DNA of 64,000 nt from Thermoplasmata archaeon. Lineage in GTDB: Archaea > Thermoplasmatota > Thermoplasmata > Thermoplasmatales > Thermoplasmataceae. A program made the translations under genes and the position numbers. Location of the stretch: contig JAJYRA010000041.1 of NCBI GenBank assembly GCA_021794355.1, forward strand, positions 1 to 64,000, written 5' to 3'. Of the stretch, positions 1 to 64,000 are shown piece after piece. The notes below the pieces were generated by a model. That model was not told where the DNA came from. It saw only the letters and a list, made by a program, of their open reading frames with translations, and made no database searches. How positions within the stretch are numbered: position 1 is the stretch's first letter; the number at the start of each line of letters is the position of its first letter.

Positions 1-22
1 TTTCTGCAATAAGTTTAATCAT
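1..22 (-). CDS. 5' end of an unidentified gene running off the left edge
   Basis: Only seven codons (MIKLIAE) are inside the window, beginning with an ATG at 22-20 on the minus strand. I infer a start here because the same upstream 55 bp, with TATA-like element and the identical ATG ATT AAA CT start, occurs at 14257-14311 in front of another small decayed frame. The neighbouring vapBC genes make a toxin-antitoxin gene plausible, but the visible residues do not show it. Confidence 0.3.
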
Positions 23-66
23 TCTATTAATATAATGTATTCATTATATAAAGATCTTTCGGTTCA
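12..66 (-). promoter_or_regulatory. Palindromic promoter/operator, copy 1
   Basis: Read on the minus strand this 55-bp block holds a TATA-like stretch built into a 7-bp inverted repeat (TATAATG, 4 nt, CATTATA) about 20 nt before an ATG. A copy with two mismatches lies inverted at 14257-14311. A palindrome over the TATA box would suit autorepression by an antitoxin. Only the repeat and its position are seen; the regulator is inferred. Confidence 0.5.
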
Positions 67-158
67 TTGTACGCTGCTTCTAAAGATCCGTGCACTTTAG
101 ACTGACCTGTTACATCTTAAAAAATAGTATAAATATCTGTTATACATATTACTATATC

Positions 159-419
159 ATGGAAAAGAAAACTACAGTTGGACCAAAGGGTCAGGTTGTA
201 ATTCCCAAGGAGATAAGGGAAAAAATTGGAATAAAGGAATATTCTGAAGTAATTGTGGATGTTATTGATGATTCAGTGATAATCAGAAAGATAAAACCAG
301 AATCTGTGTCGTATGTTGATTTTTATAGTGCAACGTATTCCAGGAAGCTTAAGAAAAAAACAGATATCAAGAAAATAGCAGAGGAACAGTATGAAGGGAA
401 CATATTACATAGACTCTAA
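159..419 (+). CDS. vapB: VapB-type antitoxin (AbrB/MazE swapped-hairpin fold)
   Basis: An 86-residue AbrB-like antitoxin that would bind its own promoter and neutralise the VapC toxin encoded next. Residues 4-30 carry the AbrB core, with GPKGQVVIPKEIREKIGI recognisable; the C-terminal half is basic and would wrap the toxin. I chose the ATG at 159 because the upstream 23 codons of the frame are unlike the family and span a probable promoter (GTATAAATATC near 128-138). An inverted pair ATAGTA / TACTAT flanks that promoter and may be the operator. The 3' end overlaps vapC by 29 nt, typical of a coupled antitoxin-toxin pair. A decayed homologue of its C-terminal half lies at 2906-3032 on the other strand. 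Confidence 0.85.
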   Translation: MEKKTTVGPKGQVVIPKEIREKIGIKEYSEVIVDVIDDSVIIRKIKPESVSYVDFYSATYSRKLKKKTDIKKIAEEQYEGNILHRL

Positions 420-807
420 CGTTTTCCTGTACCCTGTTCTCTATAGTGAAATCGAAGAAGCAGAAAAAGCCAGGGATATCCTCGCAAGAATTGAAAACAA
501 GGAGATTCAGGCGTACACCTCAACCCTAACCTGGGACGAGGTTTCATATGTGACTGAAAGGGTGCTTGGAAAAACGGATGCCATAGAGATTGGAAAAAAG
601 TTCATCAATTTTCCGTTCCTCAGATTTGTGCCCGTGGATGATGAAATAATCAGAAGGAGCCAGGTTATCCGGGAAAGGTATCATTTAAAGCCGCGAGATT
701 CAATCCATTTGTCATGTGCCATAGAGAGAAATATCTTGGAGATAATAACGGATGATACAGATTTTGATGGCATAACGGAGATCAAAAGGATACCCGTAAA
801 AGGTTAG
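391..807 (+). CDS. vapC: VapC-type PIN-domain ribonuclease toxin
   Basis: A 138-aa PIN-domain protein, the expected length for VapC toxins, which are Mg2+-dependent endoribonucleases acting on tRNA, rRNA or mRNA. The first acidic residue is in YIDSNVFLYP (D8). Further acidic positions follow in the helix with TWDEVSYV, in KPRDSIHLSCA (D101) and in ITDDTDFDG near the C terminus, giving the usual PIN acidic pocket. It starts inside the antitoxin frame (29-nt overlap), so translation is probably coupled. All expected catalytic acids are present, so the toxin appears intact. The RNA target cannot be told from sequence. Confidence 0.87.
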   Translation: MKGTYYIDSNVFLYPVLYSEIEEAEKARDILARIENKEIQAYTSTLTWDEVSYVTERVLGKTDAIEIGKKFINFPFLRFVPVDDEIIRRSQVIRERYHLKPRDSIHLSCAIERNILEIITDDTDFDGITEIKRIPVKG

Positions 808-836
808 ATCATTTTCCATTCAAAAGAATTCATCCC

Positions 837-1371
837 CTATCTTGCGAAGGGGGATTTCATATATAGTATCAAAATAGTCTTAGATCTTGATCGCTTCAAT
901 CCACCCCTCCAACTTCTTCTCCAGTAAAATACGTGTGTTTCGAGGATCTTTCCAAGAGCGTCAAGAACTGGTTTCCTTTCCTTGTCCTTCCGTATGACTG
1001 GAACGCGTGGATTTGGCCTTATGAGTTTTCTTGCCCTATTCATTTCCTCTTTAGTAATGGACGTGAACTCCTGCAGGAAATCAATGTTTGAAAGAATTTT
1101 CTTGATGTAATGATCATTCTCAGCGTTTGAAAGAATGGCGGTGAATGCCCCTTACATCCCAATCTCCTTCGATGCCTGTGATCTCCCTGTTCTCGTGAAA
1201 ATAAGCATTCTTGGCCATCTGTGCCCTATCTCTTCGATTCCGTTATGCCTCACAACGTTTATGGCATTTCCACCCTTTCCAACCACAGGAGAGAGAAGTT
1301 CTTCCCTACGCTCTTCCACACGCTCCATGAATGATGAGGAGAATGCTGCTCCGGAAAAACTATCCCACTGA
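837..1371 (-). pseudogene. Decayed reading frame inside a TIR-bounded element
   Basis: On the minus strand two long open stretches in the same orientation can be read: one ending in a TAA near 1155 and one continuing to a TAG at 837-839. The latter includes FLQEFTSITKEEMNRARK and ends in a basic tail. They read like one broken protein rather than a modern gene. The family was not recognised. A plus-strand frame at 1135-1371 is its shadow. The frame runs through the left terminal repeat at 863-883, so the repeat is partly coding. Confidence 0.35.
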
Positions 1372-1420
1372 GAAAGTGATCAATAAATATCAGTGAAAAC
1401 TAAGACTATTTTGATGCTAT
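863..1420. mobile_element. Small element bounded by 21-bp terminal inverted repeats
   Basis: Positions 863-883 and 1400-1420 are inverted repeats matching at 20 of 21 positions (shared core CAAAATAGTCTTAG read from the left end). They enclose about 558 bp with a decayed minus-strand frame and sit exactly between the vapBC and abiE toxin-antitoxin pairs. That is the layout of a non-autonomous or truncated insertion sequence. I see no clear target-site duplication and cannot name the family. Confidence 0.5.
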
Positions 1421-1485
1421 GACTTGTTCTTATCCAATTGGGCAAAGTTTATCATATTTGATTAAATGTATAGGTCATCATAAGA

Positions 1486-2133
1486 ATGAATAAAGAATCA
1501 TTTCTAGAAAAGGTAGGTAACTTGCCTTCGTTCACACTTTCCGAAGTGTACCCCATGTTTTCTTCGAAGGGGTATGCTAGCATATTCTTGCAGCGTTTGG
1601 TCAGGAGAGGCTTCTTGAAGAAACTCTCTTACGGTATTTATACTGCGCTATCGGATCCGTTTGCTTACTGTACCCACATATTTTACCCCTCATACATATC
1701 ATCGTGGAATGCCCTTCAATACTATGGGCTAACCACTCAGATACCGGAGACCATCACCGTTATGTCTTACAAAAAATTTAGAATCAATGGGATAGAGATC
1801 ATCAGATCGCCGTTTCTCTTTGGTTTCACTAAAGTGAAATATTTCGATTCCGAGATATTCATGGCTACTAGAGAAAAAGCAGTGCTTGATTCAGTGGTTT
1901 ACAAACTTGTACCATTTGAAGATCTGAGTGAGATGTTACCCAAACTTAACGGGAATCGACTGGAAGAATACAGCATAAAATGCGGAAAAAAGAATGCGAG
2001 GATCATAGGGTACCTCATGGATAAGGAAGGGTTGAACACCAATAAAATTAGAAAATTCATTTCGGGAGACAGAAACTATACGCGGATCAACTTTCCCGTG
2101 AACAAAAATGCATGGAGAATAAAGAATGATTGA
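1486..2133 (+). CDS. abiEi: AbiEi-family type IV antitoxin / transcriptional regulator
   Basis: A 215-aa protein of the AbiEi antitoxin class. The N-terminal ~60 residues form a winged helix (FTLSEVYPMFSSKGYASIFLQRLVRRGFL, then KLSYGIYTA), followed by a C-terminal domain containing SSWNALQYYGLTTQIP and the TREKAVLDSVVYK segment typical of the family. It should repress the operon and counter the nucleotidyltransferase toxin encoded next. The two genes overlap by 8 nt (ATG of the toxin at 2126), so they are co-transcribed. A TATA-like TTTATCATA lies about 35 nt upstream of the ATG. AbiE systems work as toxin-antitoxin modules and, in some bacteria, as abortive phage defence. Confidence 0.8.
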   Translation: MNKESFLEKVGNLPSFTLSEVYPMFSSKGYASIFLQRLVRRGFLKKLSYGIYTALSDPFAYCTHIFYPSYISSWNALQYYGLTTQIPETITVMSYKKFRINGIEIIRSPFLFGFTKVKYFDSEIFMATREKAVLDSVVYKLVPFEDLSEMLPKLNGNRLEEYSIKCGKKNARIIGYLMDKEGLNTNKIRKFISGDRNYTRINFPVNKNAWRIKND

Positions 2134-2890
2134 TGTTAAAAGATTGAGAGAGATCGGTAAGGTAAGGGGATTGACAAATCTGGGTCAGATGGAGAAAGAT
2201 TATTTTCAGGAACTTTTAATGCTGGCAATCTTTAGGAACAATGAGAATGGATTAGTATTCAAGGGCGGGACATGCCTCTACAAACTCTATTCTCTGGATA
2301 GATTTTCGGAGGATCTTGATTTTGATGGGGTGCCTGATGCAAGATTTAGATCAAAAATAACATCTTTTCTCAAAAACTACGGATATGACTCCAAGATTAC
2401 CACTCATAACGCGTTCGGCGAAAATCTGAGTGAGAAAATTCTAATTACGGGTCCGCTGTATTCGGGCACAAACGAGAGTAGGTGCAGGATCATCCTTGAC
2501 TTTAGCAGTAGAGAAAGGCCAATAATTAAACCATCCATTGTTCCTTTTTACTCGCATTATGATGATCTACCATCCTTTCCAGTCTTGTCAATGGACCTTT
2601 CCGAAATTCTTGCTGAAAAAATAAGATCGTTGATTCACCGGAAAAAGGCACGGGATCTTTATGATATTAACTTTCTCCTTAGAAAGGGCGTGACAACGTC
2701 ACTTGATATTGTCAACATAAAATTAAGGTTGAACAACATTGTCTATTCTGAAATTCATATACAAAAGGGAATTTCAACTGCACAACTCAACTGGGATAAG
2801 GAATTAAGGGCTTTTGTTAAAGATCTTCAACCCGTGGAACCTGTGAAGAACTTTGTTCTGGAGAACCTTATAAGAATGCTTAAGACATGA
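2126..2890 (+). CDS. abiEii: AbiEii/AbiGii-type nucleotidyltransferase toxin
   Basis: A 254-aa DNA polymerase beta-fold nucleotidyltransferase. The hallmark appears at about residues 46-72: FKGGTCLYKLY followed by RFSEDLDFDG, giving the GG and the DxD-like catalytic pair. Later motifs include ILDFSSRERP and the IRSLIHRKKARDLYDINFLL helix conserved in AbiEii proteins. Members use NTP substrates and, where tested, modify tRNA or otherwise stop growth. The gene follows abiEi with overlap, so the pair appears intact. Length and motifs fit the family and no lesion is visible. Confidence 0.82.
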   Translation: MIDVKRLREIGKVRGLTNLGQMEKDYFQELLMLAIFRNNENGLVFKGGTCLYKLYSLDRFSEDLDFDGVPDARFRSKITSFLKNYGYDSKITTHNAFGENLSEKILITGPLYSGTNESRCRIILDFSSRERPIIKPSIVPFYSHYDDLPSFPVLSMDLSEILAEKIRSLIHRKKARDLYDINFLLRKGVTTSLDIVNIKLRLNNIVYSEIHIQKGISTAQLNWDKELRAFVKDLQPVEPVKNFVLENLIRMLKT

Positions 2891-2905
2891 CTTTACTCGA
2901 TTCTA

Positions 2906-3032
2906 TCGTAGTTTCCCTTCGCGCTGTTCCTCTACTATTTTATTAAGAACTATTTTCTTCTTAAGCTTCCTGGAATACGTTGCACCTTAAAAATCAACAT
3001 AAGACACAGATTCCGGTTTTATCTTTCTTATT
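2906..3032 (-). pseudogene. Decayed vapB antitoxin fragment
   Basis: The reverse complement of this stretch closely matches the last 40 codons of vapB at 159-419, including the segments AAGATAAAACC, TATGTTGATTTTTA, GCAACGTATTCCAGGAAGC and GAGGAACAG. A stop (TAA) replaces a tyrosine codon in the middle, and no toxin follows. It is a dead second copy of the antitoxin, in inverted orientation and just downstream of abiEii. Confidence 0.65.
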
Positions 3033-3159
3033 ATATGTCATGGTCATATATTGTAATATTCACCGGCTGCAAGAAGCCACCGAGGAAGAGAGCTATCGTA
3101 CTTCTATAAAATCTTGCAATATAAGCCTGCGCAATTCAGACAAGTACGAGGAGTAGTTC

Positions 3160-4899
3160 TTATCGCGTCCAAGAATGACCGAAAGTGGAGTTTCTGAGCT
3201 CCGATTGGAAAGCAGAATGCCTGTGATACTTATTGCGATATTCGTCAACTAAATCTTCCCCAGTCTTTCTGTCTTTCTGGATTTCAAGCATCTCGGCGGT
3301 GGCGACTAACAACGCTGCAGCTTTATTATAGCTATTTCTATGTTTTTCCCCGACTATGGCATCCACTCTCTTTCCTGTTTCCTCAACACACCACCTGATA
3401 TATTCCGCCTTCTCTTCGCCTGTGAGATTTACCGACTGGATGACATCTTCCATTGCATTGCTAAATCTCTCTGAGAGACTTATTCGATCTTTGTTTTGAA
3501 ATGGGAATCCAGTGATATCGTCAATCAGGTCCTTCCATACCAACTTGACGTTTGGCACGGGTTTACCGCCTCCTTCCTTCGAAAGCAGTTTGAGAAAGAA
3601 GGTCAGAACTAATCCCTTTGGGTTCGTGCCATAGCTCCAACCCAATGATTTCTCGTCAATAACAATGTCATGGACCTCCTTGTGGCGACCGCCCAATAAA
3701 AGGGTCTCCACCAGCAAAATCCCTTGAGCGGAGGATTTTTTGCTTTCTCTGTCGTCGACCAAAAAACGAAAGTCGTTGTTAGCACGCTGGCTTATCAATG
3801 AACGTACTCTAGACATGGAGGTGCTGATCTCATTCTGATAACTGTCGACACCTTCCGTAACCCGTAGCAATGAGAGTAGATGATCCAGCGATGGATCTGA
3901 ATAGAATGCTTCATGGAAAGCGTAAAGCTGCCTAACCCTGTTTCCGAGATGCTCGGCAGCAATTGCAAGATATTCTCCAATCGTGGCTCTCAGCACATAA
4001 TCTTTTGGTACGTTCTCGAGCCCTTCCATGGCTGCCTTTTCCATCCCTGAAAAATCTTCTTCTTTCTCCAGCATCTTTATCCATTCAATATACGCGCTGG
4101 GATGGTTCTTTCCGTCTCTTCTGGCCAAGTTCATAATCCCCGACATTCCAGCGGACAGGACAACAGCTTCACGGAGAAGATAGCGGGCCCATCCCTCTTT
4201 TTTAACGCTGAGCAGATCGATCCACGATTTCAGGAACTCACCATAGGCAGGGAGAGGCTCCAATCCTGCATTTACAACGGACCTGATATTTAGGCCCTCC
4301 CCTACATACCTACTGAAGTACTGCATACCATCCAGCATATTTGCCGGCAGTTCCCTTTCCGGAGACGAAAAGTAGATGGAAAGAAGGTAGCTTGAACGAG
4401 ACTCGTTTATGTCGCTTTCCAGCATCCCCAATGGATCGTAACTGCCTGGCAGATGTAAGGATTCCTCCCCACTTTCCAGAATCCTGAACAGCATCGCATA
4501 CGCATCACGTGCAAGATCATATTTGCCCTCGGTCATGCAATCATGGGCTTCTTGCATGAAATCATCAACCTCGGATGCCCAGCTTTCATCTGCCTGTTCT
4601 TCGTCGTAGAAGTCATCATCTTCCTCCTGTGCTTCACCGTAACTTCCATCTTCAACTCGTTTTCCGAAGGCTTTTATTTCCTCCAGAAATTCGGTGTCTG
4701 ATTTCCATCCAATTTCCTCTGTGATTGGAGGAGATAGCTTATTCAAGAATTCTTCTCTCTTCGCTGGTGGCGTCTTCACAGCCCAATCCAGTAGAATATT
4801 AGTCAAGGATTCCAAGGAGTATGTCTTCAGCCTATCCTGCACCCGATTCATGAATTCTCTTAATCCGAGATTGTCCTGCATATTCTCACTAGCACCCAT
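3160..4899 (-). CDS. Unidentified 579-aa acidic helical (TPR-like) protein
   Basis: I do not recognise a family. The protein is hydrophilic and almost entirely helical in character. The N-terminal ~80 residues include LESLTNILLDWAVKTPPAKR. An acidic linker follows near residues 92-108 (EEDDDFYDEEQ), and from residue ~110 on there are TPR-like helix pairs (EGKYDLARDAYAMLFRILE, then PSAYIEWIKMLEKEEDFSG). No signal peptide, membrane segment or catalytic motif is visible. It lies alone between the AbiE pair and tricorn, facing away from both. TPR-like scaffolds in defence-rich DNA often have accessory roles, but that is inference. The ATG at 4899 gives the full open frame; a start a few codons later (M7) is also possible. 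Confidence 0.6.
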   Translation of the reverse strand: MGASENMQDNLGLREFMNRVQDRLKTYSLESLTNILLDWAVKTPPAKREEFLNKLSPPITEEIGWKSDTEFLEEIKAFGKRVEDGSYGEAQEEDDDFYDEEQADESWASEVDDFMQEAHDCMTEGKYDLARDAYAMLFRILESGEESLHLPGSYDPLGMLESDINESRSSYLLSIYFSSPERELPANMLDGMQYFSRYVGEGLNIRSVVNAGLEPLPAYGEFLKSWIDLLSVKKEGWARYLLREAVVLSAGMSGIMNLARRDGKNHPSAYIEWIKMLEKEEDFSGMEKAAMEGLENVPKDYVLRATIGEYLAIAAEHLGNRVRQLYAFHEAFYSDPSLDHLLSLLRVTEGVDSYQNEISTSMSRVRSLISQRANNDFRFLVDDRESKKSSAQGILLVETLLLGGRHKEVHDIVIDEKSLGWSYGTNPKGLVLTFFLKLLSKEGGGKPVPNVKLVWKDLIDDITGFPFQNKDRISLSERFSNAMEDVIQSVNLTGEEKAEYIRWCVEETGKRVDAIVGEKHRNSYNKAAALLVATAEMLEIQKDRKTGEDLVDEYRNKYHRHSAFQSELRNSTFGHSWTR

Positions 4900-5399
4900 G
4901 CTTTGTAACCCTAAATATTCTCTTGTCCTGCTTCCTGGATCGCAACACCATGGTTCTATGTAATATTTTTCTCATGGAGAATTCGGCATTACCGAAAAAG
5001 AATGGGAAAGACGTTCCCAACCTCTTACAGAGGATTTCATGAAAGAAATCGCTATCATGCCATCTTTCAGGACTTATCCAATGGACTTGCCTCTGTTTTC
5101 CCGTCTCTTGAAACAATATAATCGTTTCCCAATTCATCTCCTCCATAAAGATCGGAGCTTCCTTGCTCAGATGATTGTAAACAGAGATAAAAACGTGCTA
5201 TTCATGTTTTGCAATATTGTGAAGCGAATTGTAATTCTTACTGAGAATCGGCTCTCCAGGATTCATTGTACATCTTTTAAAAACTGATTGAATCATAAGT
5301 TTGTGCACCAATGTTTTTTGCTCTTTTTTCCACCTCATGGTATAAATATTAACGGTATTCCTGAAAAATGCCTAAATAAGATAATGCGAATCTGGGTGA
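4900..5399. other. Intergenic stretch without recognisable gene
   Basis: About 500 bp between the divergent 579-aa gene and tricorn. Short frames exist on both strands but none has family likeness or a good start. A TATA-like GGTATAAATATTA at about 5339-5351 may serve tricorn, 50 nt before its ATG. I see no tRNA, repeat or hairpin of note. Confidence 0.5.
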
Positions 5400-8300
5400 A
5401 TGAACTTTTATAAGCATTCGCCGGACATAAACAAGGATGAGTTTCTTTTTGTCTCCAATGATAAGATATGGCTTGGGGACCTGAAAACTGGAAATGCAGG
5501 GGTTATAGTATCCAGTGAGGGTGTGATAAATAACGCAAGATTTTCTCCGGATGGCAAAAAGATAATATTCAGGTCAATGAGGGGGAAGGATGCTTCCGTA
5601 GCAGACCTTTTTCTTTATGACAGGAAAACCTGTGAGGTCAGGAGAATCACCCGTCTAAATGGAAAAAGTGTCCCAAGAAGAATGTTTACAGACCTGGCGG
5701 GATGGAAGGGTAATTCCCCCATAATTTCAACGGATGCTTTTTCGGCCTTTGGAGCCCTTACCTTTCTTTATGAACTGAATTTAAAAACACTTTCCCTTTC
5801 GCCATTGAACCTTGGACCTGCTGCCCACATTATTTACCACGGGGATGATGTAATTATTGGAAGATACACCTGCGATATGCCTCACTGGAAAGGGTATAAG
5901 GGCGGTACCAAAGGGGTGATATGGTCCGGGAGGATTGGAAAAAAGTTCAAAAAAATCGTTGATCTTGAGGGGCACGCATCAAACCCATGCATGGTTGGAG
6001 ATATGATATATTTTGTATCGGATCACGAAGGCTTTGGGCAGATATATTCTGTGGATATCCAGGGAGAGAAGAACAAAAGGCATTCTAACTTCAAGGTTCA
6101 TTATCCCAGGCATCTCTCTTCCAATGGGAAGCTATTGATGTATTCCATGGGCGGAGATGTATATACATATGATCCTGTTTCGAAGAAAACGGAAAAGTTG
6201 GAAATAAATATGGAATCCGGTGTAACAATTCCAAAACCAAAGTTTCCTGAGGCCTCAAAATATCTTGAGGAGTATTCCATAAACAGTGTGGGTGATTCTT
6301 ACGGCTTTGTTGTCCGTGGAAAAGGATATGTTACCTCGAAGGAGCTGTATCCCCAGATCAGAATCCGATCAGAGGGAAGGGTGAGATTGGTCAGATTTGT
6401 GGATGAAAGGAGAGTTGCCTATGTGAGACAGGATCTTGACGGCGAGTTTCTCTGTTTATCTTCCCTTCCCGATCTCTCATCATATTCCCCGTTGAAGGAA
6501 AATCTTGGGCTCATTGATAACATAGTTCCTTCTCCAGACGGAAAGTCCATTGCGATCACGAATATCCTGTTCGAACTCTACCGGGTTGATCTGGAAACAA
6601 TGAAGACAGAACTTGTGGATAAGAGTGAAGCTGGGAAGATAAGGGATGTGACGTGGAGAAATGATTCCAGGATGCTTGCCTATACCTACCCCTATATGAC
6701 CGGAGGATTCGGCCAGAGGGATGGTTCCATAATAAAAACAGCAGATTTGGAAACGGGCAAGAAAATGGAGATGACAGAACCCACGGCAAATGATTATTCT
6801 CCCACCTTCGATCCCTCCGATTCTTTCCTTTACTATCTTTCTGACAGAACCTTCGATCCTGTGGAAGACAGGGCCACGTTCAATTATTCCTTTCCCCTGA
6901 TGGCGAGGCCATATTTTATAAGACTTGGAGGAAAACATTTCTCTCCAGTAAAGCAGCTCCCGGATACAATGTTGATAAACGAGAAAAGGGAGGAAAGTCT
7001 TATGGTTCCGGAGCCTCTACCCATAAATTCAGGTAACTATAATTCCCTTAAGGCCGTAAATGGAGGTCTCCTGTTTATTTCATACACACCTGAAGGATTG
7101 CTTAAAATTGCGGCCAGTGGTATGCAGAGGTCTGGTTCACTTTCATTTTTCGATTTCAGCACTAAAAAAGTGAAGGAGATTGGAAAGGGCGTGATGGATT
7201 ACAGAATTTCAGGGGATAATAGCACTCTGGTGGTAAGAAGAGAAAAGAACAAGCTATCCAGATTACAGTCCAGAAAGGGAAAGGATGTTATCACTGGATT
7301 TGAGGATGAAACGGAAATTCACCTTAAAAAAATGAAAGTACATGTGGATTTACCCTCCGAATGGAAACAGATGTTCAACGAAACATGGATTCTTGCTGCC
7401 AATTATTTTTGGAAAGAGGACTTTGCAAGGAAAAACTCCATGGAAATTTACAGGAGATACTCACCGCTGATTGATAAAATAACCACAAGATTCGAACTCT
7501 CCGAGATTATGAGGGAAATGCAGGGGGAGTTCAGGACTTCCCACTCCTACGAAACGGGTGGAGACTTCCTTTCGTCCGATCCCATTCCCATAGGACATCT
7601 GGGTGCAGACCTTGATGTGAAGAATGGCAGATACGTTATAAAAAAGATCTATCATGGGGACCTATCCAACGAGAATGAAAAGAGTCCCCTTCTCCTAGGT
7701 GGTTTCCAGGAGGGGGACGAACTTGTTTCGTTGAACGGAGAACCTGTAGATCCTGAGGTAAAACCCATTGAACAGCACCTCATGAATCTTGGCTCTGATC
7801 TCATCAGGCTGGATGTAAAAACCAGCTCAGGAAAGGCCTATTCCAACTACATTGAAACAATCCCCGATGACAGGTACTTGAGGTACAGAGACTGGGTGGA
7901 AGGAAACAGGAAGCTTGTCCACGAAAAAACAGATGGAAAAGTTGGATATGTTCACATACCAAATATGATGCTTGATGGCCTTGCGGAGTTTTACAGGCTC
8001 TATACAAGAGAGTTCAAGAAGTTTGGACTCATAGTTGACGTGAGATTTAATGGTGGAGGAAATGTTTCCCAGCTGGTTCTGGAGAAGCTCTTGAGGGAGA
8101 GGATCGCCCTTACTCATCCAAGACTGGGCCAGGATTCCCCATATCCATCCTATTCCATTGAAGGTCCCATGGTCGCCATCACGAACGAAAATGCAGGATC
8201 CGATGGAGATATATTCAGCCATTCCTTCAAGCTGTTAAGCCTCGGGCCACTGGTGGGAACCAGGACATGGGGAGGAGTCATAGGAATCAGTCCGGAGAGA

Positions 8301-8507
8301 AGGCTTGCCGATGGGACCGTTGTAACTCAACCCAGATTTGGATTGAACTTCAAGGATGTGGGCTTTGGAGTGGAAAATTATGGAACTGATCCCACAGAGG
8401 AGGTTGAGATTGCACCGGATGACTGGTACAAAGGGAAAGATCCGCAGATGGAAAGAGCCCTGAGTATAATAGATGCCATGATTAAGCTGAACCAGAAAAA
8501 GGGTTAG
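5400..8507 (+). CDS. tri: Tricorn core protease
   Basis: A 1035-aa tricorn protease, a self-compartmentalising serine protease that cuts proteasome products to short peptides, which factors F1-F3 then degrade to amino acids. Order of domains: six- and seven-bladed beta-propellers (about 1-650; repeated SPDGKKI / SPDGKSI blades), a C1 helical domain, a PDZ domain (about 720-815, with EGDELVSLNGEPV), and the S41 protease domain. Catalytic residues, with 31 fewer residues than the Thermoplasma acidophilum enzyme: S714-H715 (TSHSYETGG), S934-D935 (NAGSDGD) and E992 (GVENYGTD). The shift is the same for all, which supports full colinearity. The start ATG at 5400 follows GGGTGA. An M1 aminopeptidase partner is at 34616-36997. 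Confidence 0.97.
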   Translation: MNFYKHSPDINKDEFLFVSNDKIWLGDLKTGNAGVIVSSEGVINNARFSPDGKKIIFRSMRGKDASVADLFLYDRKTCEVRRITRLNGKSVPRRMFTDLAGWKGNSPIISTDAFSAFGALTFLYELNLKTLSLSPLNLGPAAHIIYHGDDVIIGRYTCDMPHWKGYKGGTKGVIWSGRIGKKFKKIVDLEGHASNPCMVGDMIYFVSDHEGFGQIYSVDIQGEKNKRHSNFKVHYPRHLSSNGKLLMYSMGGDVYTYDPVSKKTEKLEINMESGVTIPKPKFPEASKYLEEYSINSVGDSYGFVVRGKGYVTSKELYPQIRIRSEGRVRLVRFVDERRVAYVRQDLDGEFLCLSSLPDLSSYSPLKENLGLIDNIVPSPDGKSIAITNILFELYRVDLETMKTELVDKSEAGKIRDVTWRNDSRMLAYTYPYMTGGFGQRDGSIIKTADLETGKKMEMTEPTANDYSPTFDPSDSFLYYLSDRTFDPVEDRATFNYSFPLMARPYFIRLGGKHFSPVKQLPDTMLINEKREESLMVPEPLPINSGNYNSLKAVNGGLLFISYTPEGLLKIAASGMQRSGSLSFFDFSTKKVKEIGKGVMDYRISGDNSTLVVRREKNKLSRLQSRKGKDVITGFEDETEIHLKKMKVHVDLPSEWKQMFNETWILAANYFWKEDFARKNSMEIYRRYSPLIDKITTRFELSEIMREMQGEFRTSHSYETGGDFLSSDPIPIGHLGADLDVKNGRYVIKKIYHGDLSNENEKSPLLLGGFQEGDELVSLNGEPVDPEVKPIEQHLMNLGSDLIRLDVKTSSGKAYSNYIETIPDDRYLRYRDWVEGNRKLVHEKTDGKVGYVHIPNMMLDGLAEFYRLYTREFKKFGLIVDVRFNGGGNVSQLVLEKLLRERIALTHPRLGQDSPYPSYSIEGPMVAITNENAGSDGDIFSHSFKLLSLGPLVGTRTWGGVIGISPERRLADGTVVTQPRFGLNFKDVGFGVENYGTDPTEEVEIAPDDWYKGKDPQMERALSIIDAMIKLNQKKG

Positions 8508-8574
8508 ACTCCTTTTTCCCATGATTTTATAATTTTTAATAATCGGATGCTTATGTTGAACCGATTTCTAACAT

Positions 8575-9447
8575 TCAGAATGTTCTGATAAGCAGTGCTA
8601 TAACGAATCCCAGTAGAACCCCCGTATTCAGGAAGGGCAACCCGGGAGCCGGTCTCTTTATGAAGCTGAACAGGGCAAACATTGCGACTATTCCACCCAG
8701 AAGTGGCAAAATGAAAAATGTTGTTGTTCCGCCGTAAAGGTAAGAGGATAAAACCATGACGTTTGGGATTGCAATATCTCCAAACCCTATCATGATGGCC
8801 CCCCTTTCCCTTCCCTCCTCCCTTGGCGCGTCTATATCGGTGTCTTTCATATCAAAATTCAAGTTTTCCGGAACTATGAAGAAGAGCGGCATATTGGAAG
8901 ATGTGGTGGCACGGGCAATGTCCAGCATATGTTTTGTCTTGTAAACGGCTATGTAATCGTAGACTGCAAAAACTATCATGAGTACTATGGCAGCGTAAAG
9001 CCCCAGATCCACTCCCCATATGGCAGCCAGACCTGCAGAAGTGAGGACTCCGGCAATATTTATAATGATCCAGTTCTGCCTGAAGAGAAGGAGATATAGA
9101 AATAATACGGGTGTTCCAAAACTGAGGAAATAGTATTCTGGGTAATTGATTGGAAGGAGGGCATAAAGGAGGCTTGAAACGATATAAATTACGAAAACCA
9201 TTGAAAGTACGAAGATAACCTTCAGTATTCCGGTTTTCTTTTTCTTCGAAACATACAGTATCACTGCAGACATCAGGATTACTGCCACAATGAAATATAA
9301 TACGTATCCAAACCCTGCAGATGTGTTCTGGCTCGGATTGGTTGGCGCAACACTCTCCAGTTCCAGAGCCATTACAAGACCTATGAGGGATGCTATGAGA
9401 AAAAGTATGGCTGTACCAGCCTCAGTGGCTATCTTTCTACTCTGCAT
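8575..9447 (-). CDS. Presenilin/signal-peptide-peptidase-like GxGD aspartyl protease
   Basis: A 290-aa integral membrane protease with about nine hydrophobic segments. The two catalytic aspartates stand out: D164 in AVYDYIAVYK (the YD motif) and D224 in IGFGDIAIPN (the GxGD motif). A PAL-like PGLPFL follows at 268-273. Archaeal members cleave transmembrane helices, including signal-peptide remnants, and one is the structural model for presenilin. The gene starts inside the 3' end of topA (11-nt overlap), so the two form an operon. All signature residues are intact. Natural substrates in archaea are unknown. Confidence 0.92.
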   Translation of the reverse strand: MQSRKIATEAGTAILFLIASLIGLVMALELESVAPTNPSQNTSAGFGYVLYFIVAVILMSAVILYVSKKKKTGILKVIFVLSMVFVIYIVSSLLYALLPINYPEYYFLSFGTPVLFLYLLLFRQNWIIINIAGVLTSAGLAAIWGVDLGLYAAIVLMIVFAVYDYIAVYKTKHMLDIARATTSSNMPLFFIVPENLNFDMKDTDIDAPREEGRERGAIMIGFGDIAIPNVMVLSSYLYGGTTTFFILPLLGGIVAMFALFSFIKRPAPGLPFLNTGVLLGFVIALLIRTF

Positions 9448-11866
9448 CTTTTACTCTCTTTGTGCTCTTTTTTGTCCCCGCGGGCTTTTTCCTTGCTTTT
9501 GAAGTGCTCTTTACGGATTTTGATCTTTTCTTCTTTTCCACTTCCTGTGTATCCTTTTTTTCCCTTTTATTACTTTCGCAAGAAAGGTTTGGGCAGATCT
9601 CCCTGCTACTGGTCCCAATGGTTACACCCAGAATTGGCGCATGGCAGTATTCGCAGGTCTTGCCAGTAATTTTGATCTCCCCTTTTTGTGGAAGTGCATA
9701 AGTTTGCCTGCATTTTGGGAAATTGGAACATCCGAGAAACCTCTTTCCATAACGGGATTGCCTTATAATCAGGTGGCCACCGTCTACCGGGCACAGCCCA
9801 ACATCCTTCCTCCCGGTGTTGAAGCTGCACTGGGGATCTATACAGAGCTTTTCAGGACTCTGGCCCCTTCTAATTACGGTGACAACCGGCCTTCCACATA
9901 CGGAACAATTTTCCTCTGATGGCTTTATGAGCCCCCTGATTTTGTGGTAAAAGTCAGCGCAATTTTCCCTCTCACACTTGAACCTTATGCTATCCCTGAT
10001 CTTTATGGCCTGGATCCTGGTGCCATCCAGATTGCATATGCCAACATCCGTTCCCGTTTCAAGGGCACCCCTTATGATGGATGATATGGAGGTCTGGTTT
10101 TTTTCAAGTTCATCAAGAACGTTTGTGAGCATCTGCCTTGACGCATTTACAACCTCCTCCTTTGTTCTTTCCCCCGTGGCTATATTATTCATGAAGGATT
10201 CCAGTTCAGCGGTCATATCGGCCTCGGCGATTTTAGAATCCACGGACATCACCCCATCTATCAATGACGTACCCAGGGCAGTTGGCCTTACGGGATTTCC
10301 TTCTATGAAACCCCTACTCTGTAATTTTTCCAGTATATCGTGCCTGGTGCTCTTTGTACCCAGGTTAAGATTTTCCATCTCCTTTATGAGTGAGGCCATA
10401 TCATACCTGGATGGGGGTTTTGTTTCACCCTCCTCTATTCTCCAGTTCTCTGCTTTTACGTTCTCACCCTTTTCAAGATCCGGATGGAATGTGTCCTTGA
10501 ATTTTCTATAAATGTATATGGATAGCCACCCCGGGTCCACAACCCTGGAACCGTTTGTTTTAAAAATGTAATTTTCTATGGATATGCCGGCAGATTTTAC
10601 CTCCCTCGTTCCTTCCCTGTACAGGGTGGCAAGAAACCTCCTGGCTATGAGTTCATATATCTTGGCTTCATCTGCTCTCAGGCTTTCCATTTTTGGAACT
10701 TCAGTGGGATATATGGGTGGGTGATCCGTGGCCTCCTTTCTTCCTCTTGAAGGAATGATCTTTTCCTGTTCCAGAACCATTTCTGCTTCCTTTTTGAGAG
10801 GGCTGTTTTTCAACTTTTCCACAATGGACTTGAGGTTGATGCTCCTCTGATAAACCGTGTTATCTGTCCTCGGGTAACTTATATAACCCCTGACATAAAG
10901 TGATTCTGCAATTTTCATGGCTCTTGAGGGCATAACACCAATTCTTGATGCTTCCCTCATGAATTCTGTTGTGTTGAAGGGGGCTGGCTTGTAAATCCTT
11001 TCCATTGATTTTTCAAAGTTTTCAACCCTTCCATCCTTTCCCAGTATTTTCTCCAGAATGCCCTTTGCCTTCCCCTGTTCCTTTAATCTTCCCTCTTCGT
11101 ATATACCGGTAAAAATGCCATCCTTAATGAAATCAACCTTCACTTCCCAGAATTTTTCAGGAACGAAATGCTCAATTTCCCTTTCCCTTTTCACTATGAG
11201 TCCCAGGGTGGGGGTCTGGACCCTTCCAATGGAAAGAAAATTTTTACCAAGCCTGTTTGTTACGAGTGAAAAGAATCTGGTGAGTGCAGCACCCCAGTAT
11301 AGATCAATTTCCTCCCTCGCTGCGGCGGAGTCCGAAAGATTGTAATCAACCTCTATGAAATTTGAAAATGCATCCTTGATTTCCCGTCCCGTTAAAGCAC
11401 TGAACTTAGCCCTTTTAACCTCACCCTTGAAGCTTTTCCCTTTCATTACAATATCCAGGGCTTCGGTTCCAATTAATTCCCCCTCACGATCGTAGTCGGT
11501 GGCTATGACAACTCTCTTCACGTCTGAAGAGAGTGATCTGAGACTTTCATATGCAGTCTTGTTTTTGGTATTATGAATTACCCTGGAGGAAACCAGTTCC
11601 TTCAAGTTGTCCAGTCTCCAGTCCTTAAGCGTTTTTGGAAAATCAATTTCCACTATGTGCCCGCTCAGGGGAACAAGGTAAAAGCCACCCACATCACTTT
11701 CATATTCTATGTAACTGAGGCCTTTCGATTTCTTCTGCTTGGACTTTCCATCCGACAAAAAGTAGGCAATTCTTCGCCCAGCATCTGCTTTTTCCGAAAT
11801 TATTAACGTGTCTGCCAATAGGTATCCCAATGTATTTTTATGATATATAATAATTTTTATTTTCAT
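9437..11866 (-). CDS. topA: DNA topoisomerase I (type IA) with C-terminal zinc fingers
   Basis: A type IA topoisomerase that relaxes negative supercoils through a 5'-phosphotyrosine link. An N-terminal Toprim domain (LIISEKADAGRRIAYFL and IATDYDREGELIG) is followed by the cleavage domain with GYISYPRTDNT, whose Tyr is the nucleophile. The C terminus has three four-Cys zinc ribbons and a long Lys/Arg tail that may bind DNA. The ATG at 11866 adds 16 atypical residues; the TTG at 11818 (LADTLIISEK) matches family starts better and lies about 25-30 nt from a TATA-like ATTATATAT in the minus strand, so the true protein may be 793 aa. It overlaps the presenilin-like gene downstream. Confidence 0.93.
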   Translation of the reverse strand: MKIKIIIYHKNTLGYLLADTLIISEKADAGRRIAYFLSDGKSKQKKSKGLSYIEYESDVGGFYLVPLSGHIVEIDFPKTLKDWRLDNLKELVSSRVIHNTKNKTAYESLRSLSSDVKRVVIATDYDREGELIGTEALDIVMKGKSFKGEVKRAKFSALTGREIKDAFSNFIEVDYNLSDSAAAREEIDLYWGAALTRFFSLVTNRLGKNFLSIGRVQTPTLGLIVKREREIEHFVPEKFWEVKVDFIKDGIFTGIYEEGRLKEQGKAKGILEKILGKDGRVENFEKSMERIYKPAPFNTTEFMREASRIGVMPSRAMKIAESLYVRGYISYPRTDNTVYQRSINLKSIVEKLKNSPLKKEAEMVLEQEKIIPSRGRKEATDHPPIYPTEVPKMESLRADEAKIYELIARRFLATLYREGTREVKSAGISIENYIFKTNGSRVVDPGWLSIYIYRKFKDTFHPDLEKGENVKAENWRIEEGETKPPSRYDMASLIKEMENLNLGTKSTRHDILEKLQSRGFIEGNPVRPTALGTSLIDGVMSVDSKIAEADMTAELESFMNNIATGERTKEEVVNASRQMLTNVLDELEKNQTSISSIIRGALETGTDVGICNLDGTRIQAIKIRDSIRFKCERENCADFYHKIRGLIKPSEENCSVCGRPVVTVIRRGQSPEKLCIDPQCSFNTGRKDVGLCPVDGGHLIIRQSRYGKRFLGCSNFPKCRQTYALPQKGEIKITGKTCEYCHAPILGVTIGTSSREICPNLSCESNKREKKDTQEVEKKKRSKSVKSTSKARKKPAGTKKSTKRVKDAE

Positions 11867-11913
11867 TCCTTATTTAAGCAAAGATTTAAAAATAGATTGA
11901 AATATGACGATCC

Positions 11914-13122
11914 ATGGCAGGAAAGATAAAAGAGATAGAAATATACAACATCAGCGAAAAAACTTCCGAGAAATCATCCCCCTGGAGTTCCACGATGATT
12001 ATTGTGAAGGTAACTACAAGCGATGGTTTCGTGGGATATGGAGAGGCGCCGACCACCCTGATGACACTCCCAGTAAAGGAGAGTGCAGAGGAAGTTAAAC
12101 GTGTCTTCTTGAATAAGAATGTCAATGAAGTTTACAAAAATACCATGGAATTTTACAAACACTCCTTTTATCTTTCCAGGTCAATGGAGGCCACTTCTGC
12201 TCTCAGTGCAGTTGAAATGGCCTGCTGGGATATAATTGGAAAGAGTTGCAAGGAACCAGTTTACAATCTGTTGGGAGGCAAGGTGAGGGACAGCATCAGG
12301 GCATACAGCAACGGATGGTATTCAGATTGCGTCACTGCAGATGATTTTGTGGATAAGGCTAAGGAAATAAAGAAAAAGGGGTTTGATGCGATCAAGTTCG
12401 ATCCCTTCGGAAACAATTATGATACCATAAATAAAAAGGGTCTGGAATCCGCAGAAAACATAGTGTCAAACCTGAGGGAGTCCTTCGGGGATTCGATGGA
12501 TCTACTCATTGAATATCACGGTAGGTTTTCCATGGAAGCTGCCAGGAAAGCAACCCAGATCCTGGATCCCTATGACTGCCTGTTTTTTGAAGAACCACTG
12601 CATCCCGAGTTGGAGATGAGGCTTCCTGAATTGAGGAGTGGCCTGAGCACACCCGTAGCCCTGGGAGAAAGGGTTCTCAATGCAAGGGACTTCATGCGCA
12701 ACATCGTGGAGGGAAAGGTGGATATCATACAGCCAGATGTTACAAATTCTAGGGGCATTCTGGAATCTTTCAAAATAGCAACTGTGGCCGATTCCTGGGG
12801 AGTTCCTGTAGCTTACCACAACGCCTTTGGACCCGTTCAAACCGCCGCAACCCTGAATCTGGACACGACCATAAACAATTTCCTCATCCAGGAGAGCTTC
12901 GAGGAATCCTGGCCCAACTGGAAGAAGAAACTGTTGAAAAGTGGATACAAAATCGAGAATGGACACTTCCACCTATCCGGAAAACCAGGACTTGGAATTG
13001 AAATGGATGAAAAGTCCCTGAAAGATCACATGGTTGATGGAATGGAACCCTTTGATCCGGATTCGCCACCTTGGGTGGTATCAGGTACATATGTAGGGGA
13101 GGGAACCGATGGAAAGCAGTGA
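11914..13122 (+). CDS. Sugar-acid dehydratase (gluconate/galactonate type), enolase superfamily
   Basis: A 402-aa mandelate-racemase/muconate-lactonising-type protein. These relatives in Thermoplasma and Picrophilus dehydrate D-gluconate or D-galactonate to the 2-keto-3-deoxy acid in the non-phosphorylative Entner-Doudoroff pathway. Capping domain residues ~1-125 precede a TIM barrel. Metal ligands and catalytic residues are visible as LLIEYHGRFS, FFEEPLHPE and VALGERV, and the barrel-end His is in VAYHNAFGP. Substrate choice cannot be decided from these motifs. It faces away from topA across a short AT-rich promoter and overlaps the next gene by 14 nt. Confidence 0.88.
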   Translation: MAGKIKEIEIYNISEKTSEKSSPWSSTMIIVKVTTSDGFVGYGEAPTTLMTLPVKESAEEVKRVFLNKNVNEVYKNTMEFYKHSFYLSRSMEATSALSAVEMACWDIIGKSCKEPVYNLLGGKVRDSIRAYSNGWYSDCVTADDFVDKAKEIKKKGFDAIKFDPFGNNYDTINKKGLESAENIVSNLRESFGDSMDLLIEYHGRFSMEAARKATQILDPYDCLFFEEPLHPELEMRLPELRSGLSTPVALGERVLNARDFMRNIVEGKVDIIQPDVTNSRGILESFKIATVADSWGVPVAYHNAFGPVQTAATLNLDTTINNFLIQESFEESWPNWKKKLLKSGYKIENGHFHLSGKPGLGIEMDEKSLKDHMVDGMEPFDPDSPPWVVSGTYVGEGTDGKQ

Positions 13123-14062
13123 AATTGCCACAAAGATTAATGAGCTCCAGCAGTTAAAGGATAGCCTTGAAAAAACAATAAAAGCTGCAGAGGAAAAAAA
13201 GAGGGAAATTGAAATCATGCTTCAGGGACTTATTAAGGTTGAATCCGCACAGATCCCCCAGGTTCGCATAGAAGAGGCAAAAAAAATTATTGCATCCTCC
13301 AGGGAACCTGTCCCCCACAGAACTAACAGGAAATTGTCCACTGGAGTTACTAAAATAGACGAATTGCTTCTTGGGGGTTTGCCCCTTCCATCAAACATTG
13401 TGCTCTTTGGTGCCCCATTCACTTCCAAGGATCTATTGGCCTCAAATTTCATGGCCAATTCATTGAAGGAAAACATTCCTGTGGTAATACTTACCGCTGA
13501 CAAGGATATAAATCAGATAAAGTACGAAATATCAAGATCACTCAATGTGGATCCTGACGTTGTTGAAGGCTTCGAGGATGAGGGGATGATAAGGTTCGTT
13601 GATGTCTACTCAAAGTCTATTCAATCCCAGAGTACATCAAAAAAGGCGGTGGTAATAGACAGTATTACAAACCTGAGTCTTATTCTTAAATCGGTTGAAA
13701 TCATAGAACAGGATATTCTTAAAAGCTACCCGTATTACAGGTTGGTGTTCATTTCCCTGACCGCCTTTGTTCCACAGTTTGATGAAAAGGTTTTCATGAA
13801 ATTTACACAGCAGTTTACCCAGAAGAGGAAGGCAAATAACTGTTCAGCTCTATATATGCTTGAGGATGGCCTTTTTGACCAGAAGGTGTTTGAGACCATC
13901 AGCTACATAATGGATGGGACCATAGAATTTAAGATTGTGAATTCAAAGCAATACGTGAAGGTGGTGGGCCTGTCCAATGCAAGGACAAGGGAATGGGTTG
14001 AGGTTTATAACCGTGGAGAGACCTTTGATCTTGGATCATTCTCACTGGAAAGGGTGAGATAA
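13109..14062 (+). CDS. KaiC/RadA-like protein with altered P-loop
   Basis: A 317-aa protein. The first ~45 residues form a coiled coil rich in Lys and Glu. A RecA/KaiC-like core starts at about residue 75 with STGVTKIDELLLGGLP, the usual KaiC entry. The Walker A position reads LFGAPFTSKDLL: the Lys remains, but the second Gly and the Ser/Thr after Lys are lost. The Walker B strand is present as AVVIDSITNLSLI. ATP hydrolysis is therefore doubtful. Archaeal KaiC-like and RadA-paralogue proteins act in signalling, motility or repair. The 14-nt overlap with the dehydratase suggests co-expression; the role is unknown. Confidence 0.78.
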   Translation: MESSEIATKINELQQLKDSLEKTIKAAEEKKREIEIMLQGLIKVESAQIPQVRIEEAKKIIASSREPVPHRTNRKLSTGVTKIDELLLGGLPLPSNIVLFGAPFTSKDLLASNFMANSLKENIPVVILTADKDINQIKYEISRSLNVDPDVVEGFEDEGMIRFVDVYSKSIQSQSTSKKAVVIDSITNLSLILKSVEIIEQDILKSYPYYRLVFISLTAFVPQFDEKVFMKFTQQFTQKRKANNCSALYMLEDGLFDQKVFETISYIMDGTIEFKIVNSKQYVKVVGLSNARTREWVEVYNRGETFDLGSFSLERVR

Positions 14063-14077
14063 ACATATTTTGTGTGA

Positions 14078-14098
14078 TGAAAAATTTTTTATTTTTCA
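14078..14098 (+). terminator. AT-only hairpin after the KaiC-like gene
   Basis: An 8-bp perfect stem (TGAAAAAT / ATTTTTCA) with a five-T loop begins 16 nt after the stop codon at 14062. The stem itself carries runs of T. It could end the dehydratase/KaiC-like transcript, although archaeal terminators usually need only T-tracts. Confidence 0.35.
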
Positions 14099-14256
14099 CA
14101 TAAAACCGCTCAGTCTGCCTGTCATTCATCATAATTCAGTCAAGGCTGAAATCATCACAGCGGTCATGGAGGTATAGCCCATAGGAGTGATAAGTCTTTT
14201 TATTATTGGTAATTGGTTAGTCTTTTGTGAACGTTATGTTCAGCCGTTGTGTGTTC

Positions 14257-14311
14257 TGAACCGAAAGATCCTTATATAATGAATGCATTATATTAATAGA
14301 ATGATTAAACT
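14257..14311 (+). promoter_or_regulatory. Palindromic promoter/operator, copy 2
   Basis: This is an inverted copy of bases 12-66, with two mismatches over 55 bp. It again shows TATAATG, 4 nt, CATTATA and ends in the ATG ATT AAA CT of a small frame at 14301. Similarity stops just after the start codon, so the conserved part is the promoter. Confidence 0.5.
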
Positions 14312-14499
14312 CCCCGCCAAAACACCAAGGAATCAGGAAATTCCAGAGGGCATTGAGACCATTCGTGATCTACCGGAAGGTATCGGACGGTTTCCGATCA
14401 CATAACGGCGCGAGGATGTGTGACATCATATTCTCGCAATACTACACCTCAAAGCTCAGGAAGGATAATTTCATCAAAGGATACCCACTGCTGCCATGA
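14301..14499 (+). pseudogene. Broken small gene behind the duplicated promoter
   Basis: The ATG at 14301 opens a 34-codon frame (MIKLPAKTPRNQEIPEGIE...) ending at 14405. A second frame (MCDIIFSQYYTSKLRKDNF...) runs 14416-14499. The second resembles the C-terminal part of vapB (DFYSATYSRKLKK). I read the pair as a frameshifted antitoxin-like gene, with no toxin after it. The rest of 14063-14673 shows nothing recognisable. Confidence 0.35.
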
Positions 14500-14673
14500 C
14501 ACAAAGAAAGAATCCAAAACCGGGATAGCCCGTCTATCACAATTCACTGACTAATTACGCTTTAGGTAGAGAAAGTAAACAAAAATGATTACTTATGATA
14601 TACATAACAAGGAGCACTCCTGTCTAAAGTGTACAGATATTAATATACTGCATTGTGGCGGTGTTCCGCAAGC

Positions 14674-15093
14674 TCATGCGCTTTGGACTGCCCTTGCGCA
14701 GAGTTCTACCACAGTAGTTGCATCCTTTTTGTAGTATTCGTATTTTGCCTTAAGCTCTTCCATCGTTGTCTTGGTCTCAAAAATATATCCGCTGGCAGCT
14801 CGAAGCCCTAGTAGAGCGTTGAACACATCCACACTCTCCTCGATGTGCCCCTTAAAGTCCTTAGGTATGCGGTTGTCGCTTTTGACGCTGAAAGCGAAAA
14901 TATCACCTATTGCATGGGTCTTGGGTACATCTATGCCTATACGCATTAGAACCGCTTTCATTGATATCTCTACAGACATTTCGAGGCTGTAGAGCGCCGA
15001 ATCATAATTGCTATGGCTGGCATTGAGCTCCGCTGAAGCAAGCCATCTCTTTGCGCTTCCAATCGCATCTGAAGCTATTCCTTTATATTCCAC
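14674..15093 (-). CDS. HEPN-domain protein (HEPN/MNT module)
   Basis: A 139-aa all-helical HEPN protein: AIGSAKRWLASAELNASHSNYDSALYSLEMSVEISMKAVLM is the family's first two helices, followed by the VPKTHAIGDIF turn. HEPN partners of minimal nucleotidyltransferases are RNase toxins in several archaeal and bacterial systems. The strict RxxxxH ribonuclease motif is not obvious here, so activity is uncertain. The ATG lies inside the end of the upstream MNT gene (19-nt overlap), so the pair is one operon. Confidence 0.8.
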   Translation of the reverse strand: MEYKGIASDAIGSAKRWLASAELNASHSNYDSALYSLEMSVEISMKAVLMRIGIDVPKTHAIGDIFAFSVKSDNRIPKDFKGHIEESVDVFNALLGLRAASGYIFETKTTMEELKAKYEYYKKDATTVVELCARAVQSA

Positions 15094-15668
15094 TTTACCA
15101 CCACATTATTGTTGATTATGCGCTTTTCGTAATCCACATCCGCCCTTATGCTGTTCAGAAAATCCGTAAGCACGCTGTTACGTTCAAACAGTATAACCCC
15201 ATCTTCAAGGAAGTCTATGTATATAGGTCTAAAACTGTTCAGATCGTCTGAACTCAGCAGCAGTGGGCTTATGCGCAGATTGAGTCCCTCATCAACCAGC
15301 GGTTTCCTATGCTCTTCTTGAGCTTTTATTATTCCTTCGACCTTTTCGAAATTCGAGATTGCTCTGCCATCTACTACGATAAGAAGATCTGTGTCGCTGT
15401 ACTTCGAGAAACTTCCCTTTGCCACAGAGCCGAAAAGCATTACGCCCTGCACGTGCATATCCGCTGCCACAGCACTTACAAAATGGTTTATATAATTGCG
15501 CAACTCCTTCTTCATCCGCAGGAAGCGCATCCTCCGTCCAACAAACTCGTTGACCACGTCTTTGTAACTCATCTTCCGTCCGGAAAGCGAAGAAAGCATC
15601 TCCTTTGCGGAATTCAGTTCTGCGTATGCTTTCTCGTCCATAAGCATCTGCCTGTATTTGTTTGCCAT
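15075..15668 (-). CDS. Minimal nucleotidyltransferase (MNT) partner of HEPN
   Basis: A 197-aa protein. An N-terminal helical region includes MSYKDVVNEFVGRRMRFLRM. The nucleotidyltransferase core from about residue 70 has MLFGSVAKGSFSKYSDTDLL, the GSxAKG...SDxDL signature with both catalytic aspartates. In characterised pairs the MNT protein AMPylates and silences the HEPN RNase, so it acts as the antitoxin. The gene starts at an ATG behind a TATA-rich run (about 15680-15700) and overlaps the HEPN gene. Confidence 0.84.
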   Translation of the reverse strand: MANKYRQMLMDEKAYAELNSAKEMLSSLSGRKMSYKDVVNEFVGRRMRFLRMKKELRNYINHFVSAVAADMHVQGVMLFGSVAKGSFSKYSDTDLLIVVDGRAISNFEKVEGIIKAQEEHRKPLVDEGLNLRISPLLLSSDDLNSFRPIYIDFLEDGVILFERNSVLTDFLNSIRADVDYEKRIINNNVVVKWNIKE

Positions 15669-15712
15669 GGTATTAATGTATATAACATATATATATAAAT
15701 CTTATGTATATG

Positions 15713-16353
15713 ACTATGGCGGAAATTGTCCGGTGGATTTTTTGACATATACCATCACATGGCGATGGAATTTCGCAATACATAGGCTTTATCCATCAGT
15801 TCATCATTGTATGCGTTATCAGACAATGAATCATTGACTCTCATATCCGTTGCTTTATCTCCCAGTTTTAAGATCTTGTTCTTTGTCATTCCTTGTTTCT
15901 TGACCGGTTTCCAGTATTTTGAATTGACCATGTTCCGAAACATTGCTAATGTTACCTTAATCTTGACAAGTATCTTTCCTGTAGTACCCATATGGGTACT
16001 ACACTAATAAACGTCTCAGAACACCGTGTTTTCCTCAAGAAATGATACAAAAATTGATGGTTGATTTTGCTACAACCCTATAATCACATTACTCAAATTA
16101 TGCAATAAATAGGCTTTATCCCTCATTTCGTTATTGTATGTATTCTCAGCCAATGAATTACTGATCTTTGTTTCTATTGGTTTATCTATCAGATTCAGAG
16201 TATTCTTTCCCACTTTTGCTCTTATGGTTTCTTACAGTTGTTAGCGTAACTGGTGATTACATAATACATTTTGATTGCTTCTAAGTCCGGTATTTTTCGT
16301 AAGAAATGATACAAATCATAATTATAGTGTCAACTGCATATAACCGCCATAGT
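15713..16353. mobile_element. Composite MITE: two fused diverged copies
   Basis: The left end at 15713-15726 reads ACTATGGCGGAAAT and the right end at 16344-16353 reads CCGCCATAGT, an inverted pair. Inside are two tandem, diverged copies of one ~310-bp unit, joined near 16050 at AGAAATGATACAAA, so one internal end of each is lost. The second copy is very like the single element at 31042-31354. On the minus strand all three encode related C-terminal peptide remains (for example KAYVLRNSIAM, here in the frame 15755-15991), so the MITE probably derives from the 3' end of a transposase gene. The whole 15669-16395 gap is this element plus a promoter. Confidence 0.7.
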
Positions 16354-16366
16354 TACGTGGCATAAG

Positions 16367-16374
16367 TTTATAAA
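16367..16374 (+). promoter_or_regulatory. TATA box of the methyltransferase operon
   Basis: TTTATAAA lies 22-29 nt before the GTG start at 16396 and 14 nt after the right end of the MITE. The spacing fits an archaeal leaderless transcript. It is probably the main promoter of the four-gene restriction operon. Confidence 0.5.
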
Positions 16375-16395
16375 TGACCGCTATGTCAGTGTATT

Positions 16396-17760
16396 GTGAG
16401 ATATGTAGATCTCTTTGCAGGACTGGGTGGATTTCATCTAGCTTTAGACGACCTTGGTCATAAATGCGTTTTTGCCTCTGAAATTAATGATGAATTGAGA
16501 AAGTTATATGAGAAGAACTTTGGAATAAGTTGCTCAGGCGATATACGCCAAATAGACCCAAAGGATATACCAGAGCATGACATACTTTGTGCAGGATTCC
16601 CTTGTCAGCCTTTTTCAAAGGCAGGGTCCCAAGAAGGTCTAGCTCATCCAATGCTTGGTGATCTATACCTCCAGATACTGAAGGTGGTAAAAGTCCACAG
16701 GCCTCAGTTCCTAATACTGGAAAATGTTCCAAATCTCAAAAAGCAAGGAAATGGAAGAAGTTGGGAAATAATAAAGTCTAGCCTTGAGGAAGAAGGTTAC
16801 AATGTAGATATAAAAGAGATTTCTCCACATCAGTATGGAATTCCCCAAGTGAGATACAGAGTATACATAATAGCCAGTATCAACCCTCTAGGAGACATTT
16901 CCAAGAAGTTACGACTTGGAAGAAGACCGAAGATAATCAACCTCCGATCCGCATTATATACTGACCCACCAGACTTTAGGCCTGTTACATCCGAACTAAT
17001 GGAGAAGATTGAAACGTGGCAAGAGTTTCTAAATCTTATTCCTAAGAATGAGCACATACCCTTACCTCTATGGGGAATGGAATTTGGGGCAAATTACCCG
17101 TACAAAGACACTCCTCCAGCCTCTCTGCCTGAGGAAGAATTGAGAGAGTACAAAGGATCATTTGGCAGAGACTTGAAATTTGCCTCAAACAAAGAGGAGA
17201 TGATAAAGATGCTCCCGCCATATGCTAGGTCAGGACTATCTAGCTTTCCAAATTGGAAGGTGAAATATATAGACAACAGCAGGGAATTTTTCTCCAAACA
17301 CAAGCACCTTCTTTTGGCGTGGTCAAAAAAAATAGAAGCATTTCGTCCAAGTTTTCAGAAATTTGAATGGAATTGCCATGAGAAGGACCCAATGCAGGAA
17401 TGCAGAAACCTTAGAAATTACGTGATACAGGTTAGGCCATCTGGGATTAGAGTTAAAAGATCTAGCACCTCACCAGCTCTTGTAGCAATGAACATGAGTC
17501 AGGTACCCATTATAATGTGGGAGAACCGCTACATAACCCCATCCGAATGCAAACGACTTCAGAGCATGGATGACTTGAAGTTTCTACCAGAGTCTTTGAC
17601 TAGGGCCTATTCGTCACTGGGAAATGCTGTAAATGTTGTAGTGGCACGTAGGGTAGCGCTGGCTCTTGTTGGAAGAGCCAACAAAGAGAATGATGAAGTA
17701 ATATCTTTGTCCGTGGAGGATTTTCACGAGGGATTCAAAGGAGAGAATATGTATATATAG
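16396..17760 (+). CDS. DNA (cytosine-5) methyltransferase
   Basis: A 454-aa C5-cytosine methyltransferase. Motif I is VDLFAGLGGF (residues 4-13), motif IV is AGFPCQPFSKAG with catalytic C70, motif VI is LENV (108-111), motif VIII is PQVRYRVYIIA, and motif X near the C terminus is SSLGNAVNVVVARRVA. The start is GTG at 16396. It opens an operon with a GHKL ATPase, a Z1 protein and a PD-(D/E)XK nuclease, with gaps or overlaps of about 11, -14 and -14 nt. It therefore most likely protects host DNA against those effectors. The target sequence lies in the unassigned region between motifs VIII and IX and cannot be read by eye. Nothing looks truncated. Confidence 0.95.
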   Translation: MRYVDLFAGLGGFHLALDDLGHKCVFASEINDELRKLYEKNFGISCSGDIRQIDPKDIPEHDILCAGFPCQPFSKAGSQEGLAHPMLGDLYLQILKVVKVHRPQFLILENVPNLKKQGNGRSWEIIKSSLEEEGYNVDIKEISPHQYGIPQVRYRVYIIASINPLGDISKKLRLGRRPKIINLRSALYTDPPDFRPVTSELMEKIETWQEFLNLIPKNEHIPLPLWGMEFGANYPYKDTPPASLPEEELREYKGSFGRDLKFASNKEEMIKMLPPYARSGLSSFPNWKVKYIDNSREFFSKHKHLLLAWSKKIEAFRPSFQKFEWNCHEKDPMQECRNLRNYVIQVRPSGIRVKRSSTSPALVAMNMSQVPIIMWENRYITPSECKRLQSMDDLKFLPESLTRAYSSLGNAVNVVVARRVALALVGRANKENDEVISLSVEDFHEGFKGENMYI

Positions 17761-17771
17761 AGGTGAATTAA

Positions 17772-19349
17772 TTGGTAAGTGATACAAGTGATGAGATGGA
17801 TCAAACCATAAACGTGAGGCCTGATTCGGGAGTTTATGCAACCTACCAGAGGCTGAGTTACAGACCATGGTATGCAATTGCAGAATTTGTGGATAACTCA
17901 ACTCAGAATTACTATGACCACAAGGAGGACTTGCTAAGGGCATGGGAAAGAGAGGGAAAGGAGAGAAAACTCATAGTTGAGATTAACTATGATCCTGAGA
18001 CAAACACCCTTCGAATCTATGACAATGCCCACGGGATGGAGATCGAAGAACTCAGGAGAGCAGTTGCGCTTAACAAGCCTCCCCCAAATCCAAATGGCAG
18101 GTGTGAGTTCGGAATGGGGCTCAAGACCGCTGCCTGCTGGTTTGGGAGAAAGTGGGTAATAAAGACTTCCAGACTTGGCTCCGGAAGAGAACTTCAAGTA
18201 ACAGTTCACGTACCAGATCTAGTTGAGAATAAGACTGAGGAGGTTGGGGTAGACAGTCACTTTACTGACGAGGGAGTTCATTTCACAGAAATCAAGATTG
18301 AGCAACTGTATAAACCCTTAAAGGGGAGAACCATTGGGAGAATAAAGGACCAACTTGGAAGTCTTTATAGAACTGATCTGAGGTCTGGAGAGATAGAAAT
18401 ACTTTGGGATGGAACCCCGGTATCATTCACGACCCCCGTAATCCTGAGAGAAAACCATGGGGGAGGAAAAGAAACTGAATGGAAAAAACACATTTCTTTT
18501 GAGGCTTCTGACCCTGTGACAGGGAAGCCTCTTGAAGTAAGAGGATGGGTTGGCATAATGATTCCAGGAAGCCAGCGTGATGCTGGATTTGCCCTGCTTA
18601 GAAGGGGGAGAGTCATCATCGGAGGACCAGGTGAAGGGTACAAGCCAGTAGAGGTTTTTGGGCAGGGCAACACGTTTAGGTCCCAAAGACTTGTTGGGGA
18701 ACTCAATATGAATGAATGGCCTGTCACTCAAGCAAAGGATGCATTCGACTGGTCAGGAGAACTTGAAGAGTCATTTATTGATGAATTGAGGAGGACGTGC
18801 CAGGATTATATGAATAAGGCTGAGGGCCACAGGGAGAGGACGATGAATGTCAGCCAAGGGGAAATGGACCATGGCTCAGAGTCAATAATAAAGGTCTTCT
18901 CTAAGAAAAAATTCGAAGAAGCAATTAAGGAAGAGATTGAGATTCCAACGCCACAAAAAACATTGACACAAAACGAAGAGGACGCAAAAAAACTGGAGGA
19001 GGTAAGCAATGGACCAGTAGTATTCTCTCTCAACTTTGGGACCAGTTGTTGGGTATTCAGGCTTCACTGGCAGAACTTAATCAGTGATGCTCCTTGGATG
19101 ACGGTAGATTTCCCACAAGACAATTTAATCAATATTTTTCTTAATATGGCGAATTCGTTCTTTTCAGAGTTTCTCGAAAATGGCGTAAGCCTACAAGTTC
19201 TTCAGAAGTTTGTAGTTGCACTAGCCCTCGCTGAAAAACTTGCATGGTCGTCAGCGCCGGATGGAAAGGTCTCGCCCGGGGAAGTTAGGACAAGAATGAA
19301 CACTGTTCTAAGAAAGGCATCTGAACTGGTGAGAAGTGATGGATTGTAA
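17772..19349 (+). CDS. MORC/MutL-like GHKL ATPase of a restriction system
   Basis: A 525-aa GHKL ATPase. The N box is AIAEFVDNSTQNYY (E38, N42), G1 is YDNAHGM (84-89) and G2 is EFGMGLKTA (112-120). After the Bergerat fold comes an S5-type transducer domain with RRGRVIIGGPGEGYKP. This arrangement matches the prokaryotic MORC-like family that Iyer and colleagues described in restriction-modification operons and proposed as the source of eukaryotic MORC proteins. Such ATPases are thought to clamp or translocate DNA and license the nuclease. Start: TTG at 17772 after AGGTGA (17761-17766). It overlaps the Z1 gene by 14 nt. Confidence 0.88.
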   Translation: MVSDTSDEMDQTINVRPDSGVYATYQRLSYRPWYAIAEFVDNSTQNYYDHKEDLLRAWEREGKERKLIVEINYDPETNTLRIYDNAHGMEIEELRRAVALNKPPPNPNGRCEFGMGLKTAACWFGRKWVIKTSRLGSGRELQVTVHVPDLVENKTEEVGVDSHFTDEGVHFTEIKIEQLYKPLKGRTIGRIKDQLGSLYRTDLRSGEIEILWDGTPVSFTTPVILRENHGGGKETEWKKHISFEASDPVTGKPLEVRGWVGIMIPGSQRDAGFALLRRGRVIIGGPGEGYKPVEVFGQGNTFRSQRLVGELNMNEWPVTQAKDAFDWSGELEESFIDELRRTCQDYMNKAEGHRERTMNVSQGEMDHGSESIIKVFSKKKFEEAIKEEIEIPTPQKTLTQNEEDAKKLEEVSNGPVVFSLNFGTSCWVFRLHWQNLISDAPWMTVDFPQDNLINIFLNMANSFFSEFLENGVSLQVLQKFVVALALAEKLAWSSAPDGKVSPGEVRTRMNTVLRKASELVRSDGL

Positions 19350-21471
19350 TCATCATATTGGGATGGACCCAGCCGACGGATCTGGAAATCATCCCTGGAC
19401 TGTAAATATAGATGGGGAAGAATTGGCTCACCTTGGAAGCAGATATTCCTCCGATGTGAGTGATGAGGATTGGGACTCGGTTGTAAGAACTGCAGCCGAT
19501 ATTCTTGGTAGATGCCCCAGACCCGAGGCTGCTAATGGAACATCAACAGAACTTGCTATTGGGAAGGTTCAAAGTGGAAAAACTCTCTCTTATTCCACGC
19601 TTGCTGCACTTGCCTATGACAACGGATATAGTGTTGTAATTGTTCTGGCGGGAACAAAGAACCTACTTCTTGACCAGACTTTTGTAAGACTTAGTTCTGA
19701 TCTTGTGGGCAATAGGCCTTCGATCACCCAATTTAAGAATCCTACTAAGGCGGATTCTGAAGTAATTGAAAGCGTGCTTCACACCAAGAGACACGCACTA
19801 GTTGTGGTCCTAAAGCGACAGAATCGGATTTTAGAAGTCAAAGACATCTTTGCTCAGCCAAGCTTAAATATCCGACCCGTGCTAATTATTGATGACGAGG
19901 GGGATGAGTCCTCCCTCAATACTCAGTTTAAGAAAGGAAAGCAATCCGCAGTCTACAGAAGTATATTGTCGCTAAGAAATACTTTCAAGAGTCACTCTTA
20001 TGTTGCATATACAGCTACTCCACAGGGACTTCTTCTAATAGACGGGATAGATGCATTGTCTCCAGACTTTGGAACTCTGATCTACCCAGGGAGTGGATAT
20101 TGTGGAGGATCCGTATTCTTTGGCGAGAGGATAGAAGAGTTCGTACGTCAAGTCCCTGTAGATGATGCAAATAAAGGAAGTGAAACAATAACTGCCTCCT
20201 TGTCCAATAGTATTGCAGTTTTCATAGTGGGGGCAACGATACGACACATGAGGGGAGACAGAGACTGGCACTCTATGCTTATTCACAACAGTAGTTTGAG
20301 AGTAGAGCATAGTCGAGCATTTGAATCTGTTAAACAACTAATCTTATCCTGGAAAACAAAATTAGGTTACCAAGAAACAGATCCAGAGAGACAAGCCCTT
20401 CTCAGAATTTTCGAATCTGCATATGACGACCTAGTTCGATCAGTTCAGGACATCCCAAGTTGGGAAAGTTTGAAAAATAACCTTTCAGACGAGATATGGC
20501 AAGTAGAAGTTTGGATGGTCAATAGCCTTCAAACTGGCCGAGACCCTATGAGCACCCCAATCAGGCTGCTTAACAATATTTTCGTAGGGGGGAATATGTT
20601 GGGAAGGGGTCTAACTATAAAGGGCTTAGCTGTTACATACATAACAAGGCGAGCAATGAAAGAAACGAATGCTGATACCCTAGAGCAAAGGGCTCGCTGG
20701 TTTGGTTACAAGATGAGGTACCTTGACACTTGTAGAATCTTTCTCACAGAGGAACTGAAGAGTAATTATAGGGAATTGCTACGCCACGAAGATGACTTCT
20801 GGGAAGCCCTATCCCGAAACATGAGTCAGGGAATCCCTGTCAGGGAATGGCCTAGGATGTTCCGGCTAGATCCGGGGATGTACATAAATCCAACTAGGCA
20901 AAATATTGCGAACTACAAGAGGTTTCGTGGATCAGGGTGGGAAGCACAGCGGAAACTAGTTGAAGATCCGGCAATAGCTGAGAAAAACGTCAAATACGTA
21001 AAAGATTTTTTCTCACGTTATCAAGGTGTACCCAAGTTGTTTGAAACAATTAATCATACCACAATAGAAAACTGTTCAACCGAGGTAATTATTTCTGAAC
21101 TTCTTGAAAATGTGAATACAGAAAATTCCGACTGGGACAACTCCTATTATAAGGAGTATCTCACTCGATTGTTACTCAATGGTGTACTGAACTCTATGGA
21201 GGTATTGCTCATGCGAAATGGGGAAATTGAGGACAGAACTAAACGTGACGGAAGGGTAAATCCATTCGCAGGCCGAAGTAACAATTACTATGGTGATCAG
21301 TATATTCACGGCGATAAGGTGCAGTTTCAGGTTCACATAATTGCACCTAGAGAACAAGAAAGTGATCCGAGAAGTGTAGTCACCACTTCATTTGGGCTTT
21401 ATGTGCCGCCTGACGACCCAAGATTCAACCTTGACTTTGTGGTAAGAGGAAAAACAAGTGACAATAACTGA
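19336..21471 (+). CDS. Z1-domain superfamily II helicase-like ATPase
   Basis: A 711-aa Z1-domain protein. Motif I is AIGKVQSGKTLS (Walker A at 76-83), motif II is VLIIDDEGDESS (DDEGDE at 186-191), motif III is AYTATPQG (225-231), and motif VI is LEQRARWFGYKMR near residue 455. These are the hallmarks of the Z1 class found with MORC-like ATPases and PD-(D/E)XK nucleases. It is expected to remodel or translocate on DNA and present it to the nuclease. The start may be the GTG at 19336 or the ATG right behind it at 19339; both lie in the end of the GHKL gene. The 3' end overlaps the nuclease gene by 14 nt. All motor motifs seem intact. Confidence 0.9.
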   Translation: MMDCNHHIGMDPADGSGNHPWTVNIDGEELAHLGSRYSSDVSDEDWDSVVRTAADILGRCPRPEAANGTSTELAIGKVQSGKTLSYSTLAALAYDNGYSVVIVLAGTKNLLLDQTFVRLSSDLVGNRPSITQFKNPTKADSEVIESVLHTKRHALVVVLKRQNRILEVKDIFAQPSLNIRPVLIIDDEGDESSLNTQFKKGKQSAVYRSILSLRNTFKSHSYVAYTATPQGLLLIDGIDALSPDFGTLIYPGSGYCGGSVFFGERIEEFVRQVPVDDANKGSETITASLSNSIAVFIVGATIRHMRGDRDWHSMLIHNSSLRVEHSRAFESVKQLILSWKTKLGYQETDPERQALLRIFESAYDDLVRSVQDIPSWESLKNNLSDEIWQVEVWMVNSLQTGRDPMSTPIRLLNNIFVGGNMLGRGLTIKGLAVTYITRRAMKETNADTLEQRARWFGYKMRYLDTCRIFLTEELKSNYRELLRHEDDFWEALSRNMSQGIPVREWPRMFRLDPGMYINPTRQNIANYKRFRGSGWEAQRKLVEDPAIAEKNVKYVKDFFSRYQGVPKLFETINHTTIENCSTEVIISELLENVNTENSDWDNSYYKEYLTRLLLNGVLNSMEVLLMRNGEIEDRTKRDGRVNPFAGRSNNYYGDQYIHGDKVQFQVHIIAPREQESDPRSVVTTSFGLYVPPDDPRFNLDFVVRGKTSDNN

Positions 21472-22423
21472 ACTGTATAATGGGCTTAAAGGCAGTGAGT
21501 TTGAGCATGCCTTTAAGGTAGTTTCTGTCCCCAGATTCAGTGGTGTATACATTGGAGTCAGTTCTACAGGGCAGCCGTGTCTCTTTGTTGAGTCTAAAGG
21601 TGAGAGATTCAATGGGCCTAGCATGAAGACATCTCGTGTCACTTTAGGCATTGGCAGAGATTACAAAATATCACTACCCGACTCTTCTCCTCGAACGAAA
21701 ACTTTTGATTCACTTATCTGTGAGTCGGATGAAGAGGTTGACAGGCGGACGTTTATATCCCTTATTGATGGCCTATTGAATGATCCTACGGAGAATTATA
21801 TAAAAAGGGCTGACCTCACTTCCTTCTTTCTCTCTGTCTCTAGGCTTTTTTCTATTCCTCCAGCCAAAGACCTAGGAGCAGAACGACAGGGACTTTGGGG
21901 GGAATTATTCTTTATGAGCAGGATCAGGGGGTTCAAATTCTGGTTTCCATTTTGGCATAGCGAACCGACCAGAAAGTTTGACTTTTCTGCCTCAAACTTA
22001 AGGCTTGAAGTTAAGACTGCAGTAAGCGATGAAAGAATTCATCAATTTTCTCATCGCCAAGTATACCCATATGAAGGGGAGGAGATTGGTTTAGCCTCTA
22101 TCCTTCTTAGAAAGGAAGACACGGGACTGAGTTTGAGAAAACTTATCGACTCAGCAAAGGAATCTATTTCTGAGGAAGAACATGTGATTAAACTTGCCAA
22201 AGCTGAGAGAGTATCTGGAATGGAAAATAATGATGAACTAGGGCCATTCTTCGATGAAACAGAGGCAGAGAGGTCACTAGCGCTATTTTGGGCCAGAGAT
22301 GCACCTCATTTCAACATGGCAGAGCCAGCAGGAGTGTCTCAAACGCATTACCGCATAGATCTTTCGACTGCTCCCGCTATTCCGTTGGAAGATTTGATAA
22401 ATTGGTTATCAAAATGGTCTTAA
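21458..22423 (+). CDS. PD-(D/E)XK restriction endonuclease (DUF4420 type)
   Basis: A 321-aa protein of the PD-(D/E)XK class that accompanies Z1 and MORC-like ATPases. The active-site order is QGLWGELFFM (E149), then KFDFSASN (D175), then LRLEVKTAVS (E184, K186), and the following HQFSHRQVYPY segment is also typical. It should be the DNA-cutting subunit, controlled by methylation state. It starts with GTG at 21458 inside the Z1 gene and is the last gene of the operon. The catalytic residues are all present. Confidence 0.88.
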   Translation: MTITELYNGLKGSEFEHAFKVVSVPRFSGVYIGVSSTGQPCLFVESKGERFNGPSMKTSRVTLGIGRDYKISLPDSSPRTKTFDSLICESDEEVDRRTFISLIDGLLNDPTENYIKRADLTSFFLSVSRLFSIPPAKDLGAERQGLWGELFFMSRIRGFKFWFPFWHSEPTRKFDFSASNLRLEVKTAVSDERIHQFSHRQVYPYEGEEIGLASILLRKEDTGLSLRKLIDSAKESISEEEHVIKLAKAERVSGMENNDELGPFFDETEAERSLALFWARDAPHFNMAEPAGVSQTHYRIDLSTAPAIPLEDLINWLSKWS

Positions 22424-22719
22424 AAGTGGTCTAATTATGCGTAAGGCATTGTGATTGAACAATCTAAACAATTAACGCAGGACTGATTGTATAATTTCTC
22501 TCTCCATGAAATTCGTCTGCCCTTATGTTTAATTTCGACGTCTCTGCTGGTCTGCCCCACTACAGAATGGCACAATATAGTATCGGTTTGTATATTTGTA
22601 CTAATATATAAGTGGGGAGGGAGGTCAAGGAGGGAGGGGTTTTTGAATCTCCTGCACTGTCCCCGTGAGAGCATTGGATCAACAGTAATGTTTTTGAACG
22701 TTCCGGAGGTAATGTGATC
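22424..22719. other. Gap between the nuclease gene and the IS3 remnant
   Basis: About 300 bp with no supported gene. It holds an AT-rich run near 22600 (ACTAATATATAAG), then a purine-rich stretch GGGGAGGGAGGTCAAGGAGG at about 22614-22633. A GGAGGT at 22705-22710 serves the decayed transposase. Confidence 0.4.
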
Positions 22720-22980
22720 ATGACAACAAGGACATATACTGTGGAGGAGAAGTACAACATCATTTTCGAATCACTCTCAACAGATCAGGCCTTGAGGGAA
22801 AGGCAAGGAAGAATCCATACCAGAAACAAGTGGAGGATCTCAAGGCAACAATTGCAGATCTTGCCATAGCAAACGATGCTTTAAAAAAAATTCAACAGGG
22901 GAGGAGAAGATGATGGCTGTTGAACAATTAGTTGAGAATATACCCATATCCAGGGCATGCAATCTCATCGACCTTCTATG
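22720..22980 (+). pseudogene. Wreck of an IS3-type transposase (orfA and start of orfB)
   Basis: The ATG at 22720, after GGAGGT, opens MTTRTYTVEEKYNIIFESLS. The helix-turn-helix middle is then missing and the frame shifts to KNPYQKQVEDLKATIADLAI...ALKKI, the classic end of an IS3 orfA leucine-zipper region, stopping at 22913. An ATG at 22910 opens MAVEQLVENIPISRACNLIDLL, the start of an IS3 orfB, which is cut at about 22975. The internal deletion, frameshift and truncation make it inactive. Confidence 0.6.
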
Positions 22981-23365
22981 TCCAAGGTCCTTCCCTGCTT
23001 TGCTCACAAGACCTTGCAACCATGCTGTTTCCTTTACGCCGGAGTGTTTTCCAGATGCATACACCCATCTTGTCTGGAAATGCTGATTTCGCCACGAACT
23101 AACTGGCTCATCACACTCACCAATCCACTTGAACCGTATTCTTGTGGTGCAAATTTCGGCGCTGCAGAATTCGTTCGTCATTATTACGGCCTGGTTGCTT
23201 GCTCGCATCTCTGTACAGCCCCAGCTTGCGCTGGCAGATGCTTTATCCTCGGAGCTTTCACACTGGCGATTACTCAACCAATGCGTCCGATTTGCTACTA
23301 TGATTTCAGGTTCTTTCATAGGTTAGTCTCATCTCTAACTGGTCTTGTGAGGTTACAGGCTGCAC
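22975..23365 (-). other. GC-rich, RNA-like segment abutting the IS3 remnant
   Basis: This ~390-bp stretch is clearly richer in G+C than its surroundings (31 of 60 bases in 23161-23220). It is open over long distances in several frames at once on both strands, with no recognisable protein, which is common for structured RNA genes in AT-rich genomes. Read on the minus strand it begins GTGCAGCCTGTAACC and later has GTGAAAGCTCC and a CCAGCGCAAGCTGG hairpin. A fragment of a group II intron (5' part, no reverse transcriptase) is one guess. I could not confirm a domain V and do not claim it. The rest of 23366-23585 is AT-rich promoter DNA for glyA. Confidence 0.3.
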
Positions 23366-23585
23366 GAAATCATGACCTTATTTATCATTCCAGTTGTTTT
23401 TTACTCCATTCCTCACTATTCCTAACATTTTGCCAGGTATTAATTGAGGATGTGTCCTTCTCTTGGTGCTCGGCTACTTGATCATGGTAAATGTTTATGC
23501 ATAATTAATGCCATTTCTATGAAGCAGAAATTTATTTTCCCTTTCCACTTCTAAATGTTAAAATATATGCCAGTCATCAAAGATT

Positions 23586-24875
23586 ATGGAAAAATTTTTA
23601 AAGGATGCACTTGAAATAAGGGAATTGGCAAAGCAACACAACAAATTGTTTGGGGAGAGCATTCCTCTCATAGCTTCAGAAAATGTAATGAGTCCCCTGG
23701 CTATGGAAATGCTCCTCACAGATTTTGGTCACAGATATGCTGAAGGTCTCCCCCATCAGAGATATTATCAGGGAAATTTCTTCGTTGATCAGATGGAAGA
23801 TAAGGTAATAGAACTTGGAAAAAAACTATTTAATGCACCACAGGTTGATCCGAGACCCGTTTCAGGAACAAATGCAAATATGGGTGTTATATTTGGATTG
23901 ACAAAACCCATGGAAAGAATATGCGCCCCGGACCTGTCTGGAGGAGGGCACATAAGTGCGGCCAGATTTGGAGCCCTGGGATTCAGGGGACTTGATATCG
24001 TAAATTACCCCTATGATGAGGACACCATGACCATAGACGTGGACGGTGCAAGAAAAACAATTCTGGAGACAAAACCTAACCTATGCCTGTTTGGACAGTC
24101 TGTTTTTCTTTTCCCTGCACCAATAAAGGAATTGAAGGATACATTTCAGGAGGTTGGCTGCAAGGTATGGTACGATGCTGCCCATGTGATTGGACTTATT
24201 GCAGGTAAGAAATTTCAGGACCCCCTGAGGGAGGGGGCGGATGTAATATCAGGATCCACCCACAAAACTCTTCCAGGACCTCAACACGGCATAATTGTGG
24301 GAAATACGGATGAAAAAACGTGGAAAAAGGTTCAGAAGGGTGTGTTCCCTGGTGTCCTGAGCAACCATCACCTTAACACTATGGCAGCCCTTGGAGTGAC
24401 CATGGCGGAAATGCTGGATTACGGTGAAGCCTATGCACAGGAAATCATAAACAATGCAAGAACTCTTGCTGAAGAATTGTATTCCCTGGGTATGGGAGTA
24501 CTTGCTGAAAAAAATGGTTTTACAAGATCTCACACTCTGGTGGCTGATGTAAGAAAATTCGGCGGAGGAAAGGAGGTGGCGGAGAAGCTTGAAAGATGCA
24601 ATATCATATTGAACAAGAATCTCATACCTGTAGATCATAACAAGAATCCTCAGGATCCAAGTGGAATAAGGATAGGAACACAGGAAATAACAAGAATTGG
24701 CTTTAGCAGGAATGATGTGAAGGAGCTGGCTGATCTCATGATGAAAATTATTCAGAACAGGATAAGTGAGGAAAGAGCGAAGGATGAAGTAAAAACAATG
24801 AAATCCAGATTCAATGAGGTTAAATACTGCTATGGAAAGGCAGATCCATATGAATATATCGAATTATTTAAGTGA
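23586..24875 (+). CDS. glyA: Serine hydroxymethyltransferase
   Basis: A 429-aa PLP enzyme interconverting serine and glycine with a C1-carrying folate or pterin. Family marks: IPLIASENVMSP near the N terminus, HRYAEGLPHQRYYQGN, VWYDAAHVIGLIAG with the PLP-binding Asp/His, and DVISGSTHKTLPGPQHG with the Schiff-base Lys. Length is usual for archaeal GlyA. A TATA-like AAAATATATG lies about 25 nt before the ATG. It precedes pdxT, which makes PLP, and gcvT, which hands out the same C1 unit, so the three form a glycine/C1 neighbourhood. Confidence 0.95.
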   Translation: MEKFLKDALEIRELAKQHNKLFGESIPLIASENVMSPLAMEMLLTDFGHRYAEGLPHQRYYQGNFFVDQMEDKVIELGKKLFNAPQVDPRPVSGTNANMGVIFGLTKPMERICAPDLSGGGHISAARFGALGFRGLDIVNYPYDEDTMTIDVDGARKTILETKPNLCLFGQSVFLFPAPIKELKDTFQEVGCKVWYDAAHVIGLIAGKKFQDPLREGADVISGSTHKTLPGPQHGIIVGNTDEKTWKKVQKGVFPGVLSNHHLNTMAALGVTMAEMLDYGEAYAQEIINNARTLAEELYSLGMGVLAEKNGFTRSHTLVADVRKFGGGKEVAEKLERCNIILNKNLIPVDHNKNPQDPSGIRIGTQEITRIGFSRNDVKELADLMMKIIQNRISEERAKDEVKTMKSRFNEVKYCYGKADPYEYIELFK

Positions 24876-24972
24876 TTTTAAATAATTTTGGTTGTTCCCA
24901 TTTTCATTTGGGTAATTCCATTTCACATTTAATAATTAAGAATGGTTTTTAACTCCTTTAATATGAAGATAT

Positions 24973-25596
24973 GTGAAGATTGGAGTCATAGGTTTTCAGG
25001 GTGATGTTGAGGAACATATCAATATACTGAAGAAGCTGGGAGAAAAATATAATAATATTGAGCCTGTAAGAATAAGGAATAAAGAACATTTATCAGAGGT
25101 TTCCGCCATAATAATACCGGGTGGAGAGAGTACAACAATTTACAAATTAATACTGGAATACGGAATATATGATAATATAATTGAGCGTGTGCGAAATGGA
25201 ACGCCACTCATGGGAACTTGTGCGGGCTTGATTATTGCATCTTCAAGTACCAATGATCCAAGAGTTGTTGGAATGGGTCTCCTGGACGTTGATATTCAAA
25301 GGAATGGATACGGAAGGCAGGGCGATTCTTTTATGAATGAGGTTGAAATAGACGGAATAGGTAGATTCCTGGCAGTTTTCATAAGGGCACCAGTAATAAA
25401 ATCAGTAAATCAAGGAAAAGTTATGGCTTCCTACTCCGGTAAGGCCATAATGGTGAGGGATAAAAATGTCCTGGGACTGACATTCCACCCGGAACTGACT
25501 GAGGATACGAAGATTCATGAGTATTTCATAAGAATGATAGGGGGAGAGGGGGGTGTTTCCACTGGAATGCATGCAGGGAGTGTGAGGGTGAAATGA
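24973..25596 (+). CDS. pdxT: Pyridoxal 5'-phosphate synthase glutaminase subunit
   Basis: A 207-aa class I glutaminase that feeds ammonia to PdxS for PLP synthesis. The oxyanion/substrate strand reads IIPGGESTTIYKL, the nucleophile is Cys in LMGTCAGLIIAS, and the His-Glu pair is in LTFHPELTED. GTG at 24973 is the first start that gives the family N terminus (MKIGVIGFQGDVEEHI); no upstream ATG is in frame. PdxS is not in the window. The 3' end overlaps gcvT by 4 nt (ATGA), so the two are coupled. PLP supply next to the PLP enzyme glyA makes functional sense. Confidence 0.94.
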   Translation: MKIGVIGFQGDVEEHINILKKLGEKYNNIEPVRIRNKEHLSEVSAIIIPGGESTTIYKLILEYGIYDNIIERVRNGTPLMGTCAGLIIASSSTNDPRVVGMGLLDVDIQRNGYGRQGDSFMNEVEIDGIGRFLAVFIRAPVIKSVNQGKVMASYSGKAIMVRDKNVLGLTFHPELTEDTKIHEYFIRMIGGEGGVSTGMHAGSVRVK

Positions 25597-26642
25597 GAAC
25601 GGTACTTTATGAAGAACATATTAAAATGAAAGCTACCATGGTTGATTTTCATGGATGGGATATGCCATTATATTATGAATCCATAATCAAGGAGCATTTA
25701 TACGTGAGGGGAAAGTGTGGAATTTTTGACGTTTCACATATGGGAGATATTTTCATCACTGGAGTTGGTGCGGAAGATACGTTGATGAACCTGCTTCCCA
25801 CAGATATCTCTAAAATGAAAGATGGTGATTGTATATATAGTGCTTTCTTGAATGAAAATGGCAATATGATTGATGATACAATAATATATAAATTCAGTGA
25901 GGGCAAATTCCTATGTGTTCCCAATGCTTCAACAACTGAAATAATACTGGAACATATAATCAAAAATAAAAAACCGGTAACAGAAGTGATAAATTCATCC
26001 AATGACCTTTCATGTATTGCGATCCAGGGAAAAGCTTCTGAAGATATATTATCTAAATTAGGATTTGAATTTCCAGAATTCCTTAAATTTTACGAGAAAG
26101 ATGGAATGATAATTTCAGGTACTGGTTATACTGGAGAAAAGGGCTGCGAGATAATACTTAAGAATAAAGATACGGTTGAAACATGGAAAAAATTCATTTC
26201 TTTTTTGGATGAAATTGAAGCAGGACCATGCGGACTTGGTTCAAGGGATACTTTAAGAATGGAAAAGGGAATGCTTCTTTCCGGCCAGGATTTTAATTCA
26301 GATAGAAATCCATATGAATCATCCATTTCATTCATAGTTAATTTAAATCATGAATTTATTGGTAAAGATATTCTTCTAACAAAAACAAATCCTGAATTCA
26401 TATTCAGGGGTATAATAATGGATCTTAACAATACATTTCCAAGACATGGTAATAAAATCTACAATAATGATGGAGGAGAAATTGGTATTGTAACCAGTGG
26501 TAGTATCTCCCCTATATTAAGGAAAGGAATAGCCCTTGGTTATATGGAAAAAAAATACTCGAAACAGGAAACAGAAATACTTGTTGAGATCAGAAATAAA
26601 AAATTCAGTGGAAAAGTTTCAAAGCCCCGTATAGTTCCTTAA
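25593..26642 (+). CDS. gcvT: Glycine cleavage system T protein (aminomethyltransferase)
   Basis: A 349-aa T protein that moves the aminomethyl carbon of glycine from lipoyl-H protein to a folate-type carrier. Recognisable segments are MVDFHGWDMPLYY, CGIFDVSHMGDI, ISGTGYTGEKGCEI and LGSRDTLRMEKGMLL, the standard GcvT order, and the length is normal. It overlaps pdxT by 4 nt. The other glycine-cleavage proteins are outside the window. Confidence 0.94.
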   Translation: MRTVLYEEHIKMKATMVDFHGWDMPLYYESIIKEHLYVRGKCGIFDVSHMGDIFITGVGAEDTLMNLLPTDISKMKDGDCIYSAFLNENGNMIDDTIIYKFSEGKFLCVPNASTTEIILEHIIKNKKPVTEVINSSNDLSCIAIQGKASEDILSKLGFEFPEFLKFYEKDGMIISGTGYTGEKGCEIILKNKDTVETWKKFISFLDEIEAGPCGLGSRDTLRMEKGMLLSGQDFNSDRNPYESSISFIVNLNHEFIGKDILLTKTNPEFIFRGIIMDLNNTFPRHGNKIYNNDGGEIGIVTSGSISPILRKGIALGYMEKKYSKQETEILVEIRNKKFSGKVSKPRIVP

Positions 26643-26673
26643 GTTCCACTTGAAATATACCCCCCTCCCCCTA

Positions 26674-26841
26674 TCAATATAATTGGTTTATTATTTCTTC
26701 CTTCTTCTTTTTCCACATATCAATTTCATAATTATAATACCCCTGAGTATCCCTGTTCTGCCTTATCTGATCCAATCTTTCATTAATATAAGCCAGCTCT
26801 CCCTGAAGCTTCATTCTTAACTGTTTATCAACTATGGGCAT
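26674..26841 (-). CDS. Small 55-aa coiled-coil protein, unidentified
   Basis: A 55-residue frame starting MPIVDKQLRMKLQGELAYI and rich in Lys, Glu and Gln, predicted to be one or two helices. It is the only open frame in the gcvT-nrdJ gap and has an ordinary ATG start. No family is recognised. Its clean composition and position on the opposite strand to both neighbours argue for a real small gene, though it could be chance. Confidence 0.45.
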   Translation of the reverse strand: MPIVDKQLRMKLQGELAYINERLDQIRQNRDTQGYYNYEIDMWKKKKEEIINQLY

Positions 26842-26953
26842 ATGTAAGGTATTGTTTCTAATATCAATAATTTTACCATTTCCCTAAATATGATCTGGAT
26901 TGTTACTTAATTTGATACGAAATATTATTAATACTACTAACACATGCAATTAT

Positions 26954-29305
26954 ATGATTAAGTCAATCAAGAAGAGAGATGGCAAAATAGAAGATTTTGA
27001 CCAGACTAAAATATCAAGAGCTATCTACAAGGCAATGCTTTCCTTAAAATTCGGAAATATGCATGATGCGGAAATTCTCGCTGAAAAAGTTGTTAAGGAA
27101 CTTGGATCTAAAAAAGAGATTCCCACGGTGGAAAATATTCAGGATACAGTGGAATCCATACTCATGGAAACACAAATCGATGGAAGAAAGTTCAATGATG
27201 TTGCGAAATCATATATATTATACAGGGAGAAAAGAAGATTCATAAGGGAAGAAAAGGAAAGACTTGGCGTAAAGGATGATCTTAAGTTAACCCTGAATGC
27301 TGTTAAAGTTTTGGAAGCCAGGTATTTATTGAAGGATGAAGAGGGAAAAATAATAGAAACACCGGATCAGATGTTCAGGAGGGTAGCCAATCACGTTGGT
27401 ATAATCGATGCTCTCTATGATTATGCATCTTTCCAGAAAAAAGGGATACTGAAAGAAAAGGGTAAAAAAGTTTCCAATCTTTCCAACACACAGATTGAAG
27501 TTCTGGAAAGGGCTTTTAATGAACTGGCTGCTGAAGGTACCGTTAAGGGAACCTTTGGGCAGTTCATGGATTTTATATACACCAAACCAACAACCGCTGA
27601 AGAAACGGTGGAAAACTTCCATCAAATCATGAAAAAACTACAATACGTACCAAATTCACCCACAATGATGAATGCCGGCGCAAGGCTTGGCCAGCTTTCT
27701 GCATGTTTTGTTCTTCCGGTGAGTGACAGTATTGAAGACATTTTTGAAGCTGTGAAGCAGACAGCAGAAATCCATAAATCAGGAGGGGGCACGGGATTTT
27801 CCTTTTCAAGGCTCAGAAATAAGGATGACATAGTTGGTTCCACGAAGGGTGTAGCCTCCGGACCGGTATCTTTCATGAAGATATTCGATACAACAACAGA
27901 GGTCATAAAGCAGGGTGGAAAGAGAAGAGGTGCAAACATGGGAATCCTCAGATATGATCATCCAGATATAATGGAGTTTATAACCAGTAAGGATTCTGAA
28001 AATACCATCTTGAAAAATTTCAACATCTCCGTGGGCATGGAGGATGAATTTTTTGAGAAGTTGGATAATGATGGTTATATCGATCTGAAAAACCCGCACA
28101 ATGGAAAGATGGTTTCAAGAATTAAGGCAAGAACCATGTGGGATTCAATCATCACCCATGCATGGAAGACCGCCGATCCAGGGTTGATTTTCCTGGACGA
28201 GATTAACAGGGCCAACCCTGTAAAGAATATAGCAGAAATAGAGGCCACAAACCCATGTGGAGAACAGCCCTTAATGCCCTATGAATCATGCAACCTTGGA
28301 TCCATCAACCTTGCTAAATTTGTAAAGGAAGATAACAGCATAGACTGGGATTCCCTGAGGGAAGTCGTTCATATGTCCGTAAGGTTCCTGGACAACGTGG
28401 TCGATGCAAACAAGTTCCCCGTTGAGCAGATAAAGGAGATGACAAGGAAAACAAGGAAAATTGGTCTTGGAGTAATGGGATTTGCGGATATGTTAATAAT
28501 GCTTGGAGTGCCCTATGACAGCGAAGAAGCATTAAAACTTGCAGAAAATGTAATGAGTTTCATTGACACGGAATCACACAAGGAATCACAGAACTTGGCC
28601 ATGGAAAGGGGAGTGTTTCCAGGATGGTACGGTTCTGATTACGAAAGAGACAACATAATGATGAGAAATTCAACAACCACCACCATAGCACCAACCGGAA
28701 CAATATCAATTATAGCGGGATGCTCATCATCCATCGAACCCCTATTCGCCATAGCATTCATGAGACATGTTCTTAACGGTCAGGAACTCATAGAGGTAAA
28801 CCCACTGTTTGAAGAGATCACAAAAAAGAGGAATATATATTCCAATAAACTGATGCAGGAGGTTGCAACCACCGGAAATCTATCAAACATAGATCTTCCT
28901 GAGGATATAAAGAGGCTATTCATAACTGCTCATGAAATAGATCCGGAGTGGCATGTTCTCATGCAGGCAACATTCCAGAAATACTGCGATTCTGGGGTAT
29001 CCAAAACAATCAACCTACCAAACGATGCAACACCGGAGGACATTGGAAAGGCCTACAGACTGGCAAAGGACCTTCACTGCAAGGGAATAACCGTATACAG
29101 GGACAGGAGCAAATCTGAACAGGTTCTATACTCCGGAACAACAAATAAAAAAGAGGAAAAGGCAAGGGAAGAGTCAAAGGAGAAGATCGCCATGATCGAA
29201 AAGCTCACAACTGAAGGGAAAGATAAAAGCAAGTTTGATACAAAATACCTCAAATTGGAAGCAACCTTTGATCCTGCGTGCCCAGATGGGAAGTGCGATA
29301 AATAG
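26954..29305 (+). CDS. nrdJ: Adenosylcobalamin-dependent ribonucleotide reductase (class II)
   Basis: A 783-aa class II-type reductase that makes deoxynucleotides without oxygen or a second subunit. An ATP-cone covers about residues 1-95 ([20 protein letters not shown] start). The barrel carries [20 protein letters not shown] with the first redox Cys, [14 protein letters not shown], and the active site [20 protein letters not shown] with radical Cys and Glu. The C terminus ends in [11 protein letters not shown], probably the shuttling Cys pair. I chose the ATG at 26954; an upstream TTG would add 18 residues that overlap the TATA-like AAATATTATTAATAC. The next small gene starts on its stop codon. 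Confidence 0.93.
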
Positions 29306-29616
29306 TGGGATTTCAGGAAATCAAGGAGGAGGTAATATCCAGGAAGCTTCTGGGATATTCTGAAGTTATACACAATTCACTACCTATCATCAATGAAATA
29401 CTTGTAGGTCTTTCCAGAAAAAACCATTTCCTCACTGAGGTAAGTGATTACAGCAACAATTTGGATGTTGAAAAATTCGTAATTTTTTTAGAGTCGCTTC
29501 TGGATGATAAGGCTGATGATGTTAAAAAGAAATTGTATTATGAAGAAAATTTCGATCAGATAATTGCCACATCCATCAAATGGATACGAAAAAACACCTT
29601 AAAAAACCAAAGGTAA
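29305..29616 (+). CDS. Unidentified 103-aa helical protein coupled to nrdJ
   Basis: The GTG start at 29305 shares a base with the nrdJ stop (TAGTG), so translation is probably coupled. The protein is small, charged and helical (FQEIKEEVISRKLLGYSEVI; IIATSIKWIRKNTLK at the end) without membrane segments or metal motifs. No family is recognised. The tight link suggests a role with the reductase, but that is inference only. Confidence 0.55.
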   Translation: MGFQEIKEEVISRKLLGYSEVIHNSLPIINEILVGLSRKNHFLTEVSDYSNNLDVEKFVIFLESLLDDKADDVKKKLYYEENFDQIIATSIKWIRKNTLKNQR

Positions 29617-29674
29617 AATAAACATAACGTAGGTTTAAAGAAAATCTTATTATCTAAATGCTCATTTATCTGCA

Positions 29675-30160
29675 TTGGCAATCGATTCATTCTTAAACAG
29701 CAACGTAACGGTGGTTTACGACGGAAACATGACCCGCACAGTCTGCACACTTATTGGTTATGATGAAATGGGAATCACGGTGGTTTACAGGGAAAACAAG
29801 ACATTCATTCCATGGAGGTACATAGAAGAAATAAGGGAAGTAACAGAACAGGATAGAATCGAGGAGTCAAACAAAGTCAAGCAGGAGTTAAAGAAAAAAG
29901 CTTCCCCCTTAATCGTTTTCTCCATCACCACTCTCTTCATAGGAGGTCTGGTTACCTATCTTGCATATACTTTTCTATCCCAAATTCCCAAATTTGGTTA
30001 TCAACGTGGGATAACAGCCGCCATTGCCTCTCCCATAATAATTGTTGGAATTCTTGGAACTTTCCTCGCCATATTTGCAGGAAAGACAAGGATCGCAACC
30101 TTTCTATCCCTTATATCCGTTATTGCAGTCGTTGTAATATTGATATTTTTTGGTTCCTAG
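29675..30160 (+). CDS. Small membrane protein with N-terminal beta domain
   Basis: A 161-aa protein. Residues 1-55 look like a small beta barrel, Sm-like in pattern (SNVTVVYDGNMTRTVCTLIGYDEMGITVVY). A charged helix (EESNKVKQELKKKA) follows, then three hydrophobic segments at about 73-93, 110-133 and 138-158. The start is a TTG at 29675; no in-frame ATG lies nearby. It converges with the next gene, sharing 4 nt at the stops. Function is unknown. Confidence 0.6.
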   Translation: MAIDSFLNSNVTVVYDGNMTRTVCTLIGYDEMGITVVYRENKTFIPWRYIEEIREVTEQDRIEESNKVKQELKKKASPLIVFSITTLFIGGLVTYLAYTFLSQIPKFGYQRGITAAIASPIIIVGILGTFLAIFAGKTRIATFLSLISVIAVVVILIFFGS

Positions 30161-30849
30161 GTCTCAGTTATTTCAGTATCAAGTTCCTTAAGACCCATGG
30201 TTGAGAAATAATATACGAGGAGGAAAAACAGTATGAAAATGGGAATTATAAAAATCTCGTCTATTTCCCTGATTGTCTCGATGTACCAGAACGCAGCAAA
30301 GGAAAACAGGAGGGAGGAAACAACAACTTTCATTATGGCCTGCTTCACCTTTCTTATCTGTGATCTCAAAAGGATCGAAAATAGAATAACAAGAACAACT
30401 CCTACAAGTATACCAATTACTGTGGAGGTATAGTTTTCCGGATACAGGCCCACAAGAACAATTGCAGCTTCGAAAGCCTCTATGACCCCGGCAGTATATG
30501 CGGTCAGTGAAACCCCGGAATCCTTTGGCTCTTCCTTGTGTGATTTTGGAAAATTCTTCAGGTGTTGAAACTTCATGGATCTTTTTGCGCTCCTGGCCAG
30601 CTTCTGAGCAAAAAAAAGCAAAAGTGTTGCAGAAACCAATCTTACATAAATAAGGGGCAACAGGGATATGGCACTACCTATGAATGCCGTTGGTATGAGC
30701 ACCGTAACCACACCAAGAGATGCGGCTAAAAGGGGAATGCTGCTTTTAGCATCCACCGATAGGGACATTGATATGGCTGAAGCCTCAGACATTTCCAATA
30801 ATATAATACCCATGGCTGCCAGAAAAATTGCTGGATCAATAGATAACAC
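30157..30849 (-). CDS. Polytopic membrane protein with two-fold E-rich repeats (COG4280/GDT1-like)
   Basis: A 230-aa protein with six or seven membrane segments in two halves split by a basic loop (FAQKLARSAKRSMKFQHLKNF). Each half has an acidic membrane motif: ILLEMSEASAISMSL at about 17-30 and GVIEAFEAAIVLVG at about 120-133. Paired acidic motifs of this type occur in cation/H+ exchangers of the GDT1/TMEM165 and related predicted membrane families, so transport of Mn2+ or another cation is possible. The family assignment is from pattern only. It is divergent from the Cys-rich mini-gene at 30907. Confidence 0.6.
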   Translation of the reverse strand: MLSIDPAIFLAAMGIILLEMSEASAISMSLSVDAKSSIPLLAASLGVVTVLIPTAFIGSAISLLPLIYVRLVSATLLLFFAQKLARSAKRSMKFQHLKNFPKSHKEEPKDSGVSLTAYTAGVIEAFEAAIVLVGLYPENYTSTVIGILVGVVLVILFSILLRSQIRKVKQAIMKVVVSSLLFSFAAFWYIETIREIDEIFIIPIFILFFLLVYYFSTMGLKELDTEITET

Positions 30850-30906
30850 AACAGTTCATATATTGATCCTTAAAAACTTTTTATCCCCTTATAATATATT
30901 GATAAA

Positions 30907-31029
30907 ATGTGTTCAGACTGCTTTGAGGATGATCGCTGCAGCTGTGAGTATTGCATAGAATACAGGCACCAGCAGGCATGCCCTGTATGCGGTCACATCG
31001 TGTTCCTGGATTGTTGCCAGGGGTTCTAG
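30907..31029 (+). CDS. 40-aa Cys-rich zinc-ribbon-like mini-protein
   Basis: An ATG at 30907, behind an AT-rich CTTATAATATATTG, opens a 40-residue frame ending in TAG at 31029. Nine Cys and two His are spaced as CSDC, CSCEYC, H(3)CPVCGH and a final CC, enough for two metal sites. Such density is very unlikely by chance in AT-rich DNA. Small zinc-finger proteins of this kind are common in archaea and often overlooked. The function is unknown. Confidence 0.65.
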   Translation: MCSDCFEDDRCSCEYCIEYRHQQACPVCGHIVFLDCCQGF

Positions 31030-31041
31030 TCAATTGAAAAA

Positions 31042-31354
31042 ACTATGGCGGAAATAGATGGTTGTTTTTACTATAACCTTCTAATTGCACTACTCAAATT
31101 ATGCAATAGATATGTTTTATCCCTCATATCATTATCGTGTGTATTCTCAGCCAATGAATTACAGATCTTTGTTTCTATTGCTTTATCTACCGGATTCGGA
31201 GTATTCTTTCCCACTTTTGCTCTTATGTTTTCTCGCAGTTGTCAGCATAACTGATAGTTACGTAACATGTTTTGATTGCTACTGAATCCAATATTATCCG
31301 TGAGAAATGATACAAAATAAAATTATAGTGCCAACTGTATATAATCGCCATAGT
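31042..31354. mobile_element. MITE copy (313 bp) with inverted ends
   Basis: The left end ACTATGGCG at 31042-31050 and the right end CGCCATAGT at 31346-31354 are perfect 9-bp inverted repeats. Both flanks read GAAAAA (31036-31041 and 31355-31360), a plausible 6-bp target duplication. The body matches the second half of the element at 15713-16353 over its full length. On the minus strand it encodes an open peptide remnant (KAIETKICNSLAENTHDND, then LHNLSSAI), the presumed end of the parent transposase. Confidence 0.75.
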
Positions 31355-31397
31355 GAAAAAAGGAAAAATTATAATCTAAATATAAAATTAACCTTCC

Positions 31398-32426
31398 TTG
31401 GTGGATCTTCAAACATTTATTACACAGATAAAAAAAGCCCTGAAACACAATATAGGCAAAACAATAATAATATCAATGGTTGTCTTGATATACAGTGTAA
31501 TTTCGGAATATATAATTGAAAATCCCATACCAGGATCAGGGATACATTCCATATTTGAATCACTCTGGTGGACCATGCAAACCGTAACTACAGTTGGTTA
31601 TGGAGATGTCACAATCGTTGGCTTTGCAGGAAAACTCAACGCTATTTTTATTATGATAATAGGTGTTGGCAGTTTCAGTTTGCTACTGGTATCCATAGGA
31701 GCAGAATTAATAGATGCTAAGCTTATGAAAAGATTTGGAGAGATGAGAACAAAAATGAAAGACCACATTATTATTTGCAATTATTCTGAAAAGCAGGCTG
31801 ATATAATAAAATCAATTTCAGAGGAAAAGATTCCTCTTATAGTTCTTGGACAGGAGCCTCCCCAGAGGGAAAGAGAAAACATGGAGTTTGTGAAAGGAAA
31901 TCCACTGGATTATAACGACATGAAAAAGGCAGGGATTGAAAACAGCCACACGGTCATAATATTCCCGAACGAGAAGTATGGAGCCGACGATTCCCTGGCC
32001 ATCGACGCGGAATCAATCCTTATCGTCATGACCGCAAAGAAGCTGAACCCGGAAATTAACACAATTATTGAATTACTCAATAAAACCAGTCAGGAGCATG
32101 CCATAGAATCTGGAGCAGATGAAATAATTGTGAGGGGGGAAATGAGCTCATCGGCCATAGTCAAATTAATAAGAAACCCGGGATCATGGGATTTCATGTC
32201 CAGTCTCATGTCCACACCGGAAAGGATGGATATAATAGAAAAAAGAGAAGAAAACTTAAAAGGCAAGACCTTCAAGGAGATCTATAGGGCAATTGAAACA
32301 GAAAACAGGAAGATCATAGCAATTAAACAGAATGATGACTATAGACTCCGGCCATCTGATGACACTGTTTACGCAGGAGAACCCCTTATAATTTTGGAAA
32401 AATCACGGGAAACAATGAAAAATTAA
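31398..32426 (+). CDS. Two-helix potassium channel with RCK (TrkA) domains
   Basis: A 342-aa MthK-like channel: M1 at about 22-40, a pore helix and the selectivity filter TTVGYGDV (TVGYGD at 65-70), M2 at about 80-105, then a cytosolic RCK part with a Rossmann TrkA-N domain (DHIIICNYSEKQADII) and a TrkA-C domain (KGKTFKEIYRAI...YAGEPLIIL). It should conduct K+ and be gated by a ligand such as Ca2+ or a nucleotide. The glycine-rich dinucleotide motif is degenerate (CNYSEK). The start is TTG at 31398 or GTG at 31401. It begins 44 nt after a MITE end. Confidence 0.93.
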   Translation: MVDLQTFITQIKKALKHNIGKTIIISMVVLIYSVISEYIIENPIPGSGIHSIFESLWWTMQTVTTVGYGDVTIVGFAGKLNAIFIMIIGVGSFSLLLVSIGAELIDAKLMKRFGEMRTKMKDHIIICNYSEKQADIIKSISEEKIPLIVLGQEPPQRERENMEFVKGNPLDYNDMKKAGIENSHTVIIFPNEKYGADDSLAIDAESILIVMTAKKLNPEINTIIELLNKTSQEHAIESGADEIIVRGEMSSSAIVKLIRNPGSWDFMSSLMSTPERMDIIEKREENLKGKTFKEIYRAIETENRKIIAIKQNDDYRLRPSDDTVYAGEPLIILEKSRETMKN

Positions 32427-32458
32427 ATAAGCTTTACAACATTCCAGTAAAACCGTGG

Positions 32459-32543
32459 GCAGAGGTTGTCGAGATTGGTCAAAGGCGCCAGATTGAGGGT
32501 CTGGTTCCGTAGGGATACGAGGGTTCAAATCCCTCCCTCTGCA
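32459..32543 (+). tRNA. tRNA-Leu (GAG)
   Basis: An 85-nt class II tRNA. The acceptor stem is GCAGAGG with CCTCTGC at 32536-32542, discriminator A32543. The anticodon stem CCAGA/TCTGG encloses TTGAGGG, giving anticodon GAG. A long variable arm and the T arm GAGGGTTCAAATCCCTC follow. CCA is not encoded. No att-site duplicate of its 3' end is seen in the window. Confidence 0.93.
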
Positions 32544-32807
32544 TAAAAACATAAAAATAAGGAGCAAATCAGTGTAGTTTTATTGACCGGTTTCGCAGAA
32601 CAACCCTGAAGACAGTGTTATATTCAAAGATTTGACTTCAGAAAGAGCTGAGGCTTTCCTCAATATAAAAAATAATGTCTCGTTTCCATCAAAGTTCCAG
32701 AAGGTCCAAAATCAGTTCATCGCAGATTTAGCTGTTTCCCACTCATGAGATAAACTCTAACAGTGAGCAAACCACACTTCCACTCACCACAATGCGAATG
32801 CCAGGGT
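32544..32807 (+). other. Intergenic DNA with a short peptide remnant
   Basis: Behind the tRNA a frame without good start reads SQNNPEDSVIFKDLTSER and continues to FIADLAVSHS, stopping at 32747. It looks like the C-terminal end of a lost gene. Remnants next to tRNAs are often from integrated elements, but nothing here identifies an integrase. Confidence 0.3.
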
Positions 32808-32954
32808 TCACTTGTCGAGTTTCTTTTTCAAGTCATTTATCTCATTCTGGATGTCCTTGCCCATGGGGTTCTTTTTTGCTTTCGCTTCAAGTTCCCCAAT
32901 CTTTGACTCTATACTCTTCTTTTTCCTTGTAAGGTCTCTTTTTCCTAATCCCAT
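32808..32954 (-). CDS. Small 48-aa basic helical protein
   Basis: The ATG at 32954-32952 opens MGLGKRDLTRKKKSIESKI..., 48 residues with many Lys/Arg and heptad-like spacing, ending at 32808. It could bind nucleic acid or a partner. No family is recognised. The clean frame with charged composition supports a real gene. Confidence 0.5.
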   Translation of the reverse strand: MGLGKRDLTRKKKSIESKIGELEAKAKKNPMGKDIQNEINDLKKKLDK

Positions 32955-33165
32955 GATCACTAATTTAATCAGACAAAATAAATATTTGCTTTTAGAAGAA
33001 TGTCAACAATTCATTGCTGAACTGAGCCTGTTCATATCTTGAAGACCCAACGATTTGTTTGTTAACTTCAGTTGCAAGTCCCAGAGAAGAGGGCATAGCA
33101 TTCAAAAGGTGAAAGTTACGATTAAAGTTGATCAAAAAGTGCCCTTTAGGCGTAAAGCCTGAAAA

Positions 33166-33531
33166 TCATTTCCTTAATGTTGAAACAATTTTAGAATATT
33201 CCTCCTCTGTTATTTCTCCTCTTGCAAATCTTTCCTTTGCTATGCTCTCCGCACTGTCGGATTCATGATTATAGTGATTTGTGTCTGTCCCTCGAATCAT
33301 ATCGAGGAAAAAGTAAATAAATACCAGTACAAATATTACAGATATCGCACCTATTATCGGCATTATCACGACCATTCCATAAAATCCGCCCATCATTCCG
33401 AATGTTCCATATGTGCCATTATAAGAGAACCTGCCAATCGCAGCCATGATTATGGCTATGGCTGCTACGAGTACGACCAGACCGATGAGGATCCACATCA
33501 TGCTTTCAATCTTCTTTTCCATGTTTATCAT
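33166..33531 (-). CDS. SHOCT-domain membrane protein
   Basis: About 121 aa. Two membrane segments (WILIGLVVLVAAIAIIMAAIG and VVIMPIIGAISVIFVLVFIYFF) are followed by a C-terminal SHOCT domain (SIAKERFARGEITEEEYSKI). SHOCT is a short oligomerisation motif common in membrane and extracytoplasmic stress proteins. An upstream extension to 33582 is open but begins with an atypical 17 residues, so I start at ATG 33531 (MINMEKK) or 33522. It lies directly after the membrane-bound regulator gene and is probably in its operon. Confidence 0.72.
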   Translation of the reverse strand: MINMEKKIESMMWILIGLVVLVAAIAIIMAAIGRFSYNGTYGTFGMMGGFYGMVVIMPIIGAISVIFVLVFIYFFLDMIRGTDTNHYNHESDSAESIAKERFARGEITEEEYSKIVSTLRK

Positions 33532-33571
33532 ATATGCTGGAAAAGTTATTAATGCCTGCCTGAAACATGTT

Positions 33572-34096
33572 TCATGAAGCAAGGATTATCTCATTTGTTA
33601 CCCCTTTCCTCATCTTAACAATTACTCCCTTTCTCTCGAGGGAATCCAGTGCCCTTGAAACCGAAGCCTTTGAAATCTTCAACGAAGATGCCATTGCACT
33701 CTGAAGCATCTTATTTCCATGTTCTTTCAAAAGGCTGATTATTTCCAGTTCATTTTCCGGGAAATTTGCAGATGTGAAAAGTGTTTCAGGGATCGCAGGC
33801 ATATGTCCGTCAACTGCTTTGTAATGAACAAAGACGATCTTTTTTCGTTCCTCAAGTAGTGGAGATGACATTCTAATGATGCCGATGGCAGATAGCAATG
33901 AGATTCCCACATTTACCACCACAATTCCAATGAACAGGTAGAGATAGAGCCGGTTCACAGATTCTCCGATAAACATAACGGTTGCAAATATTGTCGTTGC
34001 GATAACAGTGATCAGGAATGACAGGAACAAAGAAACAATGTAAAATTCGAGGCGCTTAACATTTTTATTCATATTCAACACAAACCATTTCTTCAT
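33572..34096 (-). CDS. Membrane-anchored MarR/ArsR-like winged-helix regulator
   Basis: A 174-aa protein. Two membrane helices are at about residues 18-45 and 50-73. The C-terminal ~70 residues are a winged helix (ELEIISLLKEHGNKMLQSAM, ISKASVSRALDSLERKGVI, then a basic wing KMRKGVTNEI). It can bind DNA while fixed in the membrane, a layout seen in archaeal regulators that sense membrane or metal stress. Next to it are a SHOCT membrane protein downstream and a YHS metal-binding mini-gene upstream on the same strand. The effector is unknown. Confidence 0.75.
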   Translation of the reverse strand: MKKWFVLNMNKNVKRLEFYIVSLFLSFLITVIATTIFATVMFIGESVNRLYLYLFIGIVVVNVGISLLSAIGIIRMSSPLLEERKKIVFVHYKAVDGHMPAIPETLFTSANFPENELEIISLLKEHGNKMLQSAMASSLKISKASVSRALDSLERKGVIVKMRKGVTNEIILAS

Positions 34097-34302
34097 CCCG
34101 GCAATTATAAACTGCTTTATCCTTTCGTTATTCTCCCAATTCCGCCATGATGTTCCCTCCGAGAAGAATGGAAATCATCGCCACTGAGGAAGAACTCGTT
34201 CCCATAGTAAGCTCCGTAAACATTGAGGAGAATGAATATATGGACAAGTCAAGGAAGGGGGTAAACACTCCACAGAGAGGACCAGTGGGCATTTACACCC
34301 AC

Positions 34303-34443
34303 TTATTTGCTGTTCTTCAGAGGGTTTTTGTCAAATTCTGCCTTGCAGTGCTCACTGCAGAAGTAAAATTTCTTCCCCTGGAATTCGCTTTTAAATTGGG
34401 AATCCTCTTTCACTTTCATGTTGCAAATAACATCTTTTGCCAT
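34303..34443 (-). CDS. YHS-domain metal-binding mini-protein (46 aa)
   Basis: An ATG at 34443-34441 opens MAKDVICNMKVKEDS..., and the middle shows KKFYFCSEHCKAEFDKNP. The pattern C-x-M ... YFCSxxCKxxFxxxP is the YHS/TRASH-like signature, with Cys residues for copper or another soft metal. It runs opposite to a 111-codon plus-strand frame (34147-34482), which I take as a shadow. Archaeal YHS/TRASH mini-proteins act as metal chaperones near copper pumps, but no pump is visible here. Confidence 0.75.
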   Translation of the reverse strand: MAKDVICNMKVKEDSQFKSEFQGKKFYFCSEHCKAEFDKNPLKNSK

Positions 34444-34483
34444 GCTTATACAATGCCTAAGATGCTCTTAAATCTTTTTTAGT

Positions 34484-34497
34484 ACTATGGCGGTAAT
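34484..34497 (+). repeat. Solo MITE-end-like sequence
   Basis: ACTATGGCGGTAAT matches 13 of 14 bases of the left MITE end at 15713-15726. No body or partner end follows before the aminopeptidase gene. It may be a relic of excision or a chance match. Confidence 0.35.
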
Positions 34498-34615
34498 TCT
34501 TGGCTACAAAAATGAGATTTTTTTCTTAGGCCGATACCGTAAAAATTAAAATTCCACTATTTATATTGTGGGCAATTATCAACAAAGTTTTACACATAAA
34601 TCCCATAGGGACCAT

Positions 34616-36997
34616 ATGGAAGTTTTGAACTATTGGATTAAATTGGACTATAATCACAATGAAAAGACATATACCGGAAAGGAGAAGATCCAGATTGAGG
34701 GGATCGAAAAAAATTTAGTAATCAACACTTCAGAACAGAACATTCAAAGGATCACGTTGAACGGAAAAAACGTAAATCTCCTGGATGGAAGAAGGGATGA
34801 TGAAAAAATAATAGATTCAGATCTGAAAGGAAGTGGATTGATTGAACTGGAATTTACATCAAAGCTAAATGAAGCACTAACTGGGTTATACCTTGCCCGA
34901 GCCTCAGATGGATCAGAAATGGCAACCACACAATTTGAATCAATAGGAGCAAGGAGGGCGTTTCCATGCTTTGACAACCCATCATTAAAGGCAACATTCG
35001 ACATTGAAATCAATACGGACTCTGATCTGGACGTCATTTCAAACATGCCTGAAAAAGAAGTCGTGAAAAGCGGTAAAACAAAAACCGTTAAGTTTCAGAG
35101 AACTCCAAAAATGTCAACATACCTGGTATATATAGGCATTGGGAAATTTGAAACGAAGGAAAGTAACTTTGAAGATGTAAAATTGTATCTTTCCGGTCTT
35201 AAGGGAAATCTGGACACAACCGATTTTCCACTGATTATGGCTGCCCAGTCCCTGGAATTTTTCAACAATTATTTTGGAATAAAGTATGTACTTCCAAAGA
35301 TGCATCTCATATCTGTACCTGAGTTTGCAGCAGGGGCAATGGAAAACTGGGGGGCAATCACTTTCAGGGAGGTTGCCATTCTGGTAAATAGGAGCACGGG
35401 TGGAGCAACCAGGAAGAGGGTTGCAGCAGTAATTGCCCATGAAATAGCTCACCAATGGTTCGGAAACCTTGTAACCATGAAATGGTGGAACGATCTGTGG
35501 TTGAATGAGAGTTTTGCAACTTTCATGATGTATAAGGTCGTGGAAAATTACTACCCCGAATGGAAGGTGACAGGGGATATGCTTCTCACAAGGGGGAGAG
35601 GGGCATTTACCGATGACTCACTTTTGAGTACCCACCCAATTGAGGCAAACGTAAAGGAACCAGAAGAGATAGAACAGATTTTTGATCAGATAAGCTACGG
35701 AAAGGGTGGCATGATATTGAGAATGATTGAGTCATACGTCGGTAAAGAAGATTTCAGGAAGGGGTTGCATGAATATCTTCAAAAGTTTTCCTATTCCAAC
35801 GCAGAGGGTGCAGATCTATGGAGGAGTATAGCAAAACAGTCAGGGAAACCCGTGGACAAAATAATGGAATCATGGGTAAAAAGAGAAGGCTATCCATTGT
35901 TGAAGGTGACCTTTGATAAGGATAAGATGAAAATTACGCAATCAAGATTCTACCTCGATGGGAAAGATGGTCCGGAAATCTGGCCTGTACCCCTCACTAT
36001 CTTGAGGGAGAAAGGGATAGAAAGTTCCCTTATGGAAGGCAGGGAATTAAAGATTGAAAGGGAAGGATTCATAAAGTTAAACGTGGAGGAAACAGGGTTT
36101 TACAGGGTGTTATATCCGGATGAATTTTATTCCAATCTGAAGAGTAACGTTACTAAATTGCAGTATGCAGACCTCATAGGTATAATGTCTGATTTATACG
36201 CATTCGTTGTATCTGGAAAAACAACGCTCTCAACCTATCTCGATACGGTAACTCAATTCTCAGATTCTGAAGAGCTAAACGTTGTCACGCAAGTATCCAA
36301 CGACATGGCTGAACTCAGGAACATTTTAGGTCCAAGGAATGATCTGGATGAAGTTTATTTAAAATTCCATGGGGAACAGGCAAGGAGGCTGGAAGAAAAG
36401 AAAACCCTGGATGTAAACGATTCCATTCTTTACGGTACTATCCTCAGGAGATTGGTGGAGGTTGATAAAAATAGGACCCATGAGCTGGCTTCAAAATTCC
36501 AGGCCATAGAATCAGAAAACCCTGACATAAGGGATTCAATAGCAATTGCATATGCAAAGGAGACCCAGGATATTAGGAAAATCCAGGAAAAGCTGTTCAC
36601 GCTTAAGAGCGATGAAGATAGGGTAAAACTAATGGTGGCTACCGGGCACATTCCAGGGGAAGAGGCATTTTCATCCATGTTCGATCTCATAGAACGGGGA
36701 AAAATAAAGAAACAGGATGTGGCCTCCTATTTCACATCCTTTGGATCATACATTGAAAATCGTGAACTTGCAATGACAAAACTCAGTAAAATGACTTCAA
36801 AGCTCATGGATATCTTCAGTGGATCTGGCATGGCTTCTAATCTTATATTTGCCCTGACACCCCTGGTCGGTCTCAACCATGTGGACGAAATAGAAAAACT
36901 TCTGGAAAACATGAAAAATCCGAAGATTGAAAGAGGCATTAGCAAAGGCATGGAAAGACTGAGGATAAATCAGAAGCTTTTGGAGAGGCTTGCATAA
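34616..36997 (+). CDS. M1 aminopeptidase, tricorn interacting factor F2/F3 type
   Basis: A 793-aa zinc aminopeptidase that trims oligopeptides delivered by tricorn. The exopeptidase motif GAMENWGAITFRE precedes HEIAHQWFGNLVTM (zinc His 275 and 279, catalytic Glu 276) and WWNDLWLNESFATF (third zinc ligand Glu). The C-terminal half is an alpha-helical solenoid. I start at the ATG at 34616 (MEVLNYWIKLDYN), which matches the F3 factor N terminus of Thermoplasma; a GTG at 34568 would add 16 residues. A TATA-like CTATTTATATTG is at about 34557-34568. F2 and F3 are close paralogues and I cannot choose between them. Confidence 0.94.
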   Translation: MEVLNYWIKLDYNHNEKTYTGKEKIQIEGIEKNLVINTSEQNIQRITLNGKNVNLLDGRRDDEKIIDSDLKGSGLIELEFTSKLNEALTGLYLARASDGSEMATTQFESIGARRAFPCFDNPSLKATFDIEINTDSDLDVISNMPEKEVVKSGKTKTVKFQRTPKMSTYLVYIGIGKFETKESNFEDVKLYLSGLKGNLDTTDFPLIMAAQSLEFFNNYFGIKYVLPKMHLISVPEFAAGAMENWGAITFREVAILVNRSTGGATRKRVAAVIAHEIAHQWFGNLVTMKWWNDLWLNESFATFMMYKVVENYYPEWKVTGDMLLTRGRGAFTDDSLLSTHPIEANVKEPEEIEQIFDQISYGKGGMILRMIESYVGKEDFRKGLHEYLQKFSYSNAEGADLWRSIAKQSGKPVDKIMESWVKREGYPLLKVTFDKDKMKITQSRFYLDGKDGPEIWPVPLTILREKGIESSLMEGRELKIEREGFIKLNVEETGFYRVLYPDEFYSNLKSNVTKLQYADLIGIMSDLYAFVVSGKTTLSTYLDTVTQFSDSEELNVVTQVSNDMAELRNILGPRNDLDEVYLKFHGEQARRLEEKKTLDVNDSILYGTILRRLVEVDKNRTHELASKFQAIESENPDIRDSIAIAYAKETQDIRKIQEKLFTLKSDEDRVKLMVATGHIPGEEAFSSMFDLIERGKIKKQDVASYFTSFGSYIENRELAMTKLSKMTSKLMDIFSGSGMASNLIFALTPLVGLNHVDEIEKLLENMKNPKIERGISKGMERLRINQKLLERLA

Positions 36998-37098
36998 ATT
37001 TTATCCATACCATAAAAATTTAAGAAAAAGTTTGCTAATTTTAAACATTGGTAAAAAAGAGATTATTTATGGTAATAACAATATGGACAGTAAGGGAG

Positions 37099-37671
37099 AT
37101 GAAAGAAGTGAGTGGAGAATTAACAAGAAGCCAAAAAAACTTTTTAAACAAATTAGTGGAAGAGTCTGCAGAGCGTCTGGAAGCATCGGAAAAGTATCTT
37201 AAAACCATGGGAAAAGGGGATATATCAGAGCTTACGGTGCAGGAAGCATCCAGATTAATAGACGAGCTTACAAAGATAAAGGTGGAAAACGGTGGTAGGG
37301 CAGGTGGAACGGGTGGTCCAACACCAAAACAAAAATCCTTCATATCTAAACTCCAGGATTCTGAGGAGAGAATATCTTTCACAAAACAATTCCTTGAAAG
37401 ATATGATAAAAAGTCCGTGGATGATCTGGATATCAAGGAAGCATCGATGCTCATTGATGGATTGATGGATAAAAAGGGAGACCAGGATAAAAGTGCAAGG
37501 CAGACAGACTTCCAGGCCACTCCAAAACAGGTAAATTTTATCAGGAACCTCCAGAAAACAGAGAGAGATCAAAAGATAGTTGAGGATTTTCTAAAGTCTG
37601 CTGGAAAAAAGACACTTGAGGAGATAACAAGAACCGAGGCAAGCACCTTAATAGAGAAGTTAAAGGTCTGA
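37099..37671 (+). CDS. Three-repeat helical protein (DUF3072-like units)
   Basis: About 190 aa made of three ~55-residue repeats, each with the pattern T-x-x-Q-x-x-F-hydrophobic...L, a charged helix, then EAS-x-L-I-x-x-L. Visible ends are VQEASRLIDELTK, IKEASMLIDGLMD and RTEASTLIEKLKV. The EAS..I..L motif recalls the small bacterial DUF3072 unit. The first two repeats are separated by a Gly-rich linker (GGRAGGTGGPTPKQ). The ATG at 37099 fits a TATA-like GATTATTTATGG about 30 nt upstream; the longer open frame from 37048 is less likely. The function is unknown. Confidence 0.6.
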   Translation: MKEVSGELTRSQKNFLNKLVEESAERLEASEKYLKTMGKGDISELTVQEASRLIDELTKIKVENGGRAGGTGGPTPKQKSFISKLQDSEERISFTKQFLERYDKKSVDDLDIKEASMLIDGLMDKKGDQDKSARQTDFQATPKQVNFIRNLQKTERDQKIVEDFLKSAGKKTLEEITRTEASTLIEKLKV

Positions 37672-37766
37672 TCTCATCTCACAAAAAGGGGTTAATTTAT
37701 CTGAATAAGTGGAAATATCAAACTAAATCATGCATATGATTTTATTTTCCTTTTACATGATGATAT

Positions 37767-38333
37767 ATGAAAGGGGTAAGCAGTGCTACCGATCTCATCA
37801 TAGAAAATAACCCCATGTATTCTTTGATGGTGAAAAGCGGAATAGTGAATTACACAAGCCTGGCTAGGAAGATAAAAAAACAGGTGGAATCAATGACCGG
37901 AAAGGAGGTAAAGCTGAACACTCTTGTGAAATACATAACATCCATTACGCCCAATCTGCAGGAAGACTACCAGATAAACTATCTCAAAAGATCTAACCTA
38001 AACGTGGAATTTAGGTTTTCTGAAAGGGAGGGAAATACCGTAGATCCCTCTAATAACGACATATTTCTCGTTTATAAGGCTGCGGATAGATTCCGGTATC
38101 TGGTAAGGAACGATCCGGATGGAAAATTGGCCTGCATCAGAATCACCCTTCCTGAAGATGCAAAAAAGGCACCCGGTATTACCCTGTTTGTTGTGGAATA
38201 TCTGATGATGCAGCAAATATCCATTGAAAAGATTTATCGTTTCGATCTTGAAATAATCCTGGTGTGTGGCATAGATGTTGCCAATCAAGTAATTTCTAGC
38301 CTCAGTGATCTTCTCTTCAAGTCCAATGCCTGA
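37767..38333 (+). CDS. Unidentified 188-aa protein with HTH-like N-terminal part
   Basis: The N-terminal ~65 residues (IVNYTSLARKIKKQVESMTG ... LNTLVKYITSI) look like a helix-turn-helix. The C-terminal part alternates strands and helices, with GKLACIRITLPEDAKKAPGI and IIVCG-like hydrophobic strands, in the manner of ACT-type domains. A ligand-responsive regulator is possible. I do not recognise a specific family. It stands alone, ending before the metE leader. Confidence 0.5.
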   Translation: MKGVSSATDLIIENNPMYSLMVKSGIVNYTSLARKIKKQVESMTGKEVKLNTLVKYITSITPNLQEDYQINYLKRSNLNVEFRFSEREGNTVDPSNNDIFLVYKAADRFRYLVRNDPDGKLACIRITLPEDAKKAPGITLFVVEYLMMQQISIEKIYRFDLEIILVCGIDVANQVISSLSDLLFKSNA

Positions 38334-38599
38334 AAATTACACTCAAGAAACTCGCGGAATGCGAGCTTCATCATAGTTATTTTTCAACATAAATTTTTAT
38401 GAATTATTACTTTTAATAATATTTTATAAAAGAAGAATTTAATATGAACGGTCCATGAGTAAAATTGTGCAATCCAGTATTTCCCATGATCTGGCCATCA
38501 ATCGTTAAACCTATGGAGAACATTCCATAGAAAAAAAATGAAGGTGAGTTCTTCTAATAATAGGAAATAATAAAATTGCAAAAGAAAATGGGAGATTAA
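38334..38599 (+). promoter_or_regulatory. Leader region of the split metE operon
   Basis: The region holds an AT-rich promoter zone (TTTTAATAATATTTTATAAA near 38411-38430). Next come a perfect hairpin CTATGGA/TCCATAG (38511-38517 and 38524-38530, loop GAACAT) followed by eight A, and a 10-codon frame MKVSSSNNRK at 38538-38570 ending 29 nt before the metE start. Whether the hairpin or mini-frame regulates is not shown. Confidence 0.3.
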
Positions 38600-39499
38600 A
38601 TGAGAATTGAAACACTTATATATGGAATTTACCCAAGAAGCGATAGATTGAGATTGGAATATGGCAGGCTGGAAAGGGGAGTTGAAACAACTGAAAAGAT
38701 AAAGGATATCATAAGGGAAGAGAAGTCCAACTTTTACCAGATGACGAAAGGAATAAACTTTGTGACAGATCCTTTATTCAACTGGTATGACGTTTTCAGG
38801 TCCATTTCTCTCTCAGTGGATGGTATTTCCTTGGGTCCTCTTAGGAGATACCTCGAAACTAATACGTTTTACAGGGAGCCAGAGATAACACGTTTGGGTG
38901 AGTTAAAGTTGGACGTACTGGAACCACTGGAATTTGAAGATAATCCGCCTTTTCCGATGTTTCAGAATGATCATAGAGGAGTACTCCCAATCTTCCCTGA
39001 GCCCAGTTCAATGTATTCCATGTCTAGTGTGAGCCCGGAAGTGGGAGAAAAGGAGTTCTCCCTAAAACTGTTAAAGATATATGACAGAATAGCAGGACAA
39101 TTCAATTCCGGGCAAATTGTAATCTTCTCACCGAAGGCCACTTACCAGAATATGGAAATATATAAAGAGTTAAGTTCATCCCGGCAACTGTTCCTTGTTT
39201 TGAACGAAAGTGTGAAAGAGGGTAGTTTCGAGAATCTTTCATTCAAATTTGAATCAATTATTGTACCGGATAAAAAATATCTTGATCTGGCCCAGAACAA
39301 TTCCATAAAACCCGGTCTTCAGATGTTAGATTCCCACAATACCAGGATTGAAACTGTGGAAGAATTGAAAAAGGAATTGTTAACAATAGAAAACGCCACT
39401 GGCATTAAAAACCTGATTGTTACACACAGGGATTATATGGACTTCCTTCCAAGAACCATTGCGGACAGAAAGGTAAAAATTTTGAAGGAGATGAACTGA
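38600..39499 (+). CDS. MetE N-terminal-domain-like protein
   Basis: A 299-aa protein resembling the N-terminal half of cobalamin-independent methionine synthase (TIM-barrel-type; LIYGIYPRSDRLRLEYGRLE, then DPLFNWYDVFRSIS and DVLEPLEFEDNPPFPMF). In many archaea the two halves are separate genes, and the N half lacks the catalytic zinc site. It ends one base before the ATG of the C-terminal half, so both are translated together. It probably supports methyl-donor binding, but the exact role of the archaeal N half is not settled. Confidence 0.72.
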   Translation: MRIETLIYGIYPRSDRLRLEYGRLERGVETTEKIKDIIREEKSNFYQMTKGINFVTDPLFNWYDVFRSISLSVDGISLGPLRRYLETNTFYREPEITRLGELKLDVLEPLEFEDNPPFPMFQNDHRGVLPIFPEPSSMYSMSSVSPEVGEKEFSLKLLKIYDRIAGQFNSGQIVIFSPKATYQNMEIYKELSSSRQLFLVLNESVKEGSFENLSFKFESIIVPDKKYLDLAQNNSIKPGLQMLDSHNTRIETVEELKKELLTIENATGIKNLIVTHRDYMDFLPRTIADRKVKILKEMN

Positions 39500-40531
39500 A
39501 TGGCAGCAAAATTGATAACACAGGAAATAGGGAGTTTCAGGAAGCCAGAATACCTGAGCAAAAAATTTCATTCCATTGAAGGTACACAAGAATATGTAGA
39601 TCTATCCCAGAAAGCCACAGTGGAAACACTGGAGGTATTTGACAGAGCAGGACTGGATAATATAGGCGTTGGAGGGGAGATGTTCAGGTGGGAAATGTAT
39701 GAACATCTGGCAAAACGTGTTACAAACATTGAGTTTTATGGCCTTGTGAGATCCTTTGACAATAGATATTACAAGAAAGGAAGCGTAATTGGGGTGCCGG
39801 AGAGAAAGGAATCCTTCCACAGGGAAGAGCTGGAACATGTAATGAAGGATACAAATAAGAGCATAAAGGTACCAATCACAGGGGCCTATACCATGATGGA
39901 TTGGTCTTTCAACGAACATTACAGGAGCAGGAGGGAACTTGCCATGAAATTTGCCGATCTGATTCACCAGGAGATCGAGGATTTACAGAAAACATGGAAA
40001 AAATCTGGAAGAAGGGAACAGTTGCAGATTCAAATCGATGAACCGGCAACAACAACTCACCCCTCTGAAATGGACATAGTCGTTGAATCAATGAACAGGT
40101 CAATGGAGAAATTCAGGGATATTGAATTTACGTTGCATGTTTGTTATAGCAAGGATTACAGGATCCTTTACGACGTGGTTCCAGACATGGGGTTCCATGG
40201 ATACAACTTGGAATATGCCAACAGGGATTCACTCATAGTAAGGAAAGAGGAAAGGGAAGGATACGATGACCTGAAATATTTCAAAACCGTAAACGATACA
40301 CTCAAGGAAAAGAGATTTATCGGACTTGGGGTGACAGATGTGCACATAGATACGGTGGAATCCCAGGAACTAATAGAAAACAGGATAAATTATGCCCTTG
40401 GGATCCTAGAAGATCCTTCTCTTGTAAGAATCAACCCGGATTGCGGCCTGAGAACCAGATCTAGGGAAATTGGATACGAGAAGTTATTGAATATGGTCAG
40501 AGCGACCAGAAATGTGGAAAAAGATATGTGA
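39500..40531 (+). CDS. metE: Methionine synthase, core MetE (zinc catalytic half)
   Basis: A 343-aa archaeal core MetE. Zinc ligands are visible in FTLHVCYSKDY (His-x-Cys), and the last Cys is in INPDCGLRTRS; an acidic site is in QIDEPATTTHPSE. It transfers a methyl group to homocysteine to make methionine; archaeal core enzymes may use a methyl-corrinoid or other C1 donor. It is joined to the N-terminal-like gene without gap. S-adenosylmethionine synthetase at 46254 would use the product. Confidence 0.88.
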   Translation: MAAKLITQEIGSFRKPEYLSKKFHSIEGTQEYVDLSQKATVETLEVFDRAGLDNIGVGGEMFRWEMYEHLAKRVTNIEFYGLVRSFDNRYYKKGSVIGVPERKESFHREELEHVMKDTNKSIKVPITGAYTMMDWSFNEHYRSRRELAMKFADLIHQEIEDLQKTWKKSGRREQLQIQIDEPATTTHPSEMDIVVESMNRSMEKFRDIEFTLHVCYSKDYRILYDVVPDMGFHGYNLEYANRDSLIVRKEEREGYDDLKYFKTVNDTLKEKRFIGLGVTDVHIDTVESQELIENRINYALGILEDPSLVRINPDCGLRTRSREIGYEKLLNMVRATRNVEKDM

Positions 40532-40619
40532 TCAATAAGAAAAAATTACATCCCCTCACATTCTCTTTTGAGAATCTTACTTGATGAAAAATTTATAATC
40601 TAACCCGCTATGAGAAAGT

Positions 40620-41486
40620 ATGGAAGTGGAACAGTACCTGAGTAATTTAAGCTTTTCTGAACTGAGGGAACTTGCCAAAAAAAGTGGAATTAAATCGATA
40701 CCGAGAGCATATAAAAAAACAGACCTCGTAAAATATATACTGGAAAATAACAGTAAGGAAACAATTCAGGAATGGATTAAGAAGGAACAAAAAGCATCGG
40801 ATAAACGGAATGAAAACCACAAGGAAAAAAAAGGAGAAAAGGGGGAAAAAGGCTTTCCAAGACATGAGTATATTGTGGATCTTCAAAAAGAAAGAGTTCA
40901 CAGAATAGTGGTTGAAGCAGTATGTAAAAACCTGAAGGAAGATCTCCCAAAGTCAGCAGGGGTAAATTTTTATGACGAAATGAGTGATAAACTTCTAAAA
41001 TACCTTCATGAGGTCTTTGTGGAGCAGTTGGATGATAGGGATGAAAAGTATTTTGAACTGAGATGCGCCAACTGGTTAACCTATAAAATGAAAGAAATTG
41101 CTGCTCTGAGAACAAGGCACACCTTACCAGGCACAGGAGAATTGAGACTTGTGGGATTTGACGTGGACGGCCTACCCTATGTGGTAGGAGAGTTCATCGA
41201 ACAAGGGGTCACAGTGGAAAAGTTTAATGGGGCCATTGAAAGCACGAAGAAAGTTCTGGAAACCTATGGTGGAAGGATAGGGAAAAAACACAAAGAAGCT
41301 TGGTTAAGGCTCTGTTTCTTTGTGCCGGAAAAATATTCTAATAACCTACTTGAAATCATAAAGCAGAATAAAGCCGTTAATGAAAGTGGGGTTATGAGAG
41401 TCAAAAGGGGGCTTCTGAAAGCCGATCACCACATTAAGATTTTAGCCTATAAAACAGAAGGAAAGAAGTTTGTGGACATACTTTAG
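40620..41486 (+). CDS. SAP-like DNA-binding protein with possible nuclease fold
   Basis: A 288-aa protein. Residues 1-40 (YLSNLSFSELRELAKKSGI ... KTDLVKYIL) match the SAP/Rho-N helix-extended-helix that binds DNA or RNA. A very basic linker with repeated KGEKGEKG follows. The C-terminal ~180 residues contain GELRLVGFDVDGLPYVVGEF and YGGRIGKKHKEAWLR, which could be a restriction-endonuclease-like core (D ... E). This second call is weak. The TATA-like ATTTATAATCTA lies about 30 nt before the ATG at 40620. Confidence 0.6.
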   Translation: MEVEQYLSNLSFSELRELAKKSGIKSIPRAYKKTDLVKYILENNSKETIQEWIKKEQKASDKRNENHKEKKGEKGEKGFPRHEYIVDLQKERVHRIVVEAVCKNLKEDLPKSAGVNFYDEMSDKLLKYLHEVFVEQLDDRDEKYFELRCANWLTYKMKEIAALRTRHTLPGTGELRLVGFDVDGLPYVVGEFIEQGVTVEKFNGAIESTKKVLETYGGRIGKKHKEAWLRLCFFVPEKYSNNLLEIIKQNKAVNESGVMRVKRGLLKADHHIKILAYKTEGKKFVDIL

Positions 41487-41490
41487 TATT

Positions 41491-41688
41491 TCACCAATTT
41501 TTAGAAATGTCAGGAATATGAAGATGGAGCTTTCTGGCTATTTCAATCATGGGTCTCATGAGTAGTTCCCCACTCTCTGTTACAAACATATAGACACCCA
41601 CAACCTCACTTCCAGAAGGGAAAATAATATGGGAAGGGAACGCAAAGCAACTCGGAAACAACCCAAAATTAGGGTTTCTTAAAGTTAT
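41491..41688 (-). CDS. Possible small protein or gene remnant
   Basis: An open minus-strand frame of 65 codons, without a good ATG near its start, reads NFGLFPSCFAFPSHIIFP, then VYMFVTESGELLMRPMIEIA, ending at 41491. The composition looks coding. A TTG could start it, or it is the end of a lost gene. The rest of the 41487-41791 gap is promoter DNA for the ABC transporter. Confidence 0.35.
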   Translation of the reverse strand: MTLRNPNFGLFPSCFAFPSHIIFPSGSEVVGVYMFVTESGELLMRPMIEIARKLHLHIPDISKNW

Positions 41689-41707
41689 CTTTTACATTCT
41701 AATTATA

Positions 41708-41743
41708 CCAATATAGAAGTATAGAACCTACTAATTATATTGG
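41708..41743 (+). promoter_or_regulatory. Inverted repeat in the ABC transporter promoter
   Basis: CCAATATA (41708-41715) and TATATTGG (41736-41743) are perfect 8-bp inverted repeats, 20 bp apart, about 50-85 nt before the transporter start. Both arms lie in CTAATTATA-type sequences that could also be TATA boxes. This may be an operator for a metal- or nutrient-responsive regulator. Confidence 0.35.
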
Positions 41744-41791
41744 GAAACAGGTAAATATGGACTTCTGGATGAACCGCCACCAGTGATTAAA

Positions 41792-42862
41792 ATGGAAGGA
41801 AAAATGAAAATATTGCTGAGCGTAGTGCTGGCGGTCATTATTGTCGCAAGCGGCATAGGTGTATACGAGTACTACGGAACGCATTCAAAACAGAAAGTGG
41901 TAGTAATTTACGCAGACTACTCCCCGTCACTTGTTCAACCCCTGTTCAACGATTTCCAAAATGCAACAGGAATAAAGGTAGTTGTTCAGTACGGAGCTAT
42001 GGGTACGCTGCAGGGCAAGCTCATTTCATCCAAGGGAAGCCCACAGGCGGATGTACTCTTTGGAGGAGCCCCATCAGCCTACATAAGTGTAAAGAATCAG
42101 GGAATACTTCAGAGTTACAAGCCTCCTGCAATTGCCAACCAGAGTGAATATATAGGCAATCATGTGTTGTGGAGATCTGGAAATTGGACATGGTTCCCAT
42201 ACAGCTATGCGGTCCTTGGGCTATCCATAAACTATAAGCTTCTTGCGAACTCGTCCGATCCAACGAATTTCACTCAGCTCACCAGTCCTGAGTACAAGGG
42301 AAAGTTAGTGCTGGAAAATCCAACAACGTCTACCACAACGGGCATAGCATTCTACTCCATGGTTGAACAGTACTATATTGACCACTATGGAAATACTACG
42401 GGAACACAGATGTTCACATCATATATGCGCGGACTCTTCAACAATAGCGTTGCACAAACACCATCTGACGACGAAAACGCTGAAGTTGTACTTGGACAGG
42501 GAGGTGGAGCAATCACAATTGACTGGTCATACATGCCAACTCTCTATGACCAACTGAATGGATATACGCTTAAGCCAGATCTCCTGTCCACCGCGGTTCT
42601 CGGTGCATCGGCGATGGCACTGATCAATGGAGCCCCTCACCAGAGCAATGCTGAAGCTTTCGTGAACTGGATACTCTCCAAGCAGGGTCAGACCGACATT
42701 GGAATAATACTGCACAAACCCCCGGTCATAACTGGTGTGCCCATACCTGCAGGGTCTTTCTCTCTGAATAGCATAATTCCCGTGGCATTCCCATATAGCC
42801 AGTCCTTTACATCTACTCATGCCACTCAAATCGATAACCTGTTCCAGACGTACGATGCTTGA
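41792..42862 (+). CDS. ABC transporter solute-binding protein (Fe3+-type)
   Basis: About 356 aa. The N-terminal membrane anchor/signal (MKILLSVVLAVIIVASGIG) is followed by a periplasmic-binding fold of the ferric-ion/2-aminoethylphosphonate class: KVVVIYADYSPSLVQPLFNDF, QADVLFGGAPSAYI, and VLGLSINYKLL. It would catch the ligand outside the membrane for the double permease encoded next. The start may be ATG 41792 (used here) or ATG 41804, which follows GGAAGGA. The stop overlaps the permease ATG by one base. Confidence 0.86.
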   Translation: MEGKMKILLSVVLAVIIVASGIGVYEYYGTHSKQKVVVIYADYSPSLVQPLFNDFQNATGIKVVVQYGAMGTLQGKLISSKGSPQADVLFGGAPSAYISVKNQGILQSYKPPAIANQSEYIGNHVLWRSGNWTWFPYSYAVLGLSINYKLLANSSDPTNFTQLTSPEYKGKLVLENPTTSTTTGIAFYSMVEQYYIDHYGNTTGTQMFTSYMRGLFNNSVAQTPSDDENAEVVLGQGGGAITIDWSYMPTLYDQLNGYTLKPDLLSTAVLGASAMALINGAPHQSNAEAFVNWILSKQGQTDIGIILHKPPVITGVPIPAGSFSLNSIIPVAFPYSQSFTSTHATQIDNLFQTYDA

Positions 42863-44490
42863 TGAGGGCAAGGTTTAGGAAGATAGCAATAACAATTTTG
42901 CTATCTCTATTTTTAGCATTTTTTACTATCGGACCAGTTATTACACTCGTCCTTACATCTTTTGATTCATCCCATGGAGGATTGTTTGGTGGTCCCCTAA
43001 TCCTCACAGCCTCCTCCTATTTCTTTGTTTTTTCCAATAGTTATACTATGAAGGCATTCTATGATACTCTTGAACTGGGAGTGGGAACTTCTGCCCTATC
43101 CCTGATTATTGCTCTCCCCATATCCTACGGCCTGTCGTGGTCAAACATGCCTCTGAAGAGGTTCATCAGAACTACCCAGATGATGGGTCTGGGGCTTCCA
43201 GGATTCATAGTGTCCCTGGTGATGATAGTGTTCACGGGAAGTATATATCGAACGGGTTTCCATGTGCATTCCGTGCTCGGTGTTCTCTTGGCAATGTCCA
43301 TTTCATCAGTGCCATTCCAGGTACTCTATTCTACACTTTCCCTGGAGAGGCTGGATTACAGGTTGATAGAAGCAGCACGGGTAAACGGTCTTGGGACTTT
43401 CAGGACATTTTTTAAGATAACCATGCCTCTGCTTTCGCCAGGAATAATGTCTGGATTCATGGTTGTCTTCCTCCTGACTACCGGATCCCTTTCGGTTCCA
43501 CTTCTTCTCGCTCCCCCATCGTTCCCGGTTCTTGCACCCCTTGCCTATTCTGAATTGCTATCATTTTTCAACTGGTCCGTGGCTTCTGCAGACCTAACAT
43601 TGATATTTGGAATCAACATTGTAGCTGTAATCATCTATACATTCTTTTCCAGAAGGATACCAAGAACGGTGAGTGGAAAAGGGTTCAGGGTAAGGAGAAA
43701 CGGAAATCCTGTGGTCAGGTACGGCCTTGCCGCATATTCACTTCTGGTATCATTTATCTTCCTCGGGGAAATATTCATACTTGTGGGATATGCATTCGGA
43801 AAAAAGTGGGCAGGCACGCCTCTTCCACAGGGCTTTACTACCAATTATTTCAGTTCAGCCATCTCATTGTATCCTTTCTCCCCCATATCCACAGTGATCA
43901 TTAGCTCTGCAGCGGCCGTTGCGGCCGTACTGATCTCCCTGATCATATCATACGGGAACAGGACAGGATCTGTTGGTGCTCCGGTCCTGTTGAACTTTCT
44001 CGTACTGACTGTATTCAGTCTCTCCAACACCATCATTGGAATAAGTTATCTTTCCCTCTTCAGTAACCGACAAACTGGTTTTCTCATAAATTCTATACCA
44101 TTGGTACTGCTCTTTGGATACATTTTTGCAAGACTGGGTTACGCATCCAATTCGGTAAGGATTTCTGTAGAATCTGTATCTGAAAGCATAGTGCATTCTG
44201 CAAGACTCATGGTTCCAAAAAACAGGAACGGCTTTGCCAGAATCATCTTACCCTTGGTGATCCCCGGTCTACTTGAGGGATTTCTTCTTGTATTCGTAAG
44301 ATCGTCCATTGATTACGCCTCGACGGTATTTCTCGCACCAGTAAACTGGACAACTCTCACTTTAGCGTCGTATAGCTTCATAATAACGGGGGAACTTGGG
44401 CAGGGAGCAGCTCTTTCTCTGGCGGTTCTTGCAATAACAATGCCCCTCTCCTATCTGCTCTACAGGTTGAGGACAAAGAGTTCAATGTGA
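42862..44490 (+). CDS. ABC transporter permease, two fused halves
   Basis: A 542-aa fused permease with about twelve membrane segments, the type seen in FbpB/ThiP-like systems. Each half has an EAA-type loop: RLIEAARVNGLGTFRTFFKITMP in the first and the weaker IVHSARLMVPKNRNGFARII in the second. The start is the ATG at 42862 overlapping the stop of the binding protein; a TTG one codon earlier is possible. It pairs with the ATPase on the opposite strand at 44516-45583, with which it converges. Confidence 0.9.
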   Translation: MRARFRKIAITILLSLFLAFFTIGPVITLVLTSFDSSHGGLFGGPLILTASSYFFVFSNSYTMKAFYDTLELGVGTSALSLIIALPISYGLSWSNMPLKRFIRTTQMMGLGLPGFIVSLVMIVFTGSIYRTGFHVHSVLGVLLAMSISSVPFQVLYSTLSLERLDYRLIEAARVNGLGTFRTFFKITMPLLSPGIMSGFMVVFLLTTGSLSVPLLLAPPSFPVLAPLAYSELLSFFNWSVASADLTLIFGINIVAVIIYTFFSRRIPRTVSGKGFRVRRNGNPVVRYGLAAYSLLVSFIFLGEIFILVGYAFGKKWAGTPLPQGFTTNYFSSAISLYPFSPISTVIISSAAAVAAVLISLIISYGNRTGSVGAPVLLNFLVLTVFSLSNTIIGISYLSLFSNRQTGFLINSIPLVLLFGYIFARLGYASNSVRISVESVSESIVHSARLMVPKNRNGFARIILPLVIPGLLEGFLLVFVRSSIDYASTVFLAPVNWTTLTLASYSFIITGELGQGAALSLAVLAITMPLSYLLYRLRTKSSM

Positions 44491-44515
44491 AATCCTAATA
44501 TTTTGTTGAACGGGG

Positions 44516-45583
44516 TCATGGAAATGCAGGCTCTGAAACTGCCACATCATCCTTGAATATGAAAAAACTGTCTGGCACAAGACGGAGAAAGACCTTATCT
44601 CCAACATTGCCTACCTTTCTTTGCACCCTCTTCCTTATGATCCTGCCATCCGGAATGGTGAGGAGCAGGTCGTAAACTCCTGTGTTAAATCTGTAATCTA
44701 AGACAGTTGCAGGCAAACATGGAGGAGAAATGGCATTTGTTAGCTCCAGCTCATCCATCCTTATGACTATCTTGCCTCGCTCAAATTCCATAGGCACCAA
44801 CTCCTCAGGTATTTCAAGTGGTTCCCCTTCTCCACTCATCCTAACCATCCCATCCTCTCTGGATTGAACAGATATCTGCAACACAACACTCTCTGACATG
44901 AAGTCCGCTACAAACAGGCTCGCAGGATTTGTGTAGACCTCCTCCGGAATGCCCACCTGCTCAATGAGACCATGATTCATTACTGCAAGCCGATCTGCCA
45001 TTTCGTAGGCCTCTTCCTGTGCATGTGTAACAAACACTGTGGTAATTCCAATGTCGCGTATCACTCTCAGGGTTTCCACTATCAGGTCCCTCTTTATTTT
45101 TGTATCCAGGTTGCTGAGAGGCTCATCCATGAGGAGTATATCCGGATTCATGACAAGTGCCCGTGCCAGAGCGACCCTCTGCATCTCTCCACCGGAAAGA
45201 TCTGATATTCTTGATTTCATCTTGTGTGAGAGTCCGACCCTGTTAAGTATGGAGGAGACCCTTTCCTCCTCTTCTTTCCCCTTGAGTACAAGTGAAATAT
45301 TGTGATACACATCTAGATGCGGCCACAGTGCATAATCCTGAAACACCATCCCTATATTTCTGTCACTTGGCTTAAGATCCGTTACATCCCTCCCATTGAA
45401 GTAAACACGACCTGAGGTGGGAGTTTCCAAGCCTGCTATAATCCTCAATAATGAAGTCTTTCCAGATCCACTTGGTCCTATTATGCTGAAAATCTCTTTA
45501 TCACCTATTTCAAGGTCGGCATTATGTATCGCAATTTTACTCCCAAATCTCTTTGTGACCCCTTTTATTTCTATGGATGCCAT
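44516..45583 (-). CDS. ABC transporter ATPase (FbpC/PotA type)
   Basis: About 355 aa. Walker A is IIGPSGSGKTSLLRII, the Q-loop is MVFQDYALWPHL, the signature is ISDLSGGEMQRVALARAL, Walker B is DILLMDEPLSNLD, and the H-loop is VFVTHAQEEAYEMA. A C-terminal TOBE-like domain follows, often used for regulation. I use the ATG at 45583 (MASIEIKGVTKRFG); the longer frame from 45628 adds 15 unlikely residues. It should power the adjacent permease; unlike most such systems it is on the other strand. Confidence 0.92.
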   Translation of the reverse strand: MASIEIKGVTKRFGSKIAIHNADLEIGDKEIFSIIGPSGSGKTSLLRIIAGLETPTSGRVYFNGRDVTDLKPSDRNIGMVFQDYALWPHLDVYHNISLVLKGKEEEERVSSILNRVGLSHKMKSRISDLSGGEMQRVALARALVMNPDILLMDEPLSNLDTKIKRDLIVETLRVIRDIGITTVFVTHAQEEAYEMADRLAVMNHGLIEQVGIPEEVYTNPASLFVADFMSESVVLQISVQSREDGMVRMSGEGEPLEIPEELVPMEFERGKIVIRMDELELTNAISPPCLPATVLDYRFNTGVYDLLLTIPDGRIIRKRVQRKVGNVGDKVFLRLVPDSFFIFKDDVAVSEPAFP

Positions 45584-45628
45584 CGCAGAGACAATTTCCA
45601 ATAACCTAATAAATTGATCTTTGTTCAT

Positions 45629-46253
45629 TGCATATTCTTGTTCAATGCCTTTCTTATCATAAGCAATAGTAGAAATTAATTACCAAAAAAATCCTGTGCT
45701 AAGAAAATGAATGATAATGTTATGGGCCAATTCTATTTCTGGGATGTTTTTCGTTGAATCTATCGTATTAATAGGATTATTTTTAGGTTCCATGCTCACA
45801 TTTAAAGGAAGAGGCATTCTACACAAGTTAAGTCATTTCCAGGTTTATGGGTAGTACGATTTTCCCATCTTTATTTAAAATGGACAGATCCAATACCTCT
45901 CCTTTTTTTGTTCTCGTATGGATCGTGCCTGTCACACTCTTTCCTGGAATTCCAGCTATGGATCCTAAGGATGCTCAATCCACAAAATCAGGTATTTCAT
46001 CATAAAATAAGGCTCTTTCAAAGCGATTGAAATTAACGATCATCTGACCAGTTTTGGAAAATCAGTATTCTGATTAATCAATCACGGTTTCTTGTTTTCA
46101 ATCTTCATAGATCCGATGACACCGGAAGTGGAAAATAAAAGGTGAAGACTGTAAAAAATTACTCAGGGTAATTGATAATATGTATGTGTAATTTATTTTT
46201 AAAATTGACAAAAGATTTTATAAAAAAGAAATCTTAGGCGTTTAGGTAAACAA
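45629..46253. other. Long intergenic region with a minus-strand remnant
   Basis: About 600 bp. The only item of note is a 48-codon open minus-strand stretch at 45828-45974 (SIAGIPGKSVTGTIHTRTKK, then LNKDGKIVLPINLEMT), which has no start codon context and looks like the C-terminal piece of a lost gene. A TATA-like TTTTATAAAAAAG is near 46214 before the MAT gene. Confidence 0.35.
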
Positions 46254-47456
46254 ATGGCAAGAAATATTTCAGTTGAGACAATCAACCAGGTTCCAACACA
46301 TCTTAGAGACGTAGAACTTGTAGAAAGGAAAGGAATTGGCCATCCAGATAGCGTTTCTGATGGTATAGCAGAGTCAGTGAGCAGAGAATTGAGCAAATAT
46401 TACATTAAGCACTTTGGCGAAATTCTTCATCACAACACAGATCAGGTAGAACTTGTGGGTGGGCAGTCTGCACCCAAATTCGGCGGAGGAGCTGTCCTGG
46501 ATCCTGTCTATATATTGCTGAGTGGAAGGGCTACAACCACTGTGGATGGAGAAAGAATTCCAGTAAAATCAGTGGCAATTAAGGCTGCCAAGAACTATCT
46601 GGAAAGCAATTTTAAGCATCTGGATATGGATGGCGATATAATGATCGATTCAAGAATTGGTCATGGATCGGTGGATCTGAGAGATGTTTATGATACTAAA
46701 AAGCACAGGGCCAACGATACCTCCTTTGGTGTTGGTTTTGCACCCTTCACGGACACGGAAAGGCTCGTAAAAGGAACGGAGAACTTCATTAATGGTCAAT
46801 TGAAAAAGAAACTTCCAGCCATTGGATATGATATAAAAGTCATGGGATACAGGCAGGATAAAACCATAAATCTCACGGTGGCAGCTGCCTATGTAGACAA
46901 GTATGTTAAGGACAGTGATGAATACTTCTCCATTAAGGAACAGTTCCAGCAGCTTGTAGAGGACAACGCAAGCAAGATCTCCAGTGAAGATGTTAAAATA
47001 TACATAAACACGGCAGACAAGGACGGCGACAAGATTACAAGCCATTATCTCACTGTAACCGGGCTATCTCAGGAGAATGGTGATGATGGATCTGTTGGAA
47101 GGGGAAACAGGGTTAACGGGATAATCACTCCTTACAGGCCCATGAGTATGGAGGCTGCAGCTGGTAAAAACCCCGTCACTCACGTGGGAAAGCTGTACAA
47201 TGTTCTTTCAAACAAGATTGCTGACCACGTTGTCAGGGAAGAAGGAGGGGATATAACAGAAGTTCTAGTGAGGATCGTATCTCAAATAGGAAGAAGTATA
47301 GATAATCCCCATGTTGCCAGCTTACAGGTAATTTATGGAGACAGTGTCGATCCATCCAAGCATAAGAAGAACATTGAAGCCATAGCAGATTATGAGCTGG
47401 AGCATATATTCGAACTGACTCAGGGGTTTGTTGAAGGCAAAATCCCAGTGTTCTAA
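46254..47456 (+). CDS. mat: Archaeal S-adenosylmethionine synthetase
   Basis: A 400-aa archaeal-type methionine adenosyltransferase, a family distinct in sequence from bacterial MetK. The N terminus has VELVERKGIGHPDSVSDGIAE, the signature of the family with catalytic His and Asp. Later come NTDQVELVGGQSAPKFGGGA, KDGDKITSHYLTVTG and GDDGSVGRGNRVNGII. It makes SAM from methionine and ATP and is served by the metE genes upstream. SAM is also the donor for Tsr3 and the cytosine methylase in this window. Confidence 0.96.
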   Translation: MARNISVETINQVPTHLRDVELVERKGIGHPDSVSDGIAESVSRELSKYYIKHFGEILHHNTDQVELVGGQSAPKFGGGAVLDPVYILLSGRATTTVDGERIPVKSVAIKAAKNYLESNFKHLDMDGDIMIDSRIGHGSVDLRDVYDTKKHRANDTSFGVGFAPFTDTERLVKGTENFINGQLKKKLPAIGYDIKVMGYRQDKTINLTVAAAYVDKYVKDSDEYFSIKEQFQQLVEDNASKISSEDVKIYINTADKDGDKITSHYLTVTGLSQENGDDGSVGRGNRVNGIITPYRPMSMEAAAGKNPVTHVGKLYNVLSNKIADHVVREEGGDITEVLVRIVSQIGRSIDNPHVASLQVIYGDSVDPSKHKKNIEAIADYELEHIFELTQGFVEGKIPVF

Positions 47457-47596
47457 TCCCTTAAACAGGAATATTTCCAAGTTCTCCTTTTTCATAAAAA
47501 AACACAACTTAAACTTCAACTCATCATTTTATGTGTAATATCGTATCCATATCAGAAATTTTAACCAAGATCAGATAACTATCTCGCAGTAGGGCA

Positions 47597-47704
47597 TTAT
47601 CGCATAACCGATTCTTTCTTATACACACCTGAAACCATCTGGATGCCATAAACCGTGAAGTTTCCATAACTTGTTGTTATGGTATTATTCGTCCCACCCT
47701 ATGG
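47597..47704 (-). pseudogene. Remnant of a Hint-domain surface-protein gene
   Basis: Directly after the stop of the 243-aa surface gene, the minus strand reads NNTITTSYGNFTVYGIQMV and stops at 47597. This parallels SITISSGNFTMYDFRMPPD at the end of the 796-aa Hint protein (57888-60278). So this copy of the locus once had a Hint gene behind it, now deleted except for its tail. Confidence 0.55.
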
Positions 47705-48436
47705 TTACGCCACATCCTTAAAAGCAAATTCAACCTGTACAGATACGGGTTTGGAGAGACCAAGAATCTCAGCACCTATGGTCGTATAGTACGTGTCTCC
47801 TGGGTGGGGGAAATATAAGTAACCGCAGATCATCGAAGCGAAATGACCACTACTCACAGAAAAGTTGAAAAGTGAGCCGGGATTGGCTTTTGCATGATTC
47901 TCTATGTTGAATTGGAAGTTCCATGAAGAATCCCCGAATAAACCAGCACATGGCGGGTTCGTATTGCTATATTTTTTGCTATATGATGTATTTGTCATGA
48001 TGGCATGTTTAGCACGGTAAAAAAAACAAAATGGTCGCAAGCAATTAAATCCGGGAGAACTCAGGTTTTGCGTCAACATTAGACTGGAAGGGTGAAGATT
48101 GGAAGGCAGGCTCCCTGTCACGTTGATAAGAATGTGGAACATTGGTGTTTGCCCCGCATTACCAAGATACTGTTCATATCCCCGGGCGGTTAAGGATAAT
48201 GATGAATTTGGGTATCCTTTCTCTCCAATTGATGCTGATGCCGTAACATTGTGGATCCACAGAGGCAAAGTTTGATTGTAGAAGTTGGCATCGCATGCAT
48301 AGAATGTTTTTCCATCACTTACTGAAATTGCGGGTTCTCTTGACGGAAGGAATTCAAGGAAAGAAATTGGAACTGCAACTATAAGGGCTATAAGAATTGA
48401 AAATAACATTATTTTCCTGTTTCTATTCTTTAACAT
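47705..48436 (-). CDS. Secreted/membrane-anchored surface protein, paralogue 1
   Basis: A 243-aa protein with an N-terminal signal/anchor (NRKIMLFSILIALIVAVPISFLEF) and an extracellular part rich in Asn, Ser and Thr with many N-x-S/T sites. It is about 80% identical to the 238-aa protein at 60386-61102 (shared LPLWIHNVTASASIGEKGY; HPGDTYYTTIGAEILGL). Three or four Cys may form disulfides. The family is unknown. A decayed Hint-gene tail follows, and an imperfect copy of the same upstream DNA is at the other locus. Confidence 0.68.
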   Translation of the reverse strand: MLKNRNRKIMLFSILIALIVAVPISFLEFLPSREPAISVSDGKTFYACDANFYNQTLPLWIHNVTASASIGEKGYPNSSLSLTARGYEQYLGNAGQTPMFHILINVTGSLPSNLHPSSLMLTQNLSSPGFNCLRPFCFFYRAKHAIMTNTSYSKKYSNTNPPCAGLFGDSSWNFQFNIENHAKANPGSLFNFSVSSGHFASMICGYLYFPHPGDTYYTTIGAEILGLSKPVSVQVEFAFKDVA

Positions 48437-49010
48437 CCAATAATAGTCAAATATTAATCATATTTCAATATTTCGGTAGAGTAGAATGATGTAGGATAGG
48501 GTGTCAAAATCCTATTAGGTTCTATCGATTCTGCAGTTCTCTTTAATATCCATGTATGCAGTAATCCTGTGTTTAAGGTGCGGTACCTTCTGGAAAAAAT
48601 GGTGTTAAAACACTGGTATATACTGTGTACCATTAATCACATTCATATGCGATATCAAAAAGGTGGATAGAATTCATAATCGAGAAATCAAGGTGATATG
48701 TATTGGTTGAGATGGACGTATCTTGATACCTTTTTTGAGATCGAACGGCTTCACCCCTTTATTCATATATTCCATAATCTTTCTATCGCTATGCTTGCAC
48801 TTCAAAATTCTGAAAATGATCGATGACTAATACAGCGTATGGGGTGTTCTGCTTATGCCTTCAAGGATAAATGTTCATGGAATGAAAAAGGAGAAATCTT
48901 GAGCGAAATGCCGGAGAAGCAAACGAATCTGTAACAAACTTGAAGAGCAGAGGGTCGATGAAAGACGTAACACATGCAAAACAATTAATCTTCAGAGAAT
49001 ATCCTTATCC
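48437..49010. repeat. Diverged duplicate of the 61103-61630 region
   Basis: Upstream of the surface gene, shared blocks with 61103-61630 include ATATTTCGGTAGAGTAGAAT, GGTGTCAAAATCCTATTAGG, GATTCTGCAGTTC and GCGAAATGCC. The two loci therefore descend from one duplicated segment. In this copy the plus-strand frame seen at 61152-61361 is broken. No intact gene is present before the MBL gene. Confidence 0.6.
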
Positions 49011-49805
49011 ATGGCATCCGAAATGTTAAGTTTTGATATTATCTCAGACGGAACTTTTTCCCTTGATCCAGGTGCTATTTTTGGAATGACTCCCAGGAAT
49101 GTGTGGAGCAGGGAATTTAAGGTAAATGAAAATTATAGAATTTTATTAAATGCAAATATTTCCATAATAGAAGATGACGGAACATTCTATATGATTGACA
49201 GTGGAATAGGGCCATCTCCGGGGGAATATTTGGAGAAATGGTTCGAGGCAAAACCCAACAACAATCTGAAAAATTATATGGAAAAAAGAAAAATATCAAA
49301 AATACACAGTATTTTCCACACCCATCTGCACTTTGATCACATGGGTCATTCATTTAAGGATCTTTCATCCAGTATTAGCTATGCGGATCACAGGGAAGTG
49401 GAGAATTTTAAATTCCCTAATGAACTGGCACTTTCCAGTTATACCTATGGTGACAAAAGCCTGGATATAAGTGGACTGAGGCCCATATTCTGGGACCAGG
49501 ACATTGGACCATTCACCATCATGCACACGGGAGGCCATACCACAGGGCACCAGGCAATTCTATTCAAAAAAGGGAATATCAAACTCATGTTTCCTGGGGA
49601 TCTGATTCCCTCAACATTTCATCTTAAACCCACAAGGATCACAGCCATAGATTCAGAACCATTAAAATCATTGAAAAACAAGAAAGAGCTCATAAAAAAA
49701 GCAATAAATGAAAACTACACTGTCATTCTGGTTCACGATATGAAGACAATGGCCGTTAGGTTGAGTGGAAATACGGATGCTCCAAAATATGAAGAGGTGG
49801 CATAA
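49011..49805 (+). CDS. Metallo-beta-lactamase-fold hydrolase
   Basis: A 264-aa MBL-fold enzyme. The zinc site is FHTHLHFDHMGH (H105, H107, D109, H110), a later His is in IMHTGGHTTGHQAIL, and the bridging Asp is in LMFPGDLIPS. Relatives include lactonases and other hydrolases; the sequence does not give the substrate. It starts with ATG at 49011; an in-frame ATG at codon 5 is an alternative. It lies upstream of tsr3 with a 52-nt gap. Confidence 0.86.
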   Translation: MASEMLSFDIISDGTFSLDPGAIFGMTPRNVWSREFKVNENYRILLNANISIIEDDGTFYMIDSGIGPSPGEYLEKWFEAKPNNNLKNYMEKRKISKIHSIFHTHLHFDHMGHSFKDLSSSISYADHREVENFKFPNELALSSYTYGDKSLDISGLRPIFWDQDIGPFTIMHTGGHTTGHQAILFKKGNIKLMFPGDLIPSTFHLKPTRITAIDSEPLKSLKNKKELIKKAINENYTVILVHDMKTMAVRLSGNTDAPKYEEVA

Positions 49806-49857
49806 TTTTTCAACGAAATGGGAGGAATAAAGGGCCACACTTTAATGTTATAAGATC

Positions 49858-50400
49858 ATGACACTTCAGGGGGGTGAAAGGCTGGAAAATGAAGTAAGGG
49901 TTGGATATGTGTATCTGCACCAGGATGATCCATCCAAGTCCACAATGAAAAAATTGCATAAATTCAGTCTTGCTAACCCCATACAGAAGGAAAAAATGTC
50001 GGGGTATATGGTGATCAGGTATGATGCGGAAAAAATCATACTCCCTTCAGATAGGTCAACAGTGGCAAGAAAGGGAATATGCATCATTGAAGGTTCCTGG
50101 AAACTGAACGATCTCCTGGCCAATTACAGAAGGGGAGTGGAAAGGAAATTGCCGGTTCTCATGGCAGGAAATCCTGTAAATTTTGGAAAGTTCAACACAC
50201 TTTCATCTGTTGAAGCCCTGGCATCTGCCCTTTATATCACCGGTTTTTCCGAACAGGCTGAGAGGGTCATGTCTAAATTCAACTGGGGACACACCTTTCT
50301 GGAGATCAACGGGGAGCTTCTCAAATCCTATTCAAACTGTAATAATATGTCAGATATTGAGGAAGTCTACAGGGAATTTGATATCATTTTTTCACCATGA
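49858..50400 (+). CDS. tsr3: Tsr3-type rRNA aminocarboxypropyltransferase
   Basis: A 180-aa member of the Tsr3 (DUF367) family, which transfers the 3-amino-3-carboxypropyl group of SAM to a pseudouridine in small-subunit rRNA. Markers: YVYLHQDDPSKSTMKKL, the strand IIEGSWKLNDLL (normally LDCSW), RKLPVLMAGNPVNFGK, and SSVEALASALYITGF followed by FNWGHTFLEIN. The last 17 nt overlap the convergent PP-loop gene. Length matches the short archaeal form. Confidence 0.88.
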   Translation: MTLQGGERLENEVRVGYVYLHQDDPSKSTMKKLHKFSLANPIQKEKMSGYMVIRYDAEKIILPSDRSTVARKGICIIEGSWKLNDLLANYRRGVERKLPVLMAGNPVNFGKFNTLSSVEALASALYITGFSEQAERVMSKFNWGHTFLEINGELLKSYSNCNNMSDIEEVYREFDIIFSP

Positions 50401-51784
50401 TCCAGTGGCCGTTTTCCAGTTTCCAGACACCCGTAGTGTAATATGAAATAATTTTCATGATACTGTTCCTGTAAGAAGCCGGAATCTTTTCCATGGGTTC
50501 CTTTTCATTGGGTAGAATATGAATACCTGTTACCTGCGTACCTTCATGGTATTGTCCACTTTCAAGACCGTCAAGGAGGAATTGAAGTTCGTCCGGATCA
50601 AGTTTCATCCTTTCCTTTCTGGTTTCTTCTGCCAGTTTTTCACTGCCAGGGTAATGAATTTCCTCCGGGTTTCCCTTGGCATAGGCTATGAATAATCGAA
50701 CACCAAGGCACTTGGAACATTTCCCGCATGGGTAAACATCCCCTTCCACATACCTGCAGGAGTGGCATGATCTCTGGAGTTTATAAAGCGAGGGATACCT
50801 TTTAACAAGAATATCCTCGACAACAGAACCGTATATATTGTATAGTGCGGACCAGAGAGTGATTCCAAAACCCTTTTCCATCAAATATTCGGAAAATCTT
50901 CCCTGAAAATCCGAACTCTGATCGTAGACGCCATAATAGTGCTTTATTCCCCTGTAAGGAGGCTCCTCCGCAGGATCATCCAGTTCATTTCCCATCAGGA
51001 TGTGTCCTATGGAAAGGGAGGATGCAGAGGGGAGAACTGCAAAAATATAGACCGGAAAAAGGAAAAGTTGGACGGGGTAATCATCTGCCCATGAAAAGGA
51101 AACAACGGGATCAAGCACGGGCATCAGGTGGTTCATGAAATTGTAAAAACGGTCAATGTTAGACCAGACCCTGGCACTTTCACCCTCCCTGCTCAACACA
51201 TCATGGGAGTGTTTTGCAGCTTTCCAGTGTCCTCCTGACTCATTGAAGAAATAGGGTATGGTTTTCTGGTCTATTTCTTTCATGATTCCAAAGGTCAGGA
51301 GGCTTTCTTTTCCCCCAGAAAGCATTACGGCCGCCCTTCCACCTGCAGCTTTCTCATAATGGTCTTGAAAATCTTCCCTAAAGGTAAGTCTGGTATCACC
51401 CCTGGCATTGGACTCCGTTATCTCCTGATCTGTGGGAAGGTACTCCTTCTTGAAGAAATTGTACCTTATCCTGCATAGCCTGTTGACAAAAACCTCTACG
51501 TTGTTTATTTCAACCATTTCCCTGATCATTTTACGATCTGCAGGGGACGTTGGAAAGTTGAATACCATCTCACCTGTAAAGAGGGCATAGTTGATGACTG
51601 CAGTGGCCCCCATGAGACCTGCAAGATTTGAATTCAGATCCACATCGTGATCATATTTATACTCCAGGACAAAGGAATGTGTGTCGTTGTTTATATTCAA
51701 TCCTATTTTAGCCCTATTCCTGGAAACGGAAATTATGCTAACGACTATCCTGTCAAAGCACCTTATTCTCTGAAGAAAATCCAA
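50384..51784 (-). CDS. PP-loop ATPase with Cys cluster, MurL/QueC-like
   Basis: A 466-aa protein. The PP-loop AAVMLSGGKESLLTF (156-161 SGGKES) indicates ATP-pyrophosphatase-type adenylation. A second feature is CHSCRYVEGDVYPCGKCSKC (C340, C343, C353, C356, C359), a likely zinc or Fe-S site. Size and layout recall MurL, a bacterial enzyme that epimerises glutamate in a peptidoglycan precursor, and distantly QueC. A wall-less archaeon has no murein, so the substrate must differ. TTG at 51784 is the likely start, 4 nt after DUF1611. It is the last gene of a three-gene operon. Confidence 0.68.
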   Translation of the reverse strand: MDFLQRIRCFDRIVVSIISVSRNRAKIGLNINNDTHSFVLEYKYDHDVDLNSNLAGLMGATAVINYALFTGEMVFNFPTSPADRKMIREMVEINNVEVFVNRLCRIRYNFFKKEYLPTDQEITESNARGDTRLTFREDFQDHYEKAAGGRAAVMLSGGKESLLTFGIMKEIDQKTIPYFFNESGGHWKAAKHSHDVLSREGESARVWSNIDRFYNFMNHLMPVLDPVVSFSWADDYPVQLFLFPVYIFAVLPSASSLSIGHILMGNELDDPAEEPPYRGIKHYYGVYDQSSDFQGRFSEYLMEKGFGITLWSALYNIYGSVVEDILVKRYPSLYKLQRSCHSCRYVEGDVYPCGKCSKCLGVRLFIAYAKGNPEEIHYPGSEKLAEETRKERMKLDPDELQFLLDGLESGQYHEGTQVTGIHILPNEKEPMEKIPASYRNSIMKIISYYTTGVWKLENGHWIMVKK

Positions 51785-51788
51785 GGAG

Positions 51789-52820
51789 TTACACCTCTGA
51801 AAGAATAATTTCAGCCATTCTTCCAGATTGTTTCAGGGGGTCGAAGGCAGGCAGACCATATTTCTTCTCCAGATCTTTTCCCGCTTCATCTATTTCCTCC
51901 TGCGTTAGACCCTCCCTGTTTATTGCAATTCCTATTACCTTCTTATCTGACAGTTCTTCCAGTATCCTGATAAATTTGTCAAGGGGTGGAATCTTTATTC
52001 CGGGAAAGCCATCATAATCAACCCTCCTTGGGGCATGCTGCAAAATGATGGCTTCCGGTTTCCCGGCTGCGATTATTTCAAAACTTCCTGGATAAGCGGG
52101 ATGAAGAACTGATCCCTGCCCTTCCAGGAACATATAATCAGGGGCTTCCTTTTCCCATGCCTCAACTATAACACTTTCAATTCCACCGGCCACGAAATCA
52201 TTAATCATGGAATCTATGACCACCGTATAGGGAAATCCCTGCATCCATGCGGTCTGTCCCGTGCCGATCATGGTCGAACTCTTCCCACGTTTCTTAATTT
52301 CTTCATTCAGGTATACTGCCGTAGTTCTCTTTCCTATGGCACTATCTGTACCCAGGACGGCAATCTTCTTTGACTTTACGTCCCATATCTTTCCGGTGAA
52401 GAAGTCCCTCCTCATCATGAACATCTTCCTCACATCTATGATTTCAGTGCCGTATTGTTCACTGAGCTTGGAAAATTCAGGGTCACCGGATATAAATTGG
52501 TGTAGTCCACTTACAACTGTCATCTTCTCCCTTATGGCTCTGGAAACAAATGGTCTAAAATATTCCGGAAGGTATCCACCATCCGTTGCCACACCCACAA
52601 TCAGGGTATCAGCACCCATATCCAGAGCTTCACCGATGGATGAGATTATCCTGATGTCCGGTTTTGCCCCTGGAACAAGTTCCTCTATGGAGAAACCAAG
52701 GTGCGTGCTGTCTATTACCCCAAGAATATCATACCTTTTGGAGAACCTGCAGAGACCATTGGCGGTCTTTCCATAGGTGGAGCCAAGAAATCCCTCTGCA
52801 AGTATTACTGCACTGGGCAT
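51789..52820 (-). CDS. DUF1611-family P-loop protein
   Basis: A 343-aa DUF1611 protein. The N-terminal half is a Rossmann-like fold (ILGVIDSTHLGFSIEELVP, TLIVGVATDGGYLPE). The C-terminal half is a P-loop NTPase-like domain with LGTDSAIGKRTTAVYL (157-166) and the family hallmark FLEGQGSVLHPAYPG. As I recall, one bacterial/haloarchaeal member (DgcN) acts in D-glutamate catabolism. The gene shares one base with the upstream PLP enzyme and is 4 nt before the PP-loop gene, so all three are co-translated. Confidence 0.8.
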   Translation of the reverse strand: MPSAVILAEGFLGSTYGKTANGLCRFSKRYDILGVIDSTHLGFSIEELVPGAKPDIRIISSIGEALDMGADTLIVGVATDGGYLPEYFRPFVSRAIREKMTVVSGLHQFISGDPEFSKLSEQYGTEIIDVRKMFMMRRDFFTGKIWDVKSKKIAVLGTDSAIGKRTTAVYLNEEIKKRGKSSTMIGTGQTAWMQGFPYTVVIDSMINDFVAGGIESVIVEAWEKEAPDYMFLEGQGSVLHPAYPGSFEIIAAGKPEAIILQHAPRRVDYDGFPGIKIPPLDKFIRILEELSDKKVIGIAINREGLTQEEIDEAGKDLEKKYGLPAFDPLKQSGRMAEIILSEV

Positions 52821-53773
52821 CAGTGTCCTCTTCCTGTAAGTACCACAACTACCTCTCCACCGTAATTCCTGTTTGAAAGGTTTTTGTATGCTGCCGATAG
52901 GGCTGAGGCAGAAGCAGGTAAAACCTCGATTGACTGCTGGTTCTCTATCATCTTTGAAAATTTAATCATTTCAGGATCGTTAACTCCTATGGCCACACCC
53001 CTGCTATCGTAAATTGCATTAAGGGCTTTCTGTCCATCCATGGCCCTGAATGAAACAAGAGGCTCATTTGTTTCTGTCTCCACAATAACTGAAGGTTCCA
53101 GCTCCTGTATTTTCCTGAAGCCATGTTTCCATGAATAAACAACAGGATTTCCCAGAGAAGTGCTGGCTGCTATAAATCTTGGAACTGAACTTGTAATACC
53201 CTTCAGGTACAGTTTCATGAATCCACTGTATATACCTGCCAGTGTTGTTCCGTTTCCAACGGGTGCCGCCACATATGCAGGTGCATGCCCCAACTGCTGC
53301 ACTATCTCATTTGCAATGCTTTCGTATCCAAGCAAATCAATGATTGAGTTTACGGAACCGGGACTGCAGTCATACCAGTTCTCATCCCTGGACTTATCCT
53401 TCATGTATTCAACAAGGTCCTCATATTTCATATTTTTCTGGATTATTTTAGCTCCATTGCCGTATATCTCATCACTCCTTGCATTTGTATAAAATGAAGG
53501 GGTAGCAACAACAGAATTGATCCTGTATGCAGATGCGAAATAGGACACAGACGCACCGTAATTTCCACAGGTTGCAACTGCTATGGTATCATAGCCCAAT
53601 TCAATGGCCCTTCTGACATGGAGGCTGGAAATTCTATCCTTCTGTGTTCCTGTGATACTGGCACCCTCAAACTTAAAAAAAACTCTATTCATTTTTAGGG
53701 CTCTCTCTATATTCCTGGCCCTAAAAAGAGGCGTCAATCCAGGGGGCTTCTCTTCCTCTGTAATTTGTTGCAT
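52820..53773 (-). CDS. PLP-dependent threonine-synthase-like enzyme
   Basis: A 317-aa fold-type II PLP enzyme. The Schiff-base Lys is K45 in FKFEGASITGTQKDR, the substrate loop is ATCGNYGASVSYFAS, and the phosphate-binding loop is APVGNGTTLAGI. It resembles threonine synthase or diaminopropionate/cysteine-type lyases but lacks the N-terminal region of full threonine synthases (usual 350-400 aa), so the substrate is uncertain. It heads an operon with DUF1611 and the PP-loop protein. A palindrome between the TATA-like box and the ATG suggests repression (53784-53797). Confidence 0.82.
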   Translation of the reverse strand: MQQITEEEKPPGLTPLFRARNIERALKMNRVFFKFEGASITGTQKDRISSLHVRRAIELGYDTIAVATCGNYGASVSYFASAYRINSVVATPSFYTNARSDEIYGNGAKIIQKNMKYEDLVEYMKDKSRDENWYDCSPGSVNSIIDLLGYESIANEIVQQLGHAPAYVAAPVGNGTTLAGIYSGFMKLYLKGITSSVPRFIAASTSLGNPVVYSWKHGFRKIQELEPSVIVETETNEPLVSFRAMDGQKALNAIYDSRGVAIGVNDPEMIKFSKMIENQQSIEVLPASASALSAAYKNLSNRNYGGEVVVVLTGRGH

Positions 53774-53783
53774 TATTTATTAC

Positions 53784-53797
53784 ACCGACCCATCGGT
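53784..53797. promoter_or_regulatory. Palindromic operator before the PLP/DUF1611/PP-loop operon
   Basis: ACCGACCCATCGGT: perfect 5-bp arms (ACCGA/TCGGT) with a CCCA spacer, unusually GC-rich within AT-rich DNA. It lies 11-24 nt before the ATG at 53773, just downstream of a TATA-like TTATAACA at 53799-53806. A repressor bound here would block transcription start. Confidence 0.45.
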
Positions 53798-54084
53798 CTT
53801 ATAACAATAGGTATTTTATATTTAAATATTCCTAAATTATTTTTCCATTAATGTATATGATGGGGAATCCCAATTTAACGAAGTTTATAAACATCTATAT
53901 CTATTTATTATATATTAATTATAATGTAATTATTATTTATACATTGAATAAATTGAATACATCATTTGTTCAGTAAAATAGGGCAAAAACAGATATCAGC
54001 TCACTGGAAGTGCAATTCCCAAAAACCCTGAAAAATTCTGGATTAAGATTAATTTTATAATTTGATTTAAGTATATTTTATTAA
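53798..54084. other. Very AT-rich intergenic region
   Basis: About 290 bp with long runs of A/T (for example TTTATTATATATTAATTATAAT near 53910). It holds the promoter of the PLP operon. No gene, tRNA or clear hairpin is seen. Confidence 0.45.
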
Positions 54085-54840
54085 TTATAAAATGATTATT
54101 TCTAAACCAAGCTGATCGGCAACATTTCTGACCATTGCCAAACCTGCAGATTTAATCCCCTTTTTGTCCACGATGAAACCCCTGCACCCTTCAGTTTTTT
54201 CCACAGCCATTTTTACCTCTGTTTCAGTGATTTCGTCCATTCTGAACTTTGATATTATATGGCCAACGTTTACATTTTCAGTCAGTACATAGGAGGAAAA
54301 TTTTGGTGCGTAATGGCCACCACCGGCTCCAACAAAATTGGGGAAATTCTCCGGTTTTGCATCCCTTATCCCCATAAAAAGTGTATTCAACGCTTCCGGA
54401 TCATTCCAGCTTTCAGCCTCAGTTCCTATTTCGGCAAATATTATTCTTCTCCCACTTTCAGGTCCATGATGTGTGGCCTCAAAGGTTATATGATATAGAT
54501 CTCCTGAATAAACTTCATTCATCTTTCGGAGAATTGCCGTCTGTATTTCAGGTGCACTTCTTGAAATCGTTTTTGCTTTCCCGCCAAGATCATTGGTGCT
54601 AAAATTTCCCACGGGATGTACCGTAATGGAGTTAATCTTGGCCTTTGATGAGTGCCTGCTCAGGAATATGAGGACCCTATCATCTTCCTCCACGAGTTTC
54701 TCCGGGAATTCCAGAAGAGGCAATCGTTTATCGCTCAATACATAGGGTCCTAAATCCGGTCCGTTTACCTTAAAATAATTATATATGGTGTAACTTGCAT
54801 CATCGGCTGTTGTAGCAAAGAATACAGGGGCATACTCCAT
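54085..54840 (-). CDS. dtdA: D-aminoacyl-tRNA deacylase, archaeal type
   Basis: A 251-aa archaeal/plant-type deacylase (DTD2/DtdA) that removes D-amino acids wrongly loaded on tRNA. Signatures: FEATHHGPESGRRIIFAEIG, FVGAGGGHYAPKFSSY, and the YNYF region at the start. Zinc-dependent in characterised members. It follows the 141-aa gene with a 2-nt gap and so is translated with it. The operon of PLP enzyme, DUF1611 and PP-loop protein lies directly downstream, which hints at a D-amino acid theme. Confidence 0.92.
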   Translation of the reverse strand: MEYAPVFFATTADDASYTIYNYFKVNGPDLGPYVLSDKRLPLLEFPEKLVEEDDRVLIFLSRHSSKAKINSITVHPVGNFSTNDLGGKAKTISRSAPEIQTAILRKMNEVYSGDLYHITFEATHHGPESGRRIIFAEIGTEAESWNDPEALNTLFMGIRDAKPENFPNFVGAGGGHYAPKFSSYVLTENVNVGHIISKFRMDEITETEVKMAVEKTEGCRGFIVDKKGIKSAGLAMVRNVADQLGLEIIIL

Positions 54841-54842
54841 TT

Positions 54843-55268
54843 TTATCTCTCCACAAGATCGTGATAGAGATTTTCCGCTTTCTTCCTGAGAATCTCTATG
54901 TTTTCCGCATAATTCTCCAGGTACTCCTGCTCCAACCCACTTTTTCTGATGGTTCCAATTACAATTTCATGCTCTCTCATCAGGGTGCTGGAGATGAATT
55001 GAAGAACACTCTGAATACTCTCCGGATCTGGTTTTTCGATTTTCCTATGGCCGGAAATTCTTATATCAGGGACGGCTTCAATTTTTCTGAAAACTTTTTT
55101 CTCATTAAGAAATATGTCCATCTGTTCCAGATTTTGAAGGAAATAGTCCACGATCATCGCAATATTATCAAGAAAAGTTTCCTCTTTAATTTCCCTCAGT
55201 TGTCTCTGTATGTTTAAGTTACTCTTGGAAATTTCCATAATTAAATTTGATTCTCCACTCATTTTCAC
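54843..55268 (-). CDS. Unidentified 141-aa coiled-coil protein upstream of dtdA
   Basis: A helical protein (LNIQRQLREIKEETFLDNIA; YLENYAENIEILRKKAENLY), acidic and basic residues alternating, without membrane segments. The ATG may be at 55268 or a few codons later (M10). It is divergent from valS across 50 bp and 2 nt from dtdA. No family recognised. Confidence 0.6.
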   Translation of the reverse strand: MKMSGESNLIMEISKSNLNIQRQLREIKEETFLDNIAMIVDYFLQNLEQMDIFLNEKKVFRKIEAVPDIRISGHRKIEKPDPESIQSVLQFISSTLMREHEIVIGTIRKSGLEQEYLENYAENIEILRKKAENLYHDLVER

Positions 55269-55318
55269 ACCATACCTAATATGGAAAGTGTTTTAAAAAC
55301 TTTTGAGATAACAAGCCA

Positions 55319-57664
55319 ATGGATTTTGACATTCCAGCAATGGAGAATAAAATATTAAAAAAATGGGAAAGCCTTGATCTGGCCTCCCTGAACACAGAAG
55401 CCGTAAAGGAGGGAAAGATATATTCCATTGATACGCCACCACCCACCGTATCTGGAGAACTTCACGTAGGACATGCCTTTTCCTATCCCCATCAGGATAT
55501 TTCCGCCAGATTCATGCGAATGAACGGTTATTACGTATTCTACCCATCCGGATTTGATAACAATGGCCTGGCAACGGAGAGATTTGTTGAAAAAACAATG
55601 AAGCTAAGTCTCAACAACATTCCTGTTAAGGAAGCCATAGAAATGTGCGAGAGGATTTCCGGAGAGGCCATTGAAAACATGAAAAACTCCCTGATGAAAC
55701 TTGGGCTTTCACAAAATTTCAAGAATTCCTATATCACCTATTCCACGAAATCCCGGAAGATATCACAGGGGTTCTTCCTTGATCTCCTGAAGAAAGGAAT
55801 AGCATATAGGAACGAAGGCATGACCATTAGTTGTCCCACATGCAGGACCGCCATTTCACAGATAGAAATGGAAGACAGTGAAAGGGAAACTGATTTTGTC
55901 CACATAATTTTTAAGTCGGGAGAAGGAGGAATCATTGAGATTGCCACCACCAGGCCTGAAATGATCGGGGCCTGCGTGGCCATTGCGGTAAACCCCAAGG
56001 ATCCACGGGCTGAGGAGTTCAGGGGAAAGAAGTTTGTTGTGCCCTTATATGGTCACACAGTGGAACTCATCACGGACGAACGGGTACTGCTTGATAAGGG
56101 AACGGGGGCGGAGATGGTGTGTACATTCGGGGACCAGACGGATTATGACATCTGGAAGGACCATTCCCTGAGGATCATAAAACTACTGGATGAAAGAGGT
56201 TTCATCAGGGATGACGGTCCCCTCAATGGCATGAAGGTTGAAGAGGGAAGAAAAAAGGTCAAGGCCCTTCTGAAGGAAGCAGGATTAATTCAGGCAGTTG
56301 AAAAGATAAGGCACAATGTAAATACCCATGAAAGGTGTGGGACACCCATAGAAATTGGAGTTAGCAAGCAATGGTATCTCAGGTACTTGGACATGAAGGA
56401 GAAGCTTATTGATCAGGGACGAAAGATTAAATGGACACCGGAATTCATGCGTACAAGATACGAGAACTGGGTAATGGGCCTAAAATGGGACTGGTGCATA
56501 TCAAGACAGAGAATAATGGGTGTTCCAATACCGGTATGGTACTGTAAGAACTGCGGGGAGATGCTACTTCCTGATAGGGAAGAATTACCGGTAGATCCCA
56601 GGTTCGACAGGGGAAGAACATGCTTAAAATGTTCGTCCACGGATACAGAACCTGAAACTGATGTACTGGATACCTGGTTCACATCATCCACATCACCCAC
56701 CATATCCCTTGAAAACTCCCCGATTGAGAAAGATGGGATACCCATGAGTTCCAGATTCCAGGGTCATGATATCATTACAACATGGGCATTTACAACCATT
56801 TACAGATATCTCGTTCACTTTGACAAAATACCCTGGAAGAACATAATAATCAGCGGAAATGTTTTTGACTCAAAGGGGCAGAAGATGAGCAAGAGCAAGG
56901 GAAATGTTGTTTATCCAATGGAACTGGTGGAAAAATATGGTGCAGATGGTGTTAGACTGTGGGGAACCTCATCAGCAACATGGGATGATATATCCCTGAA
57001 GGATCAGGAGCTCACCAGGGGAAGAAGAACAACAATTAAACTCTACAACGCAATAAACCTGATATCCTCATTTCCCGTTATGGAGAAAACTCCCATTGTG
57101 TTACCATTCAACAGATGGATAATCCAGGAGTTAAATGAAACCATTGAAAAATCAACTGAAGCATTCTTCCATAACGACTACGCAAAGGCAAGAATGGAGG
57201 TGGATAGCTTTTTCTGGTCAATATTCTGCGATAATTACCTGGAGATCATAAAATCCTTTGCAGCCAGAGGAACAGAGGAGGAAAAGAATGAAATCGCCTA
57301 TGTGGCAAGGGAAGTCTCCCTCAAGATCCTGAAACTATACGCTCCAATCACTCCATTCATTACGGATGAATGCTATGAAATGCTCGGTCACAAGGAATCC
57401 ATCCACAGGGAGAGATGGCCAGAGAAGGGTGAAATCTACAAGACAGAATCGGAGAGGTTCCAGAAGGTAATAGAAATACTTTCTTCAGTGAGGGGAGAAA
57501 GGAGCAGGTTAAAATCCAGAAAGGAACCATACGCTGGTTTTATTGTAACTTCAAATTTAAACCTAAACGACTTTGAATGCAGGGTAATCAGGGAAACCTT
57601 GAGAGAAGATAACATCCAGTTCCAGGAGGGGGAGTCCATTGGAATAATACCCATTAAACAATAA
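55319..57664 (+). CDS. valS: Valyl-tRNA synthetase
   Basis: A 781-aa class I synthetase. The HIGH motif is ELHVGHAFSYPHQD (H49-H52), the KMSKS motif is KMSKSKGNVV at about 522, and the editing (CP1) domain lies between with TTRPEMIGACVAIAVNP. YPSGFDNNGLATER fits archaeal ValRS. The zinc-binding Cys pairs are CKNCG and CLKCS near residues 405-440. No C-terminal coiled-coil arm is present, as usual in shorter archaeal forms. DtdA and ValRS lie back to back, both in translation quality or loading. Confidence 0.95.
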   Translation: MDFDIPAMENKILKKWESLDLASLNTEAVKEGKIYSIDTPPPTVSGELHVGHAFSYPHQDISARFMRMNGYYVFYPSGFDNNGLATERFVEKTMKLSLNNIPVKEAIEMCERISGEAIENMKNSLMKLGLSQNFKNSYITYSTKSRKISQGFFLDLLKKGIAYRNEGMTISCPTCRTAISQIEMEDSERETDFVHIIFKSGEGGIIEIATTRPEMIGACVAIAVNPKDPRAEEFRGKKFVVPLYGHTVELITDERVLLDKGTGAEMVCTFGDQTDYDIWKDHSLRIIKLLDERGFIRDDGPLNGMKVEEGRKKVKALLKEAGLIQAVEKIRHNVNTHERCGTPIEIGVSKQWYLRYLDMKEKLIDQGRKIKWTPEFMRTRYENWVMGLKWDWCISRQRIMGVPIPVWYCKNCGEMLLPDREELPVDPRFDRGRTCLKCSSTDTEPETDVLDTWFTSSTSPTISLENSPIEKDGIPMSSRFQGHDIITTWAFTTIYRYLVHFDKIPWKNIIISGNVFDSKGQKMSKSKGNVVYPMELVEKYGADGVRLWGTSSATWDDISLKDQELTRGRRTTIKLYNAINLISSFPVMEKTPIVLPFNRWIIQELNETIEKSTEAFFHNDYAKARMEVDSFFWSIFCDNYLEIIKSFAARGTEEEKNEIAYVAREVSLKILKLYAPITPFITDECYEMLGHKESIHRERWPEKGEIYKTESERFQKVIEILSSVRGERSRLKSRKEPYAGFIVTSNLNLNDFECRVIRETLREDNIQFQEGESIGIIPIKQ

Positions 57665-57887
57665 ATTAACCTTTAACTCATAATTTTCTGTGTAATGCCC
57701 CGTCCTTATTTTTTCTTTAACATTTTCACGCACTCAGCATTCCAGGGCATTTTAATGGAGCATAAAGATCCGGATACATATTACATCTACCAGCAGTCGT
57801 GGAATGGTGAAACTAGGATCAGGTATTGCGTTCTCGTAGCAGTGCATTGTCACATTACCACTTCTCCAGATCCAGTATCACTGTGTA
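57665..57887 (+). other. Intergenic DNA with decayed plus-strand frame
   Basis: The plus-strand frame 57695-57934 (HKDPDTYYIYQQSWNGETRI...) is open but overlaps the Hint gene end. A related, more decayed stretch is at about 47520-47600 (shared ATCAGATA/ATCAGGTA and CAGTAGGGCATTATC-type words). It may be the N-terminal part of an old transposase whose other part lies at 61152. This is weak. Confidence 0.3.
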
Positions 57888-60278
57888 TCATGGCCTTATG
57901 GTTATGTCATATACAACATACATCCATGCAATGAAATTGTAATCCGGAGGCATGCGGAAGTCATACATGGTGAAGTTGCCTGAACTTATGGTTATGCTGT
58001 GCACTTTCATGTATTTGCCAGTGAACACATTATAGATACGATCATGTGTGGTGAGATTGGCAGCCTTAACATACCCGTTGCTTGTGAGTACGGGTTCATA
58101 TGCCGAAACCTGCAATATACCATTGATTGTATACTGTCTTGAATGATGACTTATGTACATGTCCTTCACCTCCTCGATCCCGTAGGAATGGGTTGTTATG
58201 TTGTAACCAATCACAGTATCATGGGGAAGAATGTACTGTGCCTGCATGTATGTGCCATTGGCCATGAGGATCTCAGTCGTGGAATTGACGCATAAATTGC
58301 CGTGTCCCCCACCAGGAGGCGTGGTTACGGATACAAGGGAGAACCCTGTAGATATGGTCTTGCCTGCACCATTAACATTAATTGTTCCATATGAAGGGGA
58401 TGCCCTGTAATTGTATGTGTCTCCGCTTGATTTGTGGTATATACCCACCTGTGGAATTGAAAAGCTGTATGTTCCACCGGCCACGGAAGTGAATGTGATT
58501 GATGTACCTGTGGATGACTGGGACATCCCACCTAAGTATACTTTCCATGATGCACCCGAAGGCAGGCCAGATTCACCAAAGGTAACCGTATAAAAGGCAG
58601 TGGGTGTGAAAGATATAATCACAGAAACGGATGTTGTTCCCAGAGACACACTCCCGCTGGATGGACTTACAGAATATCCCGATGGTACACCAATGGTGTA
58701 TGAATACGTATTGTTGATGAGTTCAGAAAATGAAATATCCGATCCTGAAGTGGAACTGGTGGCACCGTCAAGAGTCACGGACCATGTGTTCCCATTCAGT
58801 CCCGATTCATGGAATGCTATGGGTGCCAAGATGAACCTGATGAACCTAACAGAAACAGGTGGTACATCAGATCCACTGACAGTTACGGATCCTGATGGGT
58901 TTGAAGGTGTATATTTCAGTCCGGATGAAGAGGGCATTTTGATGGTGTATGAATAAGTTCCATTTGTAACACCGAATGTGATGGATGATGATGTGGTTGA
59001 GACAGTATCACCGTTAAGGTCCACGGACCATAACTGTCCCGGTGGAAGTTGAGTTTCATGGAATTCTACGGGATTGACCTTGAAAACACGGTTTGCGGAA
59101 GAGGTGAAATTGTTTGCTGATGGAAAACAGCTATAACTATATCCCGGGTCTGAACAGAGACTCACATTATATTGGCACCCGGGCTTTGCAAAGAACTTGT
59201 AGTCACCTGCAGAGTTTGTATTGACCACATAAGCCACATAATCGGTTGCCTCTGGTTTGTTGAATCTCATCTTGATGAGGACCTTCTGGTTTGCCAATCC
59301 ACCATTGGGACCTTTTACCTCACCATGGATGGTGTATGCCGGAACAATTGGTATCGAAAGATTGGCCGTGGCACCGGGTCTACCACTTCCCGTGCCTTCA
59401 TAATAATTAGGGGTGCAAGAAACCACATTTTGTGCTTCAAGGTGAAGACAGCCCGAGGATGAGAACGCAGAATGAGGAATTTTCATAGTCAGGAGCTCCT
59501 GGGCAGAAAATGCATTGCTAAAGTTTCCGCACCCATAAGCGCTGGCAGGATCCTTCTTCCAGATTCCATTGTCCACGAACATCTGGTTCCATAAGAGTGT
59601 GTTTGTGGAAACCTCCGGATACTCCAAGCCTCCCAAGCTCGTATTAGTGTTTACGTAGCTTACCATTTGGGAGAGACCAGAAACTAAGGAGACACCCGCT
59701 CCGGCTGAGGCAAGCACAACCCCCGCAACCGGAGGGAAAAGAACAGCTGAACTTGAAAGCGCTATTCCTCCCATTGTCATCAGCACTGCATCACCGTTTA
59801 TCTCGATCTGTTGCCCGGTTTCACCGCTTATATTCAGACCACTATCATAGGGTCTGCATATAGTCAAATGTGTTTTATCTCCGCAGGAAGGTATCCCTGT
59901 GAAAGAGGAATATATCTTAACACCCCAAACAGAATTGTTCCCTCTGGGACATTGTGGATGAAGTGGGGGTACTTCATTCGGGACAAAGGATAGACCAGAG
60001 ACTGCAACAGGGATATACACTGACAACCCTAATCCGTTGCAAGACTCAGAAAAAGGATGAGCTTCTTCGCCTTTGTAGGAATAATTTGAACCGGTTGCTA
60101 TTCCAACAGAATTTAGGACATAATGGGGACGATAACTATGTAAACAAGAACTATTTGCATATCCGTTTGAGGACAGATTGGAAAAATGTGGTGAATCTGT
60201 GTAGGCATTACCAATTCCCGTAGTCATGTAGATGGTATCATTTCCGTTATAACCAACTAGATTATACTGTGGGGTCAC
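57888..60278 (-). CDS. Large surface protein with C-terminal Hint (hedgehog/intein) domain
   Basis: 796 codons from GTG at 60278. Order: an extracellular N-terminal region rich in Asn, Ser and Cys; a hydrophobic stretch near 165-205 (GGIALSSSAVLFPPVAGVVL); a carboxypeptidase-regulatory-like Ig domain (YTIHGEVKGPNGGLANQKV); three ~80-residue repeats starting FHETQLPPG, FHESGLNG and FGESGLPSG, common in Thermoplasmata surface proteins; a GGGHGN linker; then a Hint domain from C663 (LCVNSTTEILMANGTYM, LPHDTVIGYN, QYTINGILQV, NLTTHDRIYN). Hint domains self-cleave through their first Cys. The usual TxxH appears as SAYE, so activity may be altered. An in-frame TGA separates it from its signal peptide (60285-60383). 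Confidence 0.75.
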   Translation of the reverse strand: MTPQYNLVGYNGNDTIYMTTGIGNAYTDSPHFSNLSSNGYANSSCLHSYRPHYVLNSVGIATGSNYSYKGEEAHPFSESCNGLGLSVYIPVAVSGLSFVPNEVPPLHPQCPRGNNSVWGVKIYSSFTGIPSCGDKTHLTICRPYDSGLNISGETGQQIEINGDAVLMTMGGIALSSSAVLFPPVAGVVLASAGAGVSLVSGLSQMVSYVNTNTSLGGLEYPEVSTNTLLWNQMFVDNGIWKKDPASAYGCGNFSNAFSAQELLTMKIPHSAFSSSGCLHLEAQNVVSCTPNYYEGTGSGRPGATANLSIPIVPAYTIHGEVKGPNGGLANQKVLIKMRFNKPEATDYVAYVVNTNSAGDYKFFAKPGCQYNVSLCSDPGYSYSCFPSANNFTSSANRVFKVNPVEFHETQLPPGQLWSVDLNGDTVSTTSSSITFGVTNGTYSYTIKMPSSSGLKYTPSNPSGSVTVSGSDVPPVSVRFIRFILAPIAFHESGLNGNTWSVTLDGATSSTSGSDISFSELINNTYSYTIGVPSGYSVSPSSGSVSLGTTSVSVIISFTPTAFYTVTFGESGLPSGASWKVYLGGMSQSSTGTSITFTSVAGGTYSFSIPQVGIYHKSSGDTYNYRASPSYGTINVNGAGKTISTGFSLVSVTTPPGGGHGNLCVNSTTEILMANGTYMQAQYILPHDTVIGYNITTHSYGIEEVKDMYISHHSRQYTINGILQVSAYEPVLTSNGYVKAANLTTHDRIYNVFTGKYMKVHSITISSGNFTMYDFRMPPDYNFIAWMYVVYDITIRP

Positions 60279-60383
60279 GCCTGGTCAAAAAGTAACATTT
60301 GCTGAAGGGAGATGTAAACCCATGGTTGCAACAGATAGGATCATCAATCCAATCACTGCTTTTTTTTGAAACGCTCCGCTCAT
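60279..60383 (-). pseudogene. Signal peptide cut off from the Hint protein by TGA
   Basis: An ATG at 60383-60381, 2 nt after the stop of the upstream surface gene, opens MSGAFQKKAVIGLMILSVAT, a good signal peptide, in the same frame as the Hint protein. Codon 33 is TGA (60287-60285), followed by PGV and the open frame. Restoring this codon (for example to TGG) would give one 831-codon secreted protein. So the gene is a recent pseudogene, a read-through case or a sequence error. Confidence 0.6.
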
Positions 60384-60385
60384 GA

Positions 60386-61102
60386 TTACACCACATCCTT
60401 AAACGCAAATTCTACCTGTACAGATACGGGTTTGGAGAGACCAAGAATTTCAGCACCTATGGTCGTATAGTACGTGTCTCCTGGATGAGGGAAAGGTAAA
60501 GAACCTCTAATAATTCCTGAATCCCTAAGGGAACTCTTCACAGAAAAGTTGAAAAGTGAGCCGGGATTGGTTTTTGCATGATTCTCTATGTTATATTCGG
60601 CACTCCATGAAGAATTCCCGAAAAAACATGGACGTGTTGGTGCCGTTTTGCTATAGGATGTATTTGTCATCATCGCAGTTCTAGGGAAGTAACGAAAACT
60701 AGTGAATGGCGAGCAATCAAATCCTGGAGAGCTCAGGTTCTGCGTCAACATCAGACCGGATGGATGAAGATTAGAAGGCAAGCTTCCTGTCAAATTGATA
60801 AGAATAAAGAACATTATTATCCCACCCCCACAGTATTTCTCAAATCCCCAAGCGGTTAAGGATAATGATGAATTTGGGTATCCTTTCTCTCCAATTGATG
60901 CTGATGCCGTCACATTGTGGATCCACAGAGGCAAAGTTTGATTGTAGAAGTTGCCATGGCATGCATGGAATGCTTTACCATCCCTCACTGAAATTGCAGG
61001 TTCTCTTGACGGAAAGAATTCAAGGAAAGAAATTGGAACCGCAACTATAAGGACTATAAGAACTGAAAATAACATTATCTTCCTGTTTCTATTCTTTAAC
61101 AT
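60386..61102 (-). CDS. Secreted/membrane-anchored surface protein, paralogue 2
   Basis: A 238-aa protein close to the one at 47705-48436, with the same anchor (NRKIMLFSVLIVLIVAVPISFLEF) and conserved C-terminal half (HPGDTYYTTIGAEILGLSK). The middle has diverged (RYFPRTAMMTNTSYSK). Its stop is 2 nt before the ATG of the Hint surface-protein signal peptide, so the two form an operon and the proteins may act together at the cell surface. Family unknown. Confidence 0.68.
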   Translation of the reverse strand: MLKNRNRKIMLFSVLIVLIVAVPISFLEFFPSREPAISVRDGKAFHACHGNFYNQTLPLWIHNVTASASIGEKGYPNSSLSLTAWGFEKYCGGGIIMFFILINLTGSLPSNLHPSGLMLTQNLSSPGFDCSPFTSFRYFPRTAMMTNTSYSKTAPTRPCFFGNSSWSAEYNIENHAKTNPGSLFNFSVKSSLRDSGIIRGSLPFPHPGDTYYTTIGAEILGLSKPVSVQVEFAFKDVV

Positions 61103-61630
61103 CTAATAATAGTTAAATATTAATCATATTTCAATATTTCGGTAGAGTAGAATGATGGAGGATAAGGGTGTCAAAATCCTATTAGGCTCATTTGATTCTG
61201 CAGTTCCCTCAATATCCATGTACGCAGTAACCCTGAGTTTTATATGTAATGCCTTCCAGAAAAAATGGTATAAAACTACTGGTGTATATTATGCACCATT
61301 AACGGCGTCCATACGAACGATCAAAAAGTGGACAGAGTCCATAATCGGGAAGCCCAGATGATGTGTAACAGTTGAGGTGACATACGTTTTGATGCTATTT
61401 ATCGATCAACCCACTTCACGCTTTTCGCTAATATGTCTCATAATCTTATATCGCTTCAACTGCAATTCCAGATCCTGAACATGATCTATGACAAATACAG
61501 CGTCCGGGATGTCCCTCTTATACTTTCAAGGACCAAGATCTATAGAATGTAAAATCGAGAGATAATAAGCGAAATGCCAGGGAAGCAAATAAACTTGCGG
61601 CAAACTTGCAGACAGATCTTTACACATCAC
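61103..61630 (+). pseudogene. Transposase-like remnant in the duplicated segment
   Basis: The plus strand at 61152-61361 reads FICNAFQKKWYKTTGVYYAP, then ASIRTIKKWTESIIGKPR, in the style of a transposase fragment. Further pieces in other frames follow (LNMIYDKYSVRDVPLILSRT at about 61475-61535) with stops between. The same region is present, more broken, at 48437-49010. The parent family is not identified. Confidence 0.4.
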
Positions 61631-61716
61631 GTAAAAGTGATCAGTTAAGGATTAACTGGAAAAAAGGTCAACACAAATTAAAATACATTGAAGAACATGT
61701 TAGGTGGAGGTTTGAG

Positions 61717-62229
61717 ATGTACCTGATACCAGAGAGAGCCATAAAAATAGGGTTGGTATTAACGGTAGTTTCTGTCCTATTGCTGGGCTATTCCTCCATT
61801 GGAATCTATTCCTCCATGTCTTCATTTGAGAACAGGGATGTGGCCGCCCAGAATGAGAACAGTACCCCCATAAATGTCACCAGTGGGCTCCTTATCACTT
61901 ACACGGTCTCGATAAAGACAAATCAATCCAATCGCTTCACTGCATGGCTCACCGAACCATCAGGGGTGAAAGTACTTGAATCCAACTTCACATCCTCTGG
62001 AATTTCTAAGTCCATGGTTGCACCTATTACGGGAAAGTGGATATTTCATGTAAAAAATGATGGAAATAATTCTTCCCAAATAAGGATACACATTGGGCAG
62101 ACTTCATTCTATCTGGAAGCTGGATTATATGGTGGAATAACCATGTTGATCCTTGGGCTTGTTTTCCTTGGGTATTCCTTTAACGTACAGCGCAGGGAGA
62201 CCATAAGAAAAAGTGAAAGGTACAGGTAG
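61717..62229 (+). CDS. Small two-helix membrane protein with extracytoplasmic beta domain
   Basis: 170 aa from ATG 61717, which follows GGTGGAGGT. N-terminal helix IGLVLTVVSVLLLGYSSIGI, then about 90 extracytoplasmic residues with a beta-sandwich pattern (TYTVSIKTNQSNRFTAWLTE; GKWIFHVKNDGNNSS) and N-glycosylation-like sites, and a C-terminal helix GGITMLILGLVFLGYSF with a basic tail. No family recognised; similar proteins in Thermoplasmata are surface or exported-sensor parts. The longer frame from 61606 is not used. Confidence 0.62.
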   Translation: MYLIPERAIKIGLVLTVVSVLLLGYSSIGIYSSMSSFENRDVAAQNENSTPINVTSGLLITYTVSIKTNQSNRFTAWLTEPSGVKVLESNFTSSGISKSMVAPITGKWIFHVKNDGNNSSQIRIHIGQTSFYLEAGLYGGITMLILGLVFLGYSFNVQRRETIRKSERYR

Positions 62230-62233
62230 GCAA

Positions 62234-63268
62234 TCATCCAATGTAGATATGGAAATAGGTGTGAAAGATAAAACCTATCCCGTAGGTTATGGCAGCTGCA
62301 AGAAGGGAAAGAACTGCTGCCCTTCCCGATGATTTCAGAATTGAAATATTGAGGGCGATTGCAATTATGGAGTTACTGATCGCCTGAACAATGGCCACAA
62401 GCGCGACTGAAATTAGTAAGGAAATTATTCCAAGAGGAAAAAGAAAGGGTATTATGGGAAAAGCTGCACCGGCAATGTAGGAAAGTCCGGTGGTTTTTGC
62501 GGAAACCATGGTCCTGTCCTCCTCTTTTTTTATCTTCTTGGCTGTAGTCTTTTCCGATTGATCGTTGAGCAGGCTCTCTCGCCTTATGTTTCTGATCCTG
62601 TATTCAATTTCCGAGGATTTTGACAGATAGGATCCCAGGGTCATACTTATGGTCCCTCCGACCCCCACCACAAGTCCACTCATGGCGATTATAAAATTGT
62701 TGCTTATTATGGCGGTGAGGCCGGCTATGGCAGCAAGAACTTCCACAAGGCCATCACTCATTCCGTAGATGAATGCTTGGATTCTGTCCAGATAGGCTTC
62801 TCTGTTCGGCCCCATTTCATTGAATATATTTTCGTGCCCAATCTCATCCTCAATTATCTCCTTAAGAGCCATGCTTTCCTTTTCGTCATTGATTCTATTC
62901 AGGAAATTTCTGTACTTCCTTATGCTTTCAACCTCACCTCTTTCCAGCAGGTTAATGGTAAGGTTGTTTCCTATAAGGGCTGTGAGAATCATAAGAAAGA
63001 AGATCTTTACACTCTTTGGTTTCATGTTATCATATTTCCTATTCGATGCTTTCAGCCTCTCCAGCCAGAAATTGGAGTGGGAATCCTCCATTCCAGCCAG
63101 ATATTCCAGCTTATCCTTAAGGGGTTTTTTCTTGGATCTTTCTGCTAACTTTTTGTAAAATTCCCTGTCTGTAATCTCATCCCTATAAAATTCTACAAGA
63201 AGTTTTTCTTCTTCCTCGTCCACTTCCGGACTATGATTAATAAATATAAAAATTTTTATGTAGTGCAT
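62234..63268 (-). CDS. Ferritin-like/VIT1 metal transporter (CCC1 family)
   Basis: About 344 aa. An N-terminal rubrerythrin-like helical part (FYRDEITDREFYKKLAER, EYLAGMEDSHSNFW, KEIIEDEIGHENIFNEM) supplies Glu/His for metal. The C-terminal part is a VIT1/CCC1 transporter of about five helices, with AFIYGMSDGLVEVLAAIAGL and the GTISMTLGSYLSKSSEIEY loop. Such proteins export Fe2+ or Mn2+ or store metal. The first ~11 residues (MHYIKIFIFIN) are hydrophobic and AT-rich, so the true start may lie a little later. It converges with the previous gene, 4 nt apart. Confidence 0.86.
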   Translation of the reverse strand: MHYIKIFIFINHSPEVDEEEEKLLVEFYRDEITDREFYKKLAERSKKKPLKDKLEYLAGMEDSHSNFWLERLKASNRKYDNMKPKSVKIFFLMILTALIGNNLTINLLERGEVESIRKYRNFLNRINDEKESMALKEIIEDEIGHENIFNEMGPNREAYLDRIQAFIYGMSDGLVEVLAAIAGLTAIISNNFIIAMSGLVVGVGGTISMTLGSYLSKSSEIEYRIRNIRRESLLNDQSEKTTAKKIKKEEDRTMVSAKTTGLSYIAGAAFPIIPFLFPLGIISLLISVALVAIVQAISNSIIAIALNISILKSSGRAAVLSLLAAAITYGIGFIFHTYFHIYIG

Positions 63269-63512
63269 TGAATGAAATAAGGATTTCCTTACATTTTTAG
63301 CATTTTTTGACCCTCGAGATCCTCAACAGGATCACTTTCAGGATAAATATTGAGAGGAGAATCCTTAACATGGATGTGATCCTTTGATGGAAAGTTATAA
63401 CTGAAATCGTCATGTAAAAAGATGTAAGTATGTTACGAATTTCGTAAAATTGTTTCGTTTTTCATTCAATAAGCTATATATTTTCAGTTGAGATAGTCAG
63501 GGAGGTGAAATT

Positions 63513-64000
63513 ATGCAAACCAATGAAAAGGATTTCGAAATGAAAGTGAAAATAAGAGTTACACCACCGGGACCTAACGCAAAGAAAATAGTTGAAGAAG
63601 ATGAAAAATATCTTGCCACAAGTTCAAAATCCCTGCCCATAACGGCTCGAAGGGGAAAGGGCGTGTATGTTGAGGACGTGGATGATAACGTCTATATAGA
63701 CTTTGCAGCAGGTATTGGAGTCAATAATATGGGGCATATCCATCCGTACATTACGGAAAAGGTTCAGGAACAGTTATGGAAACTATGGCATTTTGCCGGT
63801 ACTGACTTCTACTACAAGGAGCAGGTAGATGCAGCTAAGGCACTTATAGACGTAACACCGGGGAAGTTCAGCAAGAAGGTGTTTTTTACAAACAGTGGAA
63901 CGGAGAGTGTTGAAGCTGCCATTAAATTCGCTAAGGTGGCCACAAGGAAGCAGGAATTCATATCCTTTATAGGAGCATTCCATGGAAGGAGCCAGGGTTC
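63513..64000 (+). CDS. Class III aminotransferase (4-aminobutyrate type), 5' part
   Basis: The ATG at 63513, after GGGAGGTG, opens at least 162 codons to the window edge. Visible marks: RRGKGVYVEDVDDNVYIDFA, GVNNMGHIHPYI, the PLP phosphate-binding loop FTNSGTESVEAAIKFAK, and the beginning of the FIGAFHGRSQG segment with the stacking His region. It is a PLP enzyme of the 4-aminobutyrate/ornithine/acetylornithine group; the exact substrate cannot be told. The catalytic Lys is outside the window. Confidence 0.9.
   Translation, partial: MQTNEKDFEMKVKIRVTPPGPNAKKIVEEDEKYLATSSKSLPITARRGKGVYVEDVDDNVYIDFAAGIGVNNMGHIHPYITEKVQEQLWKLWHFAGTDFYYKEQVDAAKALIDVTPGKFSKKVFFTNSGTESVEAAIKFAKVATRKQEFISFIGAFHGRSQG

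Follow-up and report, generated by a model that had tools for sequence, protein, structure and literature searches.

A conserved archaeal operon of a PLP enzyme, a DUF1611 protein and a MurL-like PP-loop protein is a candidate module for ATP-driven amino-acid epimerisation

Three adjacent genes on the minus strand of the DNA analysed here, a stretch of 64,000 nucleotides from a Thermoplasmata archaeon (hereafter the window), may form a metabolic module around the ATP-driven inversion of an amino-acid residue, a reading that we hold with about even confidence. The last gene encodes a PP-loop protein, which we give an even chance of being the epimerase itself; a glutamate-type substrate is a more tentative proposal. 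The first gene certainly encodes a member of the PALP family (fold-type II PLP enzymes) and the middle gene, just as certainly, a member of the DUF1611 family, both assigned by Pfam profiles.

The PALP gene (52820..53773, minus strand; ATG start, 317 aa) is followed by the DUF1611 gene (51789..52820, minus strand; ATG start, 343 aa) and by the PP-loop gene (50384..51784, minus strand; TTG start with GAGGTG ahead of it, 466 aa), whose product is annotated as a candidate ATP-dependent epimerase of the QueC/MurL superfamily. The first two genes overlap by 1 nt and a gap of 4 nt separates the last two, in agreement with the layout described in the initial annotation. That annotation also proposed that the three genes are linked, to be judged by their co-occurrence in other genomes, and the linkage holds well beyond the window. 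The PP-loop gene was found in 91 of the 117 genomes of the order. Among the PP-loop loci with enough upstream sequence, DUF1611 lies directly upstream on the same strand in 81/84 and the trio is complete in 71/84, always in this order; these counts come from related sister genomes and loci, which are not independent, and are not to be read as probabilities. The unit occurs in Bathyarchaeota as well as in several families of Thermoplasmatota, and the members from Bathyarchaeota and other Thermoplasmatota are 29-46% identical; distant PP-loop relatives in genome contigs were retrieved by an alignment-based search, and a single-protein scan returned none. The PALP-DUF1611-PP-loop order is an ancient conserved unit, mostly single-copy and near-universal in the groups labelled f1, f2 and f5. 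PALP is gone in f2 and in f5 g29, where DUF1611 and the PP-loop gene are still adjacent; because this pair persists where PALP is lost, we regard it as the functional core. The f27 clade has two further genes next to the operon, one L-Ala-D/L-Glu-epimerase-like and the other M14 peptidase-like, both convergent to it and in this one family only. The proximity of a FolC-like gene to PALP (f5 g29; loci L058 and L068) was set aside as chance, as an opposite-strand gene lies in between.

Upstream of PALP, a TATA-like sequence, ATTTAAATATA (53817..53829, minus strand), is likely the operon promoter, as read directly against the consensus. The PALP leader also contains an inverted repeat, ACCGA-TGGG-TCGGT (53784..53797, minus strand), which ends 10 nt ahead of the ATG. 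Such a repeat recurs, with varied sequence, in 18 of 50 related PALP leaders, compared with a mean of 1.3 and a maximum of 4 in 300 dinucleotide-shuffled sets, and 4 of 143 control leaders carry one. RNAalifold produced no consensus for the leader hairpins, with MAFFT probably unable to align such short and varied stems.

The initial annotation had reported an SGGKES motif and a five-cysteine cluster in the PP-loop protein, and both are present. SGGKES occupies residues 156-161 (51302..51319, minus strand), with S156, G158 and K159 invariant in 35 diverse members. The cluster, C340-x2-C343-x9-C353-G-x-C356-x2-C359 (50708..50767, minus strand), has C340, C353, C356 and C359 invariant and C343 in at least 90% of the same members, and its last four cysteines fit the zinc motif of QueC, C(x)8CxxCxxC (PMC13329287), with one extra spacer residue. 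The family thus keeps the QueC-superfamily features SGGK(E/D)S and C-x9-CxxCxxC. The AlphaFold model (pLDDT 93) shows a QueC/MurL superfamily fold, with QatC as best PDB match (E 4e-6), followed by Cap9 and QueC. Sequence searches of Pfam, NCBIfam and PDB gave nothing significant for the window protein, and no qat or CBASS genes were noted beside the operon; in both respects, and in the presence of a separate QueC in these genomes, the protein differs from QatC, Cap9 and QueC despite the shared fold, PP-loop and Cys motif.

The initial annotation had further described the protein as MurL-like and of the size of MurL, and the resemblance (about 450 aa) extends to remote profile similarity. More PP-loop members match MurL than any other named family (14/35 at E <= 0.1, best 8e-4), the next family being matched by 2/35. 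Two more diverged archaeal relatives, L198 and L199, match the operon profile (E 5e-20 and 1e-19) as well as the MurL model (E 5e-6 and 5e-4) and so provide a chain of homology between both families, which suggests that the PP-loop family is a remote homologue of MurL. It is nevertheless not MurL: the window protein has no match to the NCBIfam model used for this comparison (NF041275), no member comes near its 700-bit cut-off, and the operon neighbours are PALP and DUF1611. The Pfam set searched did not contain PF26298, which we take to be the MurL accession, so the Pfam non-match is uninformative on this point. No MurL sequences were found in the plasmid searches.

No Mur ligase set or MurD2 was found in the genomes tested, and a Mur pathway in these archaea was ruled out by the counts for Mur_ligase_M, with at most one match per genome over the cut-off, mostly in a frame of 425-460 aa, and none beside the operon; this lone match is probably FolC. 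Being mostly single-copy, family-wide and unaccompanied by a Mur pathway, the cassette probably has its place in the archaeon's core metabolism and not in a wall of bacterial type. A closer match of the PP-loop protein to a tRNA-modifying enzyme had been named as what would count against the proposed pathway, and here the evidence is divided: the profile comparison favours MurL, whereas the nearest folds are QatC, Cap9 and QueC, the last an enzyme of tRNA deazaguanine synthesis. Canonical QueC is encoded elsewhere in the genome in 14/14 genomes tested, and the window protein has no match to PF06508 over the gathering score in a test for QueC as preQ0 synthase; with a separate QueC present in the genomes tested, a role as archaeosine QueC was ruled out.

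The DUF1611 protein (PF07755, 211.7 bits; PF17396, 82 bits; both over the gathering score) has a Rossmann-like N domain and a BioD-like P-loop domain (GTDSAIGKRTT, EGQGSxxHPAYPG), and its solved relatives are 2g0t, 2obn and 7xrj. A D-glutamate pathway involving DgcN and DgcA, a DUF1611 N-acetyltransferase and an enolase-superfamily racemase, was reportedly described by Yu et al. in 2023. DgcN belongs to a D-glutamate catabolic pathway (PMC12363236 and its reference). The initial annotation had drawn on this link, which stands in a general form only: DUF1611 elsewhere does pair with epimerases or racemases, but the window protein is not DgcN, scoring 167.5 bits against the DgcN model NF041892 (cut-off 480). 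An epimerase or racemase of one of two unrelated fold families immediately follows DUF1611 in 8/8 annotated loci read, a sample of eight plasmid loci of which four are the DgcN-DgcA pair: DgcA in Pseudoalteromonas, Klebsiella, Pantoea and Sphingobium, a dipeptide epimerase in Haladaptatus and Natrinema (the latter also with a D-aminoacylase), and a PLP-dependent Ala/Orn racemase in Vibrio europaeus and Ruegeria. In a maximum-likelihood tree the operon DUF1611 proteins form their own group (99/98), sister to the PLP-racemase-linked DUF1611 proteins (99/100). The latter, from plasmids of Vibrio europaeus and Ruegeria conchae, are 38-40% identical to the window protein and form a two-gene pair with a 4-nt overlap; unlike the operon, this pair has an alanine/ornithine racemase family enzyme and no PP-loop protein, and no function for it was found in the literature searched. 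By analogy, the MurL-like PP-loop protein may fill the epimerase slot after DUF1611, and the D-amino-acid idea of the initial annotation is strengthened to that extent. As in DgcN-DgcA, the gene directly after DUF1611 lies on the same strand and codes for an epimerase, here a candidate one; the operon differs in having a PP-loop protein in that slot, a PLP enzyme first and a DUF1611 protein of another group.

MurL converts ATP to AMP in an L-to-D epimerisation (PMC5808125, PMC8788868). As expected from the ATP-dependent carboxylate activation of MurL, the PP-loop protein would use ATP to adenylate an N-blocked amino acid, which in MurL is glutamate-like, at its alpha-carboxylate; adenylation would acidify the alpha-proton, allowing the centre to invert before hydrolysis with release of AMP, as proposed for MurL. 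DUF1611 could provide the substrate in N-acylated form or act on the product, like DgcN ahead of DgcA. With less assurance, an elimination or replacement at the beta or gamma position might be how PALP makes or consumes the amino acid, its substrate in most lineages being something other than O-phosphohomoserine. The direction could be either L to D (synthesis) or D to L (salvage).

PALP (PF00291, 165 bits; PLP Lys45 in GTQKDR) scores 420.9 bits against NF004996 (PRK06381), "threonine synthase" (cut-off 266), and 71.3 bits against TIGR00260, under its cut-off of 167.1. The AlphaFold model (pLDDT 92) best matches ThrC, then serine racemase; ThrC enzymes, likewise of fold-type II, are its nearest solved relatives. 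The substrate-site residues differ: PALP has T/S-CGN(Y/F)G in place of the STGNT loop and no Arg at the NPxR(I/L)EGQKT position, loop and Arg having a reported role in phosphate binding in the Thermus ThrC structure. Were PALP nonetheless these archaea's threonine synthase, it would be a housekeeping passenger beside a separate two-gene function of DUF1611 and the PP-loop protein, which we consider improbable. In three genomes with homoserine dehydrogenase (G000, G097, G069), and in several f27 genomes, no ThrC passes the TIGR00260 cut-off, and a Cuniculiplasma proteome lists one protein, not mapped to the PALP gene, as "threonine synthase and cysteate synthase" (PMC7285479). Against this, canonical ThrC and PALP coexist in 12 genomes (G025, G036, G059, G104, G129, G158, G183, G198, G209, G375, G376, G377), and G005 has PALP with homoserine dehydrogenase not detected. 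Since the ThrC Arg is absent and ThrC coexists, PALP is probably something other than a threonine synthase; as its sole role this activity is disfavoured, and it could still be the role in the window's own genus.

A further alternative concerns the PP-loop protein, for which the fold matches fit amidation or conjugation, as in QueC and Cap9, equally well. It might work as an ATP-dependent ligase that forms amides, or as a conjugating enzyme, adenylating a carboxylate and joining it to ammonia, to an amine or to the N-terminus of a protein. PALP would then provide an amino acid for DUF1611 to acylate, and the product of the operon would be a metabolite or cofactor bearing an amide. The retained QueC-type Cys motif, matches of 4/35 members to the PADLOC QueC model (best E 0.012) and the protein-nucleobase conjugation by QueC-family proteins in type IV CBASS (PMC13279940) agree with such an activity, but more members match MurL than QueC, the consensus of the family shows no evident YxQxHxxE or VPxRN, the substrate motifs of QueC, and DUF1611 elsewhere neighbours epimerases. 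The PDB matches include no MurL structure, and there may have been none for the fold search to pick; we regard the ligase as possible but somewhat doubtful. Slightly less probable, in our view, is that the cassette is catabolic and, like DgcN-DgcA, converts D to L in salvage of D-amino acids or peptidoglycan-derived dipeptides from co-habiting bacteria. Peptides are the food of Thermoplasmatales, and the role of DgcN, the f27 epimerase and peptidase genes and the haloarchaeal relative with a D-aminoacylase are all in keeping with it. However, no transporter or regulator conserved with the operon was seen in the neighbourhoods examined, a trait near-universal in f1, f2 and f5 does not look like an accessory catabolic one, and MurL works from L to D only (PMC8788868).

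Returning to the epimerisation module, we tentatively envisage an undescribed pathway in two archaeal phyla, in which a MurL-type ATP-dependent epimerase, outside any cell-wall pathway, works on an amino acid that comes from a threonine-synthase-like enzyme of new specificity; its product would be an N-acylated D-amino acid, or else a cofactor or solute that contains such a residue. To our knowledge, ATP-driven peptide epimerisation is known only from MurL, one bacterial wall enzyme. If the reading is true, a conserved MurL relative in wall-less archaea, with a fixed partner from D-amino-acid metabolism, would mean an endogenous role for D-residues there. It would also give a function to a nameless PP-loop family, to one group of DUF1611 proteins and to the PLP family that at present bears the threonine synthase label. 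The question is testable, with three proteins, one operon and the cultured hosts Thermoplasma, Ferroplasma and Cuniculiplasma.

The three-gene arrangement described in the initial annotation was confirmed at its positions in the window, with the gene for the fold-type II PLP enzyme (PALP by Pfam; 53773-52820, minus strand) overlapping that for the DUF1611 protein (52820-51789) by 1 nt, and the PP-loop gene (51784-50384) following after a 4-nt gap, its TTG start codon preceded by GAGGTG just 5' of it. The operon is a real and deeply conserved unit: 2.6 kb or more of sequence 5' of the PP-loop gene was available at 84 loci; at 81 of these DUF1611 immediately precedes it in the same orientation, and at 71 PALP in turn precedes DUF1611. 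Within the order Thermoplasmatales (117 genomes), the PP-loop protein was found in 91 genomes, belonging to families f1, f2 and f5, with none found in family f3, and DUF1611 in 108, including f3 (identity there 36-41%). The PP-loop family is also carried by other Thermoplasmatota families and Bathyarchaeota. PALP relatives (E <= 1e-20) occur in 90 of the 117, part of these matches being other fold-II enzymes. PALP is the component that departs, being located elsewhere in genus g29 of f5 and in genome G005, and not found by the relatives search in genera g20 and g21 of f2. A few solitary PP-loop copies also occur (loci L188 and L196).

The window DUF1611 protein has both domains of the Pfam family and scores 167.5 bits against the NCBIfam model of DgcN, which requires 480. 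In 8/8 annotated loci, with three further loci lacking annotation, the gene next downstream of DUF1611 is an epimerase or racemase, and these enzymes belong to two fold families that are not related to each other. DUF1611 is DgcN, followed by DgcA, in Pseudoalteromonas CF6-2, Klebsiella, Pantoea and Sphingobium; in Haladaptatus and Natrinema its gene overlaps one for a dipeptide epimerase, and in Natrinema a D-aminoacylase gene lies 5' of the pair. The nearest plasmid relatives of the operon protein (38-40% identity), from Vibrio europaeus and Ruegeria conchae, overlap by 4 nt a PLP gene of the alanine/ornithine racemase family (gene pairs L237:5893-8177 and L238:5881-8198), whose products score 367 and 252 bits against the Orr model (cut-off 480); no function for this pair was found in the papers searched. 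In a midpoint-rooted maximum-likelihood tree, the operon DUF1611 proteins cluster together (99/98) and have the PLP-racemase-linked ones as their sister group (99/100), and other DUF1611 types fall outside both. In genus g23 of f3, DUF1611 has an epimerase-like enolase gene one gene away.

Pfam yielded nothing significant for the PP-loop protein of the window. Its AlphaFold model (mean pLDDT 92.8) retrieved QatC, Cap9 and QueC as top Foldseek matches in the PDB, with modest TM scores of 0.25-0.37 on the query. The motifs common to 35 diverse members are SGGK(E/D)S, ESG.HW, DRFY, D.YP, GDE.DD, DQ and QRSCHSC..PCGxC.KC, and the spacing C343-x9-C353-x2-C356-x2-C359 agrees with the zinc motif published for QueC (PMC13329287), the first spacer being one residue longer. 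The MurL model is matched by 14 of the 35 (E <= 0.1, best 8e-4); of 18,950 models, no other matches more than two. Distant f27 relatives at L198 and L199 match both the operon PP-loop profile (E 5e-20 and 1e-19) and the MurL model (5e-6 and 5e-4). These weak matches and bridging relatives support homology to MurL at the sequence level and do not support membership in it; the family calls of the initial annotation hold as remote relationships. The bridging genes (L198:2919-4151, minus strand; L199:437-1852, plus strand) define a further PP-loop family among f27 archaea, distantly related to that of the operon; it carries a CGKDS motif, also matches QueC models and has no PALP or DUF1611 gene nearby at either locus. 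Canonical QueC is present in every genome tested; full Mur-ligase-type matches number at most one per genome tested, in most with a frame of 425-460 aa, and this lone match is taken for FolC. Chiefly on two indirect grounds, the MurL profile match and the DUF1611 partner slot, which the MurL-like protein fills in the archaeal operon, the PP-loop protein is a candidate epimerase.

PALP scores 420.9 bits against the NCBIfam threonine synthase model NF004996 (cut-off 266), and its predicted fold is nearest to threonine synthase, then serine racemase. However, true ThrC proteins of the same order retain STGNT and NPxR(I/L)EGQKT, positions which bind the substrate phosphate in the Thermus enzyme, whereas the operon proteins have T/S-CGN(Y/F)G in place of the former and lack the Arg of the latter. 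Canonical ThrC over cut-off and operon-type PALP coexist in 12 genomes, and in G005 PALP is present with no homoserine dehydrogenase detected. Because three genomes (G000, G097 and G069) have homoserine dehydrogenase without a canonical ThrC over cut-off, PALP may make threonine there; alternatively, the true ThrC may be too diverged or absent from the assembly.

A D-aminoacyl-tRNA deacylase gene (54085-54840, minus strand) lies upstream of the operon. Of the 62 PALP loci examined, 39 have this gene upstream in the same orientation, nearly all of them in Thermoplasmataceae. It probably has its own promoter, since 60-410 bp separate it from PALP. This neighbour would fit an operon making a D-amino acid, or may reflect plain synteny. 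Downstream, TSR3 is convergent. In one f27 clade (six genomes; L183, L184, L185, L188, L190 and L200), the operon is followed in convergent orientation by an L-Ala-D/L-Glu-epimerase-like gene of the enolase superfamily, with KxK, K and DxD motifs, and an M14 carboxypeptidase-like gene, a pair resembling E. coli ycjG-mpaA. The window's own enolase-superfamily gene (12346-13014, plus strand; PF13378, 404 aa frame) probably encodes, because of its size, a sugar-acid dehydratase rather than an amino-acid epimerase. A RimI-like GNAT gene is convergent with the PP-loop gene at L158, L162, L165, L183 and 11 other loci, in Bathyarchaeota and f27. Elsewhere in the window, a large ORF with repeats (57888-60278, minus strand) has a C-terminal stretch, beginning CVNSTTEILMANG, that by eye reads like a Hint (intein/hedgehog-type) domain.

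The PALP leader contains a short hairpin or dyad (53784-53797, minus strand) just 5' of a Shine-Dalgarno-like GGTG/GAGTGA, also seen at related loci. Stems of 5 bp or more that include three GC pairs occur in 18 of 50 distinct, phylogenetically related PALP leaders, against a mean of 1.3 and maximum of 4 in shuffled sets (n=300) and 4/143 control leaders. The stems vary in sequence with pairing kept (ACCGA/TCGGT, GACCT/AGGTC, TCAGGC/GCCTGA, TACCAGT/ACTGGTA), and the hairpin is a candidate translational control element or operator.

MurL requires ATP, releases AMP and works from L to D only; its discoverers proposed that the alpha-carboxylate is adenylated, the centre inverted and the intermediate then hydrolysed (PMC5808125, PMC8788868). 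In the MurL substrate the amine is blocked and the alpha-carboxylate is free, features shared by an N-acyl amino acid such as a DgcN-type DUF1611 enzyme makes, so DUF1611 and the PP-loop protein would form a chemically coherent core pair. The DUF1611 enzyme would N-acylate an amino acid, which PALP would supply or use, and the PP-loop protein would then invert the product using ATP. The initial suggestion that the operon makes or removes a D-amino acid is not proven; it is the best available reading of this operon.
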